Part shown: positions 1-41,765 of the stretch, one piece after another
Layout of the letters: each line of letters opens with the position of its first letter
How positions within the stretch are numbered: the first letter of the stretch is position 1
NCBI GenBank assembly: GCA_031289735.1
Contig: JAITOV010000002.1
Coordinates: 1-41,765, forward strand
DNA length: 41,765 nt
Direction of reading: 5' to 3'
Source of the DNA: Peptococcaceae bacterium
Lineage (GTDB): Bacteria; Bacillota; Desulfitobacteriia; Desulfitobacteriales; Desulfitobacteriaceae
The notes under the pieces: model-generated
Database searches by the model: none
Seen by the model: only the letters and a program-made list of their open reading frames with translations
What the model was told of the DNA's origin: nothing
Made by a program: the position numbers and the translations under genes

Positions 1-2
1 AT

Positions 3-356
3 CTGGGTTTGGGGCCGGGCGCGGTGACTTGTCTGAATGGACAACGACATAAGAACGGGGAGGATATGCGCGCTTATGCCGCGGGCGCTCTGGAGCGAGA
101 GATCGAGCCATTAACCCGGGAGCAGCGCATGACAGAGCGCGTTATCTTGGGCCTGCGTTTAGCTGAAGGGGTGAATCTGGTTGCGTTTGCCCGGGATTTT
201 GGCGTGGAGCTGCACGATGTATATGCGGCGATATTGCCTCGTTATCTGGATCAGGGAGTGTTGAGCGTGCAAGACGGGTCTTTACGTTTAACTGACGCCT
301 ATGCTTTTGTAGCGAATACGGTTCTGGCGGATTTTGTTATCGAGGAGGGTGAATGA
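3..356 (+). CDS. hemW: HemW-like radical SAM heme chaperone (coproporphyrinogen III oxidase-like), C-terminal part; 5' end outside window
   Basis: Open frame continues to window start (LGLGPGAVTCLNGQRHKNGEDMRAY...EPLTREQRMTERVILGLRL), typical HemW C-terminal region; stop overlaps next ATG. Confidence 0.75.
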   Translation: MGLGPGAVTCLNGQRHKNGEDMRAYAAGALEREIEPLTREQRMTERVILGLRLAEGVNLVAFARDFGVELHDVYAAILPRYLDQGVLSVQDGSLRLTDAYAFVANTVLADFVIEEGE

Positions 357-895
357 TGTTTTATACTGCGCGTTATGCATCGCCCGTGGGTTCGCTGATG
401 TTGGCGAGCCATGGGGAAAACCTGGTTGGCTTGTGGTTGGCTGGGCAAAAATATTTTGCCGCCAGTGTGGTGGCGGATAGGACGGAAAAACCTGATTTGC
501 CGATACTTGCGGCGACAATACATTGGCTGGATAGGTATTTCGCCGGGCAAAAACCAGCCGTCTCAGAGTTGTCTTTAGCGCCGCGGGGCGGGGCGTTTCG
601 CCGGGCTGTATGGGATATCCTGGGTGAGATTCCCTATGGAGAGGTCACCACGTATGGCGCGGTCGGCAAGAGGGTGGCTGAGCGTTTGGGCAAAGAGAGA
701 ATGTCCGGCCAAGCGGTCGGCGGGGCTGTGGGGCATAATCCGATCTCGATTATTATTCCCTGCCATCGGGTCGTGGGGGCAAACGGCTCTTTGACCGGGT
801 ATGGTGGGGGGATCGCTAAGAAAATCCAGCTGCTGGAACACGAAGGCGTGGATATGACGGGGTTGTTTACGCCTAAGCGGGGTACGGCGCTTTAA
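353..895 (+). CDS. ogt: methylated-DNA--protein-cysteine S-methyltransferase
   Basis: IPCHRVVGANGSLTGYGGG active-site motif and GEIPYGEVTTYG DNA-binding helix. Confidence 0.92.
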   Translation: MMFYTARYASPVGSLMLASHGENLVGLWLAGQKYFAASVVADRTEKPDLPILAATIHWLDRYFAGQKPAVSELSLAPRGGAFRRAVWDILGEIPYGEVTTYGAVGKRVAERLGKERMSGQAVGGAVGHNPISIIIPCHRVVGANGSLTGYGGGIAKKIQLLEHEGVDMTGLFTPKRGTAL

Positions 896-947
896 ATGGT
901 GGCTATACATATTAAAAAATAAACTCAACTTAAAAGAAGGGAGTATC

Positions 948-976
948 TTGACAAAAAAACACTGTCGTGATAAGGT
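948..976 (+). promoter_or_regulatory. sigma-A-type promoter for the hrcA operon (TTGACA-17-TAAGGT)
   Basis: TTGACA 948-953, 17 nt spacer, TAAGGT 971-976, immediately upstream of CIRCE. Confidence 0.6.
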
Positions 977-987
977 GATATCAAGAA

Positions 988-1014
988 TTAGCACTCATCA
1001 AAAGAGAGTGCTAA
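988..1014. promoter_or_regulatory. CIRCE element (HrcA operator)
   Basis: TTAGCACTC-N9-GAGTGCTAA, perfect 9-9-9 consensus upstream of hrcA. Confidence 0.97.
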
Positions 1015-1051
1015 CAAACCGCCGGAGTTAACTTCATTTCCCGTCGGGCAG

Positions 1052-2098
1052 GTGAACGAAATGCAGCTAGACGAACGAAAAAAGAGAATCTTGTATGCCT
1101 TGATTCAAGACTATGTGGCCACAGCGGAGCCGGTAGGATCGCGAACGATTGCCAGAAAGTTTGACTTAGGAATTTCTTCGGCTACCATCCGCAATGAGAT
1201 GGCGGATCTGGAAGATTTGGGTTTGATCGAACAGCCACATACTTCGGCTGGCCGCATTCCATCGGATGTTGGCTATCGTTACTATGTGGATTGCCTATTA
1301 GAACCCTTGGAATTATCTCGGAAAAATCGGGAGATGATTGAAAGAGAGGCGTTTGGTCAAATTTCGGTGATTGAGGAAGTGATTACCCAGACGGGCAATC
1401 TGCTGTCCAAACTGACGAATCTGACCAGTATTGTTTTGACGCCGAAGAAGGGACCCAGCCGTAGCCATCTGAGTCAGGTGCATTTTTTGCCGTATCAACC
1501 CGGGCAGGCGATCATGGTGGTCGTGCAGGAAAACGGAACGGTGGAAAATCATATTATCGAGGTGGAGGAGAGCGTCACTCAGGATGAATTGCAATTAGCC
1601 GCACAAGTATTAACCTATAAAATGAAAGGTTATTCGCTGGAAGATATTAAAAAGAGTGTGCTGCATGAGATTTATAATGAATTGAACCGACAGAAAAAAT
1701 TGATCGATACGACGTTGGAGATGATGGAGATCTTTTTTAGCGGTGCGCCTGATCATGACAAGGTGTATCTCGGCGGAACCTTGAACATGCTGAATCAGCC
1801 GGAATTTCGCGATTTAGCCAAAGTGAAGGATCTCTTTAAGATATTCGAACAGGATGACAACCTGAAAAAGGTGATCGATCCCAGCCGTAACGGTTTAAGA
1901 GTGACCATCGGCGGAGAAAATAATTTGGCGGGATTGCAAGGTTGCAGTGTGATTTATGCCACCTACCAGGAAAACGGAGAAAATATCGGTTCAATCGGGG
2001 TTCTGGGGCCGACGCGGATGGATTACGCTAGCGCTATGGCCATTGTGGATTATATGACGAAGAAGTTGACGGACATCCTGTCGAAACCGCATCGATGA
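1052..2098 (+). CDS. hrcA: heat-inducible transcription repressor HrcA
   Basis: Family-typical N-terminal wHTH (LDERKKRILYALIQDYVATAEPVGSRTIA), CIRCE upstream, grpE-dnaK downstream; GTG start. Confidence 0.95.
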   Translation: MNEMQLDERKKRILYALIQDYVATAEPVGSRTIARKFDLGISSATIRNEMADLEDLGLIEQPHTSAGRIPSDVGYRYYVDCLLEPLELSRKNREMIEREAFGQISVIEEVITQTGNLLSKLTNLTSIVLTPKKGPSRSHLSQVHFLPYQPGQAIMVVVQENGTVENHIIEVEESVTQDELQLAAQVLTYKMKGYSLEDIKKSVLHEIYNELNRQKKLIDTTLEMMEIFFSGAPDHDKVYLGGTLNMLNQPEFRDLAKVKDLFKIFEQDDNLKKVIDPSRNGLRVTIGGENNLAGLQGCSVIYATYQENGENIGSIGVLGPTRMDYASAMAIVDYMTKKLTDILSKPHR

Positions 2099-2136
2099 TG
2101 AGGGTGCGCAGGATTCTATGGATGAGGTGAGAATGT

Positions 2137-2742
2137 ATGCAGGAACATGACGTGGATCAGAAACAAAAACAGGGATCAGATCAGATCTGGGTGGAAGCCG
2201 AGGCGGCGGACAGCCCGATCAATGACGCCGCAGCCGGCGGAGATAACAGCCTGGATTTGGATGCAGCAGACGATTCGTCCGCTGATCCGGTGCTGAAATT
2301 AGCGCAGATACGTGCCGAGGCTCAGGATTATTTGCAGAATTGGCAGCGCTTGCAGGCGGAATTTGATAATTATCGCAAACGCACACAGCGTGAGCGTGAA
2401 GAATTGTTACGGTATGCTTCGGAACGTTTGGTGAAAACGTTGTTGTCGGTGCTGGACAATTTCGAGCGGGCGCTTACTTCAGCGCAAACACACAGCGATT
2501 TTCAGGGTTTTGCCCAAGGGGTCGAGATGATCTTCCGGCAGTTCTCCGATGTTTTAGCCAAGGAAGGCTTACAGGTGATTGAGACCCAGGGGCAGACGTT
2601 TGACCCGAGTTTACATGAAGCTATATTCAGGGAAGAGTCAGGGACGTATCCGGAAAATACGATCTTAGAAGAAGTACAGAAAGGTTATTTGCTGAAAGAT
2701 AAGGTCATTCGTCACAGTATGGTGAAAGTGTCAGGCGAATGA
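2137..2742 (+). CDS. grpE: nucleotide exchange factor GrpE
   Basis: NYRKRTQREREE...LLSVLDNFERAL and C-terminal EEVQKGYLLKDKVIRHSMVKVS motifs. Confidence 0.95.
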   Translation: MQEHDVDQKQKQGSDQIWVEAEAADSPINDAAAGGDNSLDLDAADDSSADPVLKLAQIRAEAQDYLQNWQRLQAEFDNYRKRTQREREELLRYASERLVKTLLSVLDNFERALTSAQTHSDFQGFAQGVEMIFRQFSDVLAKEGLQVIETQGQTFDPSLHEAIFREESGTYPENTILEEVQKGYLLKDKVIRHSMVKVSGE

Positions 2743-2778
2743 TATAAACGCTAAAAGCTGATTTAAGGAGGAATAAAT

Positions 2779-4605
2779 ATGGGTAAAATTATTGGGATCG
2801 ACTTGGGAACGACGAATTCGTGCGTCGCGGTTATGGAAGGAGGCGAGGCGGTTGTTATTGCGAACGCGGAAGGGAATCGCATCACCCCGTCCGTCGTCGG
2901 ATTTTCTAAAACAGGGGAACGTCTGGTAGGGCAAGTAGCGAAACGTCAAGCGATTTCTAACCCGGATAAGACGATCAGTTCGATCAAACGTCATATGGGT
3001 ACAGATTATAAAGTCAATATCGATGGCAAGGATTACACCCCGCAGGAAATTTCATCCATTATCCTGGGTAAGCTGAAAGCGGATGCCGAGGCTTATTTAG
3101 GACAGACGGTGACGCAAGCGGTGATCACGGTTCCCGCTTATTTCACGGATGCCCAGCGCCAGGCCACGAAAGACGCCGGAACGATTGCCGGATTGGAAGT
3201 GTTGCGTATTATCAATGAGCCCACGTCGGCCGCGCTGGCCTATGGCCTGGATAAACAAGAAGACCAGACGGTGCTGGTATATGACTTGGGCGGCGGTACG
3301 TTCGATGTTTCTGTTCTGGAACTGAGTGAGGGGATCGTACAAGTGAAAGCGACCAGCGGTAATAACCGTCTGGGCGGGGATGACTTTGACCAACGTCTGA
3401 TCGAATATATCGCCGCGGAATTTAAGAAAAGCCACGGTGTGGATTTAACCAAGGATAAGGTCGCCGTGCAACGTTTGAAAGAAGCGGCGGAGAAGGCGAA
3501 GATTGAGCTGTCCGGGATTACCTCAGCGAATATCAACCTGCCGTTTATTACGATGACGGAAGACGGACCGCAACATCTGGATATCAATATTACCCGGGCA
3601 AAATTCGAAGAATTGACGGCTGACCTGGTCGAAGATACGATCGGACCGACGAAACAGGCTTTACAGGACGCCAAACTCAATTGGCAGGATATTCATCAAG
3701 TGATCCTGGTCGGTGGTTCCACGCGGGTACCGGCGGTGCAGGAGGCCATTCGCCAATTAAGCGGCAAAGAACCGCACAAAGGCGTAAATCCAGATGAAGT
3801 CGTCGCCTTGGGCGCGGCGATTCAAGCAGGCGTCTTGGGCGGCGAAGTGAAAGACATCATCCTGGTGGATGTGACGCCGTTATCCCTGGGCATTGAAACG
3901 CTGGGCGGTGTGTTTACTAGGATTATTGACCGCAATACGACCGTGCCTACGACCAAATCACAGGCATTTTCGACGGCAGCGGACAATCAGCCGTCTGTTG
4001 ACATCCATGTCCTTCAGGGTGAACGCGAGATGGCCGCTTATAACAAAACCTTGGGACGTTTTCAACTTGCTGGGATCTCTCCGGCGCCGCGCGGCATTCC
4101 GCAGATCGAGGTAACTTTCGATATTGACCGCAATGGGATCGTCCATGTGTCGGCGAAAGACAAGGCGACCGGCAATGAACAGAAAGTGACGATCACTTCT
4201 TCCGGCGGTTTAAGCAAGGAAGAAATCGAACAGATGAAAAAAGACGCTGAACTGCATGCGGAAGAAGATAAGCAGCGGCGTGAATTCGTCGATGTCAAGA
4301 ACGAAGCGGATTCTTTGGTGTATCAAACGGAAAAGACACTCAAGGATTTCGAGGGCAAGGGCGACGCCGCGGAAGTGGAATCGATCAAGCAAGCGATTGA
4401 AGAATTGCAGCAAGCCGCCGCAGGCGAAGATGTCCAGGCAATGAAGAATAAGATCGAAGCCGTGACCAAAGTCTTACACCCTTACGTTGAAAAGATGTAT
4501 CAACAGCAGGCGGCGCAGGGTCAAGAGGCGGCGCCCGAAGAGAGCGAACAAAAAAAGGATGACAATGTCGTTGATGCGGAATATACTGAAGTAGACAAAG
4601 AGTAA
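2779..4605 (+). CDS. dnaK: molecular chaperone DnaK (Hsp70)
   Basis: [35 protein letters not shown], full-length 608 aa. Confidence 0.98.
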
Positions 4606-4646
4606 ATAAAGAATGTAGGAGTCTTTCCGCTGGGAAAGAGGAAAAG

Positions 4647-5792
4647 ATGAAGCGAGATTATTATGAAGTGCTAGGGGTGCCGAAAACGGCCGATGAACAG
4701 GAGATTAAGCAAGCGTATAGAAAGTTAGCGCGGCAATATCATCCTGATGTGAACCCCGGAGACAAAGAGGCGGAAGAAAAATTCAAAGAAGCCACGGAGG
4801 CCTTTGATGTCCTGAATGACGACCAGAAGCGCTCGCGCTATGATCAGTTCGGGCATGCCGGGGTAGATCCGCAGGCAGGCGGAGGATTCGGCGGTTTTGG
4901 CGGAGCTGGCTTTGACTTCGGCGGCGGAATCAGCGATATCTTTGAGATGTTTTTCGGAGGTACGGGTGGCGCGCAGCGCCGCAGCGGTCCTCAGCGCGGC
5001 AATGATCTGCGCTATAATATGTCCCTGAAATTTGAAGAAGCGGTCTTCGGTACGAAGAAAGAAATCCAGGTGCCGCGCTTTGAGACCTGCCCAGAATGTC
5101 AGGGGTCAGGCGCTCAGGCGGGGACACAACCGGAGACCTGTTCACAGTGCAAAGGGACGGGTCAGGCGACCAGTGTACAGCGTACGCCATTCGGTCAAAT
5201 TCAGACCTCGCATACGTGTCCGGCTTGCCAGGGCCGGGGCGCGACGATTAAAAGCCCCTGTAAAGAGTGTAATGGCCAAGGAAAAGTGCGCAAGGTCAAG
5301 ACCTTGCAGATAGCGATCCCCCAAGGTTCAGAGAACGGCTTAAACCTGCGTTTGAGCGGGGATGGCGAAGCGGGGGAGCGTGGTGGTCCGCCGGGAGATC
5401 TGTATGTAGTGCTCCATGTCAAACCGCATAAGATCTTTGAGCGGGATGGTAACGATCTTTTCTGCGAATATCCGATCAGTATTGTCCAAGCGACATTAGG
5501 AGCGGAGATTGATATCCCGGTGTTGGAAGGCGGTACAGAAAAATTAAAAATTCCGGAAGGAACGCAAACTTCCACGGTGCTGCACTTGAGAAACAAAGGG
5601 GTTCCCCATCGTCGGGGAAACGGGCGTGGGGATTTACATGTTCAGGTCGTCGTGATGACGCCGGCCAAACTGAACGACAAACAAAAACAATTACTGCGTG
5701 ACTTTGGCAATAGTGTTTCGGAACAGCAACAGATGGGCTCGAAAACCCTGTTTGCCAAGATCAAAGACAACATACGCGATGTGATGGGGTAA
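4647..5792 (+). CDS. dnaJ: molecular chaperone DnaJ
   Basis: J domain with HPD, G/F-rich linker, four CxxCxGxG-type zinc motifs. Confidence 0.98.
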   Translation: MKRDYYEVLGVPKTADEQEIKQAYRKLARQYHPDVNPGDKEAEEKFKEATEAFDVLNDDQKRSRYDQFGHAGVDPQAGGGFGGFGGAGFDFGGGISDIFEMFFGGTGGAQRRSGPQRGNDLRYNMSLKFEEAVFGTKKEIQVPRFETCPECQGSGAQAGTQPETCSQCKGTGQATSVQRTPFGQIQTSHTCPACQGRGATIKSPCKECNGQGKVRKVKTLQIAIPQGSENGLNLRLSGDGEAGERGGPPGDLYVVLHVKPHKIFERDGNDLFCEYPISIVQATLGAEIDIPVLEGGTEKLKIPEGTQTSTVLHLRNKGVPHRRGNGRGDLHVQVVVMTPAKLNDKQKQLLRDFGNSVSEQQQMGSKTLFAKIKDNIRDVMG

Positions 5793-5798
5793 TACGAT

Positions 5799-6734
5799 AT
5801 GGATTGGCAAGAAATTGCGGTAACGGTGACGCCGGAAGGGGAAGAAGCCGTTGCCGATCTTTTTTATCAATTGGGCTGTCCGGGCGTGAGTATAGACGAT
5901 CTGGACTTGCTGGCGGACTATATTGAATCCGGAATGTGGGATTATCATGCGTTTGGAGAAGTGGACGTAACGGGGACTTCCGTAGTCAAAGGCTATTTCC
6001 GGGAAGACGACGAGCTGCCGGACAAATTGCAGGCATTAGAAGCAGGACTTCTGGCACTCTTGGAACGCTTTCCCTCGTGGGGATTGCAGGTGCAGGGTTT
6101 GACTGTGCAAGACCAGGATTGGGAAATGGCTTGGCAAGCTTATTATAAACCGCAGCGCTGGGGCCGCTTTGTTATCTGTCCGACCTGGGAGACGATTGAG
6201 CCCAAGCCGGAAGACCTAGTGTTGGAGCTGGATCCGGGCATGGCTTTCGGTACCGGTGCGCATCCGACCACCCGGCTCTGTCTGAAGGCGTTAGAAGCGA
6301 CGGTGCGCCCGGGTATGCGCGTGTTTGATATCGGGACAGGTTCGGGAATTCTGGCGATCGCTGCGGCTAAGCTGGGCGCCGAAGTGGAAGCGGTGGATCT
6401 GGATGAGGCGGCGGTGGTTATCGCTCAGGAGAACGTAGCGCGCAATCATGTCCAGGATCGGGTACGGGTCAGCCGCTCGGATCTGGCTGTGTCATTGACG
6501 GGTCAAGCGGACGTGATCATAGGTAATCTGGTGGCGGATGTGATTCTGGCCTTGATACCGGATCTGGCGCGGGTAGGGAAACCGAGCGGTTATGTTATCG
6601 TTAGCGGCGTGATTGAAGGGCGGCAGGATGAAGTCGCGGAGGCTTTCGGGCAAGCCGGATTTCGCCTAATAACGCAAGAAGAGGAAGCGAGCTGGTTCTG
6701 CTTTTGCACACGAGCGGATAGGGGTGGGGAGTAG
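5799..6734 (+). CDS. prmA: ribosomal protein L11 methyltransferase
   Basis: LDPGMAFGTGAHPTTRLCL and VFDIGTGSGILAIAAAKLGA motifs; location after dnaJ. Confidence 0.95.
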   Translation: MDWQEIAVTVTPEGEEAVADLFYQLGCPGVSIDDLDLLADYIESGMWDYHAFGEVDVTGTSVVKGYFREDDELPDKLQALEAGLLALLERFPSWGLQVQGLTVQDQDWEMAWQAYYKPQRWGRFVICPTWETIEPKPEDLVLELDPGMAFGTGAHPTTRLCLKALEATVRPGMRVFDIGTGSGILAIAAAKLGAEVEAVDLDEAAVVIAQENVARNHVQDRVRVSRSDLAVSLTGQADVIIGNLVADVILALIPDLARVGKPSGYVIVSGVIEGRQDEVAEAFGQAGFRLITQEEEASWFCFCTRADRGGE

Positions 6735-7471
6735 TGCATCGTTTCCGTATCAGCACGCTGGAAGAAGGCGTGTTTCGTCTGTGCGGTCCGGAGCGTGATC
6801 ATCTGGCCCAGGTCTTGCGTTTGCGCCCCGGTGACATCGTTGGGGGGTTTGATAACAGCGGGCAGGAATGGCTGGGCCGGATCGAACAAATTGGAGAAAC
6901 AAGCGTTGCTTGCCGGATCCTCTCTGTCCATCGGCCGGATGTCGAAGCGCGTACGCAGGTATACCTGGTCGTAGGTTTGACGAAAGGGGAAAAGATGGAG
7001 TGGGTCATCCAGAAAGGCACGGAATTAGGCATGGCAGGGCTGCTGCCACTGCGCGCCAAACGTTCTGTGCCGCACCTGGAAGGTCAAAAAGCCGCTGAAC
7101 GGATCAGTCGCTGGCAAAGAATCGCCGCAGAAGCCACGAAGCAGTCCAGAAGGGTACAGGAACCCCAGATAGCGCCGGTCTGCGCTTGGTCAGAGATCCG
7201 GGATCACTTACCGCCGGACACCCAATATGTACTGCCGTATGAAGGTGAACAAACCCGGCGTTTACGCCACGTCATCCCCTCGCTGGATCCTGCCGGCCCT
7301 GTGGCTGTCATCATCGGCCCGGAGGGCGGCTTCGAGGAAGCGGAAGCCACTTGGGCGGAACAGCATCTGCGCGCCCAAAAGATTTCTCTCGGTAAGCGAA
7401 TTCTACGCGCCGAAACAGCCGCGATCACCTCGCTGACCCTCATCCTGTCCCACTACGGCGATATCGGCTAA
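6734..7471 (+). CDS. rsmE: 16S rRNA (uracil1498-N3)-methyltransferase
   Basis: IIGPEGGFEEAEATWAE and LGKRILRAETAAITSL motifs; GTG start overlapping prmA stop. Confidence 0.93.
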   Translation: MHRFRISTLEEGVFRLCGPERDHLAQVLRLRPGDIVGGFDNSGQEWLGRIEQIGETSVACRILSVHRPDVEARTQVYLVVGLTKGEKMEWVIQKGTELGMAGLLPLRAKRSVPHLEGQKAAERISRWQRIAAEATKQSRRVQEPQIAPVCAWSEIRDHLPPDTQYVLPYEGEQTRRLRHVIPSLDPAGPVAVIIGPEGGFEEAEATWAEQHLRAQKISLGKRILRAETAAITSLTLILSHYGDIG

Positions 7472-7508
7472 CCGCCAGCAGCCAGGCCATCACGAACAGG
7501 AGGAAAAT

Positions 7509-8801
7509 ATGAACACTCCCCCAAAGGTCGCCTTGACGACTCTGGGCTGCAAAGTAAATCAGACAGAAAGCGAAGCCATCGCCCAGTTGTTCCGCGAGGC
7601 TGGCTACCGCATCATCCAGCCCGGCGAACAGCCGGACGTCGTTGTAGTGAATACCTGTTCCGTGACCGATACCGGCGACAGAAAATCGCGCCAAAGGATC
7701 CGGCGCATGATCCGCGCTTATCCGGACAGCCTGACCGTCGTCATGGGTTGCTATGCCCAGGCCTGCCCGCAGGAAATCATGGGGATCGAAGGAGTAGACT
7801 TGGTCATTGGGACGCAAGGCCGGTCGCAGATTCTAGCCCTGATCGACAAGGTAAAAGCTGAGCGCCAAGCTTGCCAGGTGGTTCTGCCGGCGCGTCAAGC
7901 GCGTGAATTTGAAGAATTACCGTTGTTATGGCAAGAAAGCCGTACCCGGGCGACCATTAAAATCCAAGACGGTTGTAATCAGTTTTGTACATACTGCCTG
8001 ATTCCCTATGTACGCGGCCCTAATCGCAGTCGTGATCCGCAGCGCGTCTTGGCGGAAATCGCCCAGATAGCGGCAGCCGGATATGGAGAGATCGTTCTGA
8101 CGGGTATTCATACCGGCGCATATGGCCAAGACCTGGAGCAAGCGTGGGATCTGGCCCGTTTGATTCAAGAAAGTTCCGCGGTGTCCGGGTTGCGCCGTTT
8201 ACGTCTCGGCTCGATCGAGCCGATGGAGTTTACCTCGCGCCTCCTGGATACAATCGCTGCGACCCCGTTGGTCTGCCCGCACCTGCATATCCCTTTGCAG
8301 AGCGGCAGTGACGCGGTTTTGGCCAGGATGAAGCGACCGTATAGATTGCGTGACTACGCACAATTATTGGACAAACTATATGTCATGAACCCGGAATTAT
8401 CCGTAAGCACAGATATTATCACCGGTTTCCCGGGTGAGAGCGCGACGGATCACGCCCATACGTTGGCGTTTCTCCAAGATTGCCGCTTCTCGGGGATGCA
8501 TGTCTTCCCTTACTCCAAACGCCAGGGTACCCCGGCAGCCGCTTTCCCGGATCAGATCAGTAAAAGCGACAAAGAACGCAGGAGCGGAGAACTGTTGCGC
8601 TTAGATCAGGAACTCAAGCGCGCTTATCGCCGGCAATTTATCGGCCGGGAAGCGGAAATTCTCGTCGAACGCGTATCCGATAGCGCAGCTTTGGGCCATA
8701 CGCCGCATTATCTGGCGGTTCGTTTCCCGGTAAAGCCGGAACAAACTTTGACGGGAGGGAGTTTTACCCGTATAATCTTGACAGAAGAATATTTCGTTTG
8801 A
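7509..8801 (+). CDS. mtaB: tRNA (t6A37) methylthiotransferase MtaB
   Basis: TLGCKVNQTESEAI, radical SAM CNQFCTYCLIPYVRG. Confidence 0.94.
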   Translation: MNTPPKVALTTLGCKVNQTESEAIAQLFREAGYRIIQPGEQPDVVVVNTCSVTDTGDRKSRQRIRRMIRAYPDSLTVVMGCYAQACPQEIMGIEGVDLVIGTQGRSQILALIDKVKAERQACQVVLPARQAREFEELPLLWQESRTRATIKIQDGCNQFCTYCLIPYVRGPNRSRDPQRVLAEIAQIAAAGYGEIVLTGIHTGAYGQDLEQAWDLARLIQESSAVSGLRRLRLGSIEPMEFTSRLLDTIAATPLVCPHLHIPLQSGSDAVLARMKRPYRLRDYAQLLDKLYVMNPELSVSTDIITGFPGESATDHAHTLAFLQDCRFSGMHVFPYSKRQGTPAAAFPDQISKSDKERRSGELLRLDQELKRAYRRQFIGREAEILVERVSDSAALGHTPHYLAVRFPVKPEQTLTGGSFTRIILTEEYFV

Positions 8802-8833
8802 TCCGCTAAAGAACATCAAGGGAGGAAACCGCT

Positions 8834-9178
8834 ATGTCGGATTGCCTGTTCTGTAAAATCATCGTCGGTGAGCTTCCGAGCACGAAAGTGTATGAGGATG
8901 AACAAATCGTAGCTATTAATGACCTCTATCCTCTGGCGCCGGTACATATCCTGGTTGTTCCGAAGAAGCATATCCCGAGTTTGAATGAGATAGCAGAAGA
9001 GGATCTGCCCATGTTGGGACACATCCTCAAGATCACCAAAGAACTGGCCGCAGAGGCGCAGATTGCCGAATCGGGTTATCGCGTGGTAACGAATATCGGT
9101 AAAGACGGCGCCCAAGCGGTGCAACATCTGCATTTCCATATCATGGGCGGGAAACCACTGGGCGCCAAACTGGGTTAA
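8834..9178 (+). CDS. HIT family protein (histidine triad nucleotide-binding)
   Basis: CLFCKIIVGELPSTKVYED and QHLHFHIMGG histidine triad. Confidence 0.94.
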   Translation: MSDCLFCKIIVGELPSTKVYEDEQIVAINDLYPLAPVHILVVPKKHIPSLNEIAEEDLPMLGHILKITKELAAEAQIAESGYRVVTNIGKDGAQAVQHLHFHIMGGKPLGAKLG

Positions 9179-9240
9179 GCGCACGTAGTATATGAGCGCA
9201 TAATTTTTCTGATTTGAGCTTGGATTGCCTGAGGCTTAAC

Positions 9241-9270
9241 TTGACTTGAACTAACCGTATCCAGTATAAT
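9241..9270 (+). promoter_or_regulatory. sigma-A-type promoter upstream of rpsU
   Basis: TTGACT 9241-9246, 18 nt spacer, TATAAT 9265-9270. Confidence 0.6.
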
Positions 9271-9342
9271 CAAATAGATAAAAATCTTTTTTTAGTTGAA
9301 TGCAGTACCAGTTGATGATCCAGTGGAGGGAGGGATGAGAAT

Positions 9343-9519
9343 ATGAGCGAGGTAAAGGTTGGAAAAAACGAATCCCTAGATAGTGCACTCCGCCGGTTCA
9401 AACGTACTTGTCAACGTTCGGGCGTTTTGTCTGAAGTTCGCAAGCATGAACACTATGAGAAACCTAGCGTGCGTAAGAAAAAGAAATCCGAAGCAGCGCG
9501 CAAACGTAAATTCAAGTAG
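9343..9519 (+). CDS. rpsU: 30S ribosomal protein S21 (58 aa; below the ORF-track cutoff)
   Basis: Translated by eye: [59 protein letters not shown]21 signature; GGAGGGAGGG SD upstream. Confidence 0.96.
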
Positions 9520-9990
9520 ATGGGGAGTGTCTCTTGCGTGTCCCTGAAGGATCAGCTTTTTGAGGATATGAAGAATGCCATGAAGGCCAAAGAAGCGGGA
9601 AAGTTACGTCTTTCTGTGATTCGCATGGCCCGGGCTGCTATAAAAAATGCGGAAATCGATAAACGGCAGGAGTTTGAAGATGCGCAAGTAGTGGAGATTT
9701 TGGCGCGTGAAGTGAAAATGCGGCGCGACGCGATCATTGAATTCACGAAAGTGGATCGTGCAGATCAAGTGAAAAAACTGGAAGAGGAAATTTCTGTTTT
9801 GTTGACATATCTCCCGCGGCAGCTTACGGAAGAAGAGATTCGTCAATTGACCAAGGAAACGATCCAGGCGCTAGGGGCGCAGAGTCTCAAGGATCTGGGC
9901 AAGGTCATGGGCGCGATGACCCCAAAGACGAAAGGTCGCGCGGATGGAAAAGTAGTCAATCAGATTGTACGCGAATTTTTGGGGAGTTAA
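9520..9990 (+). CDS. GatB/YqeY domain-containing protein (true start may be the GTG at 9538)
   Basis: SLKDQLFEDMKNAMKAKEAGKLRLSVIRMARAAIKNAEIDKR, YLPRQLTEEEI; rpsU-yqeY context. Confidence 0.92.
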   Translation: MGSVSCVSLKDQLFEDMKNAMKAKEAGKLRLSVIRMARAAIKNAEIDKRQEFEDAQVVEILAREVKMRRDAIIEFTKVDRADQVKKLEEEISVLLTYLPRQLTEEEIRQLTKETIQALGAQSLKDLGKVMGAMTPKTKGRADGKVVNQIVREFLGS

Positions 9991-10047
9991 TTACGGTCAG
10001 TAACCGGAAATGACGAACATACGCGTGAAAAGAAAAAGTATCACAGC

Positions 10048-10091
10048 GCTGTTATCTCAGAGAGAAGCATTTAGAGATAACAGCTTTTTTA
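10048..10091 (+). terminator. intrinsic terminator downstream of yqeY
   Basis: Perfect 11-bp stem GCTGTTATCTC / GAGATAACAGC followed by TTTTTT. Confidence 0.85.
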
Positions 10092-10189
10092 CGTTAACTG
10101 CTATCAAGGCATTTAGCTATTTTTACCATCCCATGATATACTTGTCTCATGGAACCGTTAAACATGAAGGCAATGAAAGGACGATTTAC

Positions 10190-10723
10190 ATGAATGATAT
10201 GCATTACATCGAACAACCGTCACAGTTTACCTGGGAGCAATTAGGCAACATAGAAGTAGGCAGAAGAACCCTGGGCAAGGATATGCCGGTATTGGTATAT
10301 CGGTTGTTTCAATATACGTTAAAAGATGTTCTAACCAGAATATACAATGCTGATACAGCCGCAGACTTGTTTCGGGCAGCCGGTCATCTGGCCGGCTTGG
10401 AAATCGCGAAAAATATCCTGGATCTCTCTGGGGATTTTGCCCATTTCATCGCGCATTTACAGAACCAACTGATTGATTTAAAAATCGGTATTCTGCAGAT
10501 TGAACAAGCGAACTTGGATAGTTTAACCTTTACCTTAACCGTTTCGGAGGATTTAGATTGTTCCGGCTTACCCATCATGGAGGATACGGTTTGCGATTAT
10601 GATGAGGGATTTATTGCCGGCATCCTTGAAGCTTATACAGGGAAGGCGTTCAATGTGCAAGAAATTGATTGTTGGGCTATCGGTGGCCGCACTTGCCGGT
10701 TTACGGCTAAAGGGATGGAATGA
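10190..10723 (+). CDS. V4R (4-vinyl reductase) domain sensor-like protein
   Basis: C-terminal CDYDEGFIAGILEAYTGKAFNVQEIDCWAIGGRTCRFTAKG is V4R-like; start moved from 10010 to ATG 10190 because the upstream part overlaps the terminator. Confidence 0.7.
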   Translation: MNDMHYIEQPSQFTWEQLGNIEVGRRTLGKDMPVLVYRLFQYTLKDVLTRIYNADTAADLFRAAGHLAGLEIAKNILDLSGDFAHFIAHLQNQLIDLKIGILQIEQANLDSLTFTLTVSEDLDCSGLPIMEDTVCDYDEGFIAGILEAYTGKAFNVQEIDCWAIGGRTCRFTAKGME

Positions 10724-10775
10724 GTTAGGGTCAATATTTAGGGAAATTTGCCGATAAGATTCTTGAGGTAAATGA

Positions 10776-12056
10776 ATGAATACGATTGAACTTGAAACCA
10801 TCAAAAAACTACAGATTGCTGTAAGCAAACTGCTCATAGGTGAAATTGTAGAACCATTGGTTTTACAAGATGTGCGTGACGACGGCGAGGAAGAGGAAGC
10901 ATTGCTGGCGTTCGTCAATAAGTTCAATGTATTAGTTGAGAACATTAATGAAATCTACATATTCGCTCAGGAACTCAGCAAGGCTAATCTGGATGCAGCC
11001 CCGCCTGCGAGAAAGAACTATTTGGCGAGCGCGATTAAAGATTTGCATGCGCAGTTTTTAGCTATCTCTTGGAATATGGAGCAATTAGTCGCCGGAAATA
11101 TGACGGCTAAGATGCCTTATCCGGGACGGTTGTACACAGTTTATAATGAACTCGTGGATAAATTTGCTGATTATGCTCGCCAGGTCAAGGACATAGAGTA
11201 TCGGGTGCAAGATACGGCCTTGCCGCTCAACAGACGGCAATACCAGCATGTTTTGGCTGCTCTGAATAATATGCGCGTCATGGTTTTGGAAGTAGATAGT
11301 CAGGGTGAGATTCTCTTTGCCAATCGCATGGCCAAGAACTACTTGGGCGATATCGCCAATCTACAGTATAATGCGCAGGATAATGATGTATTGCTCCGGA
11401 GTTTAAAATCGTTGTTTACCACTGAGGATCAGCTATTTCCTTTCTCACAGGAAGTTTGTGACAATCGGAGAAACACTTGGTATAAGATCACAGCCGATCG
11501 TATGCAATTACTGGACGGTCAGTTTGGTTATATGTATTTAGTGGATAATATCAGCGAATGGAAACAGAAAGAAACGAAGCTGCAAAGAACAGCTTTTACG
11601 GATGCGCTGACAGGATTGAACAATCGTTGGGTGGGCATGACGGCTTTGCGGGATGCGCTGGTCGAGGCGGAGAACGGGCCGTATTGCGCCGCGTTTATCG
11701 ATGTGGACAATCTAAAAATGATTAACGACGCCTATGGTCATAATGAAGGAGACGAGACGCTAAGACTCATCTCCAATATCCTCAGAAACTCCATTCGCAG
11801 TCAGGACATCGTGTGTCGTTATGGCGGAGATGAGTTTCTCATTGTATTTTGCTTCTGTACCCATATTGAAGCAGAAAAAATCATCCAGCGTATGCAGGAC
11901 GGACTGAGCCATTATCAGAAGAAGAGACCCAAGCCCTACGATATCGGATTTAGTTATGGGTTAGTGAATTTGCAGCGGGGTAAAGGACAGACGATTGCGG
12001 AACTCTTGACCGATATGGATCGTTTGATGTATGAGCAGAAGCGGCAAAAGATATAG
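10776..12056 (+). CDS. diguanylate cyclase with N-terminal sensory/PAS region (GGDEF)
   Basis: TDALTGLNNRW...FIDVDNLKMINDAYGHNEGDE...CRYGGDEFLIVF. Confidence 0.92.
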   Translation: MNTIELETIKKLQIAVSKLLIGEIVEPLVLQDVRDDGEEEEALLAFVNKFNVLVENINEIYIFAQELSKANLDAAPPARKNYLASAIKDLHAQFLAISWNMEQLVAGNMTAKMPYPGRLYTVYNELVDKFADYARQVKDIEYRVQDTALPLNRRQYQHVLAALNNMRVMVLEVDSQGEILFANRMAKNYLGDIANLQYNAQDNDVLLRSLKSLFTTEDQLFPFSQEVCDNRRNTWYKITADRMQLLDGQFGYMYLVDNISEWKQKETKLQRTAFTDALTGLNNRWVGMTALRDALVEAENGPYCAAFIDVDNLKMINDAYGHNEGDETLRLISNILRNSIRSQDIVCRYGGDEFLIVFCFCTHIEAEKIIQRMQDGLSHYQKKRPKPYDIGFSYGLVNLQRGKGQTIAELLTDMDRLMYEQKRQKI

Positions 12057-13775
12057 TCAACCGATTTTGTCGTGAAGGATTGTCAGGGGTAGCCATTGGC
12101 GCAGGCAGCGGTTGAGGTCGGAGATATCCAGGGGTTTCGCTAAAAAGTCAGTGAACTGGTTCTGCAAAAACATGGTCTTGGCGTCATTGACTGTGTTGGC
12201 GGTCAGCGCGATGATGGGAATATCCTGGAGCCGGCCGCCGTATAAACGAATGAGATTGGTTGTTTCGACGCCATCCATACCCGGCATCATATGATCCATA
12301 AAAATGATATGGTAAGCGTTCTCTTTCACCAGTTTCAATGCTTCTTTTCCTGTAGTGACCAGTGTAGGATGTATGTCGAAGACTCCGAGCAGCGCTTCGG
12401 CTACGGCTAGATTAATGCTGATATCATCAACCACCAGAACATTGGCTTCCGGCGCGCTGAATATGTCAGGGATCGTTTCAACGGGTTTTTCATGGGTTGC
12501 CGTACTCAAAACATAAGGCAAGGTCAAAGAAAAGGTAGACCCTTGGCCGTATTCACTTTCACACCACAAGGCTCCGTTCATGATTTGGCACAGCCGGTAA
12601 CTGATCGCCAGGCCTAGGCCGGTTCCCATGATGTGTTTATTTTTTTTGGCGTCAAACTGTTCGAAGGGTTGAAATAGTTTGGGGATGTCTTCTTGGCGGA
12701 TCCCGATGCCCGTGTCTTGTATATCAAAGCGCAGCATGTCGTCGGGTGTAAGTGTTAAAGAAAAACTGACACCCCCATGTTCCGTATACTTGAGGGCATT
12801 GGATAGCAGATTCGTGAGAATCTGCCTGATGCGGTTGTCGTCTCCATAGAGTCTATCCGGTACATTTTCTTGTACATGAAAACTAAGCGCCAAATGTTTC
12901 TGTTCGAATAACAGATTGAACATGTCGGACAAATGATCCAGCAGATGGTACAAACTAAAAGGAGTATTGACAATTTCAAATTTGCCGGCTTCAATCTTAG
13001 AAAAGTCCAGGATATCGTTAACGATGGTTAGCAACGCCTGGGAAGATGTTTGAATATCGGCCAGATATTTTTCTTGCTGAGGAGCTAGTTGGCTGCGGCT
13101 GAGCATCTCTGCCATCCCGATAATCGCATTCATCGGCGTGCGGATTTCGTGTGACATGGTGGCGAGAAAATCAGACTTAGCGTTATTGGCGGCTTCCGCG
13201 CGCTGTTTTTCCTGCATAATATCAGTCATATCGACAAAAACAGCCAATACGCCGGTAGCAATATGCTCTTTTTGTTTAGGGTGCTCATGGATAGGGGTTA
13301 ACTCAATGGTATAAAAGCGCCATTGAGTCTTTGGGTTGAAATTGATCCATTCATTCAGTGTGTGGATCTCTTTGGCGCGTATGACGCGTTGAAACGTGCT
13401 TTGAAATAACTCGAACAGATGCGGTGGCATATACTGGGCAAATACTTCTTCATAGGTACGGTTCTTGAGCATATCAAAATTGTGCGTGCCGGTTACATCC
13501 AAAAACTTCTTCGTACTGAGCACAAAACGCCCGAGGTCGTCAAAAAGCAGGATGATATTCGGGCAGTTTTCCAAGAGAATATTGGTATAGGCTGTTTGTT
13601 GCGCACTCACTTTGGCATACATCGTCTCTAGTACGGTTTTGGTTTCGACGGTTATGGACACTTTGTCCAGCAAACTTTGCGTGCTGCGTAGTTCGCGTTT
13701 CAGGCTTGCCACTTGCTTTTCTAGTTGGCTGATTTGATTTTGTGGGCTTTCTGTTGTGTCAGTGTCGAATGACAA
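12057..13775 (-). CDS. PAS-containing hybrid histidine kinase with C-terminal receiver domain
   Basis: SHEIRTPMNAIIGMAEML H-box, GTGLGLAIS G2 box, receiver IIFMDHMMPGMDGVE. Confidence 0.93.
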   Translation of the reverse strand: MSFDTDTTESPQNQISQLEKQVASLKRELRSTQSLLDKVSITVETKTVLETMYAKVSAQQTAYTNILLENCPNIILLFDDLGRFVLSTKKFLDVTGTHNFDMLKNRTYEEVFAQYMPPHLFELFQSTFQRVIRAKEIHTLNEWINFNPKTQWRFYTIELTPIHEHPKQKEHIATGVLAVFVDMTDIMQEKQRAEAANNAKSDFLATMSHEIRTPMNAIIGMAEMLSRSQLAPQQEKYLADIQTSSQALLTIVNDILDFSKIEAGKFEIVNTPFSLYHLLDHLSDMFNLLFEQKHLALSFHVQENVPDRLYGDDNRIRQILTNLLSNALKYTEHGGVSFSLTLTPDDMLRFDIQDTGIGIRQEDIPKLFQPFEQFDAKKNKHIMGTGLGLAISYRLCQIMNGALWCESEYGQGSTFSLTLPYVLSTATHEKPVETIPDIFSAPEANVLVVDDISINLAVAEALLGVFDIHPTLVTTGKEALKLVKENAYHIIFMDHMMPGMDGVETTNLIRLYGGRLQDIPIIALTANTVNDAKTMFLQNQFTDFLAKPLDISDLNRCLRQWLPLTILHDKIG

Positions 13776-13787
13776 GAGATTACCTCC

Positions 13788-14966
13788 CTAAAAAAGGCAT
13801 AGGATAAAGGCATTATTATGGAACCGGTTGACGGAGACGTTATCTTTAATCTGTGTAGGGCAGGCTTCGCCACCTGAATAGTTCATCATAAATGGTAAAC
13901 GGCCGGCGATTTCATCACGCACTAATTCTATTTCAGCAAAAAAATCACTGCCTAGAGCCATATAACGGCTGATACACGAATAGACCAAAATCCCAGAGGC
14001 GCCGGCGGCATCTTGCAAAGCGGCTTGCACGGCGGCGCGTGTGGTAAGCAACGTGTCGGTTTTTTCGGCAATGCCGAGGTAGATCGTAGATCCCTCTGGC
14101 GTGATCCCTGCGCAGATCGCGTGGTGCTCTTCGTTTAGGCCGATGAACACTTTAGACACAGGAGGGGTGCCGTCGCCGTAGTCCAATACGAAGGGACAAG
14201 AAGCCATGGCGTAGGTATAACCTTCGATATTGGCTGGTATGAGTCCTAAATTCTGAAAGTACTCTGTCACCGGGCGATGGTTGATTTCTTTGATGATGTG
14301 GCAATCCGCTGAAGTGATCAAAGCCGGATGGTTGATTAACTTATCAGGGGATATCGTGGCGATATAGAATTTTGGCTGCAATGCGCCATAGATCAGAATC
14401 AAGGAAAGAGCGTCACGGTAAGGCTCTCCATTATAGAGCATATAGGATTTTTGAAAACCTGGCGTATCATCAACGGCGAGCGTGCCAAAGCAGGGCGCTC
14501 CATGGGACAGCCTGGTGAGGGTATTTACGTAGTCATCTCCGAACTTATCGGCTCGGTAAGGACCGAACATAAAAAGTAACGCAGGGTCTGAACTTTGCGC
14601 AGCGGCGGCTTCTTGGTAGGCTTGCTCAATCGCTGCCGTGGTCTGATCAATAATTGAACCGGTGCGCGCGACCTTGAAGGTTAAGTCGTCGCTGGTCAGA
14701 ACCATGAGGCTGAGATGCAACATGCCGATGGCGTCTCCGGTTGCCTGCACGGTCGTGATGGTGCCAACGACGTCAAACGGTAAACTGTCGCAAATGGTCT
14801 TAGCGGCGCCGGAGTCAACAAATTCAGAATGACAGGCGATGATACCGACCGAGTTGCTGCGGAGTTGTTCTGCTGGACGGAGCTGGTCAAGGATTTCTTG
14901 GACCGCGGTTGCGCTATTATCAATCTCTGTGGTATACGCTGTTAATGTTTTGAGCATAGCATGCAC
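13788..14966 (-). CDS. FIST N/C domain-containing sensor protein
   Basis: N-terminal segment and C-terminal CISRYMALG...E...FMMNYSGGEACP typical of FIST proteins; adjacent kinase. Confidence 0.85.
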   Translation of the reverse strand: MHAMLKTLTAYTTEIDNSATAVQEILDQLRPAEQLRSNSVGIIACHSEFVDSGAAKTICDSLPFDVVGTITTVQATGDAIGMLHLSLMVLTSDDLTFKVARTGSIIDQTTAAIEQAYQEAAAAQSSDPALLFMFGPYRADKFGDDYVNTLTRLSHGAPCFGTLAVDDTPGFQKSYMLYNGEPYRDALSLILIYGALQPKFYIATISPDKLINHPALITSADCHIIKEINHRPVTEYFQNLGLIPANIEGYTYAMASCPFVLDYGDGTPPVSKVFIGLNEEHHAICAGITPEGSTIYLGIAEKTDTLLTTRAAVQAALQDAAGASGILVYSCISRYMALGSDFFAEIELVRDEIAGRLPFMMNYSGGEACPTQIKDNVSVNRFHNNAFILCLF

Positions 14967-15099
14967 TCCTTGCCTAAATTTTTTATCACCAGAGAAGCGC
15001 TCTCTAGCAAGGCATTTGCTTGAAATGATACGATTAAAATTATTATATAGTAAAAATAAGGAAAAGTATAGGGATTTTTGGCGGGATGCGGTGTCTGGC

Positions 15100-16029
15100 T
15101 TAATACGGAAGGATGGTACACTCGGGCGGCTGAGTCCCTTGATGCAAGGTGAATTTCGTGATCTCCGGCAGGACGTTCAAACGGAAGGGTAAGCGGCTGC
15201 AACCGATGCCCCGGTTGATATACAGGGGAATGTTCTGGATGATGTGATAGCCTTCGTATATGCCTTTATCGCCCAAATAGGTGTTGGTAATGAATGGCTT
15301 CAGGCCGGGTAGGCGAATCTGTCCTCCGTGTGTGTGCCCGGTCAGTAATAAGTCCGCGCCATATTTGGCGACAAAATCCAGACAATCACTGGAATGGGCG
15401 AGTGCCAGGCGAAAAGATGTGACGCTTTCTTCCAGGAGCGGCGTATACGCAAGTTTCACATTATCGCGCGATGTGGACGGGTCATCGATGCCGATAACCC
15501 ATAGATCTAACTCGGGCAGGAACTCGGATTGGTTACGCAGCAGGATCCAGCCGCTTTCCTGGATCAACTCGGTATAGCGATTGAAGAGGGAGCTGGAAAA
15601 ATAACGATAGTCATGGTTGCCGGGGACGAAATAGCAGGCCGGAGAGGTGCGTAAGGCAGATAGATAGGCGGCTGATTTATCCAGGTCGGCGCGCGCGCTG
15701 ACCAGATCCCCCGTAAAGACTACGAGATCTGGCTGATGCTTCCGCAGGATAGCGGCGATTCTCTCTGCCGAAATTCTCAGGGTATAAAGATGCAGGTCAG
15801 ACAACTGGATCAAGCACTTGCCTTCTAAAACGGGGGATAACTGAGGATAATAGAGGTCCCAGGCATACATCCGCAAGGCGATACTATCGTGATTAAGCCA
15901 TCCGGACGCGCCAACAATACTGACAGGTATCGCGGTCATCAGCTTATGGCTCGCGATAAAACCGGTCAGACGGCGTATAAACGTACGACGTGTCATAGGT
16001 TGCGGGTATCTACTTGATCTTTTACGCAT
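15100..16029 (-). CDS. membrane-associated metallophosphoesterase (YkuE/YaeI-like)
   Basis: IQLSDLHLY, VFTGDLVSAR, VPGNHDYRY, LLTGHTHGGQIRLPG metallophosphatase motifs; RR-containing N-terminus. Confidence 0.9.
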   Translation of the reverse strand: MRKRSSRYPQPMTRRTFIRRLTGFIASHKLMTAIPVSIVGASGWLNHDSIALRMYAWDLYYPQLSPVLEGKCLIQLSDLHLYTLRISAERIAAILRKHQPDLVVFTGDLVSARADLDKSAAYLSALRTSPACYFVPGNHDYRYFSSSLFNRYTELIQESGWILLRNQSEFLPELDLWVIGIDDPSTSRDNVKLAYTPLLEESVTSFRLALAHSSDCLDFVAKYGADLLLTGHTHGGQIRLPGLKPFITNTYLGDKGIYEGYHIIQNIPLYINRGIGCSRLPFRLNVLPEITKFTLHQGTQPPECTILPY

Positions 16030-16079
16030 GAGCGTTCCTTTCAGCGAACCTTTACGTTATATTTTTCGGAAAAAGTTGC

Positions 16080-16121
16080 TAAACTAATTAGCGCCAAAAA
16101 AGTGTCTATAGGATTAGTTTA
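16080..16121. repeat. inverted repeat TAAACTAAT-N24-ATTAGTTTA upstream of the 16176 gene
   Basis: Perfect 9-bp arms at 16080-16088 and 16113-16121. Confidence 0.7.
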
Positions 16122-16175
16122 ACGAATTGTTCCGTTCTAAGCAATTCACACGTATGATAGATTGAAGGAAATAAT

Positions 16176-16784
16176 ATGCGTAGAGGAGGAAATGCGGTGA
16201 AATTTGGAGGTTCGATGCGTAATACACAAAGTGTAAGGCTGAATGGCGCAGCCGTACCGCACAAAGGCGGATCCGCAGCGCCACAGGCAGATCATCCGCA
16301 GGGTCAAACAGGATACCGTGAATGGCGATTGCAGACGATACAGCCGGGTATACCGGGAAGTGGTTTAGCTGTTGTCGCGGGGGACAGCAAGTTCTTATTG
16401 ATGGCGTATTTGCCTTCCCCGCAAGCTTTAGCTCAAATGACTGGCGGCAACATCTCAGCCGGGTATGTTTGTTATCTGGCGGATAGCAAAGGAAAGACCG
16501 GCTTTATGGTTGGTGTATTAAATCACTCGGGCAACGGGATGTATCAGCTGTTCTTCCAAAGCCCTGTACCGTTAACACCCTATGCGCGCGTTCTCGTCTC
16601 CCTGGAAAACCTGCAAAAGGCCGGTCAAGTACCCAAGGGGAGGATTTTACTGTCCGGCAGCACGTCCGGATCGCCGCTGATCTGGTTTAAGCCTATGGGA
16701 AAAGTGGCTAAATCAGCTGGCAGCGCGCTTGGCAAGGCGATCGGTGGCCTGATCAAGCGCAAACCAACGGCTTTGTCTGAGTAA
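16176..16784 (+). CDS. hypothetical protein (about 195-202 aa), no family recognised
   Basis: Long ORF with protein-like composition and upstream SD; alternative GTG start at 16197. Confidence 0.7.
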   Translation: MRRGGNAVKFGGSMRNTQSVRLNGAAVPHKGGSAAPQADHPQGQTGYREWRLQTIQPGIPGSGLAVVAGDSKFLLMAYLPSPQALAQMTGGNISAGYVCYLADSKGKTGFMVGVLNHSGNGMYQLFFQSPVPLTPYARVLVSLENLQKAGQVPKGRILLSGSTSGSPLIWFKPMGKVAKSAGSALGKAIGGLIKRKPTALSE

Positions 16785-16894
16785 GACCATCCGGCAGACC
16801 TATATTCGCCGGAAGAAAAGCAGTACGCTGATGTTGGGATGAGGCTAGATCCAAATCCCAACTCCTAACTCCTCCGCGCCTGAGCAGAGCTGGC

Positions 16895-16918
16895 AAAAAA
16901 AGGACGCCTGGCGGCGTC
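16895..16918 (-). terminator. intrinsic terminator for the YlbF-like gene (minus strand)
   Basis: On minus strand GACGCC-GCCA-GGCGTC followed by C and a T7 run. Confidence 0.75.
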
Positions 16919-16937
16919 AAGTGAAGAGAGGAGAGTC

Positions 16938-17414
16938 TTATGGCAAAAAGCCCTTCAAGTCGATCCCTTTGAGATCCGCCGGAACTTCCAAGGGCGGCAT
17001 CTGTTTACCTCCGCTGATCGTATCCAGCAATTGCTGAGCCATTTTTTTCAATCCGTCCGGCAAGGGCAGTTGATCCGCGTTGGGTAAGCCGTGAATGGTT
17101 GTGGTCAAGGCAAGTTGAACCATAGCCATTATCTTGTCGAAACTCTGCTGTTGCGCAAAGAATTCTCTAATCAGCGGATATTTATTGGCGAGTTTGATTT
17201 TCGTCTCCAGGTGGGCGAGGGCTTCTTTCTCCGGAACGATCTGGCTGAGCATCTGGGCGGATACGAGCTGCCGTTCTTTTTCTTGATATTGCAGAAAGGC
17301 TGCGCGGGAAACCGGATCGGCCATGATCTCGGCTTCGGCTGCTTTGATCGCCTGTACTTCCGGGGTTTGCGCGATTGCTTCGCCTAATGCGCGGGCTTTA
17401 GCCAAATAACTCAT
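16938..17414 (-). CDS. YlbF/YmcA family protein
   Basis: LAKARALGEAIAQTPEVQAIKAAEAEIMADPVSRAAFLQYQEKERQL typical of the com_ylbF fold. Confidence 0.85.
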   Translation of the reverse strand: MSYLAKARALGEAIAQTPEVQAIKAAEAEIMADPVSRAAFLQYQEKERQLVSAQMLSQIVPEKEALAHLETKIKLANKYPLIREFFAQQQSFDKIMAMVQLALTTTIHGLPNADQLPLPDGLKKMAQQLLDTISGGKQMPPLEVPADLKGIDLKGFLP

Positions 17415-17588
17415 ACATACGCCTCCTCAATCTTTTCCTAATGTAAAATATGCGCGGCAGGGAGGGGGGGTGAAGGCCGGTAAAAGAAAAGAAAGGGAAA
17501 AAGAGATTTGTGTAGAAGTTATTTTGGCGGAAGTGATTGCCCAAGCAACGAACATGGCGCGACAATCGGGTGATACGAGGGTAGAAAA

Positions 17589-18269
17589 ATGCGTACATAT
17601 AAATTACAGATCCGGGTCATTCAATTGGCAGTTATGCTTACAGCCATCCTGATCTTGGCAGTTTGGCTGGGCAATACGCTGGTGCGTCAGGAAGAATCCG
17701 GCGCCCTCACGCCGGGCCTAGTGCATACGACAGAGCTGGAGAATACCAAAATCGTAGCGCTGGGTGATTCATTTACCTTGGGCTATCCGGGAACCCAGAA
17801 GAAATCTTGGCCGCAGATCGCGGCGGAGCAATTACAGATCACCATCGTCAATAAAGGACAAGCTGGGCAAACAGCCAAAGACTTGCTCGCGCGTTTGGAT
17901 CAGGACGTCGTCAGCGAAGACCCGGGGCGAGTGATCCTCTTTGCCGGCAACGGAGATGTGCTGCAAGGTGTTCCGCTGGCCGATTTTCAAAATGACATGA
18001 AACAATTAATCGCCAAAGCCGAGGAACAGGGCATCGTAACGATTCTGGCGCCGCCGCTGCCTTTTCCCGGCTACAAGCAAGAGATTGAAGAAATTCGCCA
18101 GTGGGAGCAAGAGTATGCCGAGGCTCAGGGCATACTCTTGCTGGATTTTCGTCTGGTATTATTTAATCCCGATAACACATACCTGAGCGGTCTGTCTGAT
18201 GACAAAAAATATCCCTCAACGAAGGGTTATAAGACGATGGGAGATTATGCGGCGCAAATCCTGAAATAA
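17589..18269 (+). CDS. SGNH/GDSL hydrolase family protein, membrane anchored
   Basis: N-terminal TM, IVALGDSFTLGYPG block I, FAGNGD block III-like, YPSTKGYKTMGDYAAQIL. Confidence 0.87.
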   Translation: MRTYKLQIRVIQLAVMLTAILILAVWLGNTLVRQEESGALTPGLVHTTELENTKIVALGDSFTLGYPGTQKKSWPQIAAEQLQITIVNKGQAGQTAKDLLARLDQDVVSEDPGRVILFAGNGDVLQGVPLADFQNDMKQLIAKAEEQGIVTILAPPLPFPGYKQEIEEIRQWEQEYAEAQGILLLDFRLVLFNPDNTYLSGLSDDKKYPSTKGYKTMGDYAAQILK

Positions 18270-18288
18270 GCGCAACAATCTATGCCGG

Positions 18289-19074
18289 TCACACGAGCAA
18301 CAGGCTCATGCCGCTAAATAAGATAAAGCCGCCGCAACCGCTGAAGACGGCGTAACGGGGTTGCAGTTCGCGTGAAAGCGGCCAGAGTTCCACCAGAACC
18401 AGATAAGACATCGCTCCTGCGGCCAATGCCAGAAAGAACGAGAGGCTGTTATGCGCCAACTGCAGCGCTACGAGGCCGATGAACGCGCCGAGCGGTGTGA
18501 AGACAGCGATCGCCAGATTCAGGGCGAAGATCTTCCAGCGGCGGATCTTGGCCATCAACAAAGGGGTTGCGGTAGCCATGCCTTCCGGAAAGTTGTGGAG
18601 GGCAATCGCCAGAGCGATAACGGCGCCGAGCTGGGCATGGCTTTCCTGACCGATGGCGATAGCCATACCTTCCGGCAGGTCGTGTAACGCGATTCCGGCG
18701 GCGACCAGTACGCCGAGGCGTTTAAACTGTTGACGGCGGTTGAAAGGAGAGCTCCCGCTGGGGGGCTGGAGCTTTTGCTTCGCCAGGTGCATCACCAGCA
18801 AACCGGCGCTCAAGCCGGGGATCAATTGCCAACGCGCTCCCGTTTGCCAAGCAGCGGGGATGAGGTCCAGTAGGACGACAGAAGCCATAATACCGCAAGC
18901 TCCAGCCAGTAGACCGGCCAGGAGCTTTTCTTGCGGGTGTTTCAGCAAGATGGCGCATAGGCTGCCCAGCGTAGTCGCCAGGCCGGCAATTGTACTGACC
19001 GTTAAAATCGCCTCCAGATTTTCCACATGACAGACGCTCCTTTCATCCGGATAGAACATCCTATGGGCCGGCAA
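18289..19074 (-). CDS. ZIP family metal transporter
   Basis: ALHDLPEGMAIAIG and ALHNFPEGMATATPL metal-binding helices. Confidence 0.92.
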   Translation of the reverse strand: MPAHRMFYPDERSVCHVENLEAILTVSTIAGLATTLGSLCAILLKHPQEKLLAGLLAGACGIMASVVLLDLIPAAWQTGARWQLIPGLSAGLLVMHLAKQKLQPPSGSSPFNRRQQFKRLGVLVAAGIALHDLPEGMAIAIGQESHAQLGAVIALAIALHNFPEGMATATPLLMAKIRRWKIFALNLAIAVFTPLGAFIGLVALQLAHNSLSFFLALAAGAMSYLVLVELWPLSRELQPRYAVFSGCGGFILFSGMSLLLV

Positions 19075-19146
19075 GGTTTTTTATACGGCGTCAACGGTAC
19101 GTTGATTAAACTTCTCTTTCTCGGGACAGACTGGAGGTAGGATGTT

Positions 19147-19776
19147 TTGAGAAAAGAGGGACATAGAGTGAAAACACGGATCGTCTTATTCCTCATTCCT
19201 TTGCTGTTATTTGCTTGGCCGAAAGGTGCGGCGGTAGATGGCCGGGCGCCAGCGTATAGAGCGGAACAGACGGAGTGCATCCGTTTTCATGTGCTGGCGC
19301 ATTCCGATGCGCCGGAAGACCAGAGCGTCAAACGAGCGGTGCGTGACGCCATCCTGGAACGGGTAGCCCCGGAACTGGCGCGTTCCCAATCTCTGGCGGA
19401 ATCACGGGAAATCCTGCAAGCGCTTTTAACGGTCATGGCGGAAACCGCGCGCCAGGAGATCGTTCGCCAAGGACGAACGGATGCGGTGCGGATAGAATAC
19501 GGACAATTTGATTTCCCGACGAAATCCTATGGCACGTTGGTTTTACCGGCAGGGAAATATGAGGCCGTGCGCATCTGTATCGGTCGTGCGGAAGGTTCAA
19601 ATTGGTGGTGCGTATTATTCCCGCCGTTGTGCTTTGTCGATATCGAACACGCCACAGCTGTTCCGGTCGATGGAAAGCCAGGTATGGGTCTGCACCAGAC
19701 AGAGCCTGCGCCGTCAGCCACGGAAGAACGTACACACCCGAGGGTTTGGATCTGGGAGAAAATCAAAAACCATTAG
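19147..19776 (+). CDS. spoIIR: stage II sporulation protein R
   Basis: IRFHVLAHSDAPEDQSVKRAVRDAIL and WWCVLFPPLCFVD signatures. Confidence 0.94.
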   Translation: MRKEGHRVKTRIVLFLIPLLLFAWPKGAAVDGRAPAYRAEQTECIRFHVLAHSDAPEDQSVKRAVRDAILERVAPELARSQSLAESREILQALLTVMAETARQEIVRQGRTDAVRIEYGQFDFPTKSYGTLVLPAGKYEAVRICIGRAEGSNWWCVLFPPLCFVDIEHATAVPVDGKPGMGLHQTEPAPSATEERTHPRVWIWEKIKNH

Positions 19777-19814
19777 ACGCCGCTGTAATTTTTCAGGCAA
19801 AATAAATACAAAAG

Positions 19815-19851
19815 GCGCAACGCGAACGTTCTTGGAATGAACGTTTTGCGC
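19815..19851. terminator. bulged hairpin between convergent genes, possible bidirectional terminator
   Basis: GCGCAA-(CGCG bulge)-AACGTTC-TTGGAAT-GAACGTT-TTGCGC; 13 bp with one 4-nt bulge. Confidence 0.5.
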
Positions 19852-19886
19852 TACGCCCTGTTGCGTGCTAGATGAAGGTTATTAGA

Positions 19887-20102
19887 TTAATGTGCTAAAC
19901 CGGCATTGACGCCTTTTAAACTCTTCTTTTCTCTGAGTTTAAGCTGTGCCGTTGTCGGCAGTACTCCGAACACTCCGCCGCCCAGGGCTGCGTAGGTTAC
20001 AACCTTGCGATATTCTTCATCTACGAGATCGGTCGTGCGGCCATGGAAGGATACCGGATGGGTAATTTCCTGATTGAGATCCTTTTTGTTTTCGTTTGTC
20101 AT
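19887..20102 (-). CDS. small hypothetical protein (71 aa from ATG at 20102)
   Basis: MTNENKKDLNQEITHPVSFHGRTTDLVDEEYRKVVTYAALGGGVFGVLPTTAQLKLREKKSLKGVNAGLAH; minus-strand GGAG SD. Confidence 0.65.
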   Translation of the reverse strand: MTNENKKDLNQEITHPVSFHGRTTDLVDEEYRKVVTYAALGGGVFGVLPTTAQLKLREKKSLKGVNAGLAH

Positions 20103-20374
20103 AATAAATCCACTCCTATACTTCTTTATATATTTTGTCTTGTGCTTGCGCACTGTTCTTTTGTCTTGTTAATTCTATTATATTACAAATAAATAATATG
20201 TCAATACCCTTAGTTACAAAAATATAATATTTATATTTTCAAATTATTTCCTATTTTCTAGACGTACAAGCTTTACTTCCATTATCATCTTGCAGAGCCG
20301 GGGATTTTGCGATAGAATCATGCTTGTAGCCAGCCGTCACAAAAATAAGTATAGTAGGAGGTTTAGAGGTAGAC

Positions 20375-20995
20375 ATGAGCACAGAATCAGAGACAAAACA
20401 CGTACATGTCGCTTGCGCTGACCCTTCGGCGATCGGCCTTTTCGGGTTAGCGATGGTGACCTTGGTTGCTTCTTCACAAAAACTGGGATGGACCACCGGT
20501 TATGCTTACGTGATCCCGTGGGCGCTTTTCTTGGGCGCTTTTGCTCAACTTTTCGCGGCGATCAATGATGCGAAACATGCGAATCACTTCGGTAGCACGG
20601 CATTTGGCGCATACGCGTTCTTTTGGATGGGCGTGGCCGCAACTTGGTTGATCAAACTGGGTTTCTTCGGCGAGGCGCTGATGAACGATATCGATGGGCA
20701 TCAATTGGCTTTCGCTTACGTAGGCTACCTGATCTTTACCCTGTTTATGACGATTGGCGCGATGGAAACCAATAAGGTCTTATTCATCATCTTTTTTCTG
20801 ATCGATCTGCTATTCCTTGGGTTATCACTGAGTACATTCGGTATTGCGGAAGAATTTACGCATGAATTAGCCGCATATGCCGAACTTCTGATCGCACTCT
20901 TCTCTTTCTACGGTGCGGGCGCGAATGTGTTGAATAACCACTTCGGTTATACCTTCCTGCCCATCGGCAAGCCGTTCCGGATTTTTAAGAAATAA
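20375..20995 (+). CDS. GPR1/FUN34/YaaH (SatP) family acetate/succinate transporter
   Basis: DPSAIGLFGLAMVTLVAS, six predicted TM segments, FGAYAFFWMGVAATW family-typical. Confidence 0.88.
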   Translation: MSTESETKHVHVACADPSAIGLFGLAMVTLVASSQKLGWTTGYAYVIPWALFLGAFAQLFAAINDAKHANHFGSTAFGAYAFFWMGVAATWLIKLGFFGEALMNDIDGHQLAFAYVGYLIFTLFMTIGAMETNKVLFIIFFLIDLLFLGLSLSTFGIAEEFTHELAAYAELLIALFSFYGAGANVLNNHFGYTFLPIGKPFRIFKK

Positions 20996-21002
20996 AAAAA
21001 GA

Positions 21003-21031
21003 TTGACAGAGATAGGCCGCCCTTTTATAAT
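21003..21031 (+). promoter_or_regulatory. perfect consensus sigma-A promoter (aroF leader)
   Basis: TTGACA 21003-21008, 17-nt spacer, TATAAT 21026-21031. Confidence 0.85.
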
Positions 21032-21079
21032 GAGAAAATACAAGGTGGATGTGCATAGACGATGAGAGTGGAGTCGGAG

Positions 21080-21205
21080 ATGTCTTTACGTGAAACAGCC
21101 TTACAGTTGAATCAAGCGTTTTCCTTTTTTTACTGGAGCTTTGATTTTGGCGCCGGCTATTTTGCGTTTTTGCATAAGACCTCCCTGTTGAGACTTTCCG
21201 TGTAG
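21080..21205 (+). CDS. aromatic-rich leader peptide of aroF attenuator (41 aa; in-frame alternative ATG at 21062)
   Basis: MSLRETALQLNQAFSFFYWSFDFGAGYFAFLHKTSLLRLSV; GGAG SD 6 nt upstream; 7 Phe, 2 Tyr, 1 Trp within residues 14-30; lies between promoter and terminator. Confidence 0.82.
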   Translation: MSLRETALQLNQAFSFFYWSFDFGAGYFAFLHKTSLLRLSV

Positions 21206-21242
21206 GATAGCACGTAGACTTTCGGGTACAAGAGAGCTCAAC
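21187..21242 (+). promoter_or_regulatory. candidate antiterminator pairing: 21187-21198 (GUUGAG-A-CUUUC) with 21232-21242 (GAGAGCUCAAC)
   Basis: 11 bp (one G-U) with a single bulged A; mutually exclusive with the terminator stem. Confidence 0.65.
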
Positions 21243-21259
21243 CAAGAGCTCTCTTTTTT
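21231..21259 (+). terminator. intrinsic terminator (attenuator) between leader peptide and aroF
   Basis: AGAGAGCTC-AACCAA-GAGCTCTCT perfect 9-bp stem followed by TTTTT. Confidence 0.88.
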
Positions 21260-21330
21260 ATTATGATCAGGATCATACGGGAACCATACGGCGGCTCATC
21301 ATAAAAGTATAAGAGAAGGGCGGGAGAACA

Positions 21331-22344
21331 ATGATAATTATTCTTAAACCGGGTGTGGAGGCACGGGAAGTCCGCAATCTGACGGAAAACCTGGAGAGCC
21401 AGGGGGTAACGGTCAATCCGGTCTATGGGACGGAGCTGACCATTTTGGGGCTGGTGGGCGATACTTCGAAGATCGACTCCAGCCGGGTGGAAGGGAACCG
21501 GATCGTAGAACGCGTGATGTATGTCGCCGAGCCTTTTAAAAAGGCGAATAGAATGTTCCATCCGGAACCGACCGCCGTCGTAGTACAAGGACGGAAGATC
21601 GGCGGGGCAGAGTTGGCGGTTATCGCCGGGCCGTGTTCTGTGGAGTCGGAAGAACAGATTACCTTGGTCGCTGAGGAAGTGAAGCAAGCCGGCGCCGGAT
21701 TCCTGCGGGGCGGCGCCTTCAAACCGCGTACATCTCCCTATGCCTTCCAGGGCTTGGCGTATGAAGGGCTAAGATTATTAAAACATGCCCGGGAGCGTAC
21801 CGGGTTACCGATCGTATCCGAGATTATGTCCGCGCATGATATCGAAGTATTCGCGGATGCGGTGGATATCATTCAAGTAGGCGCGCGCAATATGCAAAAC
21901 TTCGACTTGCTGAAAGAATTAAGTCAGACTCGCAAACCGATTTTATTAAAACGCGGCTTGGCGGCAACAGTGGAAGAATGGCTTATGTCTGCGGAGTACC
22001 TGTTAGCTGGAGGAAACATGCAAGTCATCCTGTGTGAACGCGGTATCCGTACGTTTGAAACCTATACCCGCAATACGCTCGATCTAAGTTCGATTTTAGC
22101 TGTCAAAAAGATGAGCCATCTGCCGGTATTGGTGGATCCCAGTCATGCGGCCGGTAAATGGTGGATGGTTCCAGCTCTATCCAAGGCGGCTGTAGCCATA
22201 GGCGCGGATGGCTTGATGATTGAGGTGCACAATGACCCGGATCACGCGCTCTGCGATGGGCAGCAATCCATCAAACCGGAAGGCTTCCGAGAGTTGATGA
22301 AAGAATTACGCGCGATTGCTCAGGCCGTCGGGCGGCAGATTTAA
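21331..22344 (+). CDS. aroF: 3-deoxy-7-phosphoheptulonate (DAHP) synthase, type I-beta with N-terminal ferredoxin-like regulatory domain
   Basis: AVIAGPCSVESEEQI, GGAFKPRTSPYAFQG, LVDPSHAAGKWWMV. Confidence 0.96.
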   Translation: MIIILKPGVEAREVRNLTENLESQGVTVNPVYGTELTILGLVGDTSKIDSSRVEGNRIVERVMYVAEPFKKANRMFHPEPTAVVVQGRKIGGAELAVIAGPCSVESEEQITLVAEEVKQAGAGFLRGGAFKPRTSPYAFQGLAYEGLRLLKHARERTGLPIVSEIMSAHDIEVFADAVDIIQVGARNMQNFDLLKELSQTRKPILLKRGLAATVEEWLMSAEYLLAGGNMQVILCERGIRTFETYTRNTLDLSSILAVKKMSHLPVLVDPSHAAGKWWMVPALSKAAVAIGADGLMIEVHNDPDHALCDGQQSIKPEGFRELMKELRAIAQAVGRQI

Positions 22345-22443
22345 TCAGGATAACCAATCAGCATCCTTTGGTAGGTTGAGTACTATTTTTCAGGGCCAAG
22401 CCATAGACATGAAATATAGACGAGTACCAAAGGAGGATGAAGT

Positions 22444-23103
22444 ATGAGAGGACGCGGCATAGGTAGTGTGATTCTGGCGGCGGCGATGTTATGGTTAACG
22501 GGATGCGGGGTATTGCAAACTCTGATGCCGGGTGAAGAGAAACTGGCGGCCCAATTCGGCGAGTTGAAACAGAGTACAGTCCTGTCAGGAGGCGGCAGTA
22601 CATCTATCGGCGCTTTGACCATTGCCTTATATTTTGCGGATCAAACCGGCCGGTATCTGGTGATAGAAGAACGCGCCATCCCGAAAACGGTCAGCGTTGC
22701 TCGAGAGACAGTCAAACAATGGCTGCAAGGGCCAGCAAGTAGCGACGGTTCCCTGAAGGCGTTAACTACACCCTCAGCGACTTTATTGGATATCGGAATT
22801 AAGGAAGGCATCGCCACGGTGGATTTGAGCGAGGGATTTACCGAGCAAGCGGGTAATATCCCGCAAGAACTGACAGTTTACGGTTTAGTCAACACCCTGA
22901 CTCAGTTTCCCACGGTGAACGAAGTTCGAGTCAGGATCAATGGCCGCGAGGTCAGCAAAGTGGGTGACGTGGATGCTTCGCGCTTGGTTTTTAAGGAAGG
23001 TTTGCTCAATGGCGCGCGGGATTTGCCGGTGAATGCTCCGAGCCGGACGATGGAAGAACTGCCGGTCCTCTCGCCCAGTCAAACGAACTTGTTTAGTATT
23101 TGA
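22444..23103 (+). CDS. GerMN domain lipoprotein (GerM-like)
   Basis: Lipobox LTGCGVL, GerMN motif VKQWLQGPASSDGSLKALTTPSATLLDIGIKEGIATVDLSEGF. Confidence 0.9.
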   Translation: MRGRGIGSVILAAAMLWLTGCGVLQTLMPGEEKLAAQFGELKQSTVLSGGGSTSIGALTIALYFADQTGRYLVIEERAIPKTVSVARETVKQWLQGPASSDGSLKALTTPSATLLDIGIKEGIATVDLSEGFTEQAGNIPQELTVYGLVNTLTQFPTVNEVRVRINGREVSKVGDVDASRLVFKEGLLNGARDLPVNAPSRTMEELPVLSPSQTNLFSI

Positions 23104-23193
23104 CCTATTCCCTGAACATTCGTCGCGATAGGCGGTAACAGCGGGAAGAATGATTCGGCAGGGGCTGTCGCCAAATGTTATTTTCAGCAAAGG

Positions 23194-23214
23194 GCGATAC
23201 GCCTTTTTTTTGCG
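23194..23214 (+). terminator. intrinsic terminator downstream of the GerMN gene
   Basis: AAAGGGCG-ATA-CGCCTTTTTTTT. Confidence 0.7.
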
Positions 23215-23229
23215 CTTTTATAAGCTTAT

Positions 23230-23256
23230 TAAAGATAATTAACGATCAGACGATAG
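23230..23256 (+). promoter_or_regulatory. candidate sigma-28 (SigD)-type promoter for the MCP
   Basis: TAAA (23230-23233)-N15-GACGATAG (23249-23256), close to TAAA-N15-GCCGATAT. Confidence 0.6.
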
Positions 23257-23295
23257 TATAGTGAGATAAATGAAAGCTAGAGGTGTAAGTTTGTT

Positions 23296-25341
23296 ATGAG
23301 CAAAAAAACCAGAACCAAAGGGATCAAATTTAAATTGTTAATCGTCCTTATTCCTATCTTTGTGATATCTTTTCTGGTATTATCAGGCACGAGTTATTAT
23401 TTTGCCAAGCATTCGCTGACCAAAAGTAATGATGAATTAGCCAGTGCAGTCAGTTCGCGCTATGCGCTGGAGATTCAAACCTACATGGACAAAATAGCGG
23501 GCTATCTGCAAATCGTCTCGACCATGCAGGTGGTCAAATCAGGCGAGGATAAAGAACAGATCGTTGCCGTTCTGGCAGATGTGTTCGACAAGGTGGGCGT
23601 GTTTGACGTGCTGTTCTATATTACACCGGACGGCGAGGCGTTCCGTTCGAATCAGACGAGCTTTGACGCTTCGGAACGGGCGTATTTCATCAAGGTGAAG
23701 GAAACCAAACAATCCGTTGTTTCTGATGTCATGATTTCCAGTTCGACCGGGAAGCCTTCGGCCATCATCTGTGAACCGATTTTAGATAATGGACAATTGG
23801 TGGGCGTACTGGGTGCGACTTATACGTTGGACAGACTGAATTCCATTATCGAAAGTGTCCAATTCAATGAAACCGGCTATGGATTTATTGCCGATAGTGA
23901 GGGATTGGTGATCTCGAATCCTAAATATCCGGATACAGTAGGTGTTTTGAAAATCAGTGAGAAGGCCGTAGCGCCCGAGACGAAGCTGGCCGCAACAGAG
24001 TTAGATGATCAATTGCTGCATATGTATCAAGAGGTATCTGCGACTTGGAAGAATGGCGTATTAGGCGAATACTCTTTTGCGCATGAGCGGGTGCAAGGGG
24101 CGTTTGCGCCGATTAATCTGCATGGTAATCAGCATTGGCTGATTGGCGTGGTAGCTCCTAGCGAAGAAGTCCAAAGCGGTTTGACGGCATTATCCAGAAT
24201 CGTGTTGCTGATATCCGTGATCTTTCTTATCCTGGGTGTCTTAGGTGTGGTGCTCAGCAGCCAGCAGGTGGTCAAACCGATTGCCTTGATCAGGGATGAA
24301 TGCCTGGTGCTGGCGAATGGTGATCTGCGCGAGCGAGAGATTAAGGTAAATTCAGACGATGAAACAGGTGAATTGGCCAGGAGCTTCATCAGTATGAAGA
24401 GCGCTTTGAGTGAACTCATCGGTAAGGTGAAGACGAAGGCCGAGAATCTGGCTGCCTCCAGTGAAGAGCTTACGGCTGGGTCTGAACAGTGCGCCAGCGC
24501 GGTAGAAAAAATGAGTAATACGATGGCCGGAATTGCGGCCGGGACCAATCAGCAAGTAGAAGCGACAGAGAATATTTTTGTTATCGCGAACGATATCTCC
24601 GGTATTGCTCAGCAGGTACTAGTATCGGCGCATGATGTTTTAGGGACGATTACGGGTGCGTCAGAACAGACGAAAGAAGGCCAAGCAGCCGTTGAGAAAG
24701 CGATAGAGCAGATGAGTGAAATCGGTCGTGGATCTTCGGCGGTGCAGAGCGCTATCGCTGAATTAGCCGAGGGATCGCGCGAGATCAGCGAAATCATCGG
24801 GCTTATTTCCTCCGTTGCTCAGCAAACCAATTTATTAGCGCTGAATGCGGCGATTGAAGCAGCCAGAGCCGGGGAACATGGGAAAGGCTTCGCCGTAGTG
24901 GCTGATGAAGTCCGAGATTTGGCGGAGAGCTCCAATGAAGCGGCGCAACAGATCGCGGCGTTGATCGCGAAAAATCAGCGCAATATGGAGCAGGCGGTGA
25001 GTGCCAGCAAGATCAGTGATACCGGTGTTAGCGCGGGGGTTGAAGTGGTCAATGCTTCGGGGCGGATCTTTGGGGAAATCTCTTCCGCGGTCGTTTCTCT
25101 GGCGGACGAGATGCGTACGGTTGCGGCTTCAATCGAGCACATCGCTTCCGGTAACCGGGATCTGGTGTCATCGATCGGCGAGATCGAACGGATCAGTAAG
25201 AACAATCTGGCTGAAATCAAACAGGTATCGATCACCACAGATGAGCAGGTAGCCTCGAATCAAGAGATTGCCTCAACGAGCAATGATTTGGCCCAGTTGG
25301 CGCAGGAACTTCAAGAGGCGGCTGCGGATTTCACGATCTGA
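23296..25341 (+). CDS. methyl-accepting chemotaxis protein with dCache-type sensor domain
   Basis: Two [47 protein letters not shown] hairpin. Confidence 0.96.
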
Positions 25342-25367
25342 CCGCTCGCTTGACTGGATGAGATATG

Positions 25368-25410
25368 AATACTGTTATGAAGTCGCTTGCGGCTTCTAAC
25401 AGTATTTTTT
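25368..25410 (+). terminator. intrinsic terminator downstream of the MCP
   Basis: AATACTGTTA..GAAG...CTTC.TAACAGTATT with T run. Confidence 0.8.
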
Positions 25411-25595
25411 GGCTGTCAGGATATATAGTAAGGTCAATACTTGATCGCTGAGGCGACCGGCCGGGTATGATAAATGCTGGAAATTGGGGAAGAGTATATC
25501 TTAACAAAATCTCCATCATTCGCCCGAAAGATTATAAAGAATTACAGGTATAATTTTCTATATAGGATGTAAAAGAAGGCAAAAGGCGGGACGGA

Positions 25596-26288
25596 ATGGA
25601 AACAACAATCGTACTCGTGGATGATGAACCGGAAATACTGCGCTTGGTGAAGGATTATTTCTCTCAGGAGAATTTTTGTGTGCTCACAGCGCCGGATGGA
25701 ACGCGCGGCTTGCAGATGATCGAAGCACACCAGCCGGATTTGGTGATCTTGGATTGGATGCTTCCCGGTTTGAGCGGGATTGAGATTTGCCGTACGCTGC
25801 GCAAGACCAGCAATATTCCGATTATCATGCTAACGGCCAAAGCGGAAGAGGTGGATCGCGTCCTCGGCTTGGAATTTGGCGCGGATGATTATCTGGTGAA
25901 ACCATTCAGCCTGCGTGAATTGATGGCGCGGGTAAAATCCATTTTGCGCCGGGCAGGCGGATTTAATCAGGATCTGGCGAACTCCCTGATTGTGCGGGGT
26001 GAGATCAGTATTGATATCACCAGTCACCGGGTGTGGAAGAACCAGCAGGAACTCATGCTGACGCCGACGGAGTTTAAGATCTTGCAGTTGTTGGCGCTGC
26101 GTCCGGGAACGGTCTATAGCCGTTTACAGTTGCTGCGCCAGGCGATGGGCGAAGAATATCTGTATTATGAACGTTCCATTGATACACATATCTCCAACTT
26201 GCGTAAAAAGATCGAGGATAATCCCAGCGAACCAAAATATGTACAGACGGTATTTGGTGTAGGATATCGTTTCGGAGAACAGATATGA
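25596..26288 (+). CDS. OmpR/PhoB family response regulator
   Basis: LVDDEPEILRLV, VILDWMLPGLSGIEIC, C-terminal winged helix HISNLRKKIEDNPSEPKYVQTVFGVGYRF. Confidence 0.94.
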   Translation: METTIVLVDDEPEILRLVKDYFSQENFCVLTAPDGTRGLQMIEAHQPDLVILDWMLPGLSGIEICRTLRKTSNIPIIMLTAKAEEVDRVLGLEFGADDYLVKPFSLRELMARVKSILRRAGGFNQDLANSLIVRGEISIDITSHRVWKNQQELMLTPTEFKILQLLALRPGTVYSRLQLLRQAMGEEYLYYERSIDTHISNLRKKIEDNPSEPKYVQTVFGVGYRFGEQI

Positions 26289-27736
26289 GTTTCCGGCGCA
26301 AGATTATTGTAGCGTTGGTCGGATTAGTTTTGTTTCTCGCTTTTGTTTTGACGGGACTTTCTTCTGTATTCATGCGCGCTTATCTGGGGCGGACCTTGGA
26401 ATCTATGCAGCAAAACTCGATCAGCTTATGGGCCGATAATTTAGCGGTTTATTATGTCGAACATCAAGGGTGGGAAGGACTGGCTGATTATATCGGCGAT
26501 GTAGTGCGCGTGAACGAAAACGATGATCGCAGAATGCAATTCAGAAACGGTCGCTATGTCTACGTATTTAATGTCGATGAAACGGTGGTTTGTGCGCCGG
26601 ACTCTGTAGATACGCACAAGCAGGCTGGTGATTTGCCTGCTTATGAGACGATTGTGCGCCAGTGGCAGCCGATATTGGTGAACGGTCAATTGGTCGGGCA
26701 TTTTTGGATTAACCCGGCGGTTTTCACCGGACAGAATCGTTTTGCCCGTGAAATCGGGGAAATCATCACCCGCGCTATCCTGTTGGGGTTGGTGTTGACC
26801 TGTCTGCTGGCTTCCCTGATCGGAGTTTTACTGGCCCGTCGTGTTACCTTGCCGTTAAAGACGTTAATGGAAGGAGTAGGCAAGGTCACCAACGGAGATT
26901 TATCCGTACATATAGATATTCGGGGCGAGGACGAGTTAGCGATGCTGGGTAATGCCTTTAACCGGATGACCGAAAAACTGGAACGCAACGAAGAAGTGCG
27001 CCGCACGATGGTGGCTGATATCGCGCATGAGCTGCGTACTCCATTGTCAGTGATTGTCGGCAAACTGGAATCGATTCAGGAAGGGGTTCTTCAGGCGACG
27101 CCGGAAAACCTGCTGCCGATCCAGGACGAGACGATTCGCTTAATCCGTTTGGTCAGAGATCTTCAGCAGCTCAGTCTGGCGGAGGCGGGCAAACTGTCGC
27201 TGGATATTCAGACGCTGGATATCCGCAAACTCTTGGAGCGGATCCTCGAACAGTTCGAATTTGAGTTGGAAGAGAGGCAGATCAACAGTGTGATAGAATC
27301 CGCGCGGGACATTCGGGAGATTGCAGCGGATTCAGACCGGCTGACTCAAGTATTTGTCAATCTCATCGGCAATGCCCTCACCCATACGCCGGATGGCGGC
27401 AAGCTCACGTTTCGTTTAGCAAACGTAACCTCAGCGCAGAACGGCGCTGATACCGGCGCATGGGTTCAAGTAGAAGTCATGGACAACGGCCGAGGTATTC
27501 CTCAGGAAGACTTGGAATATATATTTAATCGTTTCTATCGTATTGAGAAAGACCGGGGCCGGAAGACCGGCGGAACCGGGATCGGCTTGGCAATTGCTAA
27601 AGAGTTTGTGCAAGCGCACGGCGGTAGTATCACAGCGCGGAGCGAATGGGGTCAGGGGGCAAGATTCATCATCTTACTGCCGGTGAAGGCCAATGGAGCT
27701 TCCCCCGCGCGTGTAGAGGCGCCGATAAATAGTTGA
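26285..27736 (+). CDS. sensor histidine kinase (HAMP-HisKA-HATPase)
   Basis: ADIAHELRTPLSVIVGKLESIQEG, NLIGNALTHTPDGG, GTGIGLAIAKEFV. Confidence 0.94.
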   Translation: MSFRRKIIVALVGLVLFLAFVLTGLSSVFMRAYLGRTLESMQQNSISLWADNLAVYYVEHQGWEGLADYIGDVVRVNENDDRRMQFRNGRYVYVFNVDETVVCAPDSVDTHKQAGDLPAYETIVRQWQPILVNGQLVGHFWINPAVFTGQNRFAREIGEIITRAILLGLVLTCLLASLIGVLLARRVTLPLKTLMEGVGKVTNGDLSVHIDIRGEDELAMLGNAFNRMTEKLERNEEVRRTMVADIAHELRTPLSVIVGKLESIQEGVLQATPENLLPIQDETIRLIRLVRDLQQLSLAEAGKLSLDIQTLDIRKLLERILEQFEFELEERQINSVIESARDIREIAADSDRLTQVFVNLIGNALTHTPDGGKLTFRLANVTSAQNGADTGAWVQVEVMDNGRGIPQEDLEYIFNRFYRIEKDRGRKTGGTGIGLAIAKEFVQAHGGSITARSEWGQGARFIILLPVKANGASPARVEAPINS

Positions 27737-27756
27737 ATAGATAAGGAGAAGGGCAG

Positions 27757-29271
27757 ATGGGTAAAAAGAAATGGATAGTCATAGGTGTGGCCGTGCTGAT
27801 CGTCGCGGGTGGCGCGGGGTTGGCGGTCAAGAAGATGAGTGCGCAAGCGCCGGTGATCAGCAAGACGTTTGGCGTTGCGCAAAGGGGCGATGTGACGCGG
27901 GAGATCACAGCGACCGGAACCGTTAATTATCGACAAGCGATCACGTTATCGTTTCAGCAGAACAGTCAATCAGCCACGAAGCTGGTTGCCTTGAATGCCA
28001 CAGTCGGAGACAGAGTACAAGCCGGACAACTGCTGGCTCAATTGGACACCACCAACTTAGTCTTGGCGCTGGCCCAGCAGCAAGCCAACCTGGAAGTGGC
28101 GGAAGCGAAACTCCAGCAGACGGAGGAAGGTTTGGACGCCTCGGTCAAAGCAACGCTCTCTTCGGCGCGGCAAGCGTATATCGACGCGCAGCAAGCGGCC
28201 GATCCGGTATATTTAGCGACGCAGGTCTATATCGCTAATCAGGCGGTGCAAGCGGCTAGTGATAATTTGGCGGCGGCGCAGCTGAATGGCGAAGTGTCGG
28301 CGATTGCCTCGGCGGAAAGTTCGTTAGCCACAGCCTTGGACAAACGGACTACGGTGACCAATCATCAGGACGGAGCAGCGGCTGCCGCGCTCGTGGCGGC
28401 GCAAGCGAAGTATGACGACGCCCAGAGACAAGCCACGCGCTACACAGACGGGATCAAAAGCGCGGATATTCTATCCGCTGAAGCATCGGTAGCGAACGCG
28501 AAAGCCACGCTGGATACAGCTCAGACGAATTTGGCGAACGCCACATTGACCGCGCCGGCGGACGGAGTGATCACGACGGTTGCGGTGGAGAATTATCAGA
28601 CGGTCAGCGGGTCGGAGACGATCATGGTTTTAGCGACCGGAGACAACTCTTTGATGGTTTCCACTGCGGTATCACAATCGGATATCAGCTATGTTCAGGC
28701 CGGGCAAAAGGCGTACATCACGATAGATTCCGCGCCGAACACTAAAGTGCGTGGCAGTGTGAGCGAAGTAGCCTTACAGGGTACGGTGACTTCCAACGTC
28801 ACGACCTACACGGTGAAGGTGAATGTGGATGAGGAAACCGATCTGTTACGCCAGGGGATGAGCGCGAACGTCAGTATTATCCAGGAAGAAGCGAGTCATG
28901 TTTTAGTCGTGCCTACGGAAGCGATCAAGACATTAGGTCAGAAGAAAGGGGTCTTGGTGAATCAGGTGGATGAGGCGGCGGCGCCGGTCAGCGATGAGCG
29001 CCAGCAAGGGCAGATCGCCGCTTGGCAAGCGCTGGGCGCTAGCTTCGTTCCGGTAGAGACCGGTCTGGACGACGGGAATTATACGGAGATTAAAAGCGGC
29101 TTGACCGAGAACCAGGAAATCATCGTAGCGATTCGTCAATCGACTGACGCCTCAGGCGCGGGAAGCGCCGGTATGCCGGGCGCGAATCCGGGACAAGGGA
29201 TTCAGAGTATCAATCGCGCCACCGGAGGCGGCGGCGCTGGGCCGGTCATGCGCTCGCCGGGAGGACCATGA
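27757..29271 (+). CDS. efflux periplasmic adaptor (membrane fusion) subunit, MacA-like
   Basis: Biotinyl-lipoyl-like hairpin, LTAPADGVITTVAVENYQTV; upstream of MacB-like ABC genes. Confidence 0.9.
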   Translation: MGKKKWIVIGVAVLIVAGGAGLAVKKMSAQAPVISKTFGVAQRGDVTREITATGTVNYRQAITLSFQQNSQSATKLVALNATVGDRVQAGQLLAQLDTTNLVLALAQQQANLEVAEAKLQQTEEGLDASVKATLSSARQAYIDAQQAADPVYLATQVYIANQAVQAASDNLAAAQLNGEVSAIASAESSLATALDKRTTVTNHQDGAAAAALVAAQAKYDDAQRQATRYTDGIKSADILSAEASVANAKATLDTAQTNLANATLTAPADGVITTVAVENYQTVSGSETIMVLATGDNSLMVSTAVSQSDISYVQAGQKAYITIDSAPNTKVRGSVSEVALQGTVTSNVTTYTVKVNVDEETDLLRQGMSANVSIIQEEASHVLVVPTEAIKTLGQKKGVLVNQVDEAAAPVSDERQQGQIAAWQALGASFVPVETGLDDGNYTEIKSGLTENQEIIVAIRQSTDASGAGSAGMPGANPGQGIQSINRATGGGGAGPVMRSPGGP

Positions 29272-29304
29272 GTATAACGCTGTATACTGGATTGGGAGGT
29301 TCTG

Positions 29305-30027
29305 ATGATCAAACTGGATGGGATCAAAAAGGTGTATAAGACCGGAGATATTGAAGTCTTGGCCTTATCCGGAATTCAGCTCCATGTCGCTGAGGGGGAG
29401 TTCGTCTCGATCATGGGTCCTTCCGGTTCCGGCAAGTCAACGATGATGAATATTTTAGGCTGTTTGGATAAGCCTACCGGGGGAACCTATTTCCTGGATG
29501 GGATTGATACGTCCAAAGCGTCCAATAATGAACTGGCGAATATCCGCAATCGCAAGATCGGTTTTGTCTTCCAGGGGTTTAACCTGCTGAAGCGCACGTC
29601 GGCTCTGGAAAATGTGGAATTGCCGATGCTCTATGCCGGGGTTGCCGCCAAAGAACGGCGCAAACGCGCTCTGGCAGCCTTGGAATCCGTAGGATTAGCG
29701 GATCGGGTGCATCATAAACCGAACGAACTGTCCGGTGGCCAGCAGCAGCGGGTGGCGATCGCGCGCGCGCTGGTCGGCCAGCCGGCGATGATTCTGGCGG
29801 ATGAACCCACAGGCAATTTGGACAGCCGTTCCAGCGAAGAAGTGATGGCGATCTTTCAGCGGTTGCACGCCCAGGGGAATACCATCGTGGTGGTGACTCA
29901 TGAACCGGAGATTGCTGAACATACGTGGCGGATTGTCCGTTTTAAGGACGGACACATCGCTCAGGATGAACTGGTGGCCGAACCGCGTATGGCTCGGGCG
30001 CATGTACCGGATGAGGAAGGAGCGTAA
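29305..30027 (+). CDS. MacB/LolD-type ABC transporter ATP-binding protein
   Basis: Walker [25 protein letters not shown] signature, Walker [13 protein letters not shown]. Confidence 0.96.
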
Positions 30028-30030
30028 GGC

Positions 30031-31263
30031 GTGAATATATGGGAGAGTTTTCGAGTCTCCTTGCGGGCTCTGTTAGCGAATAAAATGCGCTCCATTCTAA
30101 CCATGCTGGGCATCATTATCGGCGTGGGTTCCGTGATCGCCATGGTCGGGATCGCTTCCGGCGCGACAGCGAATATCATGGAGCAGGTGCAGAGCCTGGG
30201 TTCGAACATGTTAATCGTTATGCCGGGGGCGACGACGACAGGCGGGGCGCGCGGCGCGGCGGGAAGCATGAACTCTTTGACCATGACAGATTTGGAAAAA
30301 CTGGAAGCGGCGGCTCAAACCCCTAATTCTCCGCTGAAAGCGATTGCGCCGGTGTCTTCTCTGAGTGTGCAGATTGTGAACGCCGCGGGGAATACGCAAA
30401 CGACGATGACCGGAACGACGCCCGCTTATGCGGATATTCGTAATATTACGGTGGAGATAGGGCGCTTTATCACGCAGGAGGATATCGACGCCGGGTCGCG
30501 GGTCGCGGTGATTGGGCCGTCTGTCGTGGAGAACCTGACCGGGAATGCGCAGACGAATCTGCTTGGGCAGACCATCAAGCTGAATAATGTACCTTTTATG
30601 GTGATTGGCATCACCGAAAGCAAAGGTTCTTCCGGCATGACGAATAATGACGATATTGTCATCGTGCCGCTCTCAACGGCCCAGATTCGCATGATTGGCA
30701 ATAAATATTTGCGTTCGATTTTTGTGGAGGCTGACGCGGCGGACCATATGACGGAGGCGCAGGAAGAGATCACCTCGATCTTGCTGAAAGCGCATAAGAT
30801 CGGCGTAGGTGGGACGGCGGACTTCTCCGTGACCAATCAGGCCGACGTCTTATCGACGATTCAGACCATCACCCGAACGATGACTATGATGCTCGGCGGA
30901 ATCGCGGGGATCTCCCTCTTGGTGGGCGGCATCGGAATCATGAATATTATGCTGGTGTCCGTGACGGAGCGTACCCGGGAAATCGGGATTCGCAAAGCGA
31001 TCGGGGCGAAACGCCGTGATATTCTGCTGCAATTTTTAGCAGAAGCGGTCGTTCTCTGCATCATTGGCGGAGGTATTGGTATTCTATTGGGCGCCGGCGG
31101 TTCGGCTTTATTAGGTAAAGCGTTGGATGTGGCGACCAAGGTCTCGGCTTTCGCCGTTTTGATAGCCGTTGCTTTTTCCGCGTTTATCGGGATTGTGTTC
31201 GGGGTATTTCCGGCGAAGAAAGCAGCGGACTTAGATCCGATCGAAGCGCTGAGATATGAATAG
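30031..31263 (+). CDS. MacB-like ABC transporter permease (FtsX domain)
   Basis: ALLANKMRSILTMLGIIIGVGSVIAMV, C-terminal FtsX TMs, VFPAKKAADLDPIEALRYE. Confidence 0.95.
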   Translation: MNIWESFRVSLRALLANKMRSILTMLGIIIGVGSVIAMVGIASGATANIMEQVQSLGSNMLIVMPGATTTGGARGAAGSMNSLTMTDLEKLEAAAQTPNSPLKAIAPVSSLSVQIVNAAGNTQTTMTGTTPAYADIRNITVEIGRFITQEDIDAGSRVAVIGPSVVENLTGNAQTNLLGQTIKLNNVPFMVIGITESKGSSGMTNNDDIVIVPLSTAQIRMIGNKYLRSIFVEADAADHMTEAQEEITSILLKAHKIGVGGTADFSVTNQADVLSTIQTITRTMTMMLGGIAGISLLVGGIGIMNIMLVSVTERTREIGIRKAIGAKRRDILLQFLAEAVVLCIIGGGIGILLGAGGSALLGKALDVATKVSAFAVLIAVAFSAFIGIVFGVFPAKKAADLDPIEALRYE

Positions 31264-31325
31264 AAGCATCCGCAAGCAGCATAGAATAAGCTGAGTGTCA
31301 GTGAAGGAAAGAGGAGGAGGCTCGA

Positions 31326-32225
31326 TTGGCGCGAAAAATTATCGGTATGTTTGATTCGGGCGTAGGTGGTTTGACCGTCATGAAACGGTTATTAGCCGAT
31401 GTTCCAGAGGCCCGGGTCGTCTATTTTGGTGATACGGCCAGAGTCCCCTATGGCAACCGTTCGAAAGAAGAGCTGATCCAGATCGGCGAAGAGATCATTA
31501 CTTTTCTGATCGGACAAGGAGCGGAAGCGATCATCATGGCTTGTAACACGAGTTCGGCCTTAGCGTTGGCCACATTGCAGGAGCGGTTCCGGATTCCGAT
31601 TGTCGGGACGATTGATCAAGGCGCTGGACTGGCCGTGCAATTAACGCGTACAGGCCGTATCGGCTTAATCGCCACGGAAGGGACGGTGCGCAGCAAAGCG
31701 TTTGCCTTGGCGATCAGCCAGGCGTTATCCAGTGGGATTTTGCCGCTGGACGCTTCTTTGCGCGCAGCCTGGCAATCCGGGGAACAGCCGGTTTCTTTAG
31801 TCAGAGCGCAGGCTTGTCCGTTGTTTGTACCCATTGTCGAGGCGGGTCTGGCCAATTCGGAAGAAGCCCGGGTCATTGCCAAATTTTACTTGGCGCCGCT
31901 TCTGGCTGCTCAGGTAGATTCAGTTATCTTGGGCTGTACGCATTATCCGTTTTTGGGCGGCGTGCTGCAAGAGATTATCGGTGCGGATATCCGCCTGATC
32001 GATCCGGCGGAAGCGATTGTGCATGAAGTGTGCAAAATCTTGACGCGTCTGGACGAAGAACAGCAGGGTACGGAACAGCCGGGATTGGAGCGCCCCAGCG
32101 CGTATAAAGACTGGCGGGTTCGCTATTATGTCAGCGGAAATCCGGATTTATTCGCCCAAGTAGGCAACACCCTGCTGGATGAACCGATCACGGAAGTTCG
32201 CCAGCATGACTGGTACGAGCAATGA
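31326..32225 (+). CDS. murI: glutamate racemase
   Basis: GMFDSGVGGLTVMK, ACNTSSALAL, LGCTHYPFL. Confidence 0.94.
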   Translation: MARKIIGMFDSGVGGLTVMKRLLADVPEARVVYFGDTARVPYGNRSKEELIQIGEEIITFLIGQGAEAIIMACNTSSALALATLQERFRIPIVGTIDQGAGLAVQLTRTGRIGLIATEGTVRSKAFALAISQALSSGILPLDASLRAAWQSGEQPVSLVRAQACPLFVPIVEAGLANSEEARVIAKFYLAPLLAAQVDSVILGCTHYPFLGGVLQEIIGADIRLIDPAEAIVHEVCKILTRLDEEQQGTEQPGLERPSAYKDWRVRYYVSGNPDLFAQVGNTLLDEPITEVRQHDWYEQ

Positions 32226-33205
32226 TTGGCATAACGACGACGGTCCCGGTCGAGATTATCTATGCGGCGGGAGAAATACCGGTTGATATCAATAATATCT
32301 TCATCGCGGATCCGGATGCGTTGCAGCGCATCCAAGAAGCGGAACTAGCCGGTTTCCCGCGCAATGTTTGCGGCTGGATCAAAGGATTGTACGCTTCGGC
32401 TATCAATCAGCCGGAGATGGAGCGTATTATCGCCGTGACCCAGGGGGATTGCAGCAATACTCAGGCTTTAATGGAAACCTGGGAGATGCAGGGCAAAGAG
32501 ATGATTCCCTTTGCCTACCCGTATGACCGGGATCGCGAGATGTTGCAGTTGCAGATGGCGAAATTAAGCGAGCGTTTAGGCGCTGATTGGGCGCAAGTAG
32601 AGGAGCAAAAACAACGCTTAGACCGCGTGCGGGCTTTGGCCTGGGAGATCGATCGCCTGACCTGGCAGGAAGACCGGGTGAGCGGTTTTGAGAATCATCT
32701 GTATCAGGTCTCCTGCTCGGATTTTAACGGCGCGCCGGAAGCTTTTGCCGAGGAAATGCGTGCATTTATCCGGCGGGCGCTCCACAGGGAACCCTTGTCT
32801 CCTGACGCAGTCCGCTTAGGGTTTATCGGGGTACCGCCGATTTTCCCACAGATCTATGATTTTTTGGCCGAGCAGGGAGCGCATGTCGTGTTCAATGAAG
32901 TGCAGCGGCAATTCACTATGCCGTTTCCCCACGCGGATCTGCTGGAACAATACCGAGAATATACCTACCCGTATCACATCTTTGCGCGCATCGCCGACAT
33001 CCGGCAACAGGCGGATCTGCGCCGTTTGGCCGGAATCATTCATTATACGCAGAGTTTTTGTTATCGCCAGATTGAGGACATCATCATTCGGCGGCAATTG
33101 CCCTATCCGGTGTTGACCGTGGAAGGGGAAAATCCTATGGGTTTAGATGCGCGCACGCGTATGCGTTTGGAAGCCTTTGTGACGATGCTGCGGGAACGCG
33201 CCTGA
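32222..33205 (+). CDS. 2-hydroxyacyl-CoA dehydratase (HgdB/FldC)-family or double-cubane-cluster-protein-like subunit
   Basis: Cys positions NVCGW, QGDCSNT, QSFCYRQIED in HgdB-like arrangement; followed by activase. Confidence 0.8.
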   Translation: MIGITTTVPVEIIYAAGEIPVDINNIFIADPDALQRIQEAELAGFPRNVCGWIKGLYASAINQPEMERIIAVTQGDCSNTQALMETWEMQGKEMIPFAYPYDRDREMLQLQMAKLSERLGADWAQVEEQKQRLDRVRALAWEIDRLTWQEDRVSGFENHLYQVSCSDFNGAPEAFAEEMRAFIRRALHREPLSPDAVRLGFIGVPPIFPQIYDFLAEQGAHVVFNEVQRQFTMPFPHADLLEQYREYTYPYHIFARIADIRQQADLRRLAGIIHYTQSFCYRQIEDIIIRRQLPYPVLTVEGENPMGLDARTRMRLEAFVTMLRERA

Positions 33206-33242
33206 ACGCGGTTGGTTTTTTAGTGAAAGGGGGGATGAAGCG

Positions 33243-34043
33243 ATATCTATTTCTGAGAGACCCGTCTGCGGCATCGATCTGGGCAGTCGTAGCGTAAAAA
33301 TTGTACTCATGGAGTCATCCCCCGATCAAGATAAGCCCTCTGTCGTACAGCGCCAGCGTGTTGATACAATAGAGTTTTATCGTCACTATGGACGCTTACG
33401 GGATGGCCGGTTGCAAGTGGATTTTGCCGCCTTGACCTTACCGGATGGTTTGAAGACCGTATCGACCGGCTATGGGCGCAATACCCTACAACTAAGCGGT
33501 GGGACAGTCATACCGGAATTGCAGGCGCACACGTTAGGCGCTCTCTTTCAGACGGATCTTCTGGATTTTACCTTGATTGACCTCGGGGGGCAGGACACGA
33601 AAATCATTCAGGTGCGCCGGGGCCGCATGCAGGATTTTCTCACCAATGACAAATGCGCGGCGTCTTCAGGCCGCTATCTGGAAAATATGGCGCAAGTCTT
33701 GGGCATATCCCTAGCGGAACTGAGTCAATATACGGAAGCGCCGGTGGAATTAAGCGCTACTTGTGCGGTTTTTGGGGAAAGTGAGTTAATTGGGAAAATT
33801 GTCGAAGGATATCCTATAGACCGCTTGGCTGCGGGAGTTAACGCCACAATTGTGCAGAGAGTCTTGCCGTTGTTGCGTGATTTCTCCAGCGAAGTCCTGG
33901 TTTTTAGCGGAGGCGTGGCACAGAATGTGGCGATCGTGCGTCTATTAGCGCAATCCTCCGGAGCTCAAGTGATTGTGACGCCTGACCCGCAATTTAATGG
34001 AGCGCTTGGCTGCGCCCTGGCGGCCGAAAAAAATATTATTTAG
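33243..34043 (+). CDS. acyl-CoA dehydratase activase (BcrAD/BadFG/HgdC-type ATPase); no canonical start codon visible for the full N-terminus
   Basis: CGIDLGSRSVKIVLM encoded upstream of the first ATG (33309); IDLGGQDTKII, NDKCAASSGRYLE [4Fe-4S] Cys region, FSGGVAQN. Confidence 0.8.
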   Translation: MSISERPVCGIDLGSRSVKIVLMESSPDQDKPSVVQRQRVDTIEFYRHYGRLRDGRLQVDFAALTLPDGLKTVSTGYGRNTLQLSGGTVIPELQAHTLGALFQTDLLDFTLIDLGGQDTKIIQVRRGRMQDFLTNDKCAASSGRYLENMAQVLGISLAELSQYTEAPVELSATCAVFGESELIGKIVEGYPIDRLAAGVNATIVQRVLPLLRDFSSEVLVFSGGVAQNVAIVRLLAQSSGAQVIVTPDPQFNGALGCALAAEKNII

Positions 34044-34133
34044 ACCACAATTTTCCCGTAAAATGTAGTATAATAAGGTAATTGTGATGGCATGTTTATG
34101 CAATTTGGATTTGAACATAAGGAGTTGATCCGC

Positions 34134-34343
34134 ATGGAAGACTGCCCATTTTGTAATTCTCATAAAATCGGACGGATTGGGCGGGAGAGGTATTTTTGCG
34201 CTGAGTGTTGTCATGAATGGACAGGAACTGTAGATGTTACGATCTATGAGATCTTAGCAGATGGCACAATGGTCGGCCTGATGTCTGGAGATGGCGGACC
34301 GGGACACGAAGACGAGGATTGCTTGGAACAAAAAGTCGTTTGA
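34134..34343 (+). CDS. small zinc-ribbon protein (69 aa)
   Basis: MEDCPFCNSHKIGRIGRERYFCAECCHEW: CxxC-N-CxxC zinc ribbon. Confidence 0.7.
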   Translation: MEDCPFCNSHKIGRIGRERYFCAECCHEWTGTVDVTIYEILADGTMVGLMSGDGGPGHEDEDCLEQKVV

Positions 34344-34389
34344 ATGAACCGCAGATCATTCGCAGGTATAGTTGAACAAGAAGCCGAAG

Positions 34390-34436
34390 AAACGGAAGCG
34401 CACAGAACAGGTACATAATGGCGCCTCCGTTTTATC
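34390..34436 (+). terminator. hairpin/terminator after zinc-ribbon gene
   Basis: AAACGGAAGCGC (34390-34401) / GCGCCTCCGTTT (34421-34432), 11 of 12 pairs, then TTAT. Confidence 0.5.
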
Positions 34437-34493
34437 CTCTTTGATAGGAGAAACGGATTGCTCCATTCCTTGGTTCTGCCGTTAGGAGATGGA

Positions 34494-34529
34494 TTGACAA
34501 TCAGCCGCCGGATTAAGCTATAATCCGGC
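34494..34529 (+). promoter_or_regulatory. rph promoter with palindrome overlapping the -10
   Basis: TTGACA 34494-34499, TATAAT 34519-34524 (19-nt spacer); GCCGGATTA-AGCTA-TAATCCGGC 34507-34529. Confidence 0.6.
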
Positions 34530-34583
34530 TGGAATAGGGAATACTAGTGAATGTCTGAAAATTAAGGAATAGAAGAAAAGGGG

Positions 34584-35342
34584 TTGGCCCATATGCCACG
34601 TTTGGACGGACGGCTCAATGATCAATTGCGTCCTCTACATATCACCAGAAAGTTCACGAACGCGCCGGAGGGATCGGTGCTGATCGAAGTGGGGGATACC
34701 CGGGTACTGTGTACCGCCAGTGTCGAGGAAAAAGTACCGCTATTTCGGCGGGGCAGCGGTCTCGGATGGGTGACCGCCGAATATTCCATGCTGCCGCGGG
34801 CGACACAAGTGCGGACGCAACGGGAAGCATCTCGGGGAAAAGTATCGGGTCGCACGATGGAAATTCAGCGCTTGATTGGCCGTGCGCTGCGCAGTGTTGT
34901 CGATCTGAAAAAACTGGGGGAGAGAACGATCTGGATCGATTGTGATGTACTTCAAGCGGACGGAGGGACGCGTACCGCCTCGATCACCGGAGCGTTTGTG
35001 GCGTTAGCCGATGCGATGAATGTATTGCTGGAGCAGGACAAGATCAAAGAGAACCCCATTCTGGACGCTTTGGCCGCAGTTTCCGTGGGTAAGATCCAAG
35101 GGGACGCCATGTTGGATTTGGCCTATGCGGAGGATTCACAAGCGGAAGTGGATATGAATATTGTCATGACAGAGAGCGGCAGATTTGTTGAGATCCAAGG
35201 CACGGCGGAGCAGGAAAGCTTCAGCCGGCAGGAATTGGATCGCTTTTTGGCCCTGGCGGAGCAAGGAATTCGTGAACTGATTAGCGAACAAAAAAAGGCG
35301 TTAGGCGAGATCGCAAGGCACGATGAGGGAGTAAGATGCTGA
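34584..35342 (+). CDS. rph: ribonuclease PH
   Basis: [49 protein letters not shown]. Confidence 0.96.
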
Positions 35343-35962
35343 AAATTCTGCTGGCAACTCAGAACCAGGGAAAAGTACAAGAACTAAAAGCCCTCTTAGC
35401 GGACGAAGGGGTAGAGATTCTTTCGACGCAGGATTTTGCTACTTGGCCGGAGATCGAGGAAAACGGGAAGAATTTTGCTGAGAATGCGATGCTCAAAGCG
35501 CGCGAAGGCATGCGGCGCAGCGGCTTAATCTGTTTGGCTGATGATTCGGGCTTGGAAGTCGATGCCCTGGACGGCGCGCCGGGCATCTTATCCGCGCGTT
35601 TTGCCGGCGAGCCAAAAGATGACGAGCGCAATATTGATAAATTACTGGAACAGCTAGATCATGTATCGGATGAGCAAAGAACAGCCCGCTTTCGTTGTGC
35701 CCTGGCGGTAGTGACGCCCCATGCCGACGACCACGAGTATGTCACGGAAGGAACGCTGGAAGGCAAGATTATTCGCCAGCGCCGTGGCAAGGAAGGCTTT
35801 GGCTACGACCCGGTATTTCTAGTCGAAGACTTCGGCAGAACCCTGGCTGAGATGACTGCCGCGCAGAAAAATCGCATCAGTCACCGGGCCCAGGCGTTGC
35901 GCAATGCCGTGCCGCTGCTGAAAGAAGTTGTGAAGCGTTATCAGGAGAAGGGTAAATCCTAA
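35336..35962 (+). CDS. rdgB: XTP/dITP diphosphatase (RdgB/HAM1)
   Basis: [52 protein letters not shown]. Confidence 0.95.
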
Positions 35963-35973
35963 GTATTCTGCGC

Positions 35974-36002
35974 TTGACGTAGAAAAATCTCTGAGCTATA
36001 CT
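35974..36002 (+). promoter_or_regulatory. tRNA-Pro promoter
   Basis: TTGACG 35974-35979, 17-nt spacer, TATACT 35997-36002. Confidence 0.75.
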
Positions 36003-36018
36003 AGGCTATGTGATTCAT

Positions 36019-36095
36019 CGGGGCATAGCGCAGTTTGGTAGCGCGCCTGCCTTGGGAGCAGGAGGCCGCAGGTTCAAATCCTGTTGCCCCGACCA
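36019..36095 (+). tRNA. tRNA-Pro (anticodon TGG), CCA encoded
   Basis: CGGGGCA...TGCCCCG acceptor, anticodon loop CTTGGGA, GGTTCAAATCC T arm, ACCA end. Confidence 0.97.
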
Positions 36096-36108
36096 CCTTT
36101 AAAAACTG

Positions 36109-36139
36109 GAGTAGGAATCGTTGTTCCTGCTCTTTTTTT
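36109..36139 (+). terminator. terminator after tRNA-Pro
   Basis: GAGTAGGAA...TTCCTGCTC followed by T7. Confidence 0.75.
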
Positions 36140-36185
36140 ATCTAAAAAAACAGAAGCAGGTGTTGTGACAAAGGAGGGCAACACA

Positions 36186-36353
36186 GTGAAAAGAATACAT
36201 TTGGTGGAACTAGACTTAGATGAAAGAACAATTGAAGAATCTCTTGATGAATATTTATACACTTGTAAAGTAAAAAACCTAGCGGAAATCTCCATCAAAA
36301 ATCAACAGTACGAAGGTAAAAAGTTCAACAGTATTTGTCCTCCGCATTGTTAG
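36186..36353 (+). CDS. small hypothetical protein (55 aa, GTG start)
   Basis: AAGGAGG SD at 36171-36177; VKRIHLVELDLDERTIEESLDEYLYTCKVKNLAEISIKNQQYEGKKFNSICPPHC. Confidence 0.45.
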   Translation: MKRIHLVELDLDERTIEESLDEYLYTCKVKNLAEISIKNQQYEGKKFNSICPPHC

Positions 36354-36473
36354 ACGATATGCTTTTTTTGTTTTTGAGTTAATAAAAAAACAGCGGCTAT
36401 AAATGAGCAACTGTTGTAATGATTTTTCTTTATCAAGTTCGGTTTTCATGCGGATTGTTGTGCTGACTAAAAG

Positions 36474-36521
36474 AAGATATGCATTGGCGCGCCTGGAGAG
36501 ATTCGAACTCCCGACTCTCTG
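36474..36521 (-). repeat. left arm of 48-bp inverted repeat (3' half of tRNA-Arg plus 11-12 nt downstream)
   Basis: 47/48 identical to the reverse complement of 40651-40698. Confidence 0.95.
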
Positions 36522-36561
36522 CTTAGAAGGCAGATGCTCTATCCAACTGAGCTACAGGCGC
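36485..36561 (-). tRNA. tRNA-Arg (anticodon TCT), CCA encoded
   Basis: Reverse complement GCGCCTGTAGCTCAGTTGGATAGAGCATCTGCCTTCTAAGCAGA...GGGAGTTCGAATCTCTCCAGGCGCGCCA. Confidence 0.97.
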
Positions 36562-36619
36562 TCGCAAAGCGCTTCCGATCAGAGTTTCTTAGCAAGCAAA
36601 ACTTTACTCACGTCTATAT

Positions 36620-36648
36620 ATTCTAAGCTTCTTCCGGCAAGATGTCAA
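36620..36648 (-). promoter_or_regulatory. tRNA-Arg promoter (minus strand)
   Basis: On minus strand TTGACA-17-TAGAAT (36648-36643 and 36625-36620). Confidence 0.75.
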
Positions 36649-36807
36649 GAGTTAAGGCAATGTTGTCCACAGTCGGCTAATATGATGTACTACTGCGAGA
36701 GCGGACGCATATCGGGAGCGGAAAAGAAAGGCAATCTATGGCTTATTCCCGCGAACGCGGAAAAACCGCTTGACGGCAGGACAAAAAAAGCGAAAGCTCG
36801 CGCATAG
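36649..36807 (+). pseudogene. 5'-truncated fragment of a small helix-turn-helix protein
   Basis: MMYYCESGRISGAEKKGNLWLIPANAEKPLDGRTKKAKA resembles the C-terminal half of small HTH proteins; the N-terminal helices are missing and the frame runs back into tRNA-Arg. Confidence 0.5.
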
Positions 36808-36875
36808 GCGATAACAAAAATTTTACAGCTCTTAAATCTTTTTGCTTGCCATTGGCGTTATTACTTATGGAGGTA

Positions 36876-37427
36876 GTGATAAATTTGCAAGATAATGAAT
36901 TGGTGGAGCGGATTCAATGCGGCGATCAATCGGCATTGAATGAAATCATACGCACTTATTATAACGAAATTTATCACTTTCTTTGCCGTAAATTGTCTGA
37001 TACAAACGCCGCACAGGACGTAACGCAAACCGTCTTTTTGAAGTTCGTGAGGAACATACATAGCTACCATGAACGCGGCAAGCTGAAAAATTATCTTTTT
37101 AGGTTAGCCGCAAATGCCGGGAATGACTATTTCAGAAACAAACCGGCGGCGTATGTTCTTCTTGATGCGTGTTTTGATAGGCAATCCGACGACCCTTTGC
37201 CGGAAGAGGCGGCGGAAAAGCGGGAGGCCGCAGAAGCTGTAAAAAATGCGCTCCTTGAATTGCCCATTTTCCAGCGTGACGTAATTATCTTGCGCTTCTA
37301 TCACGGCTTGCCTTTCAAGGATATTGCGCGGATTATGGACTGTGGAGTATCATCTACAAAATCGAGGTATCGGCAGGGTATGGAAAAACTTAAAATTTTA
37401 TTAGAAAGGGCATATGACAATGAATGA
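36876..37427 (+). CDS. ECF-type sigma-70 family RNA polymerase sigma factor (start GTG 36876 or TTG 36885)
   Basis: Sigma2 IYHFLCRKLSDTNAAQDVTQTVFLKFVRNI and sigma4 LPIFQRDVIILRFYHGLPFKDIARIMDCGVSSTKSRYRQGMEKL. Confidence 0.9.
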   Translation: MINLQDNELVERIQCGDQSALNEIIRTYYNEIYHFLCRKLSDTNAAQDVTQTVFLKFVRNIHSYHERGKLKNYLFRLAANAGNDYFRNKPAAYVLLDACFDRQSDDPLPEEAAEKREAAEAVKNALLELPIFQRDVIILRFYHGLPFKDIARIMDCGVSSTKSRYRQGMEKLKILLERAYDNE

Positions 37428-38178
37428 TGAACGATTCAAACAATTATTATCGGCTTATAAATTTCCCGACGCTGAGGCCGAGCAAATTGATTTAACGTGT
37501 CAAAAAACGATGAACGCGCTGAAAAGGAAAGTCCCCACCCGCCCCTTTTCGATTTTAACGCAAATGAAGGTGCAGGCTACCTATCTTTCTAAATGGTTTT
37601 ATATTTCTTGCGGCTTGATTGCGTTCTTCAGCTTGCTTATCAGCGCAATAACAAACACGGAGAGGATTGCGGCGGTGTTTTTCGGAACAAGTCCCTTGTT
37701 TATTTTGCCTTGCGCCGCTGTGTTCTATCGCACTATTGCCAACGGAATGTTGGAATTAGAAACGGCGAGCAAATACAGCATGGCAAAATTATTTGCGGGG
37801 AAACTTTTAATCCTTGGCGCGGTTATTTCTGTTCTGCTTTTGAGTGCCGGAATAATCGGCGGTACATTATCCGGTTCAATCATTCGCCCGCCTTTGCTTG
37901 CCTTTGTATCATTTACATGGATGGCGGCGATTGTGCTGTGGTTTGGGAAGCGGAGCATAAAAAGGGGGCTTGCTTTTGGAACGCTCTGGAGCGCGGTGAG
38001 CATCGCCCTTGCATTTTGGGGTAAATGTCAAATGTTTTTAGAAGCGGTAGACATCTTGTTTGTCTGGATGGCGTTCCTGGTTGTGACGGGTTTCGTTTTG
38101 TTTGCCGCAATTCGGTTTATACGCAACATTTCGTTTGAAGGAGTATGCGAAGAATGGAACTTTTTATTGACCGCTTAA
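37414..38178 (+). CDS. multi-TM membrane protein, possible membrane anti-sigma or transporter partner
   Basis: Translationally coupled to the sigma factor; about six hydrophobic segments. Confidence 0.7.
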   Translation: MTMNDERFKQLLSAYKFPDAEAEQIDLTCQKTMNALKRKVPTRPFSILTQMKVQATYLSKWFYISCGLIAFFSLLISAITNTERIAAVFFGTSPLFILPCAAVFYRTIANGMLELETASKYSMAKLFAGKLLILGAVISVLLLSAGIIGGTLSGSIIRPPLLAFVSFTWMAAIVLWFGKRSIKRGLAFGTLWSAVSIALAFWGKCQMFLEAVDILFVWMAFLVVTGFVLFAAIRFIRNISFEGVCEEWNFLLTA

Positions 38179-39026
38179 CAAAGCAATATGGGAAAAAACT
38201 GGCCGTTGACTGTTTTTCCCTAAAACTGGGCAAAGGCGTTTATGGATTGCTCGGACCGAATGGCTCCGGCAAGACAACGCTCATGCGAATGATGGCCGAC
38301 GTTCTCCGTCCAACGTCCGGCGAAATCACATTAGACGGCGTAGACATTCGCAAACTTGACGAGGCGTATCGTGATATTTTGGGGTATCTGCCTCAAGACT
38401 TCGGCTATTACCGTGATTTTACCGCTACTGATTATCTGATGTACTTGTCGGCGATAAAAGGACTGGAAAAAAGCCGGGCAAAACAGAGAACAGCAGAATT
38501 ATTAACGCTCGTCGGACTGGAAAACGAAGCTAAAAATAAGGTTAAATCCTTTTCGGGCGGTATGCGACAAAGGCTCGGAATCGCGCAAGCTCTTTTGAAC
38601 GACCCCGAAATACTGATTTTAGATGAACCGACCGCAGGACTTGATCCGAAAGAGCGCATACGGTTTCGCAACTTAATCAGCGATATTTCCGGGGAGCGGA
38701 TTGTCCTCTTGTCTACGCATATTGTTTCCGACGTGGAGTATGTGGCCAATCAAATAATCCTTATGCGGAAAGGCGAAATGATTATGCAAGGGACGGTTGA
38801 CCAAATCGCCGCTTTAACAAACGGAAAGGTTTGGACGGCTGTTCTGAATCCGAAAGAAGCCGAGATTGTAAAAACAAAACACGTTATCGCGAATCTCCGT
38901 CATATAGACGGCGGCGTGGAACTTAGGATTGTGTCGGACGAAAAACCGCACGAAAAGGCAACCCCAACCACTCCGTCCGTTGAGGACAGCTATCTTTACT
39001 ATTTCAACGAGGTAAACACGCTATGA
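38154..39026 (+). CDS. ABC transporter ATP-binding protein
   Basis: LLGPNGSGKTTLMRMMADVLRPTSG, SFSGGMRQRLGIAQALLNDPEILILDEPTAGLDP. Confidence 0.95.
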   Translation: MELFIDRLTKQYGKKLAVDCFSLKLGKGVYGLLGPNGSGKTTLMRMMADVLRPTSGEITLDGVDIRKLDEAYRDILGYLPQDFGYYRDFTATDYLMYLSAIKGLEKSRAKQRTAELLTLVGLENEAKNKVKSFSGGMRQRLGIAQALLNDPEILILDEPTAGLDPKERIRFRNLISDISGERIVLLSTHIVSDVEYVANQIILMRKGEMIMQGTVDQIAALTNGKVWTAVLNPKEAEIVKTKHVIANLRHIDGGVELRIVSDEKPHEKATPTTPSVEDSYLYYFNEVNTL

Positions 39027-40216
39027 AATCAATATTGTTTTTTGAACTCAAAAAGATATTTAGCATAAAGAAAACCGCCATTTGCGCCGGGCTTGTTCTC
39101 TTGATTTTATGTGTGACATTTTTCGGGCGGGCTATTGCAAATAATCTGTTTGCAAATTTGCCCCACATCAAGGAGCAGCTTACCTATGCTTCCGGGGAAG
39201 TGACCTCGGAGCGATTTGCTGAGGACGAAAAGAGATTTGGTGAAATTATCAATAATCCCGATAATACCCTCGATTCTGATTTTGAATCGGACAACCGAAT
39301 TTATGAAGGCATATTTGACGGCGGGGCGACACATCAAGATGTCCGTGATATGCTCGAATCAATTCTGTATATCAAAGCCATTAACGATATGCCCCATAAA
39401 ATGATTGCCACCTTATACAGAGAATTGGCTGAGCCGACAATTTCACCCGAACAAACTTTACTGATTCAGAAAAATATAGATATGCTCGCGCAAAAGGGGA
39501 ATTTGGTGATAGCCTATAACCTGTTTTACGACTATTACAACAATTTTCTCATAAACATCTTCCCCTATATTATCGGCTTTCTGATTATATTCTTCATCGC
39601 GCCGGTTTTCGCGGGGGAATACAGCGCCAAAATGGACAGTCTGATACTTTCTTCTAAAAAGGGCAAGCAGGGCGTTATCGCCGCAAAGCTGACCGCTTCT
39701 ATGTTGGCTGTAACCATCATTTACGTTTTTGTTATGGGATTTTATATCCTGCTTTGCGGTGCGGTTCTCGGATTTTCCGGTGGAGAAAGTAGTTTTTTGA
39801 CTATGTACTCTGATTTATATCAATATATGGGCTCTCCTTACAACTTGACAATGCTACAGTTTCTGCTAACCACTTTAGGGATTTCTTATGCCGCCTGTAT
39901 TGGATTTAGCATTTTCACACTGTGTGTTTCCGCAAATAGCAGTAACAATCTTGTTGTTTTCGCTATCTGCTTGATGGTCTTTCACGTTCCGCTGTTGATG
40001 ATTGCTTTCGCTGATGCCGGATTCCCGCCGATTATAAACATTGTCTATGGACGAGTAGCGCAGGTCGCGTCATTACTTGACAGATTTAACGGTTTTGTGA
40101 TTTTAGGAAACGTAGTTATGCTGAAAGAAATAGCGTTTGTGTGCTTAATTATAACTTCTGTGTTTTTTGGCTTCGGTGCGTGGCGTTCATTCAAACGACG
40201 GCAAGTAGTTAATTAG
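39023..40216 (+). CDS. ABC transporter permease (ABC-2 like)
   Basis: Overlaps ATPase gene; N-terminal TM, large extracytoplasmic region, C-terminal TM bundle. Confidence 0.85.
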   Translation: MKSILFFELKKIFSIKKTAICAGLVLLILCVTFFGRAIANNLFANLPHIKEQLTYASGEVTSERFAEDEKRFGEIINNPDNTLDSDFESDNRIYEGIFDGGATHQDVRDMLESILYIKAINDMPHKMIATLYRELAEPTISPEQTLLIQKNIDMLAQKGNLVIAYNLFYDYYNNFLINIFPYIIGFLIIFFIAPVFAGEYSAKMDSLILSSKKGKQGVIAAKLTASMLAVTIIYVFVMGFYILLCGAVLGFSGGESSFLTMYSDLYQYMGSPYNLTMLQFLLTTLGISYAACIGFSIFTLCVSANSSNNLVVFAICLMVFHVPLLMIAFADAGFPPIINIVYGRVAQVASLLDRFNGFVILGNVVMLKEIAFVCLIITSVFFGFGAWRSFKRRQVVN

Positions 40217-40352
40217 AATACGGGTGGCAGGAATGTAATGTATATAAAATAAGAATTGCCATGTGGAATGATACAATAAAAGTAGAATCGCTTGCACAAG
40301 GAAAACAGGAAGGAAAGGGCTTACGGGATGCTGTTGCACAGCGACAGAAGCT

Positions 40353-40496
40353 ATGAAAATGGACGATGTGAAAACGGTCATCTTCAGATACAGCTACTAT
40401 TACAATCTTCGCAGGATATACACGACGAACAACGGCGGCTATCCTCCAGAGGTTTACAGGCAGCTGTGGTATCAAGAGAAGGATTCAGTAAAATAA
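40353..40496 (+). pseudogene. remnant of an IS3-like transposase/integrase C-terminus
   Basis: MKMDDVKTVIFRYSYYYNLRRIYTTNNGGYPPEVYRQLWYQEKDSVK resembles the terminal segment of integrase-core transposases; no catalytic core upstream. Confidence 0.45.
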
Positions 40497-40650
40497 AACA
40501 TAAACACCTCCGATAAGAGTGCGAAAATCTATATTTATGCATAATTATAAAGTAAAATGAATAATTATGTAAGTAATTTTGTTTAACAGCTAATTTTGTA
40601 TTTGCATCAAGCAATTAGATGCGGTATAATATTTCTGCTACAAAACAAAA

Positions 40651-40698
40651 CAGAGAGTCGGGAGTTCGAATCTCTCCAGGCGCGCCTATGCATATCTT
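40651..40698 (+). repeat. right arm of the 48-bp inverted repeat: isolated 3' end of tRNA-Arg
   Basis: CAGAGAGTCGGGAGTTCGAATCTCTCCAGGCGCGCCTATGCATATCTT. Confidence 0.95.
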
Positions 40699-40703
40699 AA
40701 CAT

Positions 40704-40780
40704 GGTGGTTGTGGCGAAGTGGTTAACGCACCGGATTGTGGCTCCGGCACTCGGGGGTTCAAGTCCCCTCATCCACCCCA
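40704..40780 (+). tRNA. tRNA-His (anticodon GTG), CCA encoded
   Basis: G-1 plus GTGGTTG...CATCCAC acceptor, anticodon loop TTGTGGC, C73 and CCA; one U-U mismatch in acceptor stem. Confidence 0.95.
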
Positions 40781-40790
40781 AAATTAAAAC

Positions 40791-40829
40791 GAAAAAACCC
40801 GGATGCCATGTGGCTTTCCGGGTTTTTCT
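40791..40829 (+). terminator. terminator after tRNA-His
   Basis: AAAAACCCGGA...TCCGGGTTTTT hairpin. Confidence 0.8.
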
Positions 40830-40866
40830 TTGTTTATTCAGGCTGGCCTATACCGCTAATATACCG

Positions 40867-41763
40867 CTATTGAGTCTGTAGAGCCTTGTAATAAGCGTCT
40901 ATTTTGGCCGCTGCGTCGCGCTGCATTTCCCCGGTAACACAAGCATAGGTATCCAGAGTAAAGGCCGCTGTGTGATGACCAAGAGCCTCCTGCACCATTT
41001 TAATATTCACCCCGGATTGTAGCGCGGATATCGCGTATTGATGGCGCAGATCGTGGAAGCGTGTTTCAGGCGCGCCAAGAGTCCTGACAATCGCCTTGAA
41101 GTTTTTGTATACCGTCTCATAGCTTACATATCGCCCGATTTCGTTGGTAAACACCAAATGGTCGGGATTCGACCAGAGGGAACCGGCGGCCAGCTTCATC
41201 TCCGCTTGGCGTCGGCGCTGCTCCCTCAGCACATCTAAAACCACCGGCGGCGCCGGAATAACCCGCGCCTTGTTGCTCTTCAGCGACAACCACAGGCATT
41301 CCTTCGCCACCCGTTGGAATTGCCGATAGACGCGAATTAAAGCCCGGTCAAAGTCGACACAATCCCACGTCAGGCCGATCAGCTCACTCTCCCGCAAGCC
41401 GGTATAAAGGTCGGTCAGATACAACAGCTCATAGCTATGCCCCTTAATCGCCTGTAGGAAGTCCGGCAGAAGATCGCCCAGCGGCTTATATTCGAACTTG
41501 GTTACTTTGGGCAGCTTGCACTTATCCGCCGGGTTAACCAGCAGGTAGTCTATGTCAACCGCTTGCTTCAACGCGGAATGAATCACCCCGTGCAGATTCT
41601 TGACCGTCTTGGCGGACACTGCCGGTCGCTCTGACATTCCCTCCAGCCGCTGCCGGTATAAGGATTGCAGCATTGGAGCGGTCAGCTTTTGCAGACGGAC
41701 AGAGCCGATGTGCGGCTTGAGACTATTCTTTATATGCTGCGCGTAGCTATTGCGCGTAGAAGG
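40867..41763 (-). CDS. tyrosine site-specific integrase, N-terminus outside window
   Basis: ESELIGLTWDCVDFDRALI, HDLRHQYAISALQSGVNIKMVQEALGHHTAAFTLDTY; frame continues upstream of ATG 41673 as STRNSYAQHIKNSLKPHIGSVRLQKLTAP. Confidence 0.95.
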   Translation of the reverse strand, partial: PSTRNSYAQHIKNSLKPHIGSVRLQKLTAPMLQSLYRQRLEGMSERPAVSAKTVKNLHGVIHSALKQAVDIDYLLVNPADKCKLPKVTKFEYKPLGDLLPDFLQAIKGHSYELLYLTDLYTGLRESELIGLTWDCVDFDRALIRVYRQFQRVAKECLWLSLKSNKARVIPAPPVVLDVLREQRRRQAEMKLAAGSLWSNPDHLVFTNEIGRYVSYETVYKNFKAIVRTLGAPETRFHDLRHQYAISALQSGVNIKMVQEALGHHTAAFTLDTYACVTGEMQRDAAAKIDAYYKALQTQ

Positions 41764-41765
41764 CT

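Follow-up and report, generated by a model that had tools for sequence, protein, structure and literature searches.

The window analyzed here is a 41,765-nucleotide stretch of DNA from a Peptococcaceae bacterium. On its plus strand, a promoter, a ribosome binding site (RBS), a short leader open reading frame (ORF), an intrinsic terminator, and the gene aroF follow one another in this order (Table 1). The aroF product is a 3-deoxy-7-phosphoheptulonate (DAHP) synthase of 337 residues with an N-terminal ferredoxin-like regulatory domain, and its sequence is close to that of a DAHP synthase of solved structure, 1rzm, the enzyme of Thermotoga maritima. It is encoded by the sole DAHP synthase gene of its family found in the genome, whose assembly is 87% complete. 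The 3' neighbor of aroF encodes a spore-germination (GerMN-type) domain, and aroF looks to be transcribed as a monocistronic unit. The upstream gene ends at position 20995. Because the promoter stands between that gene and the leader ORF, the terminator does not belong to the upstream gene. Comparable TTGACA...TATAAT sequences occupy the same place in L002, L004, L005, and other relatives, and an intrinsic terminator between leader and aroF is also present in most relatives. Farther along the window, two tRNA genes lie on opposite strands with ∼400 bases between them (36019–36092, plus; 36488–36561, minus), and a third is found at 40705–40777 (plus).

Table 1. Positions in the window of the features that make up the aroF leader region
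Feature	Position	Strand	Basis
Sigma-70-type promoter, TTGACA-17-TATAAT, 12/12 matches	21003–21031	+	Sequence
Shine-Dalgarno GGAG, 6 nt ahead of leader ATG (21080)	21070–21073	+	Sequence, RBS test
Leader peptide ORF, 41 codons + stop	21080–21205	+	Sequence; purifying selection on frame in relatives
Aromatic control-codon block, 17 codons (leader codons 14–30)	21119–21169	+	Sequence, chance test
P1 5' arm (CUGG A GCU), contains Trp codon 21134–21136	21133–21140	+	Stem and compensatory changes in relatives; weak in window
P1 3' arm (GGC G CCGG), in FGAGY (F-S-x-G-Y) motif	21149–21156	+	Fixed-register comparison
Antiterminator 5' arm: GUUGAG 21187–21192, CUUUC 21194–21198, UGUA 21201–21204	21187–21204	+	Duplex search, covariation, stall calculation
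Antiterminator 3' arm: UACA, GAGAG, CUCAAC	21227–21242	+	Duplex search, covariation, stall calculation
Intrinsic terminator: 10-bp stem 21230–21255 + U tract	21230–21260	+	Sequence
aroF, DAHP synthase	21331–22344	+	PF00793 + PF18152; TIGR01361

The leader ORF translates as MSLRETALQLNQAFSFFYWSFDFGAGYFAFLHKTSLLRLSV followed by a stop codon. Its aromatic block comprises 51 bases that read FSFFYWSFDFGAGYFAF and encode F S F F Y W S F D F G A G Y F A F, in which 10 of 17 residues are aromatic (seven Phe, two Tyr, and one Trp). When the bases were re-read, the block quoted in the first-pass annotation proved exact and in frame, and the count agrees with its description as weighted toward Phe while containing all three aromatic amino acids. 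The leader peptide has no match in Pfam or NCBIfam. Among relatives of one family (f3), the leader frame gives pN/pS values of 0.36–0.54 whereas shifted frames give values of ∼1, which indicates that the reading frame is evolving under purifying selection; the L007/L010 pair is an exception that lacks this signal. A comparison with the window's sister species (L002) shows exchanges of Phe and Tyr codons at aromatic positions and retention of the TGG codon.

The aromatic block is not a product of chance. When the region upstream of aroF in the window was shuffled 5000 times with dinucleotides preserved, no shuffle contained an RBS-preceded short ORF with at least eight aromatic residues in 15 codons; the observed number is nine. 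In a wider comparison, 110 regions upstream of aroF were examined, 30 taken from relatives and 80 from a scan of public genomes; these regions are not phylogenetically independent. A threshold of six aromatics in 15 codons was passed by 42 of them, compared with 0.32 expected, and nine in 15 was reached in 23. For 11 control sets of three residues each, with mixed codon numbers, 0–14 regions passed at six in 15 and none at nine.

Comparable leaders ahead of aroF occur across Clostridia and their relatives. Their hosts include Clostridium magnum, Clostridium ganghwense, and metagenome-assembled genomes labeled Pelosinus, Monoglobus, Lachnospiraceae, and Oscillospiraceae. Of 74 genomes of the window's order that were searched with a leader profile, 21 gave matches at E <= 0.01, all of them in family f3 or in the window's genus and none in other genomes of the window's own family. 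In nearly all matches the readable downstream gene is aroF, located directly 3'. The L048 locus stops too early for this gene to be read, and the weakest match, L056, is not ahead of aroF. Elsewhere in the window's family, aroF genes lack a leader of this kind; in some members, a chorismate mutase-like gene lies just 5' of aroF, and one member has T-boxes. Two aroF genes that are 79% and 72% identical to that of the window (L003 and L006, respectively) are located directly behind other genes without a leader. There the leader may have been lost, or operon control may be in its place. A separate conserved element, GTAGGATGGTNG, adjoins the aroF start in several leaderless relatives (L021–L025, L028–L030, and L105). 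Two copies are present in L105 (Heliorestis), and additional GTAGGATGG copies are close to a terminator in L028–L030. This element has no Rfam match in the region just upstream of aroF in L021–L030.

The codon content of the leaders bears on which amino acids they report. Among 26 non-redundant leaders, Phe is enriched 4.3-fold over background and Tyr 3.7-fold, and the Tyr share of Phe plus Tyr is 0.356 compared with 0.391 in the background. Enrichment of Trp is weak (∼1.9-fold, P = 0.02), and this residue makes up 4.4% of leader aromatics compared with the 9.1% expected from background (P = 0.0017). When 28 non-redundant leaders are sorted by content, 18 have Phe and Tyr only, nine have all three residues, and one has Phe and Trp. 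Phe and Tyr codons interchange among orthologous leaders. Some leaders are led by Tyr, such as MNLMINIYNYYYFFEGSIL and MICTAMFYNYYYFFNDKK, and those of L004 and L005 have no Tyr. By codon content, therefore, Tyr is enriched like Phe, as a dual sensor would require, whereas Trp is neither conserved nor enriched like the other two, as a three-input sensor would require. Phe and Tyr look like the selected inputs, and any contribution of Trp would be minor or limited to certain lineages.

Part of the block also belongs to a hairpin, termed P1. Leaders of different families share the motif F-S-x-G-[FY], whose Ser is encoded by AGC in all 21 cases, compared with 51 of 134 Ser codons elsewhere in the leaders. 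The motif forms the 3' arm of P1, and this pairing appears to be the reason for both the motif and its invariant AGC. In family f3 the hairpin reads UAGCC-N-GUGCUA, loop, UAGCAC-N-GGCUA; C. magnum keeps this 12-position register with UAGCUGGGGCUA opposite UAGCGCUGGUUA, and L010 has AUGCUA opposite UAGCAU. A change from Cys UGC to Trp UGG in L009 and L012 goes together with a change of the opposite AGC to ACC. The TGG in the stem interchanges with TGC, CAG, and TTG (Cys, Gln, and Leu), and the other arm compensates in part of the cases. RNA base-pairing thus explains the window's single Trp codon better than Trp sensing does.

Because MAFFT misaligned both the antiterminators and the P1 arms, arms were compared in a fixed register. 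Among 20 P1 arms, 78.8% of cells are paired compared with at most 46% when the arms are slid. The covariation score is 0.204, compared with at most 0.104 when slid, and is reached by nine of 500 column shuffles. Five pairs show two-sided changes. In the alignment from which these P1 figures were counted, the rows for the window (L001) and L058 are out of register with the others; the window's P1 is better read in the fixed-register comparison. Fifteen of 29 leaders fold better than synonymous-codon shuffles at p < 0.05. The window's own P1 is short and does no better than synonymous shuffles (z = −0.35). A search model built from P1 and its downstream flank found three further aroF leaders (L149, L150, and L155, in genomes G278, G371, and G449) from two families outside the model, and its two best new matches are among these three. 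Of 13 weak matches outside the order, 10 have no aroF nearby and were taken as noise. The P1 and antiterminator arms do not overlap, and P1 is therefore not a protector of the trp type. It is probably a pause that synchronizes the polymerase with the ribosome.

In the window, the antiterminator duplex pairs GUUGAG-A-CUUUC-CG-UGUA with UACA-A-GAGAG-CUCAAC. Its 5' arm covers the last codons of the leader and the stop codon, and its 3' arm overlaps the 5' arm of the terminator, so that antiterminator and terminator are mutually exclusive. Two-sided changes keep this pairing intact: GUUGAG/CUCAAC in the window has counterparts in CUAAUGAG/CUCAUUAG in family f3 and C. ganghwense, and in UUUGGUGAG/CUCAUCAAA in L054. 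The segment that follows the block forms a duplex with the terminator 5' arm that surpasses shuffles at p < 0.05 in 26 of 46 loci (Fisher p = 5e-22 over the 46 leader/terminator pairs, relatedness ignored). The duplex begins a median of 18.5 nt past the last clustered aromatic codon, a distance of which only the narrow spread, and not the positive sign, is informative, since the search was started at the end of the block. This spacing is as expected if a ribosome stalled at the last aromatic codon must free the arm. Relative to the stop codon, the duplex position ranges from about −43 to +2 (10th–90th percentile). Taken by itself, the window shows no significant advantage of the antiterminator duplex over shuffles (p = 0.16), and its whole leader folds no better than shuffles (z = 0.22). 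Given that P1 is likewise not significant there, the case for an attenuator rests on the relatives.

The switch point was calculated by folding the RNA beyond a ribosome set at each codon in turn. For stalls from F17 to K33 in the window, the antiterminator probability is 0.54–0.74 at nearly every codon (0.39 at D22), whereas from T34 to the stop codon it is 0.01 or less. Most of 15 other leaders show a similar fall just past the aromatic block. With no ribosome on the RNA, the antiterminator is predicted to form, unlike in the trp attenuator. In equilibrium folding, the terminator is always more stable than the antiterminator, and therefore the switch must be kinetic, decided during transcription.

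An unrestricted duplex search also found that GGAGCUUUG, located inside the block at 21135–21143, pairs with the terminator 5' arm. This segment was rejected as the main partner in the window, as the stall calculation indicates that it matters only for ribosomes positioned before F17, where it holds the terminator arm in place of the main antiterminator. It is possible that it serves as a second antiterminator for early stalls.

T-boxes are found at other loci of the same genome. One, with the specifier UGG, belongs to the trp operon (trpEGDCFBA, in the gene order deduced from translations), and those of pheST and leuA have the specifiers UUC and CUC, respectively, all read off alignments. That of leuA scores above the family cutoff; those of trpEGDCFBA and pheST score below it, with E values of about 1e-12 to 1e-13. 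(The trpEGDCFBA, leuA, and pheST loci are L140, G000:C137; L141, C134; and L142, C169.) Because the trp operon has its own UGG T-box, Trp is already sensed at its own branch. The aroF leader of the window has no Rfam match either at the gathering threshold or at E 0.05, and no covariance model match to T-box, Phe_leader, or Trp_leader. In L026, two tandem T-boxes are located ahead of aroF (2551–3036, minus strand). This arrangement indicates that T-box and leader-peptide control interchange at aroF within one order.

From sequence and folding calculations, we consider it very probable that the leader is a ribosome-mediated transcription attenuator of aroF that mainly reports charged tRNA-Phe and tRNA-Tyr, even though several AroF genes of similar sequence (L003 and L006) have no leader. 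As regards the inputs, the main rival is an attenuator that responds to Phe only. Its Tyr codons would be passengers, given that UAU and UAC resemble UUU and UUC and suit a U-rich RNA. The precedent is the leader aroR of Corynebacterium glutamicum, in which a Phe-Tyr-Phe run precedes aroF; Phe limitation is reported to act on its transcription and Tyr availability is not (PMC11802643). The Tyr codon of aroR without a Tyr response means that codon content alone is no proof of input. Phe also accounts for most of the aromatics in the window's leader, and the leaders of L004 and L005 do without Tyr. Set against this, the enrichment of Tyr is close to that of Phe, its share is near background, and Tyr-led leaders exist, which makes a Phe-only response rather unlikely. 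Less likely still is a true three-input sensor, in which shortage of Phe, Tyr, or Trp would each stall the ribosome and turn aroF on. A stall at the Trp codon (21134) is predicted to free the antiterminator equally well (P = 0.65), TGG is kept in the sister species, and Trp is slightly enriched. However, most leaders contain no Trp, this residue is under-represented relative to Phe and Tyr, the Trp codon sits in the P1 stem and exchanges with Cys, Gln, and Leu codons, and the trp operon has a separate T-box. The first-pass annotation had proposed just such a sensor in a leader ahead of the shared entry enzyme. The regulatory leader is borne out by the order of promoter, RBS, ORF, antiterminator, terminator, and aroF. 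Its contention that this is not a single-amino-acid leader also agrees with the codon content, since orthologs have not retained only Phe codons, the outcome that it had named as contrary to its claim. Of its three proposed inputs, Phe and Tyr hold up and Trp as a conserved input does not.

Explanations that dispense with tRNA charging as read by a ribosome fare less well. The sharing of F-S-x-G-[FY] by leaders of different families could reflect nascent-peptide arrest in the style of TnaC or ErmCL, with an arrest motif that senses a small molecule, whether a free aromatic amino acid or some other. We consider this very unlikely: the motif coincides with the P1 3' arm and keeps AGC for its Ser, so that RNA pairing explains it; short leaders that lack the motif, such as MKIYTSYFYFYFNSKV, occupy the same place; and leader C-termini vary. 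The ORF is short and rich in aromatic residues, and the upstream gene ends nearby, features that would suit a membrane protein of small size and hydrophobic character, or an ORF arisen by chance, the unrelated terminator being that of the upstream gene. The intervening promoter, an antiterminator that tracks the aromatic block, the very low chance expectation, and the lack of a Pfam or NCBIfam match render this highly improbable. The least credible alternative is that a T-box or riboswitch governs aroF and the leader ORF is incidental. It can point to the paired T-boxes of L026 and to the use of T-boxes elsewhere in the window's genome, but the Rfam search of the window's leader speaks against it.

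The region has the parts expected of the attenuator that we favor: an RBS-led ORF rich in codons for end products, a terminator between leader and structural gene, a downstream gene that serves the synthesis of these same amino acids, and an exclusive antiterminator placed where a control-codon stall would free it; the last of these draws on prediction and on covariation in relatives, and in the window alone it is not significant. The analysis shows how the region is built and that this build is conserved, that both helices covary in relatives, and where the calculated switch point lies; ribosome stalling and the direction of the response are what the model infers from this. In this model, transcription would begin at the consensus promoter and a ribosome would translate the leader. 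On shortage of Phe-tRNA or Tyr-tRNA, the ribosome would stall inside the aromatic block, leaving the antiterminator 5' arm free to capture the terminator 5' arm, and polymerase would continue into aroF. When Phe and Tyr are both plentiful, the ribosome would reach the stop codon and mask this arm, and the terminator hairpin would form. P1 probably acts as a polymerase pause within the codon block that keeps polymerase and ribosome in step. More tentatively, we propose that such leaders may constitute a class of aroF attenuators that is undescribed and occurs widely among Clostridia and related Bacillota. The class might read Phe and Tyr (and Trp in some lineages, for example, the window's genus) through one block, with a built-in 12-position P1 that dictates the usable codons, including TGG, and acts as the synchronizing pause; this broader proposal strikes us as plausible, but we would not yet call it probable.

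Leaders that read several amino acids are already known from thrL (Thr and Ile) and ilvL (Ile, Leu, and Val). The enterobacterial leaders pheL, trpL, thrL, and ilvL resemble that of the window in their control codons and antiterminator/terminator logic; they differ in genes and sequences, and the window matches no Rfam leader model. P1 does not pair with the antiterminator arm, so that no trp-like protector hairpin is evident. The T-boxes of aromatic genes in Bacillota also place these genes under the control of tRNA charging, as on trpE and pheS in this genome. However, they bind uncharged tRNA directly, without translation, and none is present at the window's aroF.

A literature search for aroF leaders in Clostridia, largely among papers outside subscription journals, returned only C. 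glutamicum aroR and the uORFC-13-1 motif of Acholeplasma. The aroR leader (Neshat et al. 2014, as described in PMC11802643) was first noted in PMC4046766. Like the window's leader, it is a peptide ORF that contains codons for Phe and Tyr and precedes the gene of a DAHP synthase, and ribosome stalling is described as raising transcription. It differs in its very short run, its actinobacterial host, and the response reported for it, to Phe but not to Tyr, whereas leaders of the window's type have long aromatic runs, often 8–13 per 20 codons, and, in relatives, include a hairpin that covaries inside the block. The uORFC-13-1 motif is a predicted Phe upstream ORF (uORF) before aroF with predicted attenuation, described as a Phe leader and with a published range of Acholeplasma and environmental sequences only (PMC8632094). 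It shares with the window the order of promoter, uORF with Phe codons, terminator, and aroF. By contrast, the Acholeplasma leader in L131, MFINQAYYYFYQM, is short, and F-S-x-G-Y is not visible in it by eye. Leaders of aroF as such are thus already known, and what appears to be new from sequence comparison is a codon block of this length with Phe and Tyr at similar weight, the covarying hairpin embedded in it, and the occurrence of such leaders across Clostridia.

Leader-peptide attenuation has long been held to be nearly absent in Firmicutes, where T-boxes do that work. For a 2010 survey, the first regular case was a histidine leader found in bacilli (PMC2965389). In the genome studied here, T-boxes serve trp, pheST, and leuA, and the shared entry enzyme has a leader peptide. 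This choice makes sense because a T-box reads one tRNA, whereas at the shared entry enzyme a leader peptide could sense two products with one transcript. The leader also carries a caution, namely that codon content can be dictated by RNA pairing rather than by sensing. It offers a clean test case for the integration of several amino acids by one leader.
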